Source: Myxococcaceae bacterium
GTDB lineage: Bacteria; Myxococcota; Myxococcia; Myxococcales; Myxococcaceae
Length of the DNA: 64,000 nucleotides
Assembly: GCA_019686135.1 (NCBI GenBank)
Contig: JADGHL010000008.1
Span: 1-64,000, forward strand
Direction: 5' to 3'
In this document: positions 1-64,000 of the stretch, one piece after another
Layout: the number at the start of each line of letters is the position of its first letter
Position numbering within the stretch: the first letter of the stretch is position 1
Program-made: the position numbers and the translations under genes
The notes under the pieces: model-generated
The model's input: only the letters and a program-made list of their open reading frames with translations
The model's database searches: none
Told to the model about the DNA's origin: nothing

Positions 1-1164
1 TCCGCCGGGTGGGTTGGGGAAGGGTTGGGCGCGCTCGAACGCGTGGATCGCTTCCAGGTCGAGGAAGTCGAGCCCGCAGCTCTTGGCGACGTAGACGTCT
101 TTGATGCGGCCCCGCTCGTCGAGGACGACTTGCAGGATCGTGTGGCGATCGCGCGAGCCGTAGATGGAGCCGGTCGGATCGCGCTGGCGCAGCTCGCGGC
201 CCGGATACCAGTTCATCCCGATGCTCTGCTTCACCCGGTTGAAGAAGCTGGCGTACTTCCACTCGCGCGTGTTGAGGAAGGTGCCGTCGCCTTCTTCCAC
301 GTCTTCGAGGTGATCGTTCGGCGCGGCGCCGTTCACGCTGTCCAGCACCGACAGCGTCGGCGTGAGGTTCAACAGGCCCGGCGCACCCGAGCGACCCTTC
401 GAGCCGTCTTCTTTGGCCATCGGATCGCCGTCGTGGATCCGCAGCCGGTTGGAGTTGCCGTGGACTTGCGCGCTCTCCATGCGGTTGGCGACTTTGGGAC
501 CCATCCCCGGCGTGTCGTCCTTCTGCAGCCGGACCTCGTCCCGCCGTTCGATGTCGGGGACCTCCATCGCCAGCTTCTCGGGCTGTGCGTCGCGCAAAGG
601 CCGGTCGTCGTCGCCGAGCCCGTTGTTGCCCGCCTGTTCGGCGTGATCGCCCCTCCCCGGAGCGGTCTTCTCCGGGACGGTGGACGTCCGGCGCGGCATC
701 GCGTTCCGGTAGTATGCGGTCTGGTCCTTCGCTTTCGTCTCTTTGTTCGTCTTGTTGGACGACTCGGCGAGGTACTTCGCGTTCGGATCCTCCTCGCCGT
801 TGCCCGGAGCCACGTCGACGATCTGGCCGTCGGGGATCTTCTCCGGCTCCGGCTTCTTCTCCTCCGGTTCGGCCTTGACAATCTCGGATGGCTCGGGTGC
901 CTTCTGGTCCCGCGTACGGTCCTCTTCGGGCGGACGTTCGCCGCGGTTCTGCGCCCACTGCTCCGCGGTGATCGTCCGCAGCCCCACCGCCTGAAGATCC
1001 CGCGTCGGGGGCCGGACAGGGTTTCTGGGAGCCAGCCAGCCGAGCAGGGCCAGAAGGACCAGCACGCCGAACACGGTCCCGTGTAGCCCGAGCGAGATGA
1101 CGAGCCCCAGGAGTGCCGGCGGCGTCCGTCTCTGGCGTCGGCGTCTCGGCGAGCTCGGAATCAT
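1..1164 (-). CDS. TonB-family energy-transducer-like protein (C-terminus cut by window edge)
   Basis: The reading frame runs open from an ATG at 1164 (a GTG at 1176 is an in-frame alternative just after a stop) to the window edge, giving 388 residues without a stop. A short basic N-terminus is followed by one membrane helix (about residues 15-40, LLGLVISLGLHG...). Next comes a long charged Pro/Glu/Lys-rich linker, then a TonB-type C-terminal fold: FFNRVKQSIGMNWYPG, a central VVLDERGRIKDVYVAKSCG and LDLEAIHAFERAQPFPNPP at the edge. This order (anchor, periplasm-spanning linker, C-terminal domain) is that of TonB proteins, which pass proton-motive-force energy to outer-membrane partners. No ExbB/ExbD genes are visible, so the partner is unknown. 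In myxobacteria similar domains also occur in gliding-machine parts, so a motility role is possible but not shown. Confidence 0.8.
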   Translation of the reverse strand, partial: MIPSSPRRRRQRRTPPALLGLVISLGLHGTVFGVLVLLALLGWLAPRNPVRPPTRDLQAVGLRTITAEQWAQNRGERPPEEDRTRDQKAPEPSEIVKAEPEEKKPEPEKIPDGQIVDVAPGNGEEDPNAKYLAESSNKTNKETKAKDQTAYYRNAMPRRTSTVPEKTAPGRGDHAEQAGNNGLGDDDRPLRDAQPEKLAMEVPDIERRDEVRLQKDDTPGMGPKVANRMESAQVHGNSNRLRIHDGDPMAKEDGSKGRSGAPGLLNLTPTLSVLDSVNGAAPNDHLEDVEEGDGTFLNTREWKYASFFNRVKQSIGMNWYPGRELRQRDPTGSIYGSRDRHTILQVVLDERGRIKDVYVAKSCGLDFLDLEAIHAFERAQPFPNPPGG

Positions 1165-1291
1165 CGTCGCTGGCACGGCCGGATACTAACGCCCCGGACA
1201 TGGGGACGTGTTCCGGACGGCGGCAAACTGGGCACCGCTCGCACGGGCGGCAATCGCATCTCGGGCCACGGTGTCGTCCGTCCCGGGCAGG

Positions 1292-3562
1292 TCAGTAGAT
1301 GTGCGACACCTCGGCGCCGTTGAAATAGTGCCGGAGGATCTCCCGGTAGCTCTGGCCTGCCTCGGCCCGCCCGATGGCGCCGGTCTGGCACATCCCCACG
1401 CCGTGGCCCCAGCCGCCGCCCTTGAAGATCCAGGTGGTGATCTGACCTGCGCCGTCTCGCTCGGTGGAGATCTCGAACATCGCGCTGTTCAGCATCTTGA
1501 AGCGGCGGCGGATGGTGAGCTCGCCGCGCAACTGCGTCGCGCCGTGGTCGCCGGAGATCAAAAGCAGCCGCGCGCGACCGCTCACGCCGCGCTCGGTGAC
1601 CGTCATCGCCATCACGTGACCGACGCCGAGATCGGCGGTGAGCGCGTCGACCTCCGCCTGCGAGAAGCGGCGTTCCCAGCGGTACTTGCCGGGCTGCGAG
1701 AACGTGGAGAGGCGGCACGCGGCCGGCAGCTCCGCGGCGAGGAACTTCGCCAGCTCCTTCGGTGTGGGCTCCTTCCCGGTGGGGGAGATGAAGTCCGGTC
1801 GGCCGCGCAGGTTCGGATCGGGCGGGCCGCCCCAGACGACGTCGTTGTCCTCGGTGTGGCCGCCGCACACGGCGCTGTAGACCGAGTCGACCAGGCGGCC
1901 GTCCTTCCCGAAGAGCGCTTCGCCCCGGGTCTGTTCGACCGCGAGGTTGGTGGAGGGCGCCTCGCCGGAGAGGCCCTTGTAGACGGCGCAGTGCTGCTCG
2001 GCGCAGAGCAGGTACGGGTCGGCGAGGTGCTTCTGGCCGATCTTCGCCAGCACCTCGCCGCGCGCGGTCACCGCCTGCGCCTTGAGGGCCTCGAGGTGCG
2101 CGCTGGCGAAGATCTCAGAAGGCACCAGCCCCTTGAGCAGCTCTTCCAGCTTCACCAGGTTCACCACCGCCAGGTCGCCAAAGCGATCGACGGTGAAGCG
2201 CAACCCGCCGCGAAAGGCTCGGTCCTGGAACCCGTGGAACGCGTAGCCCACCCCGTACTCGACCTGACGCACGTCGAAGGGCTCCCCGCCGGGCGTCTCC
2301 GCTTCGATCAGGTCCTCGCCGACCGCGGCCACGCTCCCGTTCTCGTCCAGGAGCTCGAGAATCCCCGTGGCCGGGGCTTCCAGCTCGTCGAACAGGCTCG
2401 TGCGGACGCCGTAGCTGCGGACCAGCTCCGACTGCTTTTGCAGGGCCTGCTCCGGCGTGAAGCTTCCTTCGAGAAGGAGCAGGTGCCTGCGGTTGTCCAC
2501 GACCTTTCCGGCGATCGCGTAGACCGATCCGAGCTGCTGCACCTGCACCGCGATCCCGCGCGCCGCCCACTCGGCCTGCGCCCGCTTGAGCCCTTCGCGA
2601 TCGTCGAACGCCAGCTCGGCCAGCTGCACGCGCGTGGCGATCCGCGCCGGCCGGCTCTTTGTGATCCGCACGCGGAAGGTCGTTCCCGCCGGCGCGTCCA
2701 CGGTCTTCTCCACTTCGCCATGGACGTAGAGCCGCATCCGGCCACGCGCGGAGAAGGTGACCTCGCGCTGGTGCTCCATCAGGCGGATCGGCACCACCGG
2801 CTCGCCACCGCGGAAGTCCAGCCGTTTGGAGTAGAGCGAGGTGCGCGCGTCGTTCGGCGGAGGCGGCAGCTCGAGCGCACCGGCGAGGGCGTCCGCGGTG
2901 TCCGCTCCGTCGCGCGTGGCGCGCGCGGGGACCACGGTCGTTGTTGAAGCGCTGCGCGAGTCATCGTCCCGAGTGGTGGGCCGGGCGACGGTGGTCGCGC
3001 TCGCAGCGGCATCGGAACGTGGGTCCCGACGGGTGGGCTGGAGATCGGCCGCCCTTCTCGCCGTAGCGCCGAGGGTCGCGGTCGCTGTGGCGCCGGGGGC
3101 TGCATCCCGAGGACCGGTCCGCAAAGCGGTGCTGGCGTCGGAGTGTTGGTTCCCAGCGCTGGGCTGGCGATCCGCCGCCGTGCTCGCCGTGGCGCCGGCG
3201 CGGTCTTCCTGAGTGCTGGTTCGGGAGGCGAGAGTCGCTGTCTCCGTGGCGCCGGAGCGTTCACCCCGAGGAGCCGGCCCGAAGGCGGCAGTCGTAACCG
3301 TGCCGATGCCGGAACCTTCACCCCGAGTGGTCGGCTTGAGGTCGGCCGCCGGGCTCGCCGTAGCGCCGGCTCGTTCGTACCGAGTGGTGTGGTGGCGGTC
3401 GGCCGCTGCGCTCGCTGAAGCGCCGATGCCTGCGTCGCTGGTCGTGGTCGCATTCAAGCCGGACCCTTCATCCCGGGTGATCGCGCCGGAGTGCGCGGGC
3501 GATGCAGGGTGGGCACAGGCGGCGGCGACGAAGGACGCGAAGGCGAGGACGATGAGCCGCAC
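1292..3562 (-). CDS. SpoIID/LytB-domain lipoprotein with a 19-residue repeat region
   Basis: The 756-residue reading starts at the GTG giving MRLIVLAFASFVAAAC, a lipoprotein signal with Cys16 as acylation site; a GTG at 3583 is in frame but would spoil the signal. Residues about 26-230 are a low-complexity Ala/Thr/Arg/Asp stretch with a 19-residue period. After a Pro-rich hinge come beta-rich repeats (residues about 240-430) and a SpoIID domain: LVPSEIFASAHLEALKAQAV, then GGGWGHGVGMCQTGA near the C-terminus. SpoIID domains are lytic transglycosylases acting on glycan strands lacking stem peptides. In non-sporulating bacteria they are envelope proteins of cell separation or spore-wall work. 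The gene is downstream of, and on the same strand as, tRNA-Cys, which has its own terminator. Confidence 0.85.
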   Translation of the reverse strand: MRLIVLAFASFVAAACAHPASPAHSGAITRDEGSGLNATTTSDAGIGASASAAADRHHTTRYERAGATASPAADLKPTTRGEGSGIGTVTTAAFGPAPRGERSGATETATLASRTSTQEDRAGATASTAADRQPSAGNQHSDASTALRTGPRDAAPGATATATLGATARRAADLQPTRRDPRSDAAASATTVARPTTRDDDSRSASTTTVVPARATRDGADTADALAGALELPPPPNDARTSLYSKRLDFRGGEPVVPIRLMEHQREVTFSARGRMRLYVHGEVEKTVDAPAGTTFRVRITKSRPARIATRVQLAELAFDDREGLKRAQAEWAARGIAVQVQQLGSVYAIAGKVVDNRRHLLLLEGSFTPEQALQKQSELVRSYGVRTSLFDELEAPATGILELLDENGSVAAVGEDLIEAETPGGEPFDVRQVEYGVGYAFHGFQDRAFRGGLRFTVDRFGDLAVVNLVKLEELLKGLVPSEIFASAHLEALKAQAVTARGEVLAKIGQKHLADPYLLCAEQHCAVYKGLSGEAPSTNLAVEQTRGEALFGKDGRLVDSVYSAVCGGHTEDNDVVWGGPPDPNLRGRPDFISPTGKEPTPKELAKFLAAELPAACRLSTFSQPGKYRWERRFSQAEVDALTADLGVGHVMAMTVTERGVSGRARLLLISGDHGATQLRGELTIRRRFKMLNSAMFEISTERDGAGQITTWIFKGGGWGHGVGMCQTGAIGRAEAGQSYREILRHYFNGAEVSHIY
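2873..3487 (-). repeat. 57-bp imperfect tandem repeat encoding a 19-residue unit
   Basis: Within the SpoIID-domain gene about ten units of 57 bp follow one another. Example units are HHTTRYERAGATASPAADL, KPTTRGEGSGIGTVTTAAF, GPAPRGERSGATETATLAS and RTSTQEDRAGATASTAADR. Spacing is exact between conserved CCGAGTGG blocks at 3323 and 3380. Only one unit departs from the 19-residue register. The frame is kept throughout, so it is translated as a flexible spacer between the lipid anchor and the enzyme domain. Confidence 0.8.
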
Positions 3563-3615
3563 GGCGTGCGAAGGGTAGCCCACGGCGCAACCTTGCCCGC
3601 AATCTGGTCGCCGCA

Positions 3616-3646
3616 AACAAAAAAGCCCGACGCGGAGGCGTCGGGC
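3616..3646 (-). terminator. Rho-independent terminator of tRNA-Cys
   Basis: A 9-bp perfect stem, gcccgacgc (3625-3633) with gcgtcgggc (3638-3646), has a 4-base loop. On the minus strand it is followed by a run of six T residues and then GTTT. It lies a few bases after the tRNA 3' end. Confidence 0.92.
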
Positions 3647-3651
3647 GGAAG

Positions 3652-3723
3652 AGGCGCCACCCGGATTTGAACCGGGGAATGAGGGTTTTGCAGACCCTTG
3701 CCTTACCACTTGGCTATGGCGCC
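3652..3723 (-). tRNA. tRNA-Cys (anticodon GCA)
   Basis: The minus strand folds as a cloverleaf: acceptor GGCGCCA pairs with TGGCGCC, the anticodon stem AGGGT/ACCCT encloses CTGCAAA (anticodon GCA), and the T-arm is CCCGG-TTCAAAT-CCGGG. The discriminator is U, as is usual for tRNA-Cys. CCA is not encoded. It is a single-gene unit with its own promoter and terminator. Confidence 0.96.
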
Positions 3724-3742
3724 GGAACAAGGAGGCGCGCGA

Positions 3743-3771
3743 CTTATATGAGCGCGATCTCCGACGGTCAA
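3743..3771 (-). promoter_or_regulatory. Sigma-70 promoter of tRNA-Cys
   Basis: On the minus strand, TTGACC (3766-3771) and TATAAG (3743-3748) are separated by exactly 17 bases. They sit about 20 bases upstream of the tRNA 5' end and match housekeeping promoter rules closely. Confidence 0.85.
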
Positions 3772-3850
3772 GGCAACGCGAACGACGCGCGTGTCGGCCG
3801 GCGCCTGACCGCTGTCTGATATGGACGTCAACCCGGATCAGGGAGCGTCC

Positions 3851-5002
3851 ATGCTGAGCGGCTACGGCGTCTACCAGGAGGAGCACCAGGCGTTCCGGCG
3901 CATGGTGCGTGAGGTGATCGCGAAGGAGCTGCGGCCCTTCGCGCGGGAGTGGGAGGCGGCCGGCGAGTTCCCGCGGTCGCTCTTCACCCGCTTCGGCGAG
4001 CTGGGCTTCTTCGGCCTCAAGTACCCGGAGGCGTACGGCGGGACGAACGCCGGGGAGCTGTACGAGGCGGTGCTGCTCGAGGAGCTGGGGCGCTGTGGTT
4101 CGGGCGGCGTGGCGGCGGGCCTGGGCGCGCAGTTCACCATCGCCACCGGACCGATCCACCTGTACGGGACCGACGAGCAGAAGCGGCGCTTCCTCGCTCC
4201 GGCGATCCGCGGCCAGAAGATCGGCGCGCTGGGCATCACCGAGCCCGATGCCGGCAGCGACGTGGCCGGCATCCAAACCACCGCGCGGCGCGACGGCACG
4301 CACTACGTCGTCAACGGCGCCAAGACGTACATCACCAACGGCGTGCGCGCGGACTTCGTCGTGCTGGCGGTGAAGACAGATCCATCCGCCGGGCAGCGTG
4401 GGCTGTCGCTGTTGATCGTGGAGAAGGGCACGCCCGGCTTCACGGTGGCAAAGAAGCTCGACAAGCTCGGCTGGCGCGCCTCGGACACGGCCGAGCTCTT
4501 GTTCGAGGACTGCCGCGTGCCGGCGGAGAACCTTTTGGGAGAACCGGGGCAGGGGTTCGCGCAGATCCTCGGCAACTTCCAGTGGGAGCGCCTCTCGCTC
4601 GCGCTCGGCGCGCTGGGCGCGGCGGAGGAGGTGCTGGAGACGACGATCGAGTACGTCAAGCAGCGCCGCGCCTTCGGGCAGACCGTGAGCGCCTTCCAGG
4701 TGGTGCGCCACCGCCTCGCGGAGATGGCCACCGACCTCGAGGCCGCGCGGCAGCTCACGTACCACGCGCTCCGCCTGCACGTCGGCGGCCAGTACGCCAT
4801 CGCCCAGACCTCGATGGCGAAGAAGGTCGCCACCGAGATGTGCTGCCGGATCACCGACCAGGCACTGCAGCTGCACGGCGGCGCGGGCTACATGAAGGAA
4901 TTCGACATCGAGCGGCACTGGCGCGACGCGCGGCTGGGGCCGATCGGCGGCGGGACCAGCGAGATCATGAACGAGATCATCGCAAAGCAGCTGGGGCTGT
5001 AG
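3851..5002 (+). CDS. Acyl-CoA dehydrogenase
   Basis: This is a 383-residue FAD-dependent acyl-CoA dehydrogenase that would oxidise acyl-CoA at the alpha-beta bond and pass electrons to ETF. Family blocks are present: the middle-domain signature LGITEPDAGSDVAG, NGAKTYITNG, the C-terminal QLHGGAGYMKEFDIERHWRD and GGGTSEIMNEIIAKQLGL. The position that holds the catalytic Glu in medium-chain enzymes is Gly here. A Glu in QWERLSLALG (residue about 246) aligns with the base of isovaleryl/long-chain types, so a branched-chain or long-chain substrate is likelier. ATG 3851 is preferred because GGGAG lies 6-7 bases upstream; an ATG at 3821 is in frame. It stands alone, divergent from tRNA-Cys. Confidence 0.92.
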   Translation: MLSGYGVYQEEHQAFRRMVREVIAKELRPFAREWEAAGEFPRSLFTRFGELGFFGLKYPEAYGGTNAGELYEAVLLEELGRCGSGGVAAGLGAQFTIATGPIHLYGTDEQKRRFLAPAIRGQKIGALGITEPDAGSDVAGIQTTARRDGTHYVVNGAKTYITNGVRADFVVLAVKTDPSAGQRGLSLLIVEKGTPGFTVAKKLDKLGWRASDTAELLFEDCRVPAENLLGEPGQGFAQILGNFQWERLSLALGALGAAEEVLETTIEYVKQRRAFGQTVSAFQVVRHRLAEMATDLEAARQLTYHALRLHVGGQYAIAQTSMAKKVATEMCCRITDQALQLHGGAGYMKEFDIERHWRDARLGPIGGGTSEIMNEIIAKQLGL

Positions 5003-5045
5003 AGCCGCGGTGCAATTTGCGCGGGCCCGGGGCAGACTCGCGCGC

Positions 5046-5531
5046 ATGCTCACCGTACGCCGCATGGCGCAGGCGGATCTGGAACGCGTCGCTCAGCTCT
5101 CCGGGCAGCTCGGATATCCGGTCGCTCTGAGCGCCCTGGACGATCGCTTCGCGCGCATCGCCTCCGACCCGCGCCAGGCGCTCTTCGTGGCTGAGGACGC
5201 CGGGCGCGTCATCGGGTGGATCCACGTCCACCCGCAGGTTCTGCTCGAGAGCGGGTCCTTCGCGGAGATCGGCGGCCTGGTCGTGGACGCGTCGGTGCGG
5301 CGCAGCGGAGCGGGGCGCGCGCTGGTAGCGGAGGCCGAGCGCTTCGCCCGGACGCACGGCTTTGTACGCCTGTGCGTGCGCTCCAACGTGGCTCGGGTGG
5401 AGGCGCACGCGTTCTATCCGGCGCTCGGCTTCAAGCGCCTGAAGACCCAGCACGTCTACGAAAAAGCGCTCAGCGATGAGCGCTCCGGCGCCGGGCCAGA
5501 ACGCCCAGCCCCGCGAGCGCGAACAGCGTGA
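5046..5531 (+). CDS. GNAT-family N-acetyltransferase
   Basis: This is a 161-residue single-domain acetyltransferase starting MLTVRRMAQADLERV. The acetyl-CoA-binding core is visible as IGGLVVDASVRRSGAGRALV (the R/Q-x-x-G-x-G/A loop). It is followed by VRSNVARVEAHAFYPALGFKR, the usual last strand and helix. An in-frame ATG at 5010 would add a non-conserved leader. The substrate cannot be read from sequence. The last 62 bases overlap the convergent end of the neighbouring protease gene, so the two stops lie inside each other's reading frames. Confidence 0.88.
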   Translation: MLTVRRMAQADLERVAQLSGQLGYPVALSALDDRFARIASDPRQALFVAEDAGRVIGWIHVHPQVLLESGSFAEIGGLVVDASVRRSGAGRALVAEAERFARTHGFVRLCVRSNVARVEAHAFYPALGFKRLKTQHVYEKALSDERSGAGPERPAPRARTA

Positions 5532-7962
5532 GCGACGGATCCGTTGCGCTGCAGCCGCAGCCTGCGCTCGCGCCCAGCTCCGCGCTGCCGCCCTCCGGCT
5601 GGATCGCCGCGAGCGTGCCGCCCTGAGGGAGCCCGGTCTCGCCGCCGTCCGGAGTGCCCGCGTCCACGCCGGCGTCAGCCGCGCAGCCTTCGCCCTTCAC
5701 GAAGGTGACCTGGACGTCCTGGAGCACGGCGCCCTCCGCGCTGCCCAGCGTGAAGTACAGGTCCTCGCCGCAAGCGACGTCCACCGTCGCGGTCGCGGCC
5801 AGCGACTGCCCAGCGCCGAGCGTGAACGGCACCGTCTGGTCCGCGTTGTTCTCGAGCTTCGTGCCAGTGCGGACGAAGCTCACCGGTTCGCCCTGCTTCA
5901 CGAGGAGCCGGATCTGCGGCGCGCCGAAGGGACCACCGCCCTGGACCTTGCCGCTCACGCTCAGGCGCGTGGCGCCGTCCGGGAGGCGGAGCTTCATCTG
6001 ATACGGCCCGGGGACGATCGTCCCACTCGCCAGCCCCGCCTGCTGCGCGCTGCCGATGCCGTAGTACGGCCGCGGTCCGGTGGCGGAGGTCACGTCCAGG
6101 ACTTTCGAGCAGTTGGTCACGCCGCGCGCGTCGAAGATGGCCCGCATCTTCGCGTCGGCGTCGGGCACGGAGGGGAACGCCAGCTTCAGGTGGTTGGCGA
6201 TGATCTCCGCCGCCTGCGCGAAGTCGGTCTTCGGGGTCATCGAGACCAGCGCGGCGTAGATCGCCGCGTCGAAGGTGTCGCCGAGGTCCTGACCCTGGAA
6301 CAGCTCGGTGCGCGCCTGCCACAGGGCGCCGGTGAAGTGCTGGCTGTCCTGGTGGACCTCGCCCCACAGCACGTCCGGACAGGCGAAGTCGTTGGACAGG
6401 TTCCGCAGGCCGTTCTCGGTGCCCGGCATGAGCGCGGCGAGCCGGGGGCCGACGTACTCGCCGATCACCGGGTTGCGTCCGAACGCAGCGGCGAAGAAGT
6501 CGGCGATCCCTTCGTGCAGCGCTCCGCCCTCGTTGTTGCCGGACCTCGAGTCGATCGTGAACGAGTCGAACGCCGCGGTGGCGTAGATGACCCCGTGGCC
6601 GAACTCGTGCCAGTACACCGGCGCGTCGTAGCCGAAGTCCGCGGTCTGGCCCTGGAAGATGAAGAGCGCATCGGTGTCGAACGACAGCTCGGGCACGAGG
6701 AGCTGTTCGAAGTTCTCGCGCGCCATGTAGGCCGCGTTGTCGGTGCGGACGAGGTGGTCGCCGATGATGCCGCCCGCGCCGAAGCCGTAGTAGGGGATGA
6801 GCACGTTGCTCCACACGGCCATCCGCTTGCCGGCCTTCTCGTCCCGCGTCTGGAACGGCGGGAGGTTCTCCTCCGGGAAGAGCGGTTGGGCGGCGGTCGA
6901 GAGCCGGCGCACGAAGTCGTAGACGTTGTTGACGTGGAAGAAAGCGTGGACCTCGGAGAACTCGTCGGTGTCGGCGGGTTCCGACTGGGACGCGTACTGC
7001 GAGGGCGCGGGCGGATCGACCGGGGTGTAGACGAAGTCGCCGGACGGATGGACGCCGGGATCGTTGCTGGCCCGCTGCATGCGATCGCACACCGCCACGT
7101 CATAGGGCACCTGGGTGCCGAAGAAGCTCAGCATCCCCTGGGCGCGCTTCGGCGCCGCGCCGCTTCCGGTGGCGCAGCCGGCGTTCACGCAGCAGTTCCA
7201 GCTGACGATCTGATCGCCAAAGAGCGTGTGGGTGGTGGCGTGCTCGGGGCCGAAGTGGGTGAGCGTCACCGGCTGCGTGGGAGTGACCCCGACCCCGTGC
7301 TGCAGATCGCCCGGCGAGTTGAGGTACGCCTGCGCGTCCTCGGCTGCGTGGAATGCGCGGTCCTCGGTGAAGAGGATCTCCCCGGTCTGTGCGTCCACGC
7401 CGAGGTACCAGTTCCGGGTCAGATCCAGCGTGGGTACCCAGACGAGGTAGCCCGCTCGGAGCTCGTCCCCCAGAATGAAGTAGCGGCGCGTCACTCCGCC
7501 GTAGGGGCGGTCGTCCTTCGTGCGCAGCGCGAACGGTGTGGCCAGCGACGCCCGGTCCCAGGCCTCGAGCGCGCTCAGGCGCCACACCGACTGGGCCTGC
7601 GTGTACGGCACCACTGACGAGGCGAGCTGCACGACCCGGCGCCGTGCGTCCACGGTGACCGTCACCACCGCGCCCTCCACGTCGATGCCGCCCACCTGCT
7701 GCTTCATCCGGAACGTCGCGCCGAAGCGGGTCCCGAACGGCTCGGCGGGCGAGAGCGTGGAGGTGGGCGGGAGCTTCAGCTCGGCGGCGTGGGCCAGCGC
7801 GAAGCTGCGGGCCGCATCGGCGAGAGGACCTTGCAAAGGCGCGGAGAGGTTTCCGGTCGCCAGCTCGACGGCGCCGCGGGCGGAGACGGTGGTGTTGGGC
7901 AGGGTGGGGCCCGTCGTGGCGGCGGCGAGCACAATCGAAAGCAGCGCAGGGGTGCAGAGCAT
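5470..7962 (-). CDS. Secreted M4/M36-like zinc metalloprotease with MYXO-CTERM tail
   Basis: The protein has 830 residues. MLCTPALLSIVLAAATTG is a signal peptide; an upstream in-frame ATG at 8010 would place Arg-rich residues before it. An N-terminal propeptide-like region (FTP/PepSY style, residues about 30-220) precedes the catalytic domain with zinc motif HEFGH (residues 452-456) and a downstream EGIAD (Glu484), the gluzincin arrangement. A beta-sandwich follows, then an Asp-Gly-rich linker and the MYXO-CTERM sequence: GCGCS, a hydrophobic helix and ARRRSAHR. That tail marks proteins for processing and surface sorting in myxobacteria. The likely role is extracellular protein degradation during predation. 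Its 3' end overlaps the convergent acetyltransferase gene. Confidence 0.9.
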   Translation of the reverse strand: MLCTPALLSIVLAAATTGPTLPNTTVSARGAVELATGNLSAPLQGPLADAARSFALAHAAELKLPPTSTLSPAEPFGTRFGATFRMKQQVGGIDVEGAVVTVTVDARRRVVQLASSVVPYTQAQSVWRLSALEAWDRASLATPFALRTKDDRPYGGVTRRYFILGDELRAGYLVWVPTLDLTRNWYLGVDAQTGEILFTEDRAFHAAEDAQAYLNSPGDLQHGVGVTPTQPVTLTHFGPEHATTHTLFGDQIVSWNCCVNAGCATGSGAAPKRAQGMLSFFGTQVPYDVAVCDRMQRASNDPGVHPSGDFVYTPVDPPAPSQYASQSEPADTDEFSEVHAFFHVNNVYDFVRRLSTAAQPLFPEENLPPFQTRDEKAGKRMAVWSNVLIPYYGFGAGGIIGDHLVRTDNAAYMARENFEQLLVPELSFDTDALFIFQGQTADFGYDAPVYWHEFGHGVIYATAAFDSFTIDSRSGNNEGGALHEGIADFFAAAFGRNPVIGEYVGPRLAALMPGTENGLRNLSNDFACPDVLWGEVHQDSQHFTGALWQARTELFQGQDLGDTFDAAIYAALVSMTPKTDFAQAAEIIANHLKLAFPSVPDADAKMRAIFDARGVTNCSKVLDVTSATGPRPYYGIGSAQQAGLASGTIVPGPYQMKLRLPDGATRLSVSGKVQGGGPFGAPQIRLLVKQGEPVSFVRTGTKLENNADQTVPFTLGAGQSLAATATVDVACGEDLYFTLGSAEGAVLQDVQVTFVKGEGCAADAGVDAGTPDGGETGLPQGGTLAAIQPEGGSAELGASAGCGCSATDPSLTLFALAGLGVLARRRSAHR

Positions 7963-8135
7963 GGTTCGGCTCCGGCGCCGGGGGTGGGACCGGCCCGGAG
8001 GGCGGCGCACACTACCAGCATCGCGCCGGGCGAACGAGCGCCGCGCTCACCAGCCGGCCGGGCGCAACGGAAGGCGGCGCGCGCGGCGCGGACTAGGGGC
8101 GCGGCGAAGGCGGTTACGGCCTTTGGAGGCCGCTG

Positions 8136-8537
8136 ATGGAACCGTCCGTAGCAGCGTGGGACCTCGTCGAACGCCTGGGCGATGACGAGGTGGTGGTGGT
8201 GGACATTCGAAGGCCGGAGGACTCGCGGCGGGTGCCGCTGCAGATCCCGGGTGCCATCCGGATGACCCTCCAGGAGATCCACGACAGCCCCCACACGCTT
8301 CCGGACGACGAGTTGATCGTCCTGTACGACGGCGACGGCGGGTTCCTCGCGCGGCGCGCGCTGCGCATCCTCCAACTCGCCGGCCGCTCCGCGGCGATCC
8401 TCGAAGGCGGGCTGCAGAAGTGGCTCTCCGGGGGCTACCCGACCGAGACGGTGCGCACTCGGTACGTGCGGTTCGACGACGACGAGGACCGTGACGCTGC
8501 CGTGACCTTCGAGGCGTCGATGGGCGACGGCCAGTAA
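8136..8537 (+). CDS. Rhodanese-like domain protein lacking the catalytic cysteine
   Basis: This 133-residue protein has the rhodanese fold pattern: VVVVDIRRPEDSRRVPLQIPGAIRM, then ELIVLYDGDGGFLARRALRIL and ILEGGLQKWLSGGYP. In active rhodaneses the loop after the central strand starts with Cys; here it reads YDGDGGF with Asp in its place. A sulfurtransferase reaction is therefore unlikely, and a binding or regulatory role is the better inference. It is followed after 51 bases by asd on the same strand. Confidence 0.82.
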   Translation: MEPSVAAWDLVERLGDDEVVVVDIRRPEDSRRVPLQIPGAIRMTLQEIHDSPHTLPDDELIVLYDGDGGFLARRALRILQLAGRSAAILEGGLQKWLSGGYPTETVRTRYVRFDDDEDRDAAVTFEASMGDGQ

Positions 8538-8588
8538 CCCCGCGCGGCGAACCATGGTATGGGCCCGCCCGCACGGGAGACCTCTGCA

Positions 8589-9674
8589 ATGGCGAAGCGA
8601 CGCGCGGCGCTCATTGGCGCCACCGGTGTGGCAGGACAGCAGTTCATCGCGGCGTTGAAGGACCACCCCTGGTTCGAGCTCGTGGCGCTGGCAGCGTCCG
8701 AACGTTCGGCCGGCAAGAGCTACGCCGAGGCGCTGCGCACGGCCAACGGCATGCTGGCCTGGTTCGTCCCCGAACCGCTCGATCCGAAGGTCGCCGCGAT
8801 GCCGGTGGTCTCCGGATCCGCGCTGCGTGGGCGCGACTTCGACCTCGTGTTCAGCGCGGTCGAGGCGGACGTGGCGCGCGAACTCGAGCCGAAGCTGGCG
8901 AAGGACGTGCCGGTGATCTCCGCCGCCTCCGCCTTCCGCTACGACGAGGACGTGCCGCTGCTCATCCCTCCGGTGAACGCGGACCACGCGCCGCTCATTC
9001 GCCAGCAGCAACAGCGCCGGGGGATGAAGGGCTTCGTCGTGCCGATCCCCAACTGCACCACCACCGGGCTGGCCATCAGCCTCGCGCCGCTCGAACAGGC
9101 CTTCGGCGTGCAGGCCGTGCTGATGACCTCGATGCAGGCGCTCAGCGGCGCGGGGCGTTCGCCCGGGGTCATCGGCCTGGACATCCTCGATAACGTCGTG
9201 CCCCACATCCCGAAGGAGGAGGGGAAGGTGGAGGTGGAGACGAAGAAGATCCTCGGGAGCTACGCCCCCGGCGCCGGCGCGGTGACGCCGCACGGGATGA
9301 AGGTGTCGTGCACCTGCACGCGGGTGGCGGTCCTGGAGGGCCACACCGAGTCGGTGTTCGTTTCCCTGAAGAAGAAGGCGACGCCGGCCGAGGTCGCCCA
9401 GGTGATGCGGGAGTGGAAGGGCGCGGACGTGGCGCGTGCGCTGCCCAGCGCGCCGCCGCGCTACATCGAGGTGCTGGACGATCCGTTCCGTCCGCAGCCG
9501 CGGCTCGATCGCGAGACCCATGGCGGGATGGCCACGAGCGTGGGACGGATCCGCGAGGACGGTGTGCTGGAGAACGGCATCAAGTACGTGCTGGTCTCCC
9601 ACAACACGAAAATGGGCGCCGCGCGGGGCGCGGTGCTGGTAGCGGAGATGCTGCACGAACAGAAGTTGCTCTAA
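8589..9674 (+). CDS. asd: Aspartate-semialdehyde dehydrogenase
   Basis: This 361-residue enzyme would make L-aspartate-4-semialdehyde from aspartyl phosphate with NADPH, at the branch to Lys/diaminopimelate, Thr and Met. The NADP loop GATGVAGQQF is at the N-terminus. The catalytic Cys is in PNCTTTG (residue 156). DRETHGGMATSVGRIR matches the substrate-binding helix region. Overall it fits the archaeal/fungal-type branch. ATG 8589 is chosen because MAKRRAALIGATG starts directly at the Rossmann strand; ATG 8559 adds an unlike leader. Confidence 0.93.
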   Translation: MAKRRAALIGATGVAGQQFIAALKDHPWFELVALAASERSAGKSYAEALRTANGMLAWFVPEPLDPKVAAMPVVSGSALRGRDFDLVFSAVEADVARELEPKLAKDVPVISAASAFRYDEDVPLLIPPVNADHAPLIRQQQQRRGMKGFVVPIPNCTTTGLAISLAPLEQAFGVQAVLMTSMQALSGAGRSPGVIGLDILDNVVPHIPKEEGKVEVETKKILGSYAPGAGAVTPHGMKVSCTCTRVAVLEGHTESVFVSLKKKATPAEVAQVMREWKGADVARALPSAPPRYIEVLDDPFRPQPRLDRETHGGMATSVGRIREDGVLENGIKYVLVSHNTKMGAARGAVLVAEMLHEQKLL

Positions 9675-9756
9675 CCGTCGGCGCGGATTATCCGCTCGAC
9701 CCGGCGCGCGGAATTTGTAGTGTGCGCGCGCCTCAAACCTCTGGAGATTTCCGAAG

Positions 9757-10092
9757 ATGGCCTACGTCGTTGCCGACCCCTGCATCAAGTGCAAGTACAC
9801 CGACTGCGTGGAGGTCTGCCCCGTCAACTGTTTCTACGAGGGTGCGAACTTCCTCGTGATCCACCCTGACGAGTGCATCGACTGCGGCGCCTGTGAGCCG
9901 GTCTGCCCGACCAAGGCGATCTTCCCGGAGTCCGACCTCCCCGAGAAGTGGAAGGAGTACAAGCAGCTCAACGCCGAGTTCTCCGCGAAGTGGCCGAACA
10001 TCGCCGAGAAGCGGCAGCCGCTCCCCACCGCGGAGGAGATGAAGAACGTCGAGAACAAGCGGGACCAGCTGGACCCGTCGCCGGGGAGGTAG
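9757..10092 (+). CDS. fdxA: 7Fe ferredoxin (FdxA type)
   Basis: This 111-residue ferredoxin has two cluster motifs: [18 protein letters not shown], which supports a 3Fe-4S plus partner Cys, and [12 protein letters not shown], which supports a 4Fe-4S. A C-terminal extension of about 45 residues is typical of the FdxA/seven-iron family. It is a soluble low-potential electron carrier; the partner enzyme is not evident from the neighbours. Confidence 0.94.
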
Positions 10093-10101
10093 CCGCCGGG
10101 T

Positions 10102-10860
10102 CTAGGTCACGCTCAGGGACGACAGCTTGAGGCCCCGCGCCCTCACCGCCTCGCGGATGCGCGCGAGGTCCTCCGGCGGCGGCGGTCCGCGCGTCCCCTG
10201 AACCTTGAGGCTCACCTCGCCCGGCCCGGTCCGTTCGACTTCCACCCTCGCGTTGATGGCTCCGCCCAGGGTCACCGCCAGGGCGGGCCGGTTCGACTTC
10301 AGGAACGTCTCGATCCGCGCCACGAGCGCAGCGGCCGCCTGCGCCTTCGACTGGGCGAGCTGCGCACCGTCCGACTTCTCCGTTTGCGTGCCCGTCTGAG
10401 GTTGCGCGTCGATTCCGTTCCCCGCGGGGGCCGATGCCTCCACGGGAGCGCGGGTGTCCGCGGCTGCCTGGGCCCCGGGTGATGGCGCCGGATCGGCCCG
10501 GAGATCGGCGGCCAGCTCCTTCACGATCAGGTCGAGCACCCGCGCGTTCATCTTCTGTTCGTTCTGACTCTGACCTTCGCTGCGCACCTCACGGAGCAGC
10601 GCGGCCTGGGCGTTCATCGCGGTCCTCGCCCGGGTCAGGTTCTCGGTGCTCGCGAGCTGCGCTCCGTGCGCGGTCACCGCGGTCGAACGGATGCCACGGA
10701 TCGGCGCCGCGCCGTTCTGCGCACGGATGCCTGCTCCGGGAGCGGGGCCGTTGTGACCGGCCACCTTCTTGAGGACCTGCCCGAAGGGCTGTTTTGGCGC
10801 GGACCTGTGGGCTTCGGCGTCGCGCGCGCCCTCCACCTTCATGTCTCGATCGCTCGACAT
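10102..10860 (-). CDS. Hypothetical protein with FliK/SctP-like C-terminus
   Basis: This is a 252-residue reading from MSSDRDMKVEG; an earlier in-frame ATG at 11007 exists but its extra 49 residues look unlike coding sequence. The N-terminal two thirds are Ala/Gln-rich and probably disordered. The last about 70 residues (RPALAVTLGGAINARVEVER... to ARGLKLSSLSVT) have the strand-strand-helix pattern seen at the end of FliK-like hook-length and type III needle-length proteins. That likeness is weak and by eye only. No secretion genes are nearby. Function is unknown. Confidence 0.6.
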   Translation of the reverse strand: MSSDRDMKVEGARDAEAHRSAPKQPFGQVLKKVAGHNGPAPGAGIRAQNGAAPIRGIRSTAVTAHGAQLASTENLTRARTAMNAQAALLREVRSEGQSQNEQKMNARVLDLIVKELAADLRADPAPSPGAQAAADTRAPVEASAPAGNGIDAQPQTGTQTEKSDGAQLAQSKAQAAAALVARIETFLKSNRPALAVTLGGAINARVEVERTGPGEVSLKVQGTRGPPPPEDLARIREAVRARGLKLSSLSVT

Positions 10861-11063
10861 GAGCCCACGGAGGAAGCAATCGGCTGGCCAGCGTCCAGGG
10901 CCAGAGATTTCAGGAGCTTGAGTCGGGGTGACCGTCCGCAGCCAGCGCTCGACGCGGATGCCGGCGACCTCGTCCGGGACGAGGCACCCCACGGTGTGAA
11001 GGAGCATGTTCGCGTTCCCGGCTCACAGGACCCGCGAACGCACGTTCGAGTGCAGCGGAAGAG

Positions 11064-12125
11064 TCAGCGGTGCTTCGTGCCGGGGTGCATCCCGAACCCG
11101 CCCGGCTGGACCGGCGCGATGCCCGCAAGGTCGTTCGTGGCGAACGGACACATCGCCACCGCGTTCGGGTCCGCGAGCAGCACGCCCTGCGAGAAGTCCC
11201 GCTCTCCGAAGACGAGCGCGTTGCGCAGCTCGATCTTCGTGAGGTCGTCGTTCATCTCCCAGAAGCGCCCCCGCACCATCAACCGCGTCCCTTTGGGGAT
11301 CCGCTGCAGGTCGACGTACTGCTCGGGGGCGAGCACCGCCTCGAACCGGACCGGCTTCAGCTTCTTCAGCTTCCCGAAGATGTCCAGCTGGTCGTCCCGC
11401 ACGTTCGGATCCTGCCACTCCAGGCGGGCAACCAGTGCGTCCTTCGGAATGGCCGCGCCCGCGTGCTTGCCCTTCTTCTTCGGCGGCGGACCGATGTCGA
11501 CGAGCGTCAGCCCGTTCCACGCCACCTCGCGGTCGAGGTACGCGTCGCGAAACGCCAGGAGCGCGGTGCTCTTCGCGGCGGTGGTCGCGCGCACGACCTC
11601 GACGTCATAGCGCTCCTTCAGCTTCGGGAAGGTGAAGTAGAAGCTCTCGATCGGTTTGACCCCGTCGGCCAGGTACTCGAGCTTGGCGATGTCGATCTTC
11701 GCGCCCTCCGCGTTGAGCGCGCGCGCCACCTGAAGCCAGGCCGGCGGCAGCCTCCCGTCGATCAACACGCGCCGCACCATCGACACGAAGTACTGCGTGC
11801 CGGGGAAGCGCGGGTTGTTCAGCTGCACGTTCATCGCGTTGGCGAGCGTGGCGTCCAGGTAGAAGTTCTGATCGCGCTTGTGGAAGTACGGCGCGGCCTC
11901 GCCGAGCAGGGTGAGCAGCCCGGCCAGGACCTGCGCGCAGTTCGGATCTTCGGTACCGTGCTCCAGCGCGCGCGCCAGGTGCGACTTCGCGAAGCGGTGG
12001 TCCTGCTCCTCTTCCTTGAAGATGGGCGCGTTTCCGTCTCCAAAGAGCGCGTCGGCCTGTGCGTGTGCGGGCAAAGAGGCGAGGGCGAGGATGAGGGGCG
12101 CTACGGCGAACGGCAGAAGGCGCAT
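11064..12125 (-). CDS. Secreted protein of unknown function
   Basis: This is a 353-residue protein with a clear signal peptide (MRLLPFAVAPLILALASLPAHAQA, cleavage after AHA). The mature part is helical at first (residues about 45-190) and strand-rich later, with a short basic PPPKKKGKH linker near residue 232. No family motif is recognised. ATG 12125 is chosen over 12170 because it begins the signal peptide. It follows the MFS transporter gene on the same strand with a 49-base gap, so the two may share a transcript. Confidence 0.75.
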   Translation of the reverse strand: MRLLPFAVAPLILALASLPAHAQADALFGDGNAPIFKEEEQDHRFAKSHLARALEHGTEDPNCAQVLAGLLTLLGEAAPYFHKRDQNFYLDATLANAMNVQLNNPRFPGTQYFVSMVRRVLIDGRLPPAWLQVARALNAEGAKIDIAKLEYLADGVKPIESFYFTFPKLKERYDVEVVRATTAAKSTALLAFRDAYLDREVAWNGLTLVDIGPPPKKKGKHAGAAIPKDALVARLEWQDPNVRDDQLDIFGKLKKLKPVRFEAVLAPEQYVDLQRIPKGTRLMVRGRFWEMNDDLTKIELRNALVFGERDFSQGVLLADPNAVAMCPFATNDLAGIAPVQPGGFGMHPGTKHR

Positions 12126-12174
12126 GGCGGCGTCGAGTGTACCTGCGCATGGGACGTTCGGCGTGCGCACCTGT

Positions 12175-13365
12175 TCATCCGTCCGTCGCCGAAGCAGGCC
12201 TCGCGAAGAGGATGAGCGCGGCGGGGACCAGCTCCAGCACGGCGGCGGCGGCGAAGAGCCGGTGGCCTCCGAGGAGTTCGTATCCGGCTCCGGCGCTGAC
12301 GTAGCCGACCAGGCCTCCGACGCCGAAGGTCACCGACGCCATCAGCGCCTGCCCCGTGGCCCGCAGCGTGGCGGGGACCCGGCGCGAGACGAACTGCACC
12401 GCGGCCACGTAGAAGGCGCCGAAGCTCAGGCCGTGCAGGAGCGAGAGCGCGATGATCGCTGCCGCGCCGTCCACCAGCGCCATCCCGGTCCAGCGGACCG
12501 CCGACCCGACGAACGCCACGAGAAGGACGTGCCTGGGCGCAAGGCGCTCGGCGACGCGGGGATAGAGGTACATCACCAAAATCTCGGCGATCACCCCCAG
12601 CGCCGCGGACACGCCGATCACCCACGGCGGCAGGTGCAGGGCGATGACGTGGATCCCGAAGTTGCCGTGATACGGCGCGGACGCGATCCAATGGAGCGCG
12701 CAGGCCAGGAGCACCAGCGCAAGGTCGCGGTGGCGAAGAAGCGTCAACCCCTGGAGCGGGTGCCGGCCGGGGACCGCCGCCGCCTGCGCGCGCAAGGTGA
12801 AGGTCCACAGGAAGTACGCCCCCATCAGCGCCAGCGCGACGGCGATCACCCGGCGGTCCATCTTGTCCACCGCGAAGCCGAAGGCGGAGGTGGAGAGGAC
12901 GAACCCGATCGACCCGAAGAGCCGGATGCGCGCATACGATCCGCCCCGGAGCGCCACCCGGTGCAGCGCGAGGCTGTCGGCGATCGACGTGATCGCCGAC
13001 GCGAAGAAGGCGTACGCCGTCAGCGCCAGGACGATCGGCCAGAACCGCTCGGTGACGAGCAGCGGGGCGAAGCCGATGACCGCGCCCAGGGAGATCGCCG
13101 AGAGCACCCGGTCCGGGCGGCCGAAGCGATCCGCGAGGTGGCCCCACAGGGGCGGGGCGATGAGCGTCCACGTCGGCTGCAGGGCGATCAGCACGCCGAC
13201 CTGCGAGGCGGGCAACCCCAGCGACTTGAGCCAGGCCGGAAGGTAGGGGAGGAGGATCCCCGTGGTTGCGAAGTAGAGGAGATAGTACCCCGCAAGAGGG
13301 GCGAACCCGGCCGCGCGGGCGGCCGGCCCGGCGGTGGCTTCGGCCGGCTGTCCGGACGCGGGCAT
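12175..13365 (-). CDS. Major facilitator superfamily transporter
   Basis: This is a 396-residue integral membrane protein with about 12 hydrophobic segments. It starts GFAPLAGYYLLYFATTGILLPYLPAWLKSLG, the opening of the LacY/HcaT-like (MFS_1_like) branch, and has an MFS loop signature GHLADRFGRPDR after helix 2. It is likely a proton-coupled sugar or small-molecule importer or exporter; the substrate is not readable. The start at 13365 overlaps the upstream region of the divergent acetyltransferase gene, so both promoters share about 75 bases. Confidence 0.88.
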   Translation of the reverse strand: MPASGQPAEATAGPAARAAGFAPLAGYYLLYFATTGILLPYLPAWLKSLGLPASQVGVLIALQPTWTLIAPPLWGHLADRFGRPDRVLSAISLGAVIGFAPLLVTERFWPIVLALTAYAFFASAITSIADSLALHRVALRGGSYARIRLFGSIGFVLSTSAFGFAVDKMDRRVIAVALALMGAYFLWTFTLRAQAAAVPGRHPLQGLTLLRHRDLALVLLACALHWIASAPYHGNFGIHVIALHLPPWVIGVSAALGVIAEILVMYLYPRVAERLAPRHVLLVAFVGSAVRWTGMALVDGAAAIIALSLLHGLSFGAFYVAAVQFVSRRVPATLRATGQALMASVTFGVGGLVGYVSAGAGYELLGGHRLFAAAAVLELVPAALILFARPASATDG

Positions 13366-13441
13366 CGCGGCGCGTTTAGCACGCGCGATCGCGATTCGAA
13401 CTGTTGTGCAACACCGGCTTTCCGGTAGGGTGCCGCGCCTG

Positions 13442-13915
13442 ATGGCCGTGGACGAAACCCGCCCAGAAGTCACCATCGTGCCGGTCCGCAATGAGGCCGA
13501 GCTGTTCCAGGCGCTCGCGATCCGCGAGGTCGTCTTCATCGAGGAGCAGCACGTCCCCGAAGGGATCGAGCGCGACGAAGAGGACGCACGCGCCTATCAC
13601 CTCCTAGCGATGCAGGGTGGCCACGCCATCGGCACCGGAAGGCTGGTGATGCTGCCGAAGCCGCCGGAGGGCGAATCCGGCCAGTGGGCACAGGTCGGAC
13701 GGATGGCAGTGCTGCAGTCCCACCGCAAGAGCGGCATCGGGTCGAAGTTGATGAACGCGCTCGAGGCGGAGGCGCGCCGGCGCGGCGTCAACGGGATCCT
13801 CCTGCACGCCCAGGTGTACGCGCTCGAGTTCTACAAGAAGCACGGGTACGAGCCCGTGGGCGGGGTCTTCGAGGAGGCGGGCATGCCGCACCTCGTGATG
13901 CGCAAGAAGCTCTAG
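13442..13915 (+). CDS. GNAT-family N-acetyltransferase (ElaA-like)
   Basis: This 157-residue protein starts MAVDETRPEVTIVPVRNEAEL. The pattern AIREVVFIEEQHVPEGIERDEEDARAYHLL is typical of the ElaA/YjcF-like branch. The acetyl-CoA loop is VGRMAVLQSHRKSGIGSKLM, and YALEFYKKHGYEPVG closes the fold. The substrate is unknown. An in-frame ATG at 13334 lies inside the divergent transporter's coding start and is rejected. The next gene on the same strand begins 50 bases later. Confidence 0.88.
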   Translation: MAVDETRPEVTIVPVRNEAELFQALAIREVVFIEEQHVPEGIERDEEDARAYHLLAMQGGHAIGTGRLVMLPKPPEGESGQWAQVGRMAVLQSHRKSGIGSKLMNALEAEARRRGVNGILLHAQVYALEFYKKHGYEPVGGVFEEAGMPHLVMRKKL

Positions 13916-13965
13916 CCGAGCAGCACCTCACAACAACGCAGTCCGGTCATGCCTGGAGGGGCACC

Positions 13966-14628
13966 ATGACGACGCTGTCCGAGCAGTTGAAGGAAATCGT
14001 CCGCGAGCATCACCTGCTGTCTCACCCGTTCTACCGTGCGTGGAGCGAAGGCCGGCTCTCGAAGGAGATCCTCCGCCGCTACGCGGGGCAGTACTTTGCG
14101 CAGGTCTCCGCCTTCCCGAGGTTCGTCTCCGCGGTCCACAGCCGCTGCCCGGAGATCGACGCGCGCAAGGTGCTCTTGCAGAACCTGGTCGACGAGGAGC
14201 TCAAGGGCACGGACCACCCGGAGCTCTGGCTGCGCTTCGCCGAAGGCCTGGGGGCGACGCGGGAGGAGGTGAAGTCGCAGGCGCTTCTGCCGAACACCGC
14301 CGCGATGGTCGACACCTACTTCGAGCTGACCGCGCGGGACTGGACCGAAGGGCTGTGCGCGCTGTTCGCCTACGAGTGGCAGGTGCCGGAAGTCTCCACC
14401 TCGAAAATCGCCGGCCTGAAGAACTTCTACGGCGTGGACGACGACCGCACGCTCTCCTTCTTCAAAGTCCACGAACACTACGACGTGGAACACTCGAACC
14501 AGGTCGCCGCCCTCATCGATCGCTACGCCGAACCGAAAACTGCGGAACGCGCGACCCGCGAAGCCTCCCGAGCGCTCTGGACCTTCCTCGACGGCATCGC
14601 TGACGCGTCCGTAGTGGCTTGTCAGTAG
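13966..14628 (+). CDS. CADD/TenA-like iron-dependent oxygenase-fold protein
   Basis: This 220-residue all-helical protein begins MTTLSEQLKEIVREHHLLSHPFYRAW. Acidic and His ligands typical of the PqqC/CADD heme-oxygenase-like fold are visible in LVDEELKGTDHPELW and FFKVHEHYDVEHSNQ. Chlamydial CADD is a self-sacrificing diiron enzyme that makes para-aminobenzoate from its own Tyr/Lys side chains; other members act in cofactor synthesis. Whether this one does so cannot be told. An AGGGG Shine-Dalgarno stretch precedes the ATG. A repeat-like GTAGTGG...GTGAGTCGTGAG element starts at the stop codon. Confidence 0.82.
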   Translation: MTTLSEQLKEIVREHHLLSHPFYRAWSEGRLSKEILRRYAGQYFAQVSAFPRFVSAVHSRCPEIDARKVLLQNLVDEELKGTDHPELWLRFAEGLGATREEVKSQALLPNTAAMVDTYFELTARDWTEGLCALFAYEWQVPEVSTSKIAGLKNFYGVDDDRTLSFFKVHEHYDVEHSNQVAALIDRYAEPKTAERATREASRALWTFLDGIADASVVACQ

Positions 14629-14657
14629 GTAGTGGCTTGTGAGTCGTGAGTAGAGTG

Positions 14658-14745
14658 AGCGGGGGGGCCCCCCGGGGGGGGGCGCCGGGGGGGTGGTGGT
14701 GTGGGTTCGTGTGGGCGGCGGGCCCCCCGGGGGCCCCCCCCCGCT
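14658..14745. repeat. Extreme G/C homopolymer inverted repeat between convergent genes
   Basis: The left arm (14658-14682) is AGC then runs of 7 G, 6 C and 9 G. The right arm (14721-14745) is GG then runs of 6 C, 5 G and 9 C, then GCT. They are near-perfect inverted copies about 25 bases long around a 38-base G-rich loop. No gene is present. It may act as a bidirectional transcription block between the CADD-like gene and galK. Confidence 0.75.
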
Positions 14746-14762
14746 GGCGGGGTTGGGTTCGG

Positions 14763-15938
14763 TTAGAGTTCTCTTGCTCCTGCGGCGGCGGTCGTCAGGA
14801 GCGCGCGGGGGTCTCGCTGGTGGCGCTGGGCGAAAAGCTCTGTGGCTTTCGCTATGACGGACTCGACCGCGTCCTTTCGAACGATCGTGATGGTGCTGCC
14901 TCCGAAGCCGCCTCCGGTCATCCGTGAGCCGATGACGCCGGGTTGGCCGGTGACCGCTTCCACGAGCGTGTCGAGCTCGGGACAGCTCACCTCGTAGTCG
15001 TCCCGGAGGCTCTGGTGGCTTTCCGCCATCAGTCGCCCGACCTCTGTGAGATTGCCTTCCTTCAGAGCACGGGATGCCCGGAGCGTCCGTTCGTTCTCGT
15101 GGACGACGTGGCGCACCCGACGGCGGATGGGGTCGGGCAACAGGTGCTCGTGCTGTTCGAGGTCCTTCGGCGTCACGTCCCGGAGCGCCCGGATATTCGG
15201 GAGCGCCCGTCGCAGCAGCCTCGTGCCTTCCTCGCATTCGGCCCGGCGCTGGTTGTAGGCGCTCGTGGCCAGCTCGTGCTTCACCCCGGTGTCGAGGATC
15301 AGCAGGGCGTGGTCCGTCAGCTTCATGGGGATCTGCTTCGCGTCGAGGCTGCGGCAGTCGATCAACAGCGCGTGATCCACTCTCGCCATCGCGCTCACGT
15401 ACTGGTCCATGATCCCGCACTTCGTTCCGACGTAGTCGTGCTCGGCCTTCTGCCCGGCCCGCGCGAGCTGCACGCGATCCACCTCTTCGTGGCCGCTCAC
15501 CGAAAGGAGCGCCAGCCCGGCGGCGATCTCCAGCGCCGCGGACGACGAGAGGCCGGCACCCAGGGGGATGTCGGTGGCGATGACGAGGTTCGCACCCTTC
15601 GGCCTTGCACCCCATTTGTCCAGCACCCGCGCGATGCCTTCGACGTAGGCAGACCATTGGTGGCTCTGCTTGCCCGCGGGACCGTCGAGATCGAAGTGCG
15701 CCCGGGCGTGGAGGTTCAGAGAGTGCAGCTCCACCCGGCGATCGGCCCGCGGCGTGGCCGCGACCCAGGTGCTCCGGTCGATCGCCATCGGCAGGACGAA
15801 GCCGTCGTTGTAGTCGGTGTGCTCGCCGATCAGGTTCACCCGGCCGGGTGCGCAAAACAGCCGCGGGCGCTCGCCGTAGCGGTGCCAAAAGGCGGTCTCG
15901 ACCTGCTCGGCCAGCGGCGAAGGAAGCGGGGAAGTCAT
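14763..15938 (-). CDS. galK: Galactokinase
   Basis: This 391-residue GHMP kinase would phosphorylate alpha-D-galactose at C1 with ATP, the entry to the Leloir pathway. The galactokinase signature GRVNLIGEHTDYNDGFVLPM is near residue 30, the ATP loop is PLGAGLSSSAALE, and MTGGGFGGSTI is near the C-terminus. ATG 15938 overlaps the stop of the upstream epimerase gene (ATGA), giving translational coupling. With the epimerase and the GH1 glycosidase it forms a complete route from galactoside to galactose-1-phosphate. No galT or galE is seen here. Confidence 0.95.
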   Translation of the reverse strand: MTSPLPSPLAEQVETAFWHRYGERPRLFCAPGRVNLIGEHTDYNDGFVLPMAIDRSTWVAATPRADRRVELHSLNLHARAHFDLDGPAGKQSHQWSAYVEGIARVLDKWGARPKGANLVIATDIPLGAGLSSSAALEIAAGLALLSVSGHEEVDRVQLARAGQKAEHDYVGTKCGIMDQYVSAMARVDHALLIDCRSLDAKQIPMKLTDHALLILDTGVKHELATSAYNQRRAECEEGTRLLRRALPNIRALRDVTPKDLEQHEHLLPDPIRRRVRHVVHENERTLRASRALKEGNLTEVGRLMAESHQSLRDDYEVSCPELDTLVEAVTGQPGVIGSRMTGGGFGGSTITIVRKDAVESVIAKATELFAQRHQRDPRALLTTAAAGAREL

Positions 15939-16873
15939 CGTCGCGTGAGAGTGACCTCGAGGGTCCAGCGGCGGGTCTCGTGCGGTTGCAGGCGCCAGGC
16001 GTGCCCCTGCGCGGCGGCCTCCGCCAATGAGTCCATCGGCGCGGTGCATGGCTCCAGCGCCACGGTGTGGTGCCGCCGGCGCCCGGGGTGGCTCGGCCAG
16101 CCGCCTTCGCAGATCCACAGGCCGACGTACGGCAGCACCGCCGGGTCGAAGCGGAAGGTGATCGTCACGCCGGAGGCTTCGTCGTGGAAGGCGCAGCGAC
16201 CCTCGTCGAGCGGACCGACGAAGAGCTTGTCCGCCGTCCTGCGGCCGATGCCTTGGAGGCGATCCAGCGCTTCGCCTTCATGCACGGGCCAGGCGATCGT
16301 CGCGCCGTGCCCGCCGAAGCGATCGGGATGCGCGGACTCCACGCGCGCGGTCCGCACCTCTTCCGGCAGCTCGATGCGCGAACCTTCGCTCACCGTCAGC
16401 AGCGGGTGGGCGGACCACAGGACGTCCTGCGGCACATCGGCCCGCGAGGTCAGCTCGTAGGAGACCGTGAGGGTGGGGCCGCGCACCTCGAGCGTGCGCG
16501 TGAAGGACCACGGGCGATCCTTGACCACCGCGTGCAGCGTGAGGCGGTCCGGGCTGTGTGGTCCGAGCATCCACGGCGCGCTCCACAGCTCACCATGGTC
16601 CGAGTGGCGGCTGCCCTGGTGCTCGCAGGCGGTGATGGTAGGGAAGCACTCGTCCCAGCCGCTGGTGTCGAAGGCGTCGAACGGCGCGCCCGCAAAGGGC
16701 CGCAGGTACGGGAGCTCGGGCGGCTCCAGCAGGACGTTGTGGTCGTCGCCCAGAAGCCGCAGCGTCTGCAGCTTTCCTCCCAGCTCCGGGAGCACCGCCA
16801 CCTCCAGCGCATCCGACCGCACCCACAGGCGGCGGAAGCCCTCGAGCGCGTCTTCGAAGGGCAGGGCGCTCAC
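15935..16873 (-). CDS. Aldose 1-epimerase-like protein (mutarotase)
   Basis: This 312-residue protein starts at a GTG that overlaps the stop of the GH1 gene (GTGA). The fold pattern is galactose-mutarotase-like: VAVLPELGGKLQTLRLLGDD at the N-terminus, then a beta-sandwich with GWDECFPTI, VLWSAHPLLTV (the His expected near the sugar) and PYVGLWICEGGWPSHPG. It is not a classical GalM in length or motifs, but the setting between a glycosidase and galK fits conversion of beta- to alpha-galactose, the anomer GalK uses. The function is inferred from context plus fold. Confidence 0.8.
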   Translation of the reverse strand: MSALPFEDALEGFRRLWVRSDALEVAVLPELGGKLQTLRLLGDDHNVLLEPPELPYLRPFAGAPFDAFDTSGWDECFPTITACEHQGSRHSDHGELWSAPWMLGPHSPDRLTLHAVVKDRPWSFTRTLEVRGPTLTVSYELTSRADVPQDVLWSAHPLLTVSEGSRIELPEEVRTARVESAHPDRFGGHGATIAWPVHEGEALDRLQGIGRRTADKLFVGPLDEGRCAFHDEASGVTITFRFDPAVLPYVGLWICEGGWPSHPGRRRHHTVALEPCTAPMDSLAEAAAQGHAWRLQPHETRRWTLEVTLTRR

Positions 16874-18213
16874 CCCGCGGTGGCCAGCGCCGAGTGCGCG
16901 ACCTGCGCCCCCGACTCCGCCTCCGTGGCCGATGGATCGAACAGTCTCCGCGTCAGCGCGACCTGGCGGAAGTAGTGACACGCGGGCGTTGGTCTCCGCT
17001 CGAGCGAATCGAAGTCCACGTAGTAGAGCCCGAAGCGCGGCCCCCATCCATCCAGCCACTCGAAGTTGTCCATCAGCGACCAGTAGAGGTAGCCGCGCAC
17101 GTCCGCGCCCCGCTTCATCGCCGCGAGGAGCTGCTTCCAGTGGTCGTAGAGGAACTTCGGCCGGCGGGTGCCCAAGCGGTCGTCGATCCCATTCTCGGTG
17201 ATCCAGATCGGCTTGCCATAGGAGGCGTGCGCCTCCTCGATCATCTGGCTGAAGCCCTCGGGGTAGTCCTCCCAGCCGATGTGCGTGAGCCCGCGCTTGT
17301 GGACGTCGCGGTAGCGGAACGCGATGAACGGCGGCCGCGGGATGAACTTGAGGTGGGCGCGCGTGTAGTAGTTGAGGCCGACGAAGTCGATCGAGTCCCG
17401 CCCGCCGTCGATCGTCTGCTTCGTCGACGCCAGCCCGGGCATGAAGAGCCGCAGCTCGCCCTCGGTGAGCGCTCGCAGGAAGGCGTGGTTGTAGCCCTCG
17501 GAGGCGAGGCGGGTGACCGCGCGATCCAGCGGGTGCCACCAGCGGTCCGGCCGGAACACCAGCACGTTCTGGGAGGTGCCGATCCGGCTGCCCGCGCACT
17601 CCTCGAGGATCTCCTCGCGCGCGGCGACGTGGGCGCGGGCGATGTTGCCGATCGCCGCCATCGCCTTCTTCCCGTCCGTGATCCCCGGCGGGATGACGCC
17701 CTGGATGTAGCCCCCGAGCAGAAGCACCATCGGCTCGTTGAAGGTGACCACCATCGCGTCCAGCCCGCGGAGGATCTGCGCGCACACCTTCGCGTAGCGG
17801 CGGAACACCTCGACGGACGAGGGCTCGTGCCACGGCGTCTCGCGGTGGAACCAGGACGGGTGCGTGAAGTGGTGCAGCGTCACCACCGGCGCGATGCCCG
17901 CCTCCTTCATCCGCAATAGGCGCGCGCGGTACGCGGCGATCGCCTCCTCGTCGAAGCGGCCGCGCGCAGGTTCGATCCGCGCCCACTCCAGCGAGAGCCG
18001 GAACGCGGTGCAGCCCACGTCTTTGGCCAGCTTCACGTCGTGGTCGAAGAGGTTCCAATGATCGACCCCCCGCCCGCAGCGGTGGTTCGGATCCTTGAGC
18101 TTCCCGGCCCGCTCCCACTCGGACCAGTCGTTCTCGATGTGTCCTTCCACCTGGTACGCGGCCGTGGCCACGCCGAAGGTGAAATCCCCTGGAAACGTCG
18201 TCCCGTCGCCCAT
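16870..18213 (-). CDS. Glycoside hydrolase family 1 beta-glycosidase
   Basis: This 447-residue TIM-barrel enzyme is probably a beta-glucosidase/beta-galactosidase. The acid/base Glu is in VTFNEPM (residue 160) and the nucleophile in WITENG (residue 340). Family blocks DFTFGVATAAYQVEG and YLYWSLMDNFEWLDGWGPRFGL are intact. No signal peptide is seen, so it acts in the cytoplasm on imported glycosides. It is first in a three-gene operon (glycosidase, epimerase, galK) with two 4-base overlaps. A galactose-containing substrate is inferred from that. Confidence 0.94.
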   Translation of the reverse strand: MGDGTTFPGDFTFGVATAAYQVEGHIENDWSEWERAGKLKDPNHRCGRGVDHWNLFDHDVKLAKDVGCTAFRLSLEWARIEPARGRFDEEAIAAYRARLLRMKEAGIAPVVTLHHFTHPSWFHRETPWHEPSSVEVFRRYAKVCAQILRGLDAMVVTFNEPMVLLLGGYIQGVIPPGITDGKKAMAAIGNIARAHVAAREEILEECAGSRIGTSQNVLVFRPDRWWHPLDRAVTRLASEGYNHAFLRALTEGELRLFMPGLASTKQTIDGGRDSIDFVGLNYYTRAHLKFIPRPPFIAFRYRDVHKRGLTHIGWEDYPEGFSQMIEEAHASYGKPIWITENGIDDRLGTRRPKFLYDHWKQLLAAMKRGADVRGYLYWSLMDNFEWLDGWGPRFGLYYVDFDSLERRPTPACHYFRQVALTRRLFDPSATEAESGAQVAHSALATAG

Positions 18214-18368
18214 GCGCGCCAGAAGCTAGGAATGCAGGCCCGGCCCGGAAAGGGGTTGGCTGCCTGCAAGCTCTCCAGTACTCCTGATGTCCAGAATAAC
18301 GACCCATGCGGTGGGTCGCTTATCAGCGGACTTTTCGCGCTTCGATGGTTGTATAAGCCCGGGTTCAC

Positions 18369-19658
18369 ATGCGGCGAATTCTTCTCGGATCGATGCCCGT
18401 GGGCGGCGGACACCATGCCCTGCGCGACTCGTTCCTCGAGTCGTTGCAGACCGCTGATCCGCAGCGGCGGATCTTCGATCCGGTGGTCTTCAACAGCAGC
18501 GACACCCGGACCGCGCGCTTCTACGGTCTCGTGGTGAACCACGTGCCCTGGTTCCAGGGCGTGCTCTTTGATCTCGGGCGGTACCGGTTCGGCGTGCGGG
18601 CGACCTACCTCGCCAGCGGGCCGCTGCGCCGCGAGGTCCTGGATCTCTTCCGGGAGTCGCCGCCGGACGTGGCGGTGTCCACGCACTTTCTCCTGTCCAT
18701 GATGTTCGTGAAGGCGCGCGACGAGCTGGGGCTGCGCTTCCCGGTCGTGAACGCCATCCCGGACTACGGCGAGACCGTGCAGGCCTTTTACCCGGAGGCG
18801 CCGGATCTCCGCGCGGACTACACGATCGTGATGGACCGCAAGACGGAGCACCAGCTCCTCTACAAGATGCACCACCCGCCCTCGCGGCTGCACCTGGGCG
18901 GGTTCCGTCCGCGGCCCGAGTTCCGCCAGGTGGCGGCGCTGTTCGACGGCCAGGCCAAGATGCCCCGGGCACGGCGGCTGGAGCTGATCGCCCGGCTCAA
19001 GCAGGAGCACCCGCAGCTGCGCCACTTCGATCCGGAGAAGAAGACGCTCATCTTCCTCGGCGGATCGGCGTGGACGGAGAAGACCATGCCGGTCATCGCG
19101 CAGCTCTTGTGGAACCCCGCGTTCACGAACACGCTGAACGTGATCGTCGTGAGCGGGAAGAACGAGATCTTCCGCTCCGCGCTGGCGAACCGGGTGGCGG
19201 ACAACCCGCGCTTCAGCGTGTTCGGCTTCGTCCCGCCGAAGCTGATGGCGGAGCTGCAGGCCATCTCGGACGTTCCGGTGTTGGGCAGCATCGCGCCGGC
19301 GTCGATGCACGAGCTGATGGAGCTGCGCTGCGGCCCGTTGATGCTCTTCCACTACATCCCGGGCAACGAGACCGAGCACGTCACCTGGATCCGCGAGAAG
19401 CAGATCGGCCTATACGAGCCGCTCGCGCCGAACATGCTGCGCCGCCTGATGGAGGTGACCGGCTTCGTCCAGCCCGGGCCGGAGATCGAACGGCTCGTCA
19501 GGAACTTCCCCGCACGGGCCATGGCCGTCCGCCGCGATCACGAAGAGCGCGCCAACGAGCTCCCCGGTTTTCTCGCCAACGTCGCCGATCTCCGCCTCAC
19601 CGCGCTGTCCACGAGCCGCCAGGGGGCAAGGGCCCGGGTCGCCCGAGCCGGCATTTGA
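18369..19658 (+). CDS. MGDG-synthase/MurG-like glycosyltransferase (GT28 type)
   Basis: This 429-residue protein begins MRRILLGSMPVGGGHHALRDSF; the Gly-Gly-Gly-His loop is that of MGDG synthase and UgtP-type diacylglycerol glycosyltransferases. The N-domain continues with PPDVAVSTHFLLSMM and NAIPDYGETVQAFYPEAPDL. The nucleotide-sugar half has LIFLGGSAWTEKTMPVIAQL and a terminal MELRCGPLMLFHYIPGNE loop. It probably adds a sugar to a lipid in the membrane. It is divergent from the GH1 operon. A TATAAG at 18352-18357 lies just upstream, but no good -35 box is present. Confidence 0.82.
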   Translation: MRRILLGSMPVGGGHHALRDSFLESLQTADPQRRIFDPVVFNSSDTRTARFYGLVVNHVPWFQGVLFDLGRYRFGVRATYLASGPLRREVLDLFRESPPDVAVSTHFLLSMMFVKARDELGLRFPVVNAIPDYGETVQAFYPEAPDLRADYTIVMDRKTEHQLLYKMHHPPSRLHLGGFRPRPEFRQVAALFDGQAKMPRARRLELIARLKQEHPQLRHFDPEKKTLIFLGGSAWTEKTMPVIAQLLWNPAFTNTLNVIVVSGKNEIFRSALANRVADNPRFSVFGFVPPKLMAELQAISDVPVLGSIAPASMHELMELRCGPLMLFHYIPGNETEHVTWIREKQIGLYEPLAPNMLRRLMEVTGFVQPGPEIERLVRNFPARAMAVRRDHEERANELPGFLANVADLRLTALSTSRQGARARVARAGI

Positions 19659-19676
19659 GCGGCCCCGAAGAGAGCG

Positions 19677-19910
19677 TCAGCCCACGCGGCGCGATCCCTT
19701 AGGAGAGAGCGCGGCCACGCGCGCCTCGAACTCCTCCTCGGTGAGCTCGATCACGCACTCGTCCTGCATGATCACCCGTTCGAGCAGATCCATCCTGCGC
19801 ACGAAGTCGCCGGAAGCCGGATCGAACGCCAGCACGTCCAGCGTTCCGTCGGGGTTGCCGACGACCTTCACCGGGCGCGTATCCACGACGCAGTAGATGG
19901 GGAGATCCAC
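19677..19910 (-). CDS. Small conserved-looking protein of unknown function
   Basis: This is a 77-residue reading from a GTG (VDLPIYCVVDTRPVKVVGNP), with an acidic C-terminal half (CVIELTEEEFEARVAALSPKGSRRVG). Its codon use looks like real coding sequence and it has a compact alpha/beta pattern. A longer in-frame ATG at 19970 would add an Arg/Pro-rich leader and is rejected. It lies 81 bases after the MBOAT gene on the same strand. No function can be given. Confidence 0.6.
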   Translation of the reverse strand: MDLPIYCVVDTRPVKVVGNPDGTLDVLAFDPASGDFVRRMDLLERVIMQDECVIELTEEEFEARVAALSPKGSRRVG

Positions 19911-19991
19911 GGCCCATGATTCTCTGCCCCCGGGCCGGCGAATGCCAGCTGGCCGGGCGGGACACCGCATCGTTGGACGTCCGACAGGGCC

Positions 19992-21482
19992 TCAGAACTG
20001 GAAGTAGATGTACGGCCGGACCTCGACTTGCGCGAGCTGCCGCAGCCCGAGGGCGAGCGCCACCAGCGCCACCGCGCGCGCGGGCGCAGGCAGCCAGACG
20101 AAGAATCGTGAAGCGCCATCGAAGACGCGGTGCGGCAGCGCGTGGAGGACTGCCGCGGCCCCGAGCGCGGCCCACACCATGGCGCTCACGTTGGCGAGCC
20201 CGGGGGTGAAGTCGAGGATGGTCCGGTAGAAGGTCTGCGCCACCGCCATGCTGGGCGCGCGGAAGATGATCCGCGTGGCCACCACCACGGTGAAGGTGAT
20301 GGTCCAGCCGACGATCGATCCGAAGAAGCCGTAGGACTTCGGACGGCCGCCCTTGATCCACCACCCGATGCGGGTGATGCACAGCGCGATGCCGTGGATG
20401 CCGCCCCAGTACATGAAGCGCCAGTCCGCGCCGTGCCACAGGCCGCCCCACACCATCACCATCATCAGGTTGAAGAGCGCGCGCGGCCGGCTCACCCGGT
20501 TTCCGCCGAGCGGGATGTAGAAGTAGTCGCGCAGCCAGCTCGACAGGCTGATGTGCCAGCGGTTCCAGAACTCGAAGAGGTTCCGCGCGAGGTACGGCTT
20601 GTTGAAGTTCTCCGGCAACGGGAAGCCGAAGAGCGCCGAAGCGCCGATGGCGATGTCCGAGTAGCCGCTGAAGTCGAAGTAGAGCTGGACGGTGTAGCCG
20701 ATCGCCGCCATCACGCACTCCGCGGACGTGTAGTGCGTGGGGTTGGCGAACACCTGATCCACCAGCCCGCCGGCGATCACGTCGGCGATCGCCAGCTTCT
20801 TGACCATTCCTGCGGCGATCCGGAACAGCGCGCGCGCGCCGTCGTCGGGATCCAGCGTGGGGCGGGCGTCGAACCGGTCCAGCAGATCGCGCGCGCGGAC
20901 GATCGGCCCGGAGACCAGAAGCGGGAAGAACAGCAGGTAGAGCAGGTGCTCGAAGAACGTGAACGTCGGCTTCGTGGTGCCGCGGTAGACGTCGACGGTG
21001 ACGCTGATCGCCCGGAACACCACGAAGGAGAGCCCGAGCGGAAGCAGAAGGCCCAGCGGCTCGTAGTGGATCGGAACTCCCGCCTTCTCCAGCAGCGCCG
21101 CCGTCGTCGAATAGAAGAGGTCGCCGTACTTGAACAGCGACAGCAGCCCGAGGTTGGAGACCACGCTGACGGCGACCAGCAGCTTGCGCAGGCCCTTTCG
21201 CCCGGTGCGCGCCATCCCCAGCACGCAGAGGTGATCGACCACGGCGATCGCCAGGAAGATGAGCAGTGGCCGCCCGGCCCACGCCACCTCCGTGAGGCGG
21301 ACCTGAAGTCGGCCTTCGATCCATTGGGAGAGGATGAGCGGCAGTGGCGTGGCCGCCGCGTAGAAGGCGAGGCTCGCGACCAGCAGCACGATGAGTCGTG
21401 GCCACTTCCACCGCGCCACCGTCCAGTAGGCGCCGAAGGTCAGGCCGAGGAAGACGAGGAAGGGGAGCTGGTGGAACAGCAC
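19992..21482 (-). CDS. MBOAT-family O-acyltransferase (AlgI/PatA type)
   Basis: This 496-residue polytopic membrane protein has about 10-12 helices. Family blocks are present: YFDFSGYSDIAIGASALFGF, FEFWNRWHISLSSWLRDYF and the active-site His in VWGGLWHGADW. AlgI/PatA proteins carry acetyl groups across the inner membrane for transfer to alginate, peptidoglycan or other glycans by a periplasmic SGNH partner. The start is a GTG that immediately follows the TAG of the SGNH gene, so the two are coupled and very probably work together. The acceptor glycan is unknown. Confidence 0.92.
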   Translation of the reverse strand: MLFHQLPFLVFLGLTFGAYWTVARWKWPRLIVLLVASLAFYAAATPLPLILSQWIEGRLQVRLTEVAWAGRPLLIFLAIAVVDHLCVLGMARTGRKGLRKLLVAVSVVSNLGLLSLFKYGDLFYSTTAALLEKAGVPIHYEPLGLLLPLGLSFVVFRAISVTVDVYRGTTKPTFTFFEHLLYLLFFPLLVSGPIVRARDLLDRFDARPTLDPDDGARALFRIAAGMVKKLAIADVIAGGLVDQVFANPTHYTSAECVMAAIGYTVQLYFDFSGYSDIAIGASALFGFPLPENFNKPYLARNLFEFWNRWHISLSSWLRDYFYIPLGGNRVSRPRALFNLMMVMVWGGLWHGADWRFMYWGGIHGIALCITRIGWWIKGGRPKSYGFFGSIVGWTITFTVVVATRIIFRAPSMAVAQTFYRTILDFTPGLANVSAMVWAALGAAAVLHALPHRVFDGASRFFVWLPAPARAVALVALALGLRQLAQVEVRPYIYFQF

Positions 21483-24329
21483 CTAGGGGCCCTCCTTCTT
21501 CGCCTGTGCGGCGCCGGACCGTTCGGCGGCGCCATCGCGCCAGACGGCCAGCAGCTCGTCGCCGAACGCGTGCGCCAGCGCCTCGTAGCCGTCCTCGGTG
21601 AGGTGGACGAGATCGTCATGCCCCAGCGGGGGGGAGAGCGATTGCCATCGGGCCATCGATCGCGGACCGCCCATCGCCGCGCGCGCGGACCAGAACGCGC
21701 AGCCTTCGCGCTGGGCGATCTGCCGCAGCGCCTTGACCACGCGGGTGTTCGACGGTGCCTCGGCGATCGTCCCGTCCGGCCGTCTCTCGAGCCGATCCGT
21801 GGGGCCGATGAGCAGGCACTCGGCGCCCGGGGACGCACTGCGCAGCTTCGTTAGCAGCGAGTGGTGGGCGGCGGCGAGCGCGTCGACGTCGAGCGACGGA
21901 TCGGCGCTCTCGTTGGTGCCGAAGAAGAGCACGTAGAGATCGGCGCGGCGCGCGCGGAGCTGCTCGACGAAGGCGGCGCGGTCGTACCCGTCGACGAGCG
22001 CCGCGGTCGCGCCGGGCAGCCCGAGCGCGTCGTAGACCAGCCCGCCTTCGTCCTTCTCCAGCGAGGCGCCGAAGACGGTGAGCGGGCCGGGCCCTTCGTT
22101 CGTCACCTCGACGGTGTGGGAGGTGCCCTTGACCGGGTAGCGGAGGATGCGCACGCGCGGCGCAGTCGCCGCCGTCGCCGAAACCGGCGCCAGGGGGGCG
22201 AACCCGTCCGGGCGCGCGCCTGCATCCGGCCGCATGGGCCGGAGCCTGCCGTCGGCGCCGGCGCGGCGTTCGGGACGGCTCCGGCCGCTGCGCTCTCCGG
22301 TGAGCCCCGCCGTCTCCCGCCCGAAATCCGGCACGCGCCGTCCGTCGATGGTGATGCGGTGCCGTCCTTCTTCGGGCCCTTCGAGCAGATAGACGGAGAG
22401 CGTCGCCGGCTCGTCCCCGCCGTCCTCTCCGGCGCCGAAGGTGATGGTCAACGACGCGCCGGGCTGACCGACCGCGCGCGCGCCGGTGAGGCCGAACGGT
22501 TCGCCCGGCGGGCGCTCGCGCGCGTCGACGACCTCCCAGCTCCCCTGCAGCGTGCGCTCGACGTGGGCGCGTTGGAGCCGCGGCGAGGGGCGTCCGGCGG
22601 CGATGTACCCGCGGCCTCCGTCGCCGAAGGTCTTCGTGAGCTGCGCGCGGACCTCGTCGGTGAACAGGTGGCTGGCGGTGTGGGAGGCGCCGAGCTGGAC
22701 GATCGTCACGCGCTCGCCGCGCGGATCCGCCTCGAGCGCATCGAGCTTCGCCATCGTCTGCGCGAGCGCGCGGCGGGACGCGGCGGAGAGACCCGGCGGA
22801 TCGTCGTCGTCCTCGGTGATGACCGGATGCGGCCGCGACATACGGGCGCGCTCGAGCGCGAAGTCGAACAGGTGGCCGATCACCTCCGCGCCTTTGGGCA
22901 GCGGGTGGATCAGGTCCTGATTGAACAGGCCCTTCGCCAGCCAGCGGCCCGCGGCGCCGGCGCCACCGAGCGCGGTGTAAAGGTCCCAGTACGCGCAGCC
23001 CTTCTGCAGCGCGACCTCGCGGATCGCCTGCGCGACTTCGTCGGTGTGCGGGCGCGGCTCGATGTCCCCGCCGAGCGTGCGGGTGCCGGCGTCCATCGGC
23101 GCCATCATCAGGCAGGCGGACTTCGGCACCGCGGCGTGGAGGCGATCGATGAAGGCGGCGGCGTTCCGGCGGACGTCGTCGATCGTCTGCCAACCGCGGT
23201 TCATCTCGTACGCCTCGTTGCCGCCGAGCATCAGCACCACCAGCTTCGGGTCGCGGTGCCTGAGCTGCGCATTGAAGGTCGCCTCCGGCGCGCGGAGGTA
23301 GACCTCGTACATCGCGCCGGGCAGGCCGACCGAGTCGTAGACCACGCCGGGCCCGCCGGTCTCCAGCGCCACCCCGAACACCGAGACCGCGCCGCCGCTG
23401 GTGTCGAGCGTGAGCGTGCGGGCACCGGGCGGCAGGGCGATCCGTGAATGCGCCAGCGCCGCGTCCGAAAAGCGCGTGAGCAGGCTCGAGAGGTGGGTGC
23501 CGTCGGCGGTGACGTCCAGCTTCCCCCCATCCGGCCGTGTGACAAAGGAGATGTCAGCGAAGCGCGCCTGCCGTACCTTGAACGTGGTGCGCTGAGGATC
23601 CGTCGCGGTGAAGCGGACGCCGGAGAACCCGAGCAGCCCGCTGCGCTTTTTGTCGGTGAGCTTGACGATCTCCCAGCCCTCCGTGGCCTCGCCAGTGCGG
23701 ACCTTGCGGCCCGCGAAGCGGGTGGGGCGGTCGACGAAGAGGAACCCCGGGCCGGCGGATCGGTAGCGGAGCTCGAGCCGGTGGCGGACGGTGTCGGTGA
23801 TGTAGTCGGAGGCGATCTGCGAATCGCCGAGCTGGACGATGCGCACCGGCTCGTTGCGTTCACCGCGCTGCAGCGCCTCCAGCGACGCGAAGAAGTCGTC
23901 GAGCGCGCGCCGTTGGCACCCGGAGCCGTCCGTAGCGGGGACGAGGCACGGCTCTTCGATGTCGACGTGCTTCGCGCCCAGACCCTCCACCATCCGCTCC
24001 AGCCGGCGGACGTTGCGCGCCTCGGGCGCCCCGAGCGTGAACGCAACCGGCAGCGGCGGCGCGGGCCTGCTGTCGTCCTCGGCCTCCAGCTCCAACGCGC
24101 TCGGCCCTTCATTGGACGGGCCTGCAGCGAGCGCACCCGGCCCGTCGGGAGCGAGCGTGTCCGGCGCCCGCGATCGATCCGGCAGCACGGCCTTCGCCAG
24201 GGTCCGAAGGGGCGCCTCGCGCGAGAGGGAGGGGATGGGACGCCACGCGTCCGGGAGCGGCGCGAACGACAGCCCCACCGCGAGGGCGGCCGTCAACGCG
24301 AGGGTGATGCCGGTGGCGTGCCGCTTCAA
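21483..24329 (-). CDS. Secreted protein with two tandem SGNH (GDSL-like) domains
   Basis: This 948-residue protein starts at a TTG preceded by CAGGAA. The N-terminus has a membrane anchor/signal (TGITLALTAALAVGLSFAP). Domain 1 has VRIVQLGDSQIASDY (Ser170), GGNEAYE (Asn371) and DLIHPLP (Asp472, His475). Domain 2 has VTIVQLGASHTASHL (Ser549, with Ala replacing the preceding Asp), FGTNES (Asn806) and DLVHLTEDG (Asp906, His909). Each half also carries a galactose-binding-like beta region. A low-complexity Arg/Pro/Ala insert interrupts domain 2 at about residues 675-725. With the coupled MBOAT gene it is probably a periplasmic O-acetyltransferase, or a transferase plus esterase. Confidence 0.85.
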   Translation of the reverse strand: MKRHATGITLALTAALAVGLSFAPLPDAWRPIPSLSREAPLRTLAKAVLPDRSRAPDTLAPDGPGALAAGPSNEGPSALELEAEDDSRPAPPLPVAFTLGAPEARNVRRLERMVEGLGAKHVDIEEPCLVPATDGSGCQRRALDDFFASLEALQRGERNEPVRIVQLGDSQIASDYITDTVRHRLELRYRSAGPGFLFVDRPTRFAGRKVRTGEATEGWEIVKLTDKKRSGLLGFSGVRFTATDPQRTTFKVRQARFADISFVTRPDGGKLDVTADGTHLSSLLTRFSDAALAHSRIALPPGARTLTLDTSGGAVSVFGVALETGGPGVVYDSVGLPGAMYEVYLRAPEATFNAQLRHRDPKLVVLMLGGNEAYEMNRGWQTIDDVRRNAAAFIDRLHAAVPKSACLMMAPMDAGTRTLGGDIEPRPHTDEVAQAIREVALQKGCAYWDLYTALGGAGAAGRWLAKGLFNQDLIHPLPKGAEVIGHLFDFALERARMSRPHPVITEDDDDPPGLSAASRRALAQTMAKLDALEADPRGERVTIVQLGASHTASHLFTDEVRAQLTKTFGDGGRGYIAAGRPSPRLQRAHVERTLQGSWEVVDARERPPGEPFGLTGARAVGQPGASLTITFGAGEDGGDEPATLSVYLLEGPEEGRHRITIDGRRVPDFGRETAGLTGERSGRSRPERRAGADGRLRPMRPDAGARPDGFAPLAPVSATAATAPRVRILRYPVKGTSHTVEVTNEGPGPLTVFGASLEKDEGGLVYDALGLPGATAALVDGYDRAAFVEQLRARRADLYVLFFGTNESADPSLDVDALAAAHHSLLTKLRSASPGAECLLIGPTDRLERRPDGTIAEAPSNTRVVKALRQIAQREGCAFWSARAAMGGPRSMARWQSLSPPLGHDDLVHLTEDGYEALAHAFGDELLAVWRDGAAERSGAAQAKKEGP

Positions 24330-24435
24330 GCCGTTCCTGACTAGCGCGCACCAACGGGCGAGGTCAAAGAACTGGCCGAACGAATTGCCCGGTCGCCCGG
24401 CGCACTACCAGCCTGGGCCGCGGCGCCGGGCCATC

Positions 24436-24475
24436 CAATCGCTGCTCACGACTCACCACTCACTGCTTCCTGCCG
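24436..24475 (-). repeat. Copy of dispersed GTGAGTCGTGAG element
   Basis: The minus strand contains GGCAGGAAGCAGTGAGTGG then TGAGTCGTGAG. The element overlaps the last codons of hrpB and so supplies part of its C-terminus (LGRKQ). The same 12-mer occurs after the CADD-like gene and after rplA. Confidence 0.7.
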
Positions 24476-27042
24476 AGTTGTGCCGGTGTTTGGGCTTGCC
24501 TCGGATTTTCGGGCCAGTGGTGGCGGGGGTACCTGCGGGAGAGCTCTTTGCGCAAGGCGGGGTAGTGCCGCTCCCAGAAGCCGGCGAGGTCCGTGGTGAC
24601 CTGGACCGCGCGCTGGTTCGGCGCCAGAAGGTGTAGGACCAGCATGACCCGCCCACCGAGAACGGAGGGCCCCTGCGCGAGCCCGAAGAAGTCCTGGAGG
24701 CGGGACTCGATCCACGGCGGCTTGCCGCGCTCGTAGTGCACCTTCACCTGGCGATTGCCGGGCAGGGTTACCCGGTCCGGCGTCTGCGTCCGCCACAGCC
24801 TCGCCTGTTCGGGCGTGAAGTGCGCCTCGATGGATTGCAGCAGGTTCGCCTCGCGCAGCTCCTCGAACGACCGCGCGCCTTCGCACATCTCCTCCAGCGC
24901 CCGCCGGAGGAACCCGTCGTCCGGCGGTTCGAACCCGGCCTCGGGAAAGTGCTGCGCCAACAGCTCGATTCGCGCGAGCGTCGCCTCCAGCGCGTCCTGG
25001 TCCACGAAGCGCTCGACGCCCTCCGCGAGCGCGGCCTGCGCCAGGACCCGCGCGGTCTCTGGCCCCGGCGCGGCGGGCGTTCGCGTCTCTTCGAGCACCA
25101 GCGGCCCGTAGCTCATCCGGCGTACGTGCTCGACGCGGCCGTTCGCGGGGTTGAGCTCCCAGGTGTTCGTCTCGCTCAGCTCGTCGGGCGCGATCTCCAG
25201 GAGCCACTCGGGCTCGATCCGGCTGGCGATGCGCACCACCACGCCCGGCCCCCGCGCGTTGCTGCGCTCCTCGGCGTCCACCGCCACCATCAGCTCGGCG
25301 TCCTGCACCACGCTCGTCTCGGAGAGCGTGGCGGATCCGCCGCCGAAGAGGACGAGCTCGGACGAGCGCGGCCGCCGCCGGCGCGCGACCCGGTCGGGAT
25401 AGCCCGCCAGCACCGCCAGGCCGAGCGCCTGTTCGAAGCCTTCGGTCGTCCCGGGCGGTGGTTTCGACGCATCCACCGCGCGCACGAGCTGCCGGCGGAC
25501 CCGGTTCACGGCCTGCGTCGCGCCTGCATCCAGCGCCAGCGCGTTCAGCTTCGCGGGAGCGAAGTCCGCCGCCTCCGCCTGCTGGAAGCGCTCCACCATC
25601 TCGAGGAGATCGGACGGACCGGCCACCACGTCCGCCGCCACCGGCGCACCTCGACGGTCGCGCTGGAGCTCGGTCCGCGCCTCGCGCCGGATGTCCCGCT
25701 CGCCCAGCATCGCCGCGACCAGCGCGGCCTCCTTCGCCACGCCGCGGCCCTCTCCTTCCACGATCACCCGCGACAGCCTGGGGTGGAGCGGGAACCGGAG
25801 CAGCCGCCGGCCGATCGCCGTCACTTCGCCGTGCGCGTCCACCGCGCCCAGCCGCCGCAGGAGCTCCTCGGCCGCCTCCAGCGACGAAGCGGGTGGGGGT
25901 TCGAAGAAGGGGAACGTCTTCAGGTCGGTGATCCCGCTGGCGCGCAACGACAGCACCGTCTCGGCGAGATCAAGCCGGCGGATCTCCGGGACGTCGTGAT
26001 CGGGCCGGGTGTCGAAGTCGTGCCGCGTAAAGAGGCGGAGGCACACGCCGGCGCGTGTCCGTCCGGCGCGCCCGGCCCGCTGCGTCGCCGAGGCCTTGCT
26101 CACCTTCGCCACTTTCAGTACGGGCAGGCCCGACCACGGCGAGTGCGACGCGAGCCGCGCCAGCCCGGAGTCGATCACCGCCGCCACGCCTTCGATCGTC
26201 ACGGACGTCTCGGCGACGTTGGTGGAGAGGATGAGCTTGCGTGCCTTCGACGGCCGCACGGCGCGGTCCTGTTCGGCAGGCGGAAGGTCGCCGTGCAGCG
26301 CGTGCACTTCGATGCCGTGCCGGGTGGCGAAGTCTTCGCAGGCCTCCCGCGCGCGGCGGATCTCCTTGGCGCCGGGCAGGAAGACCAACACGTGCCCATC
26401 GAGGCCGCTTGCCACCAGCCGCTTGAGCGCGGCGGCGACCTGAGTTTCGAGGTGCCGGTCGTCGGGCTGGGCGAGGTGCTCGATCGTCACCTCGAAGCGG
26501 CGACCCTCGGAGCGGAGTGTCGTGCAGTTGCCCAGGTACTGCGCAATCGGCGCAGCCTCGAGCGTCGCGGACATCGCCACGATCCGGAGGTCCGGCCGGC
26601 GCGTCTCCTGCAGCCGCCGCAGCAGCGCGAGCGAAATGTCCCCGGCCAGGTGCCGCTCGTGGAATTCGTCGAGCACCACCACGCCGACCCCGCGAAGATC
26701 GGGATCGACCAGCAGCCTGCGGCCGAGCACGCCCTCGGTGACGAAGCGCAGCCGCGTGGATGGACCGCTGACGTCCTCGAAGCGGATCTGGTAACCGACC
26801 CGTTCTCCGACGCGCTCCCCCAGCTCCTCGGCGACGCGCGCGGCGGCCAGGCGCGTCGCCAGCCGGCGCGGCTGGAGGACGACGATCTCCCGGTCACCGC
26901 CGATCCCCGCCTCGAGCAACGCCCGCGGCACGCGCGTCGTCTTGCCGGCGCCGGGCGGCGCTTCGAGCACGAGCGAACGCTCCTGTCGCAGATGCGCGAC
27001 GATCTCCGGGAGGAGGGGATCGATGGGGAGGGAGACCTGCAC
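24460..27042 (-). CDS. hrpB: ATP-dependent RNA helicase HrpB
   Basis: This 860-residue DEAH-box helicase has Walker A APPGAGKTTRVP (residue about 30), DEFHERHL (DEAH-like motif II), SATLEAAP (motif III), LSTNVAETSVTIEG and QRAGRAGRTRAGVC (motif VI). The HrpB-specific C-terminal domain with VKVHYERGKPPWIESRLQDFFG closes the protein. The start is a GTG that overlaps the stop of the upstream gene by one base (TAGTG), so expression is coupled. The cellular substrate of HrpB is poorly known. Confidence 0.95.
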   Translation of the reverse strand: MQVSLPIDPLLPEIVAHLRQERSLVLEAPPGAGKTTRVPRALLEAGIGGDREIVVLQPRRLATRLAAARVAEELGERVGERVGYQIRFEDVSGPSTRLRFVTEGVLGRRLLVDPDLRGVGVVVLDEFHERHLAGDISLALLRRLQETRRPDLRIVAMSATLEAAPIAQYLGNCTTLRSEGRRFEVTIEHLAQPDDRHLETQVAAALKRLVASGLDGHVLVFLPGAKEIRRAREACEDFATRHGIEVHALHGDLPPAEQDRAVRPSKARKLILSTNVAETSVTIEGVAAVIDSGLARLASHSPWSGLPVLKVAKVSKASATQRAGRAGRTRAGVCLRLFTRHDFDTRPDHDVPEIRRLDLAETVLSLRASGITDLKTFPFFEPPPASSLEAAEELLRRLGAVDAHGEVTAIGRRLLRFPLHPRLSRVIVEGEGRGVAKEAALVAAMLGERDIRREARTELQRDRRGAPVAADVVAGPSDLLEMVERFQQAEAADFAPAKLNALALDAGATQAVNRVRRQLVRAVDASKPPPGTTEGFEQALGLAVLAGYPDRVARRRRPRSSELVLFGGGSATLSETSVVQDAELMVAVDAEERSNARGPGVVVRIASRIEPEWLLEIAPDELSETNTWELNPANGRVEHVRRMSYGPLVLEETRTPAAPGPETARVLAQAALAEGVERFVDQDALEATLARIELLAQHFPEAGFEPPDDGFLRRALEEMCEGARSFEELREANLLQSIEAHFTPEQARLWRTQTPDRVTLPGNRQVKVHYERGKPPWIESRLQDFFGLAQGPSVLGGRVMLVLHLLAPNQRAVQVTTDLAGFWERHYPALRKELSRRYPRHHWPENPRQAQTPAQLGRKQ

Positions 27043-28490
27043 TAGCGCTCAGTGGGACCGGACGGGTCGATCGGTTCGCCGGCGTCAGCCGCCTTCTTCC
27101 TGCGACCGCGCTTCTTCGAGGCTGTGCCTGTCTGCGCCCCCGCGCCGGTGGCACCGCCGGCTCGAACGCCAGTTTCCGCGCGCGCGTCATCGGCGTCGGG
27201 TCGACTTGACCCGTCGGTTCGTTCATCGCCAACCGTCAGCGTGTCCGTACTCCCCCGCGCGCCGGTGCCAACTCGCGCATGACGACCCGTCCGTGCGTCG
27301 GCCGCGGCACCCGGCTGAGCGTCTTCGCCTGCTGGCGTTTCACCGCTCCGCTCTGCGGCAGCGCCCCATCGCGCATGACGATTTGTCCGTGCGTCCGCCG
27401 CGGCACCCGGCTGAGCGTCTGCGCGTGCTGGCGCCTCACCGCCCCGCTGCGCCGCCGCGCCATATCGCTCATCACGGCCCGTCGATGCGTCTGCCCCGGT
27501 ACCCGCCTGAACGTCTTCACCATTCTCCCGCACACCAGCGCTCGACCGCGCGTCACTGGCGGCCTCAGCTTCAGCGTCCGCGGGTGGATGACGGCTCGCT
27601 CGTGCGTCCGCGTTCGGCTGTGCAGTAGCGCTCGCTCCCGCATCAGCGCTCGGGTTCTCCCGGACGTCATGACCTGTCTCCGCGGTGTCGCCTCCTCGCG
27701 CGTCATCGTGCGCTGGTGCGACGATGTCTGCGGACCCGGTGGCGGACACGGCGTCGTCCAGGGACGGAGGTTCGCCCTCGACCGGCGTCGCGGTCTTCGC
27801 GCGCTTCTTCGGTTTCATCGCCAGCCCGGAGGCCTCGAACGCTCCGCGCATCGGCAACAGCGCCGCCTCTGCGATCAGCCGGGCCTGACGGATCGCCTGG
27901 TCGACGGCCTCCGCGCCTTCGATGAGCTCCCGGCGGATGGGCGCGGCCTCACCCGGCGGGAGACCTTCGGTGCTGAACGACTGGATGTACTCGGACCAGG
28001 CTTTTGCGATGTTCCCAATCACCGGGCCCGCGAACGCAAAGTCCTCGGTCGCCAGCATCCGGCTCACGTAGCTGGTCCGAAGCCGCTTCTCGAAGTCCTT
28101 CTGGAACTTCTCCACCACCTCGCGCGGCGCCTTGCGCAGCGCGGGGAGCTTCTGGTGCGGAAAGAGCGCTTCGATGACTGGTGACCGGCTGCTCACGTGG
28201 AAGGTGATCCCCGCCACCAGCTTCTCCAGCGCGTCCACCCACGCGTTCTGCAGCGCCGCGGCGAACTCGAGGCGCAGCTCGGAGAGCTCGGGCAATCCGC
28301 GGGCGCGCTCCAGCAGTCCGGCGGCCGGCCTGCGCGCCTCGTCGACCACCGCCAGGGCCGCCTCCATCCAGCCCTTCTCCCGCTCGTGGCCGCGCTTCTG
28401 GGACAGCTCGGCGGTCGCCGCGGCGAGCCGTTCGGCGAACTGTTCTGCGAAGCGCAGCAGGTCCACGGCTTCGATCGAGGAGAGCGCCAT
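27042..28490 (-). CDS. Unknown protein: helical N-domain plus repeat-rich basic-ended tail
   Basis: This 482-residue protein starts at MALSSIEAVDLLRFAEQF. Residues 1-235 are mostly helical and look folded and conserved. From about residue 250 the sequence is Ala/Asp/Gly/Arg-rich and includes a near-exact 32-residue tandem repeat. It ends in KKRGRRKKAADAGEPIDPS, a strongly basic patch that could bind nucleic acid. It is coupled to hrpB by a one-base stop/start overlap, so an RNA-related role is a fair guess but no more. No family is recognised. Confidence 0.72.
   Translation of the reverse strand: MALSSIEAVDLLRFAEQFAERLAAATAELSQKRGHEREKGWMEAALAVVDEARRPAAGLLERARGLPELSELRLEFAAALQNAWVDALEKLVAGITFHVSSRSPVIEALFPHQKLPALRKAPREVVEKFQKDFEKRLRTSYVSRMLATEDFAFAGPVIGNIAKAWSEYIQSFSTEGLPPGEAAPIRRELIEGAEAVDQAIRQARLIAEAALLPMRGAFEASGLAMKPKKRAKTATPVEGEPPSLDDAVSATGSADIVAPAHDDARGGDTAETGHDVRENPSADAGASATAQPNADARASRHPPADAEAEAASDARSSAGVRENGEDVQAGTGADASTGRDERYGAAAQRGGEAPARADAQPGAAADARTNRHARWGAAAERSGETPAGEDAQPGAAADARTGRHARVGTGARGSTDTLTVGDERTDGSSRPDADDARAETGVRAGGATGAGAQTGTASKKRGRRKKAADAGEPIDPSGPTER
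27255..27560 (-). repeat. 96-bp tandem repeat encoding a 32-residue unit
   Basis: Three clear copies have exact 96-bp spacing (the GCGCAT/GCTCAT blocks begin at 27275, 27371 and 27467). They encode units such as ADAQPGAAADARTNRHARWG plus AAAERSGETPAG, and EDAQPGAAADARTGRHARVG plus its tail. More decayed copies continue upstream in the gene. The frame is maintained. Confidence 0.85.
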
Positions 28491-28531
28491 GCGCGAGCCA
28501 TCTATCACGAAGCGGCGATCCGTCTGATGGG

Positions 28532-29227
28532 TCAGCGCCCCTCCAGCACCGCGCGCAGCGCGCCGGGTTGGGAGAGATCGTCGAACGCCCACTTCGCGCC
28601 GCAGGCGATCAGCTCGGAGGGGCGGAAGGAACCGGTTCCGACGCCCACGCACTCGCCGCCGATGGCCAGGGCCGCCGCGACGTCTTTGGGCGTATCGCCG
28701 ATCACCACGACCCGGCACTCGGACAAGGGCACGCCCAGCGCCCGCGCGCCACGCTCGGCGCCGATGCGGATGAGGGTGGGGCGGTCCTCGTGGTCGCACC
28801 CGAAGCCGCCGAAGCCGAAGCGATGGTAGATGCCCACGCGCTCCAGCTTGACCCGCGCGCCCTCGCGGATGTTCCCGGTGCCCAGCCCGACCGCGCAGTG
28901 GGGGCGCTCCTGCGCCGCGTCCAGCACCTCCCGCATCCCTCGGTGCAGGAAGTAGCGCGAATCCTCCATGCGCCGGACCTCCTCTTCGAGCAGCGCGACG
29001 TAGTGGCCGAGCACCCGGTCGATCTCCGCGTCACTGTCCGGCGCACCGATCGCCCGGAGCCCGTTGCGGACGATCGCCCGGTCGGTCATCCCGTCGAAGC
29101 GGAAGCCGCGGCAGGCGTCCTCGCGCTGGTAGACGACCTCGAACACCCGCTCGAGCGCGCGCCGCCCGGCACCTCCGGTGGTGACGAGGGTGCCGTCGAT
29201 GTCGAAGAGCAGCACGGTGGGACGCAT
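28532..29227 (-). CDS. HAD-superfamily phosphatase
   Basis: This 231-residue protein has motif I LLFDIDGTLVTTGG (nucleophile Asp9), motif II Thr in VGLGTGNIREGARVKLERVG, and motif IV VVVIGDTPKDVAAALAIGG. The cap region is helical, as in phosphoglycolate-phosphatase-like enzymes (Gph/PgmB type). The substrate is unknown. ATG 29227 is chosen because it starts right at motif I. It lies 41 bases upstream of the next minus-strand gene. Confidence 0.9.
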   Translation of the reverse strand: MRPTVLLFDIDGTLVTTGGAGRRALERVFEVVYQREDACRGFRFDGMTDRAIVRNGLRAIGAPDSDAEIDRVLGHYVALLEEEVRRMEDSRYFLHRGMREVLDAAQERPHCAVGLGTGNIREGARVKLERVGIYHRFGFGGFGCDHEDRPTLIRIGAERGARALGVPLSECRVVVIGDTPKDVAAALAIGGECVGVGTGSFRPSELIACGAKWAFDDLSQPGALRAVLEGR

Positions 29228-29329
29228 CGCGCTGGAAGTAGCGCACCACGCGCCGCCCCGCCACGGGCGTCGCCGCCCTCCCACGCGGCCGCGGGCGCCT
29301 GCACGCCCGCTCGCGCAGCCGCGCAGACC

Positions 29330-31561
29330 TCACCGCTCGCGGCGCCGCCGCGACCCGCGCGCCATCCAGACGAACGCCGCTGCCACCGCCCACGGCGCGA
29401 GGCCCTCTGCGCCGGCGCTGCAGCCACACCCGACGTCGTTCTGCACGGGCGCCGTGCCCGCGTCGGGAGGCGGGATGTAGATGCTGCTGCCGCCGTCCTT
29501 TCCGCCCGAATGTCCGCCTGCATCCGGCGGCGGCATGCCGTTCGGCTGGCAGAACGCGGTCGATCCCTGCTGCACGCACGCCTCGCCGGGCGGGCACACG
29601 GCGGAGGTTGGGTCGCACAGGTTGCGGCACGTGCCCCCCACGCAGATGAGCCCCTGGGCGCAGGCGTAGACCTCACCGGCGATGGCGCCGCACGCCTGGC
29701 CCGCGCTCGCGAGCTGATCGCCGCACGCGCAGATGCCCACGCCCGGCGCGGCCTCCACGCACGTGCTGCAAACGGGCGAGGCGAGCGCGCAGGGCTCGTA
29801 GCACCGGTTGGACACGCAGATGAGCCCGGCGTTGCAGCCGCCGGCGGAGTTGCACGGGCTGCAGCGCTGGCCGGGGATCATCGACGGCATGCAGACCGCC
29901 TCGCCGTCCACCGACTGGCACATCTCGCCGGGCTGGCAGGTGGCGTCGTTCCCCAGCTCGCACTTCGCCCGACAGGTCTTCGGTGTGCCCACGCACGCGG
30001 TGCCCTGGACGCAGACGCGAAGTCCGTTGGCGAACTGTCCGCAGGGCTGTCCCGCCACGGAAGTCTCTCCAGGGCATGCGCAGACGCCGCTGCCGTCGCC
30101 GCTGTCGAAGCACGCGGTGCACGCACCCGGGTTGGCGGGGTTGCACGTCGCGTGGCAGCGCCCGGACCCGGGCGTGGGACTGCCCGTGCAGGTGTAGCCC
30201 TCCTGGCACGGGTTGTTCGGATCGCACGGTTCGCAGGCGCCCTTGCCCTGCTGGGGGTAGCAGATGGCGTCGTTGGTGCCCTTCACTCCGACGCAGGCGA
30301 AGCCGCTGCCGCACTGGGGGTTGGAGCAGCTCTGGCATTCGCCCGGGCCGCTGGTGGCGCAGCAGGCCCGGCAATACGCCTCGGAGGATGTGCCGATGCA
30401 GACCGAGCACGCCTTGCAGTAGACGGAGACTTCGCAGCGATCGCCCGGGTTGCCGGTGGCGGTGCACATCCCGCCGCTGCACACGTAACCGACCGCGCAG
30501 TCGCTGTTCGACGTGCACTGTGGCGCGGGGCACACGTTGTTGGGCGCGCACACGCTGGACGTCGTGCCCTGCACGCAGCTGTAGCCGCTGCCGCAGTCGG
30601 CGTTGGTCATGCACGTCCGCGTGCACCAGTTCTGCGGCCCGTTGGTCACGCACTGGCCGGTGGAGCACTGGCTCCCGGCCGTGCAGAACTTGCAGAGATC
30701 GACCGCGCCGACGGGCGGCAGGCACGCCTTCCCCGAGGGCAGCGCGTTCTGGCACGTGTAGCCGGTGGGACACGTGGAGGACGTGGTGCACGTCTGGGTG
30801 CAGATCTTCGTCGGCGCGCCGGAAGCGCCGCGGCAGCTGGGGGCGGACGGACCGCACTGCGAATCGGCGGTGCACGGATCGCCCTGGCTCCCGAGCGGGC
30901 CGCCGCCGGTGCCGGGATACACCGCGCAGAGATCGGCGATGTCGTAGCTCGTGAGGTTGCGTTTGATCTCGCCGACGTTCGAGTCGTAGTAGGCGTACAT
31001 CACCGCGGTCGTCGGCGAGGAGTGATCCAGCCCGAGGAAGTGCCCGGCCTCGTGGGTGACGATGCTCTCCACGTCGACCTGGAACCCGGCGAGCCCGCCC
31101 ACCTTCCAGGTGACGTTGTTGTTGAGCTCCATGTCCGCGTCGATGATCTGCCCGCTCGACGTGTAGAAGCTGGTGGTGGTCAGCCCCAGCGTCTGCTGCC
31201 CGTGGGTCCAGTTGGATCCGCCGAGCCAGATCACGTTGTTCACCATGTCGCTGCCGTCGACCGCGGCCAGGCCGGAGGGGGAGGTGAACGTCCCGGTGAA
31301 GGTGGAGTTCCATCGCGTGGGGCCGTTGCCGTTGCAGTTGGTGACCTGCGAGGAGGTCCAGCGGGCGAACCCCGACTTCACCGCCGGCAGCACCACGGTC
31401 GAGAACGTGCACGGGTTGGACGCGCAGGAGATCGACGAGTGGTTGAAGACCCGGTAGGGGATGGGGGAGGTGACCTGCCACTTGTGGCCGCTCGGATCGC
31501 CCAGCGCCGAGGCCGCGACGAGCAGGACGCTGCAGGTGATAAGGCGCATCGGTGTCCTCAT
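29330..31561 (-). CDS. Secreted Cys-rich metzincin protease with MYXO-CTERM tail
   Basis: This 743-residue protein starts MRTPMRLITCSVLLVAASALG (signal peptide). The catalytic domain (residues about 25-215) carries the metzincin zinc site HEAGHFLGLDH (His170, 174, 180) followed by an MYAYYD Met-turn. After it come about 450 residues of Cys-rich repeats (patterns such as CxxDSQCG and GYTCQNA), an Asp-Ala-Gly linker, and the MYXO-CTERM tail (GCGCS, helix, SRRRRER). The start overlaps the stop of the upstream gene (ATGA), so they are made together. It is likely a surface or released protease with an extracellular binding region. Confidence 0.9.
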   Translation of the reverse strand: MRTPMRLITCSVLLVAASALGDPSGHKWQVTSPIPYRVFNHSSISCASNPCTFSTVVLPAVKSGFARWTSSQVTNCNGNGPTRWNSTFTGTFTSPSGLAAVDGSDMVNNVIWLGGSNWTHGQQTLGLTTTSFYTSSGQIIDADMELNNNVTWKVGGLAGFQVDVESIVTHEAGHFLGLDHSSPTTAVMYAYYDSNVGEIKRNLTSYDIADLCAVYPGTGGGPLGSQGDPCTADSQCGPSAPSCRGASGAPTKICTQTCTTSSTCPTGYTCQNALPSGKACLPPVGAVDLCKFCTAGSQCSTGQCVTNGPQNWCTRTCMTNADCGSGYSCVQGTTSSVCAPNNVCPAPQCTSNSDCAVGYVCSGGMCTATGNPGDRCEVSVYCKACSVCIGTSSEAYCRACCATSGPGECQSCSNPQCGSGFACVGVKGTNDAICYPQQGKGACEPCDPNNPCQEGYTCTGSPTPGSGRCHATCNPANPGACTACFDSGDGSGVCACPGETSVAGQPCGQFANGLRVCVQGTACVGTPKTCRAKCELGNDATCQPGEMCQSVDGEAVCMPSMIPGQRCSPCNSAGGCNAGLICVSNRCYEPCALASPVCSTCVEAAPGVGICACGDQLASAGQACGAIAGEVYACAQGLICVGGTCRNLCDPTSAVCPPGEACVQQGSTAFCQPNGMPPPDAGGHSGGKDGGSSIYIPPPDAGTAPVQNDVGCGCSAGAEGLAPWAVAAAFVWMARGSRRRRER

Positions 31562-32139
31562 CGCGCCGCCCCCGTCTTCTTCACCGCCGCGCGAATGCGG
31601 GCGAGGAACTGTTCGGCCGTGCCGAGGTCTTCGACGTTGTGGACGTCGCGGACCACCGGCCTCGCGTCATGGCCTACTGCATAGAAGGCGATCCCGCGCA
31701 GGTCCCGTTCGGCTCGGAGCTCACCGAGCGCGTTCCGCTTCAGCAGCACCTTCCCCGCTGCGAGCCCGGAGACGATGAAGCCGTTCGGATCGTCCCCCGG
31801 GTGTTCGAGGAAGAGGACCACGTCGTCGCCCAGCTCGAAGCGCGCCGCGCCGGATACGTGCTGGCCGATGTCGCCGACGATGCCGCCCGGTTGCCGCACC
31901 AGGATGGTGGGGCCCACGCGGCCCTTGAGCGTCTCGGTGACCTGAAGCTCGGTGAAGGTCTGGATGCGGCGGTGCGCATCGTCCCAGCGCGACTGCTGGG
32001 CCACCACCCTGCCGCGGACGATCACCGGGACGATCGCCGAGAGCTCCTCGAACGTGGCGGCCTTCACCACCGTGGCGCGCGCATCGAGCGGAAGCGCCAG
32101 CGCCGCGAGTGCGAGAGCGAGGGTGAGGGTACGTGCCAT
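31558..32139 (-). CDS. Secreted protein coupled to the metzincin gene
   Basis: This 193-residue protein has a signal peptide (MARTLTLALALAALALPLDARA). A single beta-rich domain follows: VVKAATFEELSAIVPVIVRG, then FTELQVTETLKGRVGPTILV, GDDVVLFLEHPG and FIVSGLAAGKVLL. Its ATGA overlap with the next gene suggests it helps, inhibits or chaperones that protease. That is inference from position only; no characterised family is recognised. Confidence 0.8.
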   Translation of the reverse strand: MARTLTLALALAALALPLDARATVVKAATFEELSAIVPVIVRGRVVAQQSRWDDAHRRIQTFTELQVTETLKGRVGPTILVRQPGGIVGDIGQHVSGAARFELGDDVVLFLEHPGDDPNGFIVSGLAAGKVLLKRNALGELRAERDLRGIAFYAVGHDARPVVRDVHNVEDLGTAEQFLARIRAAVKKTGAAR

Positions 32140-32194
32140 GCGATGTGCTCCTCCAACCGGGCCCGGTCGGAGAGCAGCCTACCAGCATGGGCCG

Positions 32195-32805
32195 CTACGG
32201 CTGCATCTGGGTGAGGCGCTGCTGGATCGCTTCGCGCAGGGACGCGGAGGGCTCGCGTTCGAGCTGCGCCTCGAGCGCCGCCTGGGCCTCGGCCCCTCCC
32301 GCAAGCCCCAGCCCGCGCACCGCCGCGGCACGCACGCCGGATCGGGAGACTCGAGGAGCGGACGGAGATCGGAGACGGCCGCGGCTCCCAGGCGCCGTGC
32401 CAGCGCGATCGCCGCCGCGGAGCGGATCGCCGCGCCTTCGGACTCGTCGCGGACGATGCTGCGGAGCGCGTCCGCCGCGGCGGCTTCGGGGATCCACGCC
32501 AGCCCGTCGATCGCACGAAGCCGCGTGTCGAGCGGAGCCCGGGCATCGCTCGCGGTGGTCGAGAGGATCGAGGCCGTCCCGTCCGGAGCGCACGACCACT
32601 CCGCGGCGGTGGCGCCGATCGTCAGCATCGACGCGACGTCGCGCTGAGGAGCCCTCGGCCGCGGCGTGCGCGGGCCGTTGCCCGCATCCGGCGCGCGGGG
32701 GGAGGAGCGATGCGGAAGCGGCGTGCCCTCCGCGCGGCTGGCGCACGCCGTCGAGGTGAACAGCCCTGCGAAGACCACCGCGCGCGCGAACTCCCGGCCG
32801 AGCAC
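32195..32805 (-). pseudogene. HEAT-repeat lipoprotein gene with a single-base frameshift
   Basis: A GTG at 32805 opens MLGREFARAVVFAGLFTSTAC, a lipoprotein signal. HEAT-like helices follow in this frame up to SDLRPLLESPDPA. At about 32337 the pattern leaves this frame and continues in the next: VRAAAVRGLGLAGGAEAQAA, then LEREPSASLREAIQQRLTQMQP and a stop at 32195. Adding one base in GCGTGCGT restores a single 203-residue protein. Left unshifted, the first frame runs to 32179 with an Arg/Ser-rich nonsense tail. It may be a true mutation or a sequence error. Confidence 0.75.
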
Positions 32806-32840
32806 GGCGCCGTTATACTGACGCCCTCCCCCGGAGTTCC

Positions 32841-33233
32841 ATGGCCGGCCGCGTCGTCTTCTTCGTCCAGAACGGAAGTTTCGAGTCGGCCTTCCAGGTA
32901 TCGACGATGGCGCTCACCGCCTCTGCGATGGGAGACGAGGTCTACGTCGTCTTCGCGTGGGACGCGCTGAGGCAGCTGGCGCGCCAGAGCTTCGGCGTCC
33001 CGCAGTCAGACCGCGAGCGCGTCGAGCAGGCCCGCGCCGAGGGTCTGCGTCTGCCATCGCCGATGAAGATGCTGCAGGAGGCACGCGGCCTCGGCGCGAA
33101 GCTCTTGGCCTGCGACTCGACCGTGAAGATCTGCGGGCTCGATCCCGCGCAGCTCGGCGGGATCCTGGACGAGGTGATGGGGCTCCCGTCGATCTGGCGC
33201 CTGACCGAAGGCGCGCGGACGCTCAGCTTCTGA
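32841..33233 (+). CDS. DsrE-family protein
   Basis: This 130-residue protein starts MAGRVVFFVQNGSFESAFQVSTMALTASAMGDEVYVVFAWDALRQL, the opening strand and helix of DsrE/peroxiredoxin-like folds. Two Cys residues lie near the C-terminal half (KLLACDSTVKICGLDP). The first is where sulfur-relay members keep their active Cys. A sulfur-transfer or redox role is possible; no dsr genes are nearby. It is divergent from the frameshifted HEAT gene with only 35 bases between them. Confidence 0.82.
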   Translation: MAGRVVFFVQNGSFESAFQVSTMALTASAMGDEVYVVFAWDALRQLARQSFGVPQSDRERVEQARAEGLRLPSPMKMLQEARGLGAKLLACDSTVKICGLDPAQLGGILDEVMGLPSIWRLTEGARTLSF

Positions 33234-33249
33234 CGCGCAACCTCTAGAG

Positions 33250-34437
33250 CTAGAGCGGCTGGACGAGGCGGATCTCGACGTTCACCGGATGGAGATCCGA
33301 GGCGTTTCGGAGGTTCTGGCAGATGTCGCCGGTGAAGGTCACCGAACCGGCGTTTCCTGTCTCCACGAACGTCCACGTGTCCGGGCCGGGTTCGACCTTG
33401 GTCGGCTCCGCGCCGTCCAACCCCACGTAGACTGCGAGCAGTCGCGGATCCTCGGGTTTCGATTCCAGCTCGTACACACACGGATCCACGCCGGGAAGGA
33501 GGGCGCCGATCTCACTCAGCTTCGTCGCCAGCTCCTGTGCGTTCGCGGCCTGGAAGAAGCGGGTGGAGCAGTACTTCTCGGTGCCCACCTGATCGCAGGT
33601 GTCTGTCCCGCCGCAGTCCGCAGCCGTCTCGCATTTCCGGGCGAAGCCACCATGCTCGGCCATCGCGTTGAGGACGGGAAGCGCGATGCTTGCGCCCGTG
33701 TCGGCGCCGAAGCCGACGACGATCACGCGGATGCCCTTCTGCCTCAAAGAGTCGATCGTGTTCACGACCTGCATCTGATCGAGGCAGTTCCGGTTGTCGT
33801 CGCACGGGGTCTGGCCGGTGACGCACTGGCAGGTCTTCCGATCGAGGGATGCGTTGCAGTTCGGCAGACCATCCGTGAGCAGGAGCACGAAATCGTCCCG
33901 GTCTGGGCTCTGGAGCGAGGCGAGCTTCCCGATCTCCGCCAGCGTGGCCGCGGTGGGCGTTCCACCGACTGCCGGCAGCCCTCCCGAGCCGATGCTCTGA
34001 ATGGTGTCGTTGATGGACGAAGCGGCGGCCTTCAGCTCTGCGTCGACGTCCGCAGATTGCACGATGTCGGTGACCACCTGGCCCTTCACGCACGCGTCGA
34101 GCTGGGTGGCGTTCGGAAACACCGCGAGGCCGAGCCGCCCGGTGTCCCCGTACTTCGAGAGGAAGGTGTCCATGGCCTGCTTCATCTCGGAGAGCCGCGT
34201 CGGGCACGATCCGGATGAGCACCCCGGATCGATCTTGTCGTTCATGGATCCGGACTTGTCGACCACAAGCATGATGTTCGGCTTTGCCTTGCGCGTGACC
34301 ACCGTGCCCCCAATGGTGGTCTGTGCGATCGCCAGCGGCTGGACCGGCTCGAAGTCGTAGGTCTGGCAGCTCAGGCACGCGAGCGCGGCCAGCGCGCCCA
34401 CGCAGACTGCGAATCTCGAAGTCGTTGGACCCGTCAT
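33250..34437 (-). CDS. cglB: CglB-like von Willebrand A-domain gliding-motility lipoprotein
   Basis: This 395-residue protein has lipoprotein signal ALAALACLSC (Cys24), followed by QTYDFEPVQPLAIAQTT, which I recognise from CglB of Myxococcus. The VWA domain has a MIDAS motif DKSGSM (Asp60) with later LLLTDGLPNC. There are many Cys pairs, consistent with a disulfide-stabilised surface protein. In M. xanthus CglB is the outer-membrane adhesin that couples the gliding (Agl-Glt) motor to the substratum. The name rests on recalled sequence likeness. The neighbours (MopE-like lipoprotein, frameshifted gene) are not known motility genes. Confidence 0.78.
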   Translation of the reverse strand: MTGPTTSRFAVCVGALAALACLSCQTYDFEPVQPLAIAQTTIGGTVVTRKAKPNIMLVVDKSGSMNDKIDPGCSSGSCPTRLSEMKQAMDTFLSKYGDTGRLGLAVFPNATQLDACVKGQVVTDIVQSADVDAELKAAASSINDTIQSIGSGGLPAVGGTPTAATLAEIGKLASLQSPDRDDFVLLLTDGLPNCNASLDRKTCQCVTGQTPCDDNRNCLDQMQVVNTIDSLRQKGIRVIVVGFGADTGASIALPVLNAMAEHGGFARKCETAADCGGTDTCDQVGTEKYCSTRFFQAANAQELATKLSEIGALLPGVDPCVYELESKPEDPRLLAVYVGLDGAEPTKVEPGPDTWTFVETGNAGSVTFTGDICQNLRNASDLHPVNVEIRLVQPL

Positions 34438-34587
34438 CGAGCACCTCCGGGGCCATCACTCTATCGGTCTGGGACTCGTCGTCACCACTCTTCGCTCTGA
34501 CGTGGCGTTTCGTTCGCGCGCCGGACTCCCCGACGCCCGCCTGCCTGGATTGTTCTGCCAGAAATCCTGCGACGTCGCTGAACCGTC

Positions 34588-35110
34588 TCAGAGGCCGATG
34601 AAGCCGGCATCGACCACGCGGTAGCGCACACGCCAGGTGCCGGCGTCGGTGGTGAAGGTGTGCTCGACGGACCGCCCGTCCCGGCTCATCTCCAGCACGT
34701 CGGTTGTCGCCGTGCCCGGCGAGACCCAGATGTCCCGCTCGATCGTCGTTGCAGGTGGCAGCCGCACGTCATCGCACTCGCCGGAGCATGCGAAGAGACC
34801 GGCGACGGAAGCGCTGCGACAAGAACGACTCCCATGCGGATCATGGTGCCTCGTGAGCGTCAGAATCCGGGGGAATTCCGCGTGCTCGGGATCGAAGAGC
34901 GTCGCGTCGACGGTCCCGTCCGGAATGGGGTTCGCGGTGACGGAGAACTCCGGGTGGGCAGCGGATCGGAGGAGGGCTGCCCGTTCAGCGTCACGCTCTC
35001 GATTTCGAGCGTGAGGCGCTCCACGGAGTGCTTCTCCACGCACACGGGGCCGGCCTTGCCCGGTGCGAGCGCCGCGACCGATCCGGCCAGGAAACGAGCG
35101 CGCGGCGCAT
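34588..35110 (-). pseudogene. Secreted protein gene disrupted by two apparent single-base losses
   Basis: The ATG at 35110 shares a base with the stop of the upstream gene (TGATG). Its frame soon turns to Arg-rich nonsense. Shifting once near 35087 gives a signal-like FLAGSVAALAPGKAGPVCVE and then KHSVERLTLEIESVTLNG. Shifting again near 34955 gives HPEFSVTANPIPDGTVDATL... and ends RYRVVDAGFIGL at 34588. Each shift corresponds to one missing base. The joined product would be about 173 residues and exported. No family is recognised. It could be a real pseudogene or assembly error in GC-rich DNA. Confidence 0.65.
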
Positions 35111-36513
35111 CAATTGATCGGCACCGTGCTGGGAGCGTCGACGGCCTGCAGCTCCCACTTGAAGTTGTCGAGCAACACCGCCGAGTCGTACTTCGCGTCG
35201 CCTTCGTCGAGGATGATGAAGCGCAGGGTCACCGTCTCACCCGGCTTCACCGGCGCGCGGGTGGTGAGCCAGCCCGTGGCCCCGCCCACCAGGCCTCTGA
35301 CGCCATCTGGTTCGTCGTAGCCCGTCTGTGCCAGCTGTCCCCACGAGTTGGGCGCGCACTGCGTGTTCTTCGGCGCGTAGTTCTGGCACACGGTGAACAG
35401 GCCGTTGTTGATTGTGACCGGCTGGCCCTGGCTGTCGAAGGAGATGTTGCACCCGTTCGCGCTCGAGCCGCCCACGCAGTTGGGCCCGGCGCCGCCTGGT
35501 AGCTTCGACGCGTCGAGCGCCTCCGACTTGAGGATGGCGATGAAGCGATCGTTGTACTGGGTGCACACCCACTCGGGGAACTCGGCCGAGAGGAAGTACA
35601 GCTGGTAGCTGAGACTTTTGGCGTTGACCGGAACCTTGAGGGTGAGCGTGAGCTCGGTCATGTCCTCGGCGGGCGGCTGCCCCATGTTGGCGCACCGGGG
35701 CGGTGCCCACAGCGGGTGGGGATCCTTCGTGTTGAATTCCTTCCCCGTCTGCGGACCCGCCCAGTTGCTGTCGTTGGCGTCCTTCGCCTCGCCGGTCGAC
35801 AGGTGCACCATCTTCGTCCCGTCCCTCGGGAGGATCTGGCTCCCGAGCTTGCTCCGGATCGTGCGCGCCGCGGCGGGGCCGTGGGTGAAGGTCGCGCTCA
35901 CGAGGCCCGTCTTCGCGCACAACCCCATCGCGTTCGCGAACGCGCGGTCGCCGGCCTCGCCGGTCGTCTCGCAGTCCGGGACGTCGTCGATCACCCCGTC
36001 GCAGTCGTTGTCCACGCCCTCCGTCCCGCCGTCCGGGAGCAGGGGCACCTCCACCGCGTTCGGGCTGACGAGGGGGTTGTCGTCGTCGCAGTCGTCGGGG
36101 AAGGGCGTCCCGTCGTGGTCGTAGTCGACCCCGGGGACGCCGTAGTCGATCCGCCCGTCGCAGTCGTCGTCCTTGCCGTTGGCGACCTCGGTGGCACCCG
36201 GGAAGACGGTGGGGTCATCGTCCGCGCAGTCCGGAATCGGCGCGCAGGTCGTCACGCCGTCGTGATCGAGGTCGAACCCTTCGTCGATCCGTCCGTCGCA
36301 GTTGTTGTCCACGCCGTCGCAGATCTCGGTCCAGGTTGGGTCGCAGACCCTGAACCCGCCGGCATCGGGGACCTCGCCGCCCGCATCGACGCCGGCGTCC
36401 CGCTTGCCGATGTTGCCGCCCACGCCCGCCGAATTGGGACCGCAGCCCACCGCGACGAGCGCCGCAAAGGCCAATGCCGCGACTGCACGCGGATACGAAA
36501 GGAGTGTCGACAT
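35110..36513 (-). CDS. MopE-type metal-binding-motif lipoprotein
   Basis: This 467-residue protein starts MSTLLSYPRAVAALAFAALVAVGCG (lipobox VAVGC). Residues about 55-190 hold MopE-style repeats: EICDGVDNNCDGRIDEGFD, DLDHDGV, DDDCDGRIDYG and VDNDCDGVIDD, Asp/Asn-Cys units proposed to bind metal. The C-terminal 270 residues form a beta-rich domain with Cys pairs of the choice-of-anchor L kind (SYQLYFLSAEFPEWVC, NDRFIAIL, VTLRFIILDEGDAKYDSAVLLDNF). It is probably an outer-surface protein. It is coupled to the frameshifted gene downstream. Confidence 0.82.
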   Translation of the reverse strand: MSTLLSYPRAVAALAFAALVAVGCGPNSAGVGGNIGKRDAGVDAGGEVPDAGGFRVCDPTWTEICDGVDNNCDGRIDEGFDLDHDGVTTCAPIPDCADDDPTVFPGATEVANGKDDDCDGRIDYGVPGVDYDHDGTPFPDDCDDDNPLVSPNAVEVPLLPDGGTEGVDNDCDGVIDDVPDCETTGEAGDRAFANAMGLCAKTGLVSATFTHGPAAARTIRSKLGSQILPRDGTKMVHLSTGEAKDANDSNWAGPQTGKEFNTKDPHPLWAPPRCANMGQPPAEDMTELTLTLKVPVNAKSLSYQLYFLSAEFPEWVCTQYNDRFIAILKSEALDASKLPGGAGPNCVGGSSANGCNISFDSQGQPVTINNGLFTVCQNYAPKNTQCAPNSWGQLAQTGYDEPDGVRGLVGGATGWLTTRAPVKPGETVTLRFIILDEGDAKYDSAVLLDNFKWELQAVDAPSTVPIN

Positions 36514-36843
36514 ACGAAGCTCCGGGGAGTGGAGGCGGATGATGCACAACCTCACTACCTGCATGGCAAGCGACCCTCTGGAGATTTCCTGTGGTTTTAC
36601 AGGTACTTGCAGTTACAGATAGGTGGTCTGTTGTCGTATGAAGTGCGGTCATTCGCCACCTAGGGCCCAAGGCAAATCCGAGGCTTGCGGCGCCGCCCGG
36701 AACGGGCCGGTAAACGCCGGTTACAGCACTGGAGCGCCCGCGCGCAGGGGGGCCCGGCCGCGCCTCGAGCATTGGCTTTGAGAACCCCGGCGTTCGCCTC
36801 CGCTTTACGCGTGGGGATCGCGACGCTACGGTCCGCCGGCCCC
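36514..36843. promoter_or_regulatory. Divergent intergenic region between MopE-like gene and rimK
   Basis: This 330-base stretch has no gene. A patch at about 36585-36650 is much less GC-rich than its surroundings and contains two CTGTAA copies on the minus strand (in acctgtaaaacc and atctgtaactgc), 16 bases apart. This is a plausible promoter/operator for the minus-strand lipoprotein gene. No sigma-70 pair convinces. The part next to rimK is GC-rich and featureless. Confidence 0.4.
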
Positions 36844-37809
36844 ATGCGCCTGTACATCCTCTCCCGCTCCGAGACGATTCCCTCGACGAAGCGGCTGGTC
36901 GAGGTGGCGAAGGCGCGAGGGCACAAGGCCCGCGTGCTCGATCCTTTGAAAGTGGAGATCGCCCTCGATGGGAACGCGGGGCAGATCTTCTACAAGCGCC
37001 AGAAGCTCGCCGCCTGTGACGTGGTGATCCCCCGCATCGCCCAGTCGGTGAACGTGTACGGGCTCGCGGTGCTGAACCAGTTCGCCAACGCCGGCGTGGC
37101 GCTGATGAACGACGCCAACGGGATCGGCCAGGCGCGCAACAAGATGCGCGCGCTGCAGCTTCTGTCCGCGAGCGGGATCGCCGTCCCCGCCACCGTGCTC
37201 GCCCGCGACCCGAAGGACATCAAGGCGATGGTCAACCTGGTGGGCGGCGTGCCGGTGGTTGTGAAGCTCTTGCAGGGCCAGGAGAAGACCGGGGTGATGG
37301 TTTGCGAGACGCTGCAGTCGCTGGAGGCCGCACTGGAGGCGGTGCTCGGGCTGGGTCACCAGATCATCGTCCAGCAGTACGTCAAGAAGACCGGGCAGGA
37401 CCTGCGCGTCTTCGTGGTCGGCGGCAGGGCGCTGGCGGCGGTGCGGCGCATCCCTCGGCCCGGAAGGCTGGCCCACACGCTGCTTCGCGGTGCGCGGCTG
37501 GAGAAGACGACGCTCACCGAGGCGCAGCGCCGGGCGGCGGTGGAGGCGACACGTCTGATGGGCCTGGAGGTCGCCGCGGTGGACCTTCTGGACGTCCGGG
37601 GCACGCCGAAGGTGTTCGAAGTCAACGCCTCCCCGGCGATCGCCCCGATGGAGGCGGCCACCGGAGTGGACCTGGCCACGCCGATCATCGAGCGCGCCGA
37701 GGCGCTGGTCGCCCAACGTGGCAAGGGCGGTTCGCGCCGGAGGTCCGGTTCGGCGTCGAAGGTCGTGGCCTCCGCGCGAACGGATCGTGCGCCGGCGAAC
37801 GGCCGTTGA
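36844..37809 (+). CDS. rimK: RimK-family ATP-grasp ligase
   Basis: This 321-residue protein begins MRLYILSRSETIPSTKRLVEVA. ATP-grasp motifs follow in order: RNKMRALQLLSASGIAVPAT, VVVKLLQGQEKTGVM, QQYVKKTGQDLRVFVVGG and the metal-binding KVFEVNASPAIAPMEAATG. RimK adds Glu residues to the ribosomal protein S6 C-terminus; relatives make peptide-like bonds in cofactors. The length is close to RimK plus a basic disordered tail. An in-frame ATG at 36685 would add a non-conserved leader. A small secreted-protein gene follows 63 bases later. Confidence 0.85.
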   Translation: MRLYILSRSETIPSTKRLVEVAKARGHKARVLDPLKVEIALDGNAGQIFYKRQKLAACDVVIPRIAQSVNVYGLAVLNQFANAGVALMNDANGIGQARNKMRALQLLSASGIAVPATVLARDPKDIKAMVNLVGGVPVVVKLLQGQEKTGVMVCETLQSLEAALEAVLGLGHQIIVQQYVKKTGQDLRVFVVGGRALAAVRRIPRPGRLAHTLLRGARLEKTTLTEAQRRAAVEATRLMGLEVAAVDLLDVRGTPKVFEVNASPAIAPMEAATGVDLATPIIERAEALVAQRGKGGSRRRSGSASKVVASARTDRAPANGR

Positions 37810-37872
37810 AGCTATATGAGGTCTCCGCGTCTTGAAGCGCGACGCGGTCGGAAACATCGGGAGCGAAGAGAC

Positions 37873-38319
37873 ATGAAGGCACTCAAGAACACCGCGCTGG
37901 CGATCGCCGTCCTCGCCGCGGCCGGATCGTTCGCCGCGTACGCGGCGGACGTGGATCCCTCGTCGCTGTATGAGCTGTCCACCGAGGGCACGACCCGGAC
38001 GATCAAGGCCGGGGAGAAGGGCAAGCTGGTGATCCAGATCACCGCTAGGCCCGGCGCCCACATCTCCGACGAGGCGCCGCTCAAAATCGAGCTGTCCGGC
38101 ACCCGCGTGAAGACCGAAAAGGAGAACCTGACGCTCGCGGACTCGGTGGCGAAGAAGGCCGAGGGCCAGAAGTACGCGAACCCGCGCTTCGAGGTGCCGC
38201 TCATCGCGAACTCCGCCGGACACGGTTCGGTCGACGCGAAGATGACCTTCTTCGTCTGCACCGAGACGATCTGCTCGCGCCAGAAGAAGACGCTCTCGCT
38301 GCCGATCGAGGTCCAGTGA
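37873..38319 (+). CDS. Periplasmic DsbD-alpha-like domain protein
   Basis: This 148-residue protein has a signal peptide (MKALKNTALAIAVLAAAGSFAAYAA). The mature part is an immunoglobulin-like fold: GEKGKLVIQITARPGAHISDEAPLKIELSG, and it ends MTFFVCTETICSRQKKTLSLPIEVQ. The Cys-x4-Cys in that last part sits where the N-terminal domain of DsbD keeps its redox pair (usually Cys-x5-Cys). It may pass electrons to periplasmic partners, or simply hold a disulfide. Its TGA overlaps the GTG of rlmB. Confidence 0.72.
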   Translation: MKALKNTALAIAVLAAAGSFAAYAADVDPSSLYELSTEGTTRTIKAGEKGKLVIQITARPGAHISDEAPLKIELSGTRVKTEKENLTLADSVAKKAEGQKYANPRFEVPLIANSAGHGSVDAKMTFFVCTETICSRQKKTLSLPIEVQ

Positions 38320-39164
38320 GCCCCCGACGGGAGCGGGAGGGCCGCCGTTCCGATCCGCCGCGCCGGCCCCAGCGGCCCGAACCGCGCCCGCGCACCAGCG
38401 ACACGCTCCGCGCCGGCGGCCGCTACGTCTGGGGCATCAACCCGGTGCTCGAGGCGCTGCGCGCGAAGCCGGAGCAGATCGAAGCGCTCTTTGTCGTCGA
38501 AGGACAGCTCCAGCGCGGCCCCGCGGCGGAGATCTTCTCACGCGCTCGCGAAGCCGGCGTGCGCACCGTACGGGTCGCCCGCGAGCGCCTGGCGACGATG
38601 GCGGAGGGCGGAGTGCACCAGGGCGTGGTCGCCGAAGTCCGCGCCTACGAGTACGTCGATCTCGGGGACCTGCTCGAGCGGGCGAAGGACTCCGAGCGGC
38701 CTCCGCTGATCGTCCTTCTGGACGGGGTGCAGGATCCCCACAACTTCGGGGCGATCATCCGTTCGGCGTACGCGCTGGGCGCGCACGGGGTCGTCATCCC
38801 GAAGGACCGTTCGGTCCAGGTGACCGGCACCGTAGCGAAGGCGTCCGCCGGAGCGATCGAGCACATCGGCATCGCGCGGGTGACAAACCTGGCGCGCGCG
38901 CTCGAGCAGCTCAAGGAGGCGGGCCTGTGGATCGCCGCCGCCGATCCCGAGGGCGACGCCACGTTGTTCACCGCGCAGCTCGACGGTCCGCTGGCGCTGG
39001 TGGTCGGCGCCGAAGGGGCGGGCGTCCGGCGCAACGTGCTCCAGCACTGCGACTTCCGCGTGCGGATCCCGATGGTGGGCGAGGTCGCTTCGCTCAATGC
39101 CTCCGTTTCGGCGGCGATCCTCCTCTACGAGGTCGCCCGGCAGCGCGCCGGCCGTGCGCCCTAG
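38316..39164 (+). CDS. rlmB: 23S rRNA 2'-O-methyltransferase RlmB/TrmH family
   Basis: This 282-residue SPOUT methyltransferase has a basic, disordered N-terminus of about 33 residues, then the RNA-binding substrate domain (GGRYVWGINPVLEALRAKPEQ). The catalytic trefoil-knot domain follows, with VLLDGVQDPHNFGAIIRSAYALG, LVVGAEGAGVRRNVLQHCD and VRIPMVGEVASLNASVSAAILL. RlmB methylates G2251 of 23S rRNA using S-adenosylmethionine. The GTG start overlaps the previous stop (GTGA). This is the last recognisable gene before the repeat array. Confidence 0.9.
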   Translation: MSPRREREGRRSDPPRRPQRPEPRPRTSDTLRAGGRYVWGINPVLEALRAKPEQIEALFVVEGQLQRGPAAEIFSRAREAGVRTVRVARERLATMAEGGVHQGVVAEVRAYEYVDLGDLLERAKDSERPPLIVLLDGVQDPHNFGAIIRSAYALGAHGVVIPKDRSVQVTGTVAKASAGAIEHIGIARVTNLARALEQLKEAGLWIAAADPEGDATLFTAQLDGPLALVVGAEGAGVRRNVLQHCDFRVRIPMVGEVASLNASVSAAILLYEVARQRAGRAP

Positions 39165-39267
39165 GCAGCGCCGAGCCGCACTCGGCGCCCCACCCGGGAT
39201 ATCTCGCCCCGAGCCGCCCCGTAGAACACCGCGGTCGTCGCCGCCGGCGATTCGCTCCGGTGCGGGT

Positions 39268-40075
39268 CGTCGTCGAGCGACGGGAACTGTCCGCCACCGC
39301 GTTGGTGGTCACGCCCGCGGCACTCTCCGTGGGGCGTCCGTCCGGGCGACCCTGAGCACTGCGCTGATGAGCATCGGCAATCGCTCCGCCGCAGATCGGA
39401 GTTCGGCGACGGGAACTGTCCGCCACCGCGTTGGTGGTCACGCCCGCGGCACTCTCCGTGAGGCGTCCGGTCGGGCGACCCTGAGCACCGCGCTGATGAG
39501 CATCGGCAATTGCTCCGCCGCAGATCGGAGTTCGGCGACGTGAACTGTCCGCCACCGCGTTGGTGGTCACGCCCGCGGCACTCTCCGTGAGGCGTCCGGC
39601 TGGGTGACCCTGAGCCCCGCGCTGATGAGCATCGGCGATCGCTCCGCCGCAGATCGGAGTTCGGCGACGGGAACTGTCCGCCACCGCGGGTGCTCACGCC
39701 CACGGAACTCACCGTGGGGCGGCCGGCCGGGCGACCCTGAGCACCGCGCGGATGAGCATCGGCAATCGCTCCGCCGCAGATCGGAGTTCGGCGACGGGAA
39801 CTGTCCCGCCACCGCGGGTGGTCACGCCCGCGGCACTCACCGTGGGGTGTCCGTCCGGGCGACCTGAGCACCGCGCTGTGATGGTCGGCAATCGCTCCGC
39901 CGCAGATCGGAGTTCGGCGACGTGAACTGTCCGCCCCCGCGGGTGCTCACGCCCGCGGCACCCTCCGTGGGGCGTCCGTCCGGGCGACCCTGAGCACCGC
40001 GCTGATGAGCATCGGCAACCGCTCCGCCGCAAATCGGAGTTCGGTGTCGACGCGAACTGTCCGCCACCGCTCACG
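39268..40075. repeat. Array of seven 129-bp tandem repeats
   Basis: The shared landmark gaactgt begins at 39284, 39413, 39542, 39671, 39798, 39924 and 40054, giving periods of 129, 129, 129, 127, 126 and 130. Each unit also contains a CCGCCACCGC block, a GTCACGCCCGCGGCACTC block, a TGAGCACCGCGCTGATGAGC block and CTCCGCCGCAGATCGGAG. The last can form a 5-bp hairpin (ctccg/cggag). There are no CRISPR-like spacers: units differ only by scattered substitutions and small indels. Confidence 0.92.
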
Positions 40076-40469
40076 CCCGCGATACTCGCCGGGAGGCGTC
40101 CGGCCGGGCGTCTCTGGGCACGTCGCCCTGTGCGCACAGGAGAGCTCCGCGCGGGTGATCGCCAACCATCGCGTTGCCGTAATGCCCGGTTCGGCGGCGT
40201 GAGGTGTCCGCCACCGCGCCAGGTCCACACCCTAAGCAGTGATCGCGTGATCCCCGGCTGGGCGCAAAAGCACCGGTGACGGCACTCGCGGTGGAGGGTG
40301 CGGTCTGCTCCCCGAGGGAATCGCATAGGGGCGCGCGTCCGCGCAAAGTTCCCTGCGTCACCCACGCGCGTCTCCTCCCCGGGGCCGCCCGGCCCGCCGC
40401 CTTCGGCCAGCGAACGCTGCAACTCCATCCGGTGCCCACTTCGGCTCCGTCGGAGGATCGGCTCGTCGC

Positions 40470-40491
40470 GGTCCGGTGCTTGCTCGCGGGA
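40470..40491 (+). promoter_or_regulatory. 22-bp block shared upstream of both isopeptide-type lipoprotein genes
   Basis: The sequence ggtccggtgcttgctcgcgg plus GA lies 62 bases before the ATG at 40554. The paralogue has the same block with few changes at nearly the same distance (43575-43596). No typical -10/-35 pair is seen, so this may be an activator site or an unusual promoter. Confidence 0.5.
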
Positions 40492-40553
40492 CCCGTCGCC
40501 GGCCTGTGCCCCCGCACCGGCCGGTGGATCCCCTAACCAGGACGGGAACGATC

Positions 40554-42923
40554 ATGAAGCGATGTCTGGGCGGAGCGAGAGGTCTGTTGCTGGCCGCAGC
40601 ATGTCTGCTGGTCGCAACGAGCGGGTGTGGATTCGTCGTGGTCGACGGCGAACAGACCCGGTCAGACGCGGAGCACAGCGGCCATCGTCATGATGGCAAG
40701 GACGGAGACGGCTGGTCGAAGGACGACAAGGACAAGAACGATGACGACGGCGAGTGCCTGACGCTGAGCTGCCCGGGCGACCACATGAGCCACACGCACA
40801 AGGGCGACCGGTGCTGTGTCGGCCCGGACGTGGACAAGGATGGCATCCCCGACTCGTGCGACAACTGCAAGCTCTCACCGAACCCGACCCAGCGTGACTC
40901 GGACAGCGACGGGGTGGGGGACGAGTGCGACAACTGCCCGGAGGTCTGTAACGAGGATCAGTTCGACGAGGACCGCGACGGCGTGGGCGACGCGTGCGAC
41001 AACTGCGAGTTCATCTGCAACGAGGACCAGGCGGACGCGGACCGGGACGGCGTGGGCGACGCCTGCGACAACTGCCGCGATCTCTCCAACTCGCAGCAGC
41101 CGGACTTCGACCATGACGGTCAGGGCGACGTCTGCGACGACAGCTGCGACGGCGTCTCCGGCGTCCTCTACCTCTACAAGGACGTCGTGAAGGACGGCTA
41201 CGACATCGTCGACAACTTCAAGTTCAAGGTGCGGATCACCTCGACCGGGACCACCGCCGCGTTCGACGAGGTCTACGAGATCAGCGAGGACAGCCCGCTC
41301 TACATCCGCCTGCGCGCGGGCACCTACCACATCTCGGAGAAGGACGTCCCGCCTGGCTACACGCTCGAGAGCGAGCTGGACGTGACGATCCCGATCTGCG
41401 GCATCGCGAATGCGACCCTGGTGGACGACAAGCACACCGGCAAGCTCGAGGTGCACAAGGACGTCCGCCTCACCGAGGACAAGGACCCCACCTGCGACGT
41501 GGAGGACGACACGAAGTTCAAGGTTCGGATCAAGTCGAAGGACGGGAACAAGGTCGACGAGATCCACGAGATCAGCGAGGACAAGCCGCTCTATCTCGAG
41601 CTGCCGGTCGGCAAGTACGAGATCGAGGAGATCTACGTCCCCGGCGCTTTCAAGCAGCCGGATCCGATCTACGTCGAAGTCGTGGAGGACTGCCCGGCCG
41701 AGGTGACGATCGTCAACATCCTGCGGCGCGCGAAGCTGACGATCTTCAAGGACGTCTGCAACACGCCCAATGACTGCTCGGTGACCCGGAGCGACGTCAC
41801 CTTCACCGCGCACATCGTGGCGACCGGCGATACGCCCGCGCTGGACGCGTTCTTCCTCATCCGCGAGGGCTTCCCCCGCGAGTTCTTCCTCCCGCTGGGC
41901 ACCTATGAGATCACCGAGGAGCCGACGCCCGGGTTCACGCTGGTTTCGCCGCTCGAGATCACCCTCGACAAGGACGGCGAGTCCGGGACGCTGATCAACC
42001 TGATCGACGCCGGCACGCTGACCCTCACCAAGGACGTGCGCCTGTGCGCCGAGCGCGGCCCCGAGTGCGACATCGCTGACCCGCACGTGTTCTCGGTCCA
42101 CATCCAGAGCACCGGGACCACGCCGCCGTTCTCCACGGACATCCGGCTGAGCGAGGGCAACCCGAAGACCATCGGCCTCGCGCCGGGGACCTACCTGGTC
42201 AGCGAGAACCTGCCCCTGCCGCCCGCGTACACCCCGCCCGCGCCGTTCGAGGTGACCATCACCTCGGACACCGACACCGCGCGGACGCTGGTCAACCTGG
42301 TCAACCGCGCGCCGGTGACGATCACCAAGGACGTCCGCCAGAGCCTCGAGACGGACATCAGCGACAACACCTGCTTCACGGTGATCCTCAACCCGGCCAC
42401 CGCCGACACGCCGCCGGGCCAGGTGGTGCGGCTCGTCTGCGAGAACCAGCCGCTGTCGCTGGAGCTGCCGCTGGGCGTCTACAACCTCACCGAGCTCGTG
42501 CCGCCGGGCTACGTGGGCTTCAACATCCCCGCGCAGATCACGGTCGTGGCCGGGACGAACACGGTGTCGCTGGTCAACCTGATCACCGTCGAGGTCCGCC
42601 TCCGGAAGGACGTGGTGGGGTGCCCGTATGAGAGCGAGCCCGCGTGCAGCGCGCATGTGTTCAGCGGGACGATCCAAGCGATCGGCGCCACGCCGCCACT
42701 GACCCTGCCGTTCACCTTCTCCGAGGGGCACGACTTCGTCACCCAGCTGCCGTACGGCCAGTATCAGGTCACCGAGACCGACGAGCCCGGCTACACGCCA
42801 CAGGACTTCGGCAGCGGGGCCGGGGTGTTCATCATCACCGTGCCCGGGAACGCCGACTGGACCGTGCACAACTGCTTTGGCGACAACGTGACCTGCCGCG
42901 AAGGCGTCACCCCCGACATGTAG
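40554..42923 (+). CDS. Lipoprotein with thrombospondin-3 repeats and six SpaA/CnaB-like domains
   Basis: This 789-residue protein has lipoprotein signal GLLLAAACLLVATSGC (Cys25). A His/Asp/Lys-rich stretch comes next. Residues 91-198 are Ca-binding thrombospondin type 3 repeats (DRDGVGDACDNC repeated). Six prealbumin-like domains of 93-99 residues follow. Each opens with a strand ending in Lys-Asp-Val (K209, K302, K399, K493, K592, K685) and has a YxxxE-x-PxGY-like box (E262, E359, E455, E551, E647, E741). Each ends with a strand carrying Asn (N388, N482, N581, N675, N773; Asp291 in domain 1). This is the Lys/Glu/Asn set of isopeptide-forming pilin and adhesin domains. It is probably a rigid surface stalk or adhesin. 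Confidence 0.85.
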   Translation: MKRCLGGARGLLLAAACLLVATSGCGFVVVDGEQTRSDAEHSGHRHDGKDGDGWSKDDKDKNDDDGECLTLSCPGDHMSHTHKGDRCCVGPDVDKDGIPDSCDNCKLSPNPTQRDSDSDGVGDECDNCPEVCNEDQFDEDRDGVGDACDNCEFICNEDQADADRDGVGDACDNCRDLSNSQQPDFDHDGQGDVCDDSCDGVSGVLYLYKDVVKDGYDIVDNFKFKVRITSTGTTAAFDEVYEISEDSPLYIRLRAGTYHISEKDVPPGYTLESELDVTIPICGIANATLVDDKHTGKLEVHKDVRLTEDKDPTCDVEDDTKFKVRIKSKDGNKVDEIHEISEDKPLYLELPVGKYEIEEIYVPGAFKQPDPIYVEVVEDCPAEVTIVNILRRAKLTIFKDVCNTPNDCSVTRSDVTFTAHIVATGDTPALDAFFLIREGFPREFFLPLGTYEITEEPTPGFTLVSPLEITLDKDGESGTLINLIDAGTLTLTKDVRLCAERGPECDIADPHVFSVHIQSTGTTPPFSTDIRLSEGNPKTIGLAPGTYLVSENLPLPPAYTPPAPFEVTITSDTDTARTLVNLVNRAPVTITKDVRQSLETDISDNTCFTVILNPATADTPPGQVVRLVCENQPLSLELPLGVYNLTELVPPGYVGFNIPAQITVVAGTNTVSLVNLITVEVRLRKDVVGCPYESEPACSAHVFSGTIQAIGATPPLTLPFTFSEGHDFVTQLPYGQYQVTETDEPGYTPQDFGSGAGVFIITVPGNADWTVHNCFGDNVTCREGVTPDM

Positions 42924-43019
42924 CGGAGCGTCCAAGCGGCACTTGAGCCGCGCCTTCGCCCCGGTGCCCACGCGGCGCCGGGGCGAAGCATTTCCGCGCG
43001 AGCGTCCACCGGACCGGAG

Positions 43020-43345
43020 TTCTGCAGGTTCCGGGGGGCGCGCCTGCGTCGGATCGTTCCGGGGGGCGGCGCTGCGCAAATGCGATGCGGCGTCCGGGCA
43101 GCGTGGGCATGCCGCATGGTTCTGCGGTGGGCTCTGCGGAAGCGATGCGAGGTCCGGGCAGGTCGGACACGTCCGCATCGCTCCACGGGCGCTGCTGCAC
43201 CGACCGATGCGAGAACCGGGAAGCGCGGGCATGCGGCATCGATCCGCGGGGTGCTGCTGCGCCGAAGCGATGCGAGGTCCGCACAACGCGGACGTGTCCG
43301 CGTCGTTCTGTGAGGCGCGACTGCACCGAGGCGATTCGGACGCTC
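43020..43345. repeat. Array of 60-64-bp hairpin-forming tandem repeats
   Basis: The landmark GCGATGCG (or CCGATGCG/GCGATTCG) begins at 43082, 43142, 43204, 43267 and 43331, and a more decayed unit precedes it. Each unit holds GGTCC, a GGGCAT or GGACAC block, a CGCATCG-like inverse of the landmark, and a CTGCTGC stretch. In the second unit gcgatgcg and cgcatcgc form an 8-bp stem around about 24 bases; others keep partial pairing. Confidence 0.82.
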
Positions 43346-43574
43346 CGTTCAGACACCGCCTGTCCCGGATCCTCCCAAGGAGTGACACCGCGCTTCCGCC
43401 CTTCTGTGTGCGCGGCGCCTCAGAGCGGCACGGATGCTGCCCAGACTCGCGCGCCGGCGCCTCCAACGTCCGGACGTGGTGCTCCCGCGCGGCGCCGTCC
43501 CGTTTCACGCTACCCGACGGCGCAAGCACCCCGCGGGTCGCCTTCGCTCCGACTGCGATGCGAACGCGTGCGCG

Positions 43575-43596
43575 GGTCCGGCGCTTGCTCGGGGGA
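43575..43596 (+). promoter_or_regulatory. 22-bp block shared upstream of both isopeptide-type lipoprotein genes (second copy)
   Basis: The sequence ggtccggcgcttgctcgggg plus GA matches the block at 40470-40491 at 20 of 22 positions by eye. It lies 64 bases before the ATG at 43661. Retention of this block in otherwise diverged flanking DNA suggests function. Confidence 0.5.
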
Positions 43597-43660
43597 ACAG
43601 GTGCCGGGGCTGCCCTCGCAGCTCCGGTGATTCTCCTGAACACGGAGCGGGATGGGAAAC

Positions 43661-44917
43661 ATGAGGCAATGGTTGGGTGGGGCGAGAGGGCTGTTGCTGG
43701 CGGCGGCGTGTCTGGCGCTCGCGAGCAGCGGGTGTGGGGTTGTGGTGGTGGACCCGGACGGCGAAGGCGAATGGTCGGCCTGGGGTTCCGATCACCACAA
43801 GGTGGGCGATCGCAAGGGAGACCACGATCGGAAGGACGATGACGGGAGGGACAAGGATCACGACGGGAAGGACGACGATCACGACGGGAAGGATTGGGGG
43901 GACGGTGACAAGTGCGAGTCGCTCTCCTGCCCGGGCGATCACCACGGTCACCCGCACAAGGGCGACCAGTGCTGCCTGGGGCCGGACTCCGACCATGACG
44001 GAGTGCCGGACAGCTGCGACAACTGCCCGCTGGACGCGAACACCTCCCAGCGCGACAGCGATGCCGACGGGGTGGGCGACCAGTGCGACAACTGCCGCGA
44101 GGTCTGCAACGAGGACCAGGCCGACTCGGACTATGACGGTGTCGGCGACGCCTGCGACAACTGCGTGGACGTCTGCAACGCCGATCAGTCCGACCAGGAC
44201 TGGGACGGGGTAGGGGACGTTTGCGACAACTGCCGCGAGGTGCCGAACCCGCAGCAGGCGGACTTCGATCGCGACTGGAAGGGCGACGCCTGTGACGAGT
44301 CCTGCGACGGGACCTCCGGCGTCCTCGACCTCTACAAGGACGTGGTCACCCTCGAGAAGGACGTCGTGGACAACCACACCTTCAAGGTGCGGATCACCTC
44401 CACCGGCAGCACGCCGTGGTTCGACGAGACCTTCCCGCTGAGCGAGGACAGCCCGCTGTATCTGCGGCTGCGCGCGGGGACCTACCACGTCACCGAGAAG
44501 GACCTGCCGCCCGGCTACCGGCTCGAGGAGGAGCTGGAGGTCACCATCCCGGTGTGTGGCTCCGTCCACAAGACGCTGGTCAACGTGAAGAAGACGGGGA
44601 CGCTCGTGCTCAAGAAGGACGTGCGCGAGAAGCGCGGCGATGAGCCCGAGTGCGACGTCCAGGACGACACCGAGTTCAAGGTCAAGGTGAAGTCGGTGGA
44701 CGGCAACGACGTGGAGAAGATCGTCACCATCAGCGAGAAGGACCCGGCGTATCTCGAGCTGCCGGTCGGCCGGTACAAGGTCGAGGAGGTCTGGGCGCCT
44801 TCGGGCTACAAGCGGCCTGACCCGGTCTGGGTGGAGGTGGAGAAGGACCACAAGACTGAGGTGACCCTGATCAACGTCCGTTACCCGCCGACCGACGGCG
44901 CGGGCGTGCCCTGGTAG
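43661..44917 (+). CDS. Lipoprotein paralogue with thrombospondin-3 repeats and two SpaA/CnaB-like domains
   Basis: This 418-residue protein starts MRQWLGGARGLLLAAACLAL, then ASSGC (Cys25). An in-frame ATG at 43652 is possible, but 43661 matches the paralogue start. A strongly Asp/His/Lys-rich segment (about residues 40-85) is followed by thrombospondin type 3 repeats (DSDADGVGDQCDNC and similar) to residue about 215. Two SpaA-like domains follow: Lys226/Glu279/Asn308 and Lys319/Glu376/Asn405. The protein ends right after the second domain. Domain 1 keeps Asn where the longer paralogue has Asp. It clearly arose by tandem duplication with loss or gain of four domains. A terminator follows. Confidence 0.85.
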   Translation: MRQWLGGARGLLLAAACLALASSGCGVVVVDPDGEGEWSAWGSDHHKVGDRKGDHDRKDDDGRDKDHDGKDDDHDGKDWGDGDKCESLSCPGDHHGHPHKGDQCCLGPDSDHDGVPDSCDNCPLDANTSQRDSDADGVGDQCDNCREVCNEDQADSDYDGVGDACDNCVDVCNADQSDQDWDGVGDVCDNCREVPNPQQADFDRDWKGDACDESCDGTSGVLDLYKDVVTLEKDVVDNHTFKVRITSTGSTPWFDETFPLSEDSPLYLRLRAGTYHVTEKDLPPGYRLEEELEVTIPVCGSVHKTLVNVKKTGTLVLKKDVREKRGDEPECDVQDDTEFKVKVKSVDGNDVEKIVTISEKDPAYLELPVGRYKVEEVWAPSGYKRPDPVWVEVEKDHKTEVTLINVRYPPTDGAGVPW

Positions 44918-44944
44918 CCCCTTTCCGAGAGCGGATCCACGTCA

Positions 44945-44980
44945 GAAGGCCGGACGAAAAGTCGTCCGGCCTTCGTTCTT
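44945..44980 (+). terminator. Terminator after the second lipoprotein gene
   Basis: gaaggccggacg (44945-44956) pairs perfectly with cgtccggccttc (44963-44974) around aaaagt, followed by gttctt. The T-tract is short, but the stem is strong. It overlaps the -35 box of the tRNA-tuf promoter. Confidence 0.8.
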
Positions 44981-45007
44981 GACATCCCGCAAAGCGTTCC
45001 ATAGAAG
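44979..45007 (+). promoter_or_regulatory. Sigma-70 promoter of the tRNA-tuf operon
   Basis: A consensus TTGACA (44979-44984), a 17-base spacer and TAGAAG (45002-45007) lie about 55 bases before the first tRNA. It probably drives the four tRNAs and tuf. Confidence 0.8.
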
Positions 45008-45061
45008 GCCACGCCCTTACGCCTACAGGGGGAGTCACTCCTTCCGGGGACACGGGCAGAT

Positions 45062-45134
45062 GCCGGTGTAGCTCAGTCGGTAGAGCACTCGCCTTGTAAG
45101 CGAAAGGTCGCGGGTTCGACTCCCGCCGCCGGCC
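45062..45134 (+). tRNA. tRNA-Thr (anticodon TGT)
   Basis: This is a cloverleaf with acceptor GCCGGTG/CGCCGGC, anticodon loop CTTGTAA (TGT) and T-arm GCGGG-TTCGACT-CCCGC. CCA is not encoded. It is the first of four tRNAs in the order Thr-Tyr-Gly-Thr, the same order as upstream of tufB in enterobacteria. Confidence 0.95.
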
Positions 45135-45231
45135 TGAAGCAGGGGCCGGAGGTTGGTGCCGGCCCCGACGCAGTTGTGGTGGTGAGGTTTCAGGTCGTTC
45201 GGGTTCGATACTTCGGAGGTTTTCACGAGAC

Positions 45232-45315
<84 letters not shown>

Positions 45316-45322
45316 AGGTACT

Positions 45323-45401
<79 letters not shown>

Positions 45402-45430
45402 AGCTGTAGCGCTGTAGAGACAAAACCTGG

Positions 45431-45506
45431 GCCCCGATAGCTCAGTTGGCAGAGCGCATCCTTGGTAAGGATGAGGTCTCCAGTTCAATCCTGGATCGGG
45501 GCTCCA
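45431..45506 (+). tRNA. tRNA-Thr (anticodon GGT)
   Basis: Acceptor GCCCCGA pairs with TCGGGGC, the anticodon loop is TTGGTAA (GGT), the discriminator is T, and CCA is encoded. It ends 16 bases before tuf, so it must be cut out of the tuf transcript. Confidence 0.96.
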
Positions 45507-45522
45507 TTTTCGAGGGAGTGAC

Positions 45523-46713
<1,191 letters not shown>

Positions 46714-46717
46714 GCCC

Positions 46718-46791
46718 AGCCGAAGGGACGTTCGTGGAAGCTGCCGGGATCTTCGGGTCCCGGCGGCTCATCCCACGAATGGTCTTCGGCT
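46718..46791 (+). other. Long RNA hairpin after tuf
   Basis: Three nested stems can pair: agccgaag (46718-46725) with cttcggct (46784-46791), ttcgtgg with ccacgaa, and agctgccggga with tcccggcggct, closing on tcttcggg. There is no T-run, so it is more likely an RNA-processing or stability element between tuf and rpmG than a classical terminator. Confidence 0.7.
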
Positions 46792-46884
46792 TCAACGGCT
46801 GACCGGGTCAGTCGTTGTTAGAGCACTTCGAAGGATTGGGCCCCTGCCCGGCAAGGCGCGGGGGTTTCGTTTCAGAGGACGACC

Positions 46885-47049
46885 ATGCCGAAGGGTAACC
46901 GCACCATCATTTCGCTCGAGTGCCAGGTGTGCAAAGAGCGGAACTACACGACCACGAAGAACCGCCGGAAGCAGCAGGACAAGCTCGAGCTGAGCAAGTT
47001 CTGCCCGCGCTGCCGCAAGCACACCGACCACAAAGAAGGCAAGGTCTAG
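46885..47049 (+). CDS. rpmG: 50S ribosomal protein L33
   Basis: This 54-residue protein begins [20 protein letters not shown] and ends in [16 protein letters not shown]. Two CxxC pairs (Cys13/16 and 40/43) form the zinc-binding form of L33. An AGAGGA ribosome-binding site precedes it. Its position between tuf and tRNA-Trp/secE is the normal one. Confidence 0.96.
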
Positions 47050-47059
47050 GCCGGCTTTT

Positions 47060-47135
47060 AGGCCAGTAGCTCCAACGGTAGAGCAGCGGTCTCCAAAACC
47101 GCGTGTTGGGGGTTCGAATCCCTCCTGGCCTGCCA
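47060..47135 (+). tRNA. tRNA-Trp (anticodon CCA)
   Basis: Acceptor AGGCCAG pairs with CTGGCCT, the anticodon loop is CTCCAAA (CCA), the discriminator is G and CCA is encoded. It lies between rpmG and secE, a conserved position. Confidence 0.97.
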
Positions 47136-47144
47136 GAACCCGCG

Positions 47145-47176
47145 CCGCCCGGTGGCTCGAGAGGGTCACCGGGCGG
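47145..47176 (+). other. Hairpin between tRNA-Trp and secE
   Basis: ccgcccggtg (47145-47154) pairs with caccgggcgg (47167-47176), a 10-bp GC-rich stem. It is followed by TGTGTTG rather than a T-run. It is a partial terminator or a processing site separating the tRNA from the secE message. Confidence 0.6.
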
Positions 47177-47205
47177 TGTGTTGATCGGAATTCGCAAAGG
47201 AAGCC

Positions 47206-47649
47206 ATGGCGAACACGTCTGAAGCCAGCCAGCAGGCAAACCGCTCGGGGATGGACCCGCTGCGGTTGGTCGTGATCTTCTACCTGATCTCGGCGATCGT
47301 CCTCGCGCTCTTCTTCTCCCACGTCTTTACGCTGCTGTGGGCGCGCTTCGCGCTGCCGAACCGGGAGATTCTTTCCGGCACCAATGCGGACGTGCCGACC
47401 GTGCTGGGGATCGTGCTCTCGCTCGCTTTCGTGGTGTTCTGCTACGCGAACACCCGCGTGCGCGGCAAAGCGCTGGAGAGCGCCACCGAGCTGATGAAGG
47501 TCACTTGGCCCACCTGGCCGGAGACCCGGCTGTCCACCATCGCGGTGATCATCGCCTCGCTGGTCTCGGCGTTGATCCTCTTCGGGATCGACACCCTCGC
47601 CTACCAGGTGATGGTCAACTGGATCCCGGCCCTGTGGGGGAAGCTCTAA
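47206..47649 (+). CDS. secE: Preprotein translocase subunit SecE
   Basis: This 147-residue inner-membrane protein is part of SecYEG. Three hydrophobic helices are visible (about residues 21-43, 62-82 and 108-132). The conserved cytoplasmic helix ESATELMKVTWPTWPET precedes the last one. This is the longer, three-helix form. Its TAA overlaps the nusG start (TAATG). Confidence 0.95.
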   Translation: MANTSEASQQANRSGMDPLRLVVIFYLISAIVLALFFSHVFTLLWARFALPNREILSGTNADVPTVLGIVLSLAFVVFCYANTRVRGKALESATELMKVTWPTWPETRLSTIAVIIASLVSALILFGIDTLAYQVMVNWIPALWGKL

Positions 47650-48194
47650 TGGCTGAAAAGAAGTGGTACGCCGTTCACACGTACTCGGGCTACGAGAACA
47701 AGGCGAAGAAATCCCTCGAGGACAAGATCCGCATGGAGGGCCTGGGCGACTTCTTCGGTGAGATCCTCATCCCCGTCGAACAGGTCGTGGAGATGGTCAA
47801 GGGCGAGCGCAAGACCACCAAGCGCAAGCTCATGCCCGGTTACATCCTGGTCCAGATGGAGATGAACGACCGGACCCAGCACCTGGTGAAGAACACGCCC
47901 AAGGTCACCGGGTTCGTGGGCGCGGTCACCGGCCAGGACCCCGTCCCGATGAAGGAGTCCGAGGTTCAGCGGCTCACCAGCCAGATCTCCGAAGGCGTCC
48001 TCAAGCCCAAGCCGAAGGTTCAATTCGAGGAGGGCGACACGGTCCGCGTGATCGACGGCGCCTTCACCAACTTCTCCGGAACGGTGGAGGAAGTGAACCC
48101 GGAGAAGGGCCGGCTCAAAGTGCTCGTCAGCATCTTCGGCCGCGCCACCCCGGTCGAACTGGACTTCATGCAGGTGGAGAAGACGAACGGTTAG
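47649..48194 (+). CDS. nusG: Transcription termination/antitermination protein NusG
   Basis: This 181-residue protein has an N-terminal NGN domain ([40 protein letters not shown]) that binds the RNA polymerase clamp. A C-terminal KOW domain ([20 protein letters not shown]) binds Rho or S10. It is translationally coupled to secE. The last codons and stop form one arm and the loop of a perfect hairpin. Confidence 0.98.
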
Positions 48195-48214
48195 GGCCGT
48201 TCGTCTTCTCCACC
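48173..48214 (+). other. Perfect 18-bp hairpin spanning the nusG stop codon
   Basis: ggtggagaagacgaacgg (48173-48190) and ccgttcgtcttctccacc (48197-48214) are perfect inverse copies around TTAGGG, which contains the TAG stop. No T-run follows. It could be an RNase III target, a stability element, or an attenuator between nusG and rplK. Confidence 0.85.
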
Positions 48215-48323
48215 CGCGGTGGGTGGTTGGTAGTGAGGAGTGAGTAGTGGGCTTCGCCGCTCTTTCGGCGGCGGATTTAACGGGGGGGGGCGTTTTGGGC
48301 GGTTTGAACCACTGGAGTTGGCA

Positions 48324-48773
48324 ATGAAGAAGGTCACAGGACAGGTCAAGCTGCAGATTCCTGCGGGGAAGGCGAACCCGGCTCCCCCGATTGGCCCCGC
48401 GCTCGGTCAGCAGGGCGTCAACATCATGGAGTTCTGCAAGCAGTTCAACGCGAAGACCCAGGAGGCGATGAAGGAGGGCCTGATCATCCCGGTGATCATC
48501 ACCGTGTATCAGGACCGCTCCTTCACCTTCGAGCTCAAGACCCCGCCGGCGTCCGTGCTGCTCAAGAAGGCCGCGGGTCTGCACACCGAGAAGAAGAAGG
48601 GCTCGGGGGCGCACAAGCCGGGCAAGGAGAAGGCGGTCGGCCAGATCACCCGCAAGCAGCTCGAGGAGATCGCGAAGAAGAAGATGCCGGACATGACCGC
48701 GGCCACCCTGGAAGCGGCCATGGCCACCATCGCCGGCACCGCGCGTTCCATGGGCATCGAGATCGTCGGCTGA
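48324..48773 (+). CDS. rplK: 50S ribosomal protein L11
   Basis: This 149-residue protein starts [34 protein letters not shown], the L11 N-domain, with the rRNA-binding C-domain ending RSMGIEIVG. It forms the GTPase-associated stalk base. ATG 48324 follows TGGAG; an in-frame start at 48240 lies in the repeat-like spacer. rplA follows 31 bases later, the usual L11 operon. Confidence 0.98.
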
Positions 48774-48804
48774 CCGCCGTCACCTGATTCTGGAGACTTT
48801 CACA

Positions 48805-49524
48805 ATGGCTTCGACTCAATCCGGCAAGAAGTTCAAGGCGGCCGCCGCGCTGGTGGACCGCAACAAGCGCTACTCCACCCAGGAGGCGTTCAAGCTCCTC
48901 AAGGACACCGTGGAGAAGCGCGCCACGAAGTTCGACCAGACGGTCGACGTGGCGATGAACCTGGGCGTCGACCCGAAGCACGCCGACCAGATGGTCCGCG
49001 GCGCGGTCGTCCTCCCTCACGGCCTCGGCAAGACGGTGCGCGTCGCCGTCTTCGCCAAGGGCGAGAAGGCCACTGAGGCCGCCAACGCCGGCGCGGACGT
49101 TGTCGGCGCCGAGGACCTCGCCAAGCGCATCGAAGAGGGCTTCATGGACTTCGATACGGTCATCGCCACCCCGGACATGATGGGCGTCGTCGGCCGCCTC
49201 GGTCGCGTCCTCGGCCCCCGCGGCCTCATGCCGAACCCGAAGACCGGCACGGTCACCATGGACGTCACCCGCGCCATCTCCGACGCCAAGGGCGGCAAGG
49301 TCGAGTTCCGCGTGGAGAAGTCCGGCATCGTCCACGCCCCGGTCGGCAAGGCCTCCTTCGCCCCGGAGAAGCTCGCCGAGAACTTCAACACCCTCGTGGA
49401 CATGGTCATGAAGCTCAAGCCGTCCACGGCCAAGGGCGTCTACCTCAAGGCCCTCACCATCTCGACCACCATGGGCCCGGGCATCAAGATCGACACCAAC
49501 GAGATCACTGCCCGCAACAAGTAG
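48805..49524 (+). CDS. rplA: 50S ribosomal protein L1
   Basis: This 239-residue protein includes the L1 signatures [20 protein letters not shown] and [15 protein letters not shown]. It binds 23S rRNA at the L1 stalk and in many bacteria represses its own L11-L1 mRNA. A dispersed GTGAGTCGTGAG element starts 11 bases after its stop. Confidence 0.98.
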
Positions 49525-49960
49525 CTCCGCCAGTGAGTCGTGAGGGTGAGTAGCAGGAAGTGAGGGGTGGGGAGCGGAGGGCCGCTCCCCATTTGCCATC
49601 CGGTTGGTGGGGCGGCGGACGGCCGGGCGGGGCCCTCCGGCGGCTTCGGAACTTCTCTGGATGCAGTGAGTTGACAACCCTCCGGCTCGCCAGTATAGGC
49701 GGCCGGCTTTGCAGTGTAGTTAGCAATCCCTGGTCCAAGACAGCTGGGGTCGAACGGCAGGCAGGGATGTCCTTTGGGAGCCCGGGAAACCGGGCGGGAC
49801 GCACCGGGCGCTGTCGGGAGACTTAATAGGAGCGCTGCTCCTCCCCGCCGAGATTGTGGGACAGCGGTGGTTCTCTTTCGGAACTTCTCGCTCCCGTGCC
49901 TTCGGCCCAGGCATCACGCCTCCGCTTCTGGCGGAGGCCGAGGAGGAGGTGAATGGACAG
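49525..49960 (+). promoter_or_regulatory. Intergenic region with repeat element, promoter and rplJ leader RNA
   Basis: These 436 bases hold, in order: a copy of the GTGAGTCGTGAG element (49531-49572), a GC-rich spacer, a sigma-70 promoter and an untranslated leader of about 255 bases (from about 49706). The rplJ leader is the known binding site for L10-L12 autoregulation in bacteria. A stem gcctccgc/gcggaggc (49918-49938) ends 4 bases before the GGAGG ribosome-binding site and could control access to it. The exact L10 site cannot be fixed by eye. Confidence 0.65.
49671..49699 (+). promoter_or_regulatory. Sigma-70 promoter of rplJ-rplL-rpoB-rpoC
   Basis: A consensus TTGACA (49671-49676) is followed after exactly 17 bases by TATAGG (49694-49699). 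Its place between rplA and rplJ is where the L10 operon promoter lies in many bacteria. Confidence 0.88.
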
Positions 49961-50476
49961 ATGCTGAAGAGCGAGAAGGAAGCGCTGATCAAGGAGCTCA
50001 ACGACAAGTTCTCCCGCGCCAAGGCGGCGATCGCCGTGGAGTTCGGGAAGCTCAACGTCGAGACCGTCACCCGGCTCCGTCGCAAGCTCCGCGAGGGCAA
50101 GGTCGAGTACAAGGTGCTCAAGAACACCCTCGCGAAGCGGGCGGCGAAGGGGACTGCGCTCGAGGCCCTCTCCGACCAGTTCGTGGGGCCGGTCGGCCTG
50201 GTTCTCGGCTACGACGACGTCGTCGCGCCGGCCAAGCTGTTGACCGACTTCATCAAGGACCTCGACACGGTCAAGGTCAAGGCCGCGGTCATCGACGGGT
50301 CGAAGACCGACGCCAACGGCGTTCAGGCGCTGGCGAAGATGCCGGGGCTGCCTGAGCTGCGGGCGAAGATCATGGGGATGATCAACCAGCCGGCGGCCAA
50401 GCTGGTCCGCACGATCGCGGCGCCGGGGCAGCAGCTGGCGATGGTCATCAAGGCCCACTCCGAGAAGCAGCAGTAG
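49961..50476 (+). CDS. rplJ: 50S ribosomal protein L10
   Basis: This 171-residue protein starts MLKSEKEALIKELNDKFSRAKAAIAVEFGKL. The N-domain binds 23S rRNA and the C-terminal helix (ARTIAAPGQQLAMVIKAHSE-like end) anchors L7/L12 dimers. The start is chosen from the GGAGGAGG site 9 bases upstream; an in-frame start at 49856 lies in the leader. Confidence 0.97.
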   Translation: MLKSEKEALIKELNDKFSRAKAAIAVEFGKLNVETVTRLRRKLREGKVEYKVLKNTLAKRAAKGTALEALSDQFVGPVGLVLGYDDVVAPAKLLTDFIKDLDTVKVKAAVIDGSKTDANGVQALAKMPGLPELRAKIMGMINQPAAKLVRTIAAPGQQLAMVIKAHSEKQQ

Positions 50477-50557
50477 CAGGACAAACAACCACCCACCGTT
50501 GTTTTCGGGCCGGGATGCCCCGCTGGGGACGAAGGCCCCTCAAGTGAAGGAAAGAAC

Positions 50558-50935
50558 ATGGCTGACCTGAATCAGATCGTTGACTCGCTCTCCGCGCTCA
50601 CCGTGATGGAGGCTGCTGAGCTGGTGAAGAAGCTGGAGGAGAAGTGGGGCGTCTCCGCTGCGGCGGTGGCCGTGGCGGCGGGCCCGGCGGCCGGCGCTGC
50701 GGCCGCTGCTCCGGCCGAGGAGAAGACCGAGTTCAACGTGGTGCTCGCCAACGCCGGCGCCAACAAGATCAACGTCATCAAGGAGATCCGCGCGATCACC
50801 GGCCTGGGCCTCAAGGAGGCCAAGGACCTGGTCGAGGGCGCGCCCAAGGTGGTCAAGGAGGGCGTGTCCAAGGCCGACGCGGAGAAGATCAAGGCCCAGC
50901 TGGTCGCGGCTGGCGCCACCGTCGAGATCAAGTAG
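50558..50935 (+). CDS. rplL: 50S ribosomal protein L7/L12
   Basis: This 125-residue acidic stalk protein has a dimerising N-domain ([30 protein letters not shown]), an Ala-rich hinge, and a C-domain with [29 protein letters not shown] that recruits translation GTPases. Confidence 0.98.
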
Positions 50936-50990
50936 TCCGCTGCGCGCGCGGGCCGACCCCGTTATGGAAGTCGACCCGCGCTGGATTTCC

Positions 50991-51075
50991 GAGCCGGCGA
51001 TCCCTGTGTCGGGTGTATCCCGGGGGACGCCGGCTCAACCCGTTTCCAAGCGGGCGGCGAAAAGGTACCGCCCGC
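50991..51075 (+). other. Two hairpins between rplL and rpoB
   Basis: gagccggcg (50991-50999) pairs with cgccggctc (51028-51036), and gcgggcgg (51050-51057) pairs with ccgcccgc (51068-51075). No T-run follows either. The rplL-rpoB gap in other bacteria carries a partial terminator or RNase III site that lowers rpoB relative to rplL. These hairpins are the candidates here. Confidence 0.6.
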
Positions 51076-51135
51076 CCGAGCTGTTGATCTCAGTTACCCG
51101 CCGTCTCGCCCGCCCGAGCCCGGAGCCCGAAAAGA

Positions 51136-55353
<4,218 letters not shown>

Positions 55354-55419
55354 CGGACGCCTCCGGGTTCCCCTTCACGGAGCGTTTTTCAAACCCAGGT
55401 TCAGCAGTCCGGAGCGAAC

Positions 55420-59646
<4,227 letters not shown>

Positions 59647-59758
59647 CCTAAAAGGGTGTCCCTATCCCACGGACGGGAGAGGGCACTGCGGCCGGAGCCG
59701 GGGACCCCAACCGAGGGTCCCGGGGGCCGCCCGCGCCGCAGACAGCAGCAGAAGGTCG

Positions 59759-59800
59759 AAGCCGTCCGGGACTACCCACCCAGGCGGCTTTTCCGTTCTT
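59759..59800 (+). terminator. Candidate terminator after rpoC
   Basis: aagccg (59759-59764) pairs with cggctt (59785-59790), with further partial pairing inside, and TTCCGTTCTT follows. Upstream, gcggcc (59688-59693) with ggccgc (59725-59730) and an inner gggaccc/gggtccc stem form another hairpin. Together they probably end the rpo transcript. Confidence 0.5.
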
Positions 59801-59834
59801 CGTGGTGCGAATTTTCCTCTTGTGACGCGTCGCG

Positions 59835-59863
59835 TTGACGTTCTTTGTGCGCTGCGTTACATC
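59835..59863 (+). promoter_or_regulatory. Possible promoter of the phasin-like gene
   Basis: TTGACG (59835-59840), a 17-base spacer and TACATC (59858-59863) lie about 40 bases before the ATG. The -35 is good and the -10 weak. Confidence 0.45.
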
Positions 59864-59900
59864 GGTGTACGTCCGAGGGGACGACCAGAAGGAGAACGAG

Positions 59901-60362
59901 ATGGCGACCGCGAAGAAGAACGGAACGAAGGGAACCAGGCCGCTGCAGGGGTTCGTGAAGGAGCGGATCGTGGAGGCTCAGGAGAAGCTGGGCGCGTTCG
60001 AGGCCGAGGCGCAGAAGGTGCTCGGGAACCTGACCGAGCGGGCGCAAAAGTCCCGCCGGGAGGTGGAGAACCTTCTCAATCGGTTCAACGGGCTGGAGAA
60101 GGTGCAGGAGAGCCTGGAGCAGCTGCGCGAGCTGAGCCCGCTGGACTCGGCCTCCATGAAGAAGCTGAGCAAGCGCGCCACCGCTGCCACCGCGGAGATG
60201 AAGAAGCGGTTCGAGGAGCTGCAGGAAAAGGTCATCTCCGGCGTGGGCGTGGCCAGCCAGGCGCAGGTCCGCGAGATCAATAAGGAATTGGTCAAGCTGT
60301 CGAAGAAGCTGGACGCCCTGGTGGGCAAGAAGGCCGGCGCGCGGGGCGAGATTCGCAACTAG
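59901..60362 (+). CDS. Phasin-like coiled-coil protein
   Basis: This 153-residue, highly charged, all-helical protein (MATAKKNGTKGTRPLQGFVKERIVEAQEKLGAFEAEAQKVLG...) has long heptad stretches. The pattern resembles phasins and granule-associated proteins that coat polyhydroxyalkanoate granules, but no PHA synthase gene is visible. An AGAAGGAG ribosome-binding site precedes ATG 59901. The next gene encodes a shorter protein of the same style. Confidence 0.7.
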   Translation: MATAKKNGTKGTRPLQGFVKERIVEAQEKLGAFEAEAQKVLGNLTERAQKSRREVENLLNRFNGLEKVQESLEQLRELSPLDSASMKKLSKRATAATAEMKKRFEELQEKVISGVGVASQAQVREINKELVKLSKKLDALVGKKAGARGEIRN

Positions 60363-60470
60363 TTGGCGCCCTGGGCGATACTTGCCTACACGGTAGGTGC
60401 GGAAGGGCTTGGTTCCGCCGCTCCCGTCGTGCTTCAGTGCCCCTGAAGCGGCAGAAGGGCAGGCAAGGGT

Positions 60471-60662
60471 ATGGCAGAAGGAAAGCGAGCGCTGACGGAT
60501 CTCGTCGAGAAGACGTGGGGTCAGCTGGAAAAGAGCGTCGAGGACGCGGTCCAGCGTTCGCTGAGCAAGGTGAAGTTCCCCCGTCGGGAGCAGCTGCAGG
60601 AGTTCTCGGAGCGGCTGGACCGGGTGGAACGGCGCCTGAGCGAGCTCGAAGGGAAGCGGTGA
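60471..60662 (+). CDS. Small coiled-coil (mini-phasin-like) protein
   Basis: This 63-residue protein is MAEGKRALTDLVEKTWGQLE..., ending LDRVERRLSELEGKR. A single amphipathic helix is followed by a leucine-zipper-like segment. It resembles short PHA-granule or polyhydroxyalkanoate-synthesis-repressor-type helices. Its TGA overlaps the GTG of the transglycosylase gene, so it is surely translated. Confidence 0.72.
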   Translation: MAEGKRALTDLVEKTWGQLEKSVEDAVQRSLSKVKFPRREQLQEFSERLDRVERRLSELEGKR

Positions 60663-61375
60663 CGGTGAGGCGGCTCTTCGCAGCGCTTCACCGTCTGTCG
60701 TCCGGGTGCGCCACGCTCCCGATGGTGGGAGCGTTCGCCCTCGTGGGCGTGGCGCGCTTCGGCGGGGTGGCCGCGCCGCCGCCTCCGGCAGAACCCGCGG
60801 ATCCGCCGGCGTTGGCGGCGCTCGCGCTGCCCCCAGACGCCGACTTCGCGCTCATCGACGAGGTGCTCCAGAAGCGCGCGCCGAACCTCGGGCTGACGCT
60901 CAGGCGGCAGCTCGGCGTGGCGATCGCCGACGAGGCGAGGCAGGCGGGCTACGACCCGCTGCTCATCCTGGCGATCATCGACGTGGAGAGCGACTTTCTG
61001 GAGGACGCGGTCTCCAACAAGGGTGCGCGGGGGCTGATGCAGATCAAGCCCTCCACGCTCTACTTCCTCGCCCAGCGGGAAGGGCTGAAACTGTCCCGCG
61101 AAGAGGTGGCGAGCGATCCGGCGCTCTGCGTCCGCCTGGGGATCCGCTACCTGCGGTGGCTGAACGACCGCTTCAAGGACCTCGACCTCACGCTGATGGC
61201 CTACAACGCAGGCCCTGCGCGGATCCGTCAGGCCATGCGCGACCGGAACCTCGAACCCTTCCGGCGCTACCCGCATCTGGTGCGCCGCGACTACTGGCGC
61301 TTCCGCAGGGGCCAGGGGCTCGAAGGAGACTGGGCGTTCGCGCTCCGCGACGAGCCGCGCCTTCTGGGCCGCTGA
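60659..61375 (+). CDS. Lytic transglycosylase (SLT domain)
   Basis: This is a 238-residue reading from a GTG with a 4-base overlap (GTGA) with the small coiled-coil gene; a second GTG at 60665 is possible. An N-terminal hydrophobic segment (LPMVGAFALVGVARFGG) should anchor or export it. The SLT domain has the catalytic Glu in IIDVESDF (Glu110), then SNKGARGLMQIKPST and LTLMAYNAGPARI. It cleaves peptidoglycan glycan strands with formation of anhydro-muramic ends. Confidence 0.88.
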   Translation: MTVRRLFAALHRLSSGCATLPMVGAFALVGVARFGGVAAPPPPAEPADPPALAALALPPDADFALIDEVLQKRAPNLGLTLRRQLGVAIADEARQAGYDPLLILAIIDVESDFLEDAVSNKGARGLMQIKPSTLYFLAQREGLKLSREEVASDPALCVRLGIRYLRWLNDRFKDLDLTLMAYNAGPARIRQAMRDRNLEPFRRYPHLVRRDYWRFRRGQGLEGDWAFALRDEPRLLGR

Positions 61376-61454
61376 GTCCGCCTGAATCCGTCCCGCCCAC
61401 GGGGACATCGCGGACGACACGGCGCCGAAGCCATCGCCGCGTCGGCCCCTCAAG

Positions 61455-61490
61455 GCCTGCTGCAGACGGCAGACGGTAGACCGCAGTCAC
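61455..61490. repeat. Short GCAGACG heptad repeat
   Basis: gctgcagacggcagacggtagaccgcag is built of about four degenerate 7-base units in a gene gap. It resembles the other short intergenic low-complexity elements in this window but is not the same sequence. Confidence 0.45.
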
Positions 61491-61553
61491 TTCCCTCGAC
61501 TTCCCCCTCTCCTCGGGCGAAATTTCGGACGGGCCGCTCCGTTCGGAGGATGC

Positions 61554-62171
61554 ATGCGCAAGGCACTCTCACTTCTGGCCGTGTTCGTTACGATCGTCCC
61601 GGCGGGCGCATGGGCGAAGTCGGTCTATCTGAACAACATCAAGATCGACAACGTGGCCCTCAAGAACATGAAGTTCGAGAAGGTCACGGTGCGGATCGAC
61701 GAGAAGGGCGACATCTTTATCGACGCGCCGGGGTATCAGGTGAAGGTGGTGGAGCCGGGGGCGTCCGGTGCGGGATCCGCGTCGTCGGTCGACGACTCGT
61801 CGGAGGCGCCCCGGCTGACGAAGCGGTACTTCCTGGTCACCGAACAGACCGCGCCGGGGATGACCGACTACGACATCGACGTCTACTTCAACTCGAAGTG
61901 GATTCGGAAGCTGAAGAACAACGAGGAGCAGATCTACACCGACGTCACGAAGTACCTGCAGCCGGGCCGGAACACGGTCACCCTGGTGGCGAAGAAGATC
62001 CCCGGAGGTTCGCGCTCCAGCTACTCACCGTCCCACGTGTTCCGGGTGATCGTGGGCGAGGGCAACATCGGCGGGGACAACGTGATGATCGACCGGCCGG
62101 TGGTGGACTGGAAGGTCACCGCCGCGGATCAGGACGACCTCACGAAAGAGGTCACGTTCACCACCCGGTGA
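61554..62171 (+). CDS. Secreted protein of unknown function
   Basis: This 205-residue protein has a signal peptide (MRKALSLLAVFVTIVPAGAWA). A short N-terminal region (VYLNNIKIDNVALKNMKFEK) is followed by a Ser/Ala linker (about residues 73-88) and a beta-sandwich-like domain (RYFLVTEQTAPGMTDYDIDV to TFTTR). No family is recognised. A GGAGG site precedes the ATG. It is followed 18 bases later by another unknown gene. Confidence 0.8.
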   Translation: MRKALSLLAVFVTIVPAGAWAKSVYLNNIKIDNVALKNMKFEKVTVRIDEKGDIFIDAPGYQVKVVEPGASGAGSASSVDDSSEAPRLTKRYFLVTEQTAPGMTDYDIDVYFNSKWIRKLKNNEEQIYTDVTKYLQPGRNTVTLVAKKIPGGSRSSYSPSHVFRVIVGEGNIGGDNVMIDRPVVDWKVTAADQDDLTKEVTFTTR

Positions 62172-62189
62172 TGGGATAGAGGAGCACGC

Positions 62190-62657
62190 GTGTTCAACGT
62201 CGATCAGCGTCTGCGGGGCCTGCCGGCGAGCCGCGAACAGGTGGTGGCGGTCTACCAGTCGATCAACGCGCCCCACCTGGCGATCCCCGGCAAGCAGGCC
62301 GGGCCGGCCCAGGCCTTCATCGTGGGGCTGCGCGGTTCGGCCGGGCTGGCGGTGTACGTCTACCTCTACCTGGCCGAGACCGCCGACTGCGCCGTCTACG
62401 TTCCGGACCGCCGAAACCTCTCGGTGGAGGAGTTCGCCGGCGAAGAGGCCGAAGCGCTCGGCTTCGTGGAGTCCATGGGCTTCATCATGGACAACCTGAA
62501 CTTCCGCACGCTGTCCGTCGCCGACCAGGAGCGGCTGCTCAAGACGCTCCCGGTGTTCCTCAAGGATCCGAAGCTGATGCCTGCCGCCGCGCAGCCGAAG
62601 AAGGCCGCCGAGCCCTCTCCGGCGGCTGCGCTCGGCCGGCTGTTCGCGTCGTTCTGA
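62190..62657 (+). CDS. Unknown protein next to tgl
   Basis: This 155-residue protein starts at a GTG preceded by AGAGGAG. It reads MFNVDQRLRGLPASREQVVAVYQSINAPHL, then a strand-rich FIVGLRGSAGLAVYVYLYLAETADCAVYVP and a helical end with an Ala/Pro-rich tail. Cytoplasmic by appearance. It is in tight series with tgl (11-base gap), so a role in type IV pilus or envelope work is possible, but only by position. Confidence 0.75.
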   Translation: MFNVDQRLRGLPASREQVVAVYQSINAPHLAIPGKQAGPAQAFIVGLRGSAGLAVYVYLYLAETADCAVYVPDRRNLSVEEFAGEEAEALGFVESMGFIMDNLNFRTLSVADQERLLKTLPVFLKDPKLMPAAAQPKKAAEPSPAAALGRLFASF

Positions 62658-62668
62658 ACCGAGGTTCC

Positions 62669-63433
62669 ATGCACCCCGCTTCATCCCGCGTCGTTCTCAC
62701 CGCCTGCGTCGGCTTCTCGCTCCTTTCCGGGTGCAGGCACGTGCCTACAGCCAAGGAGTGCGAGACCTCGGACATCCACTACGATCTCGGCGTCAACGCG
62801 CTCACCCAGGGCAACATGCAGGAGGCCTACGGTGAGTTCGATTCGGCGCTCAAGCTGTGCGAACACAACGAGCGCGCCCACAACGCGCTCGGCCAGCTGC
62901 TCCACCTGCAGTACCACAAGGTGAAGGAGGCGAAGGAGCACTACCTCCGCGCGCTCGAGATCGATCCCACGTTCACCGACGCCCGGGTGAACCTGGGCAA
63001 CCTCTACCTGGACCAGAACGACTACGCGAAGGCGATCGAGCTGTACGAGCAGGCCCTCAACGACATGCGGTACCCGACCCCGTACATCGCCCGCGCCAAC
63101 CTGGGGTGGGCCGAATACAAGCGCGGCAACGTGGATCAGGCGATCGACGCGATCCGCTCGGCGATCACCCTGAACCCGAAGTTCTGCCTCGGCTACCGGA
63201 ACCTCGGCACCATCTACGACGAGACCGGCAGGACAGAGAAAGCCTGCGAGCAGTTCGCGCACTTCCGCGAGCAGTGCCCCGACGCCGCCGAGGCCTACTA
63301 CCGCGAGGCGCTTTGCGTGGCGAAGCTGGGCCGCGTGTCGGATGCGAAGAATCTCTTCGCCCAGTGCGAAGCGAAGGCGCCCGTCGGCGACCTCAAGGAC
63401 AACTGCCACCGCCTCGGTGAGCAGCTGCAATAG
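62669..63433 (+). CDS. tgl: Tgl-like TPR outer-membrane lipoprotein (PilQ pilotin)
   Basis: This 254-residue protein has lipoprotein signal VLTACVGFSLLSGC (Cys22) and about six tetratricopeptide repeats (for example AHNALGQLLHLQYHKVKEAK, ARVNLGNLYLDQNDYAKAIE). Length, lipid anchor and repeat layout match Tgl of Myxococcus and PilF/PilW elsewhere, which help the PilQ secretin assemble so that type IV pili and social gliding work. The following HTH gene and recO strengthen the match to the myxobacterial locus. Confidence 0.82.
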   Translation: MHPASSRVVLTACVGFSLLSGCRHVPTAKECETSDIHYDLGVNALTQGNMQEAYGEFDSALKLCEHNERAHNALGQLLHLQYHKVKEAKEHYLRALEIDPTFTDARVNLGNLYLDQNDYAKAIELYEQALNDMRYPTPYIARANLGWAEYKRGNVDQAIDAIRSAITLNPKFCLGYRNLGTIYDETGRTEKACEQFAHFREQCPDAAEAYYREALCVAKLGRVSDAKNLFAQCEAKAPVGDLKDNCHRLGEQLQ

Positions 63434-63440
63434 CGTTCCC

Positions 63441-63818
63441 TTGGATCACGTCGAGTTCGGCAGGTACCTGACGCAGCAGCGCGAGCTGCGCGGCATGAGC
63501 CGGGAGGACATCTCGCAGCGGACGAAGATCCCGAAGAGCGTCCTGCTCGCCCTGGAGACGGGTCAGCGTGAGCGGCTGCCGGAGCGGGTCTTCGTCCTCA
63601 ACTACATCCGCGCCTACGCGCAGGCGATTGGCCTGGCACCGGAGGAGGCGGTGCTCCGCTACGAGGAGATCTACACGGGCGCGAACACGCTGCTCACCCC
63701 GGTGGAGCAGGAGCGCCGGCGCCGGCGCAAGGCGTGGACCATTCTCAGCCTCCTTTTGCTCGGCGTGGCCGCGCTGGTGGGCGCCGTGGTGTGGCTCAAC
63801 CGGCCGGTGCCCCACTGA
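63441..63818 (+). CDS. RodZ-like helix-turn-helix membrane protein
   Basis: This is a 125-residue reading from TTG 63441 (MDHVEFGRYLTQQRELRGMS). No better start keeps helix 1 of the HTH; an ATG at 63495 would cut it. The HTH_25-type domain (REDISQRTKIPKSVLLALE, RVFVLNYIRAYAQAIGL) is followed by a basic stretch (ERRRRRKAW) and one membrane helix, ending shortly after. RodZ links MreB to the cell-shape machinery; this protein lacks the long periplasmic part, so a shape role is uncertain. Confidence 0.8.
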   Translation: MDHVEFGRYLTQQRELRGMSREDISQRTKIPKSVLLALETGQRERLPERVFVLNYIRAYAQAIGLAPEEAVLRYEEIYTGANTLLTPVEQERRRRRKAWTILSLLLLGVAALVGAVVWLNRPVPH

Positions 63819-63836
63819 GGCGCCCCGGGCGACGCG

Positions 63837-64000
63837 ATGGACCGCTTCGTCGAACGCGCCGTGGTGCTCTCCACCGTCGACTATGGGGAGGCGGACCGGA
63901 TCGTCACCCTCTTCACCGAGGGCCGCGGCCGGATGAGCGCGTTCGCCGCCGGCGCGCGCAAGAGCCGGCGGCGCTTCGCCGGCGCGCTCGAACCCACCAC
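63837..64000 (+). CDS. recO: DNA repair protein RecO (C-terminus beyond window)
   Basis: The first 54 residues (MDRFVERAVVLSTVDYGEAD then RIVTLFTEGRGRMSAFAAGA and RKSRRRFAGALEP) match the RecO N-terminal OB-fold. RecO works with RecR and RecF to load RecA on gapped DNA. The gene runs off the window end. Confidence 0.92.
   Translation, partial: MDRFVERAVVLSTVDYGEADRIVTLFTEGRGRMSAFAAGARKSRRRFAGALEPT

Follow-up and report, generated by a model that had tools for sequence, protein, structure and literature searches.

A 129-bp noncoding tandem array upstream of a lineage-specific lipoprotein gene is probably a single-locus intergenic minisatellite

We analysed an array of head-to-tail 129-bp units, lying between an rlmB-type gene and a lipoprotein gene in a 64,000-nucleotide stretch of DNA (the window) from a Myxococcaceae bacterium. 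The array is known from one locus in one genome. It is probably a single-locus intergenic minisatellite, in other words a local tandem duplication of variable length in a non-conserved spacer, with no sequence-specific role. Whole units are repeated, the end copies are decayed or partial, the unit is found at one locus and is without relatives, and no block within it is significantly conserved; taken together, these features point to local tandem duplication. Placement in the minisatellite/VNTR class is supported by the presence of several head-to-tail copies, in a noncoding place, at a single locus.

Seven units start at positions 39278, 39407, 39536, 39665, 39792, 39918, and 40048, with unit-to-unit spacings of 129, 129, 129, 127, 126, and 130 bp. 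Tandem Repeats Finder (TRF) reported one array at 39277-40121, with a period of 129, 6.6 copies, 89% matches, and a score of 1271. The anchor GAACTGTCC recurs with exactly the spacing of the units, at 39284, 39413, 39542, 39671, 39798, 39924, and 40054. The anchor positions agree exactly with the seven units and the spacings described in the initial annotation. It had placed the start of the array about 100 bases past rlmB and its end about 480 bases upstream of the lipoprotein gene, and the measured distances were 113 bp from the rlmB stop (39164) and 479 bp to the ATG (40554), respectively. The seven copies stand, but the end given there, 40075, falls inside copy 7, which spans 40048-40197; a partial copy 8 follows. 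The features of the locus are listed in Table 1.

Table 1. Positions in the window of the array copies and of the features around them.
Feature	Position	Strand	Description
rlmB-type 23S rRNA 2'-O-methyltransferase	38316..39164	+	Pfam SpoU_methylase (1.4e-44) and SpoU_sub_bind (4.6e-20); conserved left neighbour
Copies 1-3	39278..39664		129 bp each; TT insertion in common; 5-8 mutual substitutions
Copies 4-6	39665..40047		127, 126, and 130 bp; 10-11 mutual substitutions
Copy 7, decayed	40048..40197		local alignment score 84, shuffles 17.7 +/- 2.6
Partial copy 8, terminal, 30 bp	40189..40218		26/30 identical; score 40, shuffles 17.2 +/- 2.6
Candidate sigma54 -24/-12 promoter, lipoprotein 1	40469..40484	+	CGGTCCGGTGCTTGCT; 9/12 defined bases
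Lipoprotein 1	40554..42923	+	signal peptide with lipobox, TSP_3 repeats, SpaA prealbumin-like domains
Second long spacer	42924..43651		no similarity to the 129-bp unit; own 62-bp repeat at ~43139-43276
Candidate sigma54 promoter, lipoprotein 2	43574..43589	+	GGGTCCGGCGCTTGCT; 9/12 defined bases; homologous to that of lipoprotein 1
Lipoprotein 2	43661..44917	+	paralogue of lipoprotein 1, 65% identity over residues 1-389
tRNA-Thr, -Tyr, -Gly, -Thr cluster	45062..45506	+	directly after rlmB in most relatives

Alignment of copies 1-6 gave 133 columns with a mean column identity of 93%. Pairs of copies differ by 5-12 substitutions and small indels, and with copy 2 as the reference the identities are about 89-96%. 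Copy 7 can be aligned over most of its length, while the only recognisable part of copy 8 is a 30-bp block, GTTCGGCGACGKGAACTGTCCGCCACCGCG. No significantly invariant block was detected among copies 1-6 (five window tests, lowest p = 0.05), nor was their longest invariant run significant (p = 0.31). The idea that the 129-bp unit is itself a dimer of ~64 bp was rejected (p = 0.18). The array DNA has a GC content of ~72%. As the assembly is a draft in 245 contigs, copies of the array may have been collapsed in it.

We then consider how widely the unit is distributed. In its own 5.5-Mb genome the unit occurs at the array locus only (C234). Weaker matches elsewhere are short and no better than chance, and a search with a relaxed 26-mer core hit the array and one further place with 3 mismatches. 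The relatives searched comprised 95 other genomes of the family and 24 of the order. At E <= 1e-4 none of the 95 family genomes had a match, leaving the genome of origin as the sole match among 96, and a set of 59 relatives, drawn from both the family and the order, gave only short, near-chance matches (E ~0.001-0.01). Viral contigs contained no match. An exact 22-mer pattern searched against GTDB r220 contigs had two single matches, in Blastococcus, which we took as chance. The initial annotation had named a common dispersed repeat as the finding that would count against it, and such a repeat is excluded by the restriction of the unit to a single locus. Dispersed intergenic repeats of the REP/BIME, ERIC, or MIRU kinds, which occupy many loci, were likewise rejected, as was a MITE, because the array edges lack terminal inverted repeats and the locus is single. 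A CRISPR array was rejected because the whole 129 bp is repeated rather than short repeats with unique spacers. The description of the array as neither CRISPR nor IS element, and as free of genes, was upheld.

The frequency of such arrays was estimated in a 0.96-Mb sample of the genome, with a crude gene caller that yielded 151 spacers of at least 300 bp. The array was the top-scoring noncoding tandem array in this sample, and clear long-unit noncoding arrays were found in about 2 of the 151 spacers. The rarity of such arrays counts to some degree against the minisatellite interpretation. The second one (L071, 12587-12974) consists of 2.3 copies of a 167-bp unit with 94% matches, in self-similar spacer DNA, and has no similarity to the 129-bp unit. 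Its presence in the same genome indicates that arrays of this kind arise without the lipoprotein gene family. The remaining high-scoring arrays in the sample were coding-like on inspection. Two long arrays (L096, 12612-13635 and 11938-12465) show 42-bp units and higher-order units of 165-168 bp, apparently in a coding frame.

Inspection of the base composition argues strongly against a coding origin of the 129-bp array. The GC content by codon phase is flat in every copy, with a phase spread of 0.03 over the array. By contrast, it ranges from 0.50 to 0.89 in rlmB and from 0.42 to 0.94 in lipoprotein 1, two genes with the marked third-position bias typical of this genome. A repetitive protein encoded on one strand could be imagined, since 129 equals 3 x 43 and minus-strand frames of 196-239 codons are open over the array (39161-39871 and 39709-40428). 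Frames of this length are usual, however, in DNA of 72% GC, these have no Pfam match, and the 127- and 130-bp units would shift the frame, so that a protein product is hardly conceivable.

An RNA function fared little better. The initial annotation had proposed a long structured leader, and the location of the array upstream of a lipoprotein gene, together with the short hairpins in the unit, would suit transcription of the array into a structured leader or a repeat RNA. Small hairpins of the kind it had described are present (e.g. CCACC-GCG(TT)-GGTGG), but their stability is no better than chance; the folding z-scores relative to shuffles were -0.46 for the unit on the plus strand, +0.29 on the minus strand, and -0.68 for six units. 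No Rfam match was obtained even at E <= 1, and the candidate promoter of lipoprotein 1 lies downstream of the array. We therefore regard a structured RNA as very unlikely. A consensus scan of 39000-43800 found no sigma70-type promoter and no intrinsic terminator. Past lipoprotein 2, at 44945-44974, there is a strong GC-rich 13-bp hairpin (z -6.6), which is terminator-like.

The array is inside a lineage-specific insert that carries a duplicated lipoprotein gene. Of 29 relatives examined, 22 have the genes for tRNA-Thr-Tyr-Gly-Thr next to rlmB, at a distance of 40-161 bp after it. Here the interval measures ~5.9 kb (39165-45061) and is made up of the array, lipoprotein 1, the second spacer, and lipoprotein 2. 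Other DNA occupies this position in at least two relatives, namely G021, with threonine-pathway-like genes, and G037. The insert edges showed no convincing homology to the rlmB-tRNA spacers of relatives (n = 22); for the right edge, one of the 22 (L035) gave a score of 32 against 14.5 +/- 2.0. For the SpaA part of lipoprotein 1, no relatives were found in the 95 family genomes or in GTDB r220 contigs, and matches elsewhere were confined to the TSP_3 repeats. In the second spacer, the ~62-bp repeat (43081-43312) contains hairpins GCGATGCG...CGCATCGC in two of three folded units (z -2.3 and -2.7); the third forms no hairpin (z +1.4).

The region between the array and lipoprotein 1 contains a putative sigma54-type promoter. 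The sigma54 -24/-12 consensus is TGGCACG-N4-TTGCW (PMC9765219). The candidate was recognised by sequence only, having GG and TTGCT at the correct spacing, and it is conserved in the paralogue. The regions upstream of the two lipoprotein genes are homologous over ~115 bp (score 49, shuffles 21.7 +/- 3.0), and the promoter element lies within their best-conserved 22-bp block (20/22, shuffle p = 0.06). Sigma54-type matches at three mismatches are not enriched in the whole window (52 found, 90 expected). Just 10 occurrences of the strict core GGNNCGNNNNTTGCW were counted in 1.92 Mb of strand, where 0.0008 would be expected per 150 bp, and two of the ten are the lipoprotein promoters. This core was defined post hoc, after the sites had been seen, so its rarity errs somewhat on the favourable side; being homologous, the two sites are also not independent of each other. 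A single rpoN gene and about 35 strong Sigma54_activat domains are encoded in the genome.

The initial annotation had also suggested a protein-binding array, and the sigma54-type promoter between array and gene gives this idea a concrete form. Each unit would carry one site, with GTTCGGCGACGKGAACTGTCCGCC as the candidate core, and the protein bound there, either a sigma54 enhancer-binding protein or some other regulator, would act by DNA looping on the promoter (40469-40484), which lies some 270-1190 bp further downstream. The -24/-12 elements upstream of both lipoprotein genes, their rare core, their place in the best-conserved paralogue block, and the complement of rpoN and activator domains all suit such a reading, and the candidate core GTTCGGCGACGKGAACTGTCCGCC persists in partial copy 8. 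On the other hand, lipoprotein 2 has an equal promoter element without the array, the 129-bp unit being absent from the second spacer on both strands. Copies 1-6 have no significantly invariant block, the 26-mer core lacks a convincing copy elsewhere in the genome, and the Nla28 half-site CTSCGSAG, the sole half-site scanned, is absent from the array. A FruA-like pattern, GGGYRN4-6YGGG, is present 4 times in the array, where the rate in the window predicts 0.45; it was not used, because one array copy does not count independently of the next. A regulatory role is possible in view of the position of the array and the retained 30-bp block, but on balance we consider a cis-regulatory array unlikely. 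Its most explicit form, a distal enhancer of seven or more 129-bp modules that each hold one activator site and drive the sigma54-type lipoprotein promoter with a strength set by the number of units, is quite improbable. Were it correct, recombination could change the number of activator sites in a bacterial regulatory array. Since lipoprotein 2 shares the proximal promoter and has no array copy, the tie between the array and the lipoprotein family that had been proposed is weakened.

The array might also influence lipoprotein 1 as a copy-number switch, in which recombination between units alters the length of the spacer and hence expression. The identity of about 89-96% to copy 2 would permit unequal recombination, and the layout, with a conserved proximal promoter and lineage-specific noncoding tandem repeats distal to it, is like that in Mannheimia haemolytica. 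However, at least ~250 bp separate the end of the array from the candidate promoter downstream, which puts the array beyond the zone usually sensitive to spacing, and the copies have private substitutions and indels, which indicate that homogenisation was not very recent. We give such a switch a small chance of being correct.

The minisatellite interpretation accommodates the exact head-to-tail period, the decayed and partial terminal copies, the flat GC phase, the restriction of the unit to its own locus, the lack of a significant invariant block, and folding no better than that of shuffles. It also agrees with the paralogue that has a proximal promoter and no array, and with the unrelated L071 array in the same genome. 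The starting point would have been the tandem duplication of a ~129-bp segment within the long non-conserved spacer that precedes the lineage-specific lipoprotein gene, after which the array would have grown through unequal recombination or replication slippage. Decay at the right edge would have produced the old copy 7 and the 30-bp partial unit, and the array probably acts as spacer DNA of variable length, having no sequence-specific role. We infer the mechanism of amplification, the instability of copy number, and the absence of function from these features. Besides the rarity of such arrays, two observations run counter to this account: the block GTTCGGCGACGKGAACTGTCCGCCACCGCG kept in copy 8 could be a selected site, although a partial end is also expected from tandem duplication, and noncoding tandem repeats are present in the spacers upstream of both lipoprotein paralogues. 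As it is, the array matters little beyond offering a clear-cut case of an intergenic minisatellite with a long unit in a genome of high GC content; it could be used as a strain marker if further genomes appear.

Like bacterial intergenic minisatellites and VNTR loci, the array consists of noncoding head-to-tail copies at one locus, with a lineage-restricted unit, imperfect copies, and a partial terminal unit. Its 129-bp unit is long compared with those of many typed VNTR loci. The leukotoxin promoter of M. haemolytica has upstream tandem repeats of a 10-bp unit, with 2-5 copies between strains, and an effect of copy number on expression has been proposed (PMC2697988). There, too, lineage-specific noncoding DNA with tandem repeats lies further upstream of a conserved proximal promoter, but the short unit varies in copy number among strains, whereas the present array has a 129-bp unit and is known from one genome (PMC2697988). 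The arrays of archaeal Borgs are similar in being independently formed, partly intergenic, and flanked by partial repeats; they are, however, pervasive and A-enriched, in contrast to the rare long-unit noncoding arrays found here, with ~72% GC in the array (PMC9879509). BrickBuilt, a minisatellite-MITE of Porphyromonas gingivalis, is likewise an intergenic tandem repeat between genes, but it has a 23-bp unit, inverted-repeat ends, and multiple loci, whereas the present array occupies a single locus and terminal inverted repeats were not found at its edges (PMC4596501).
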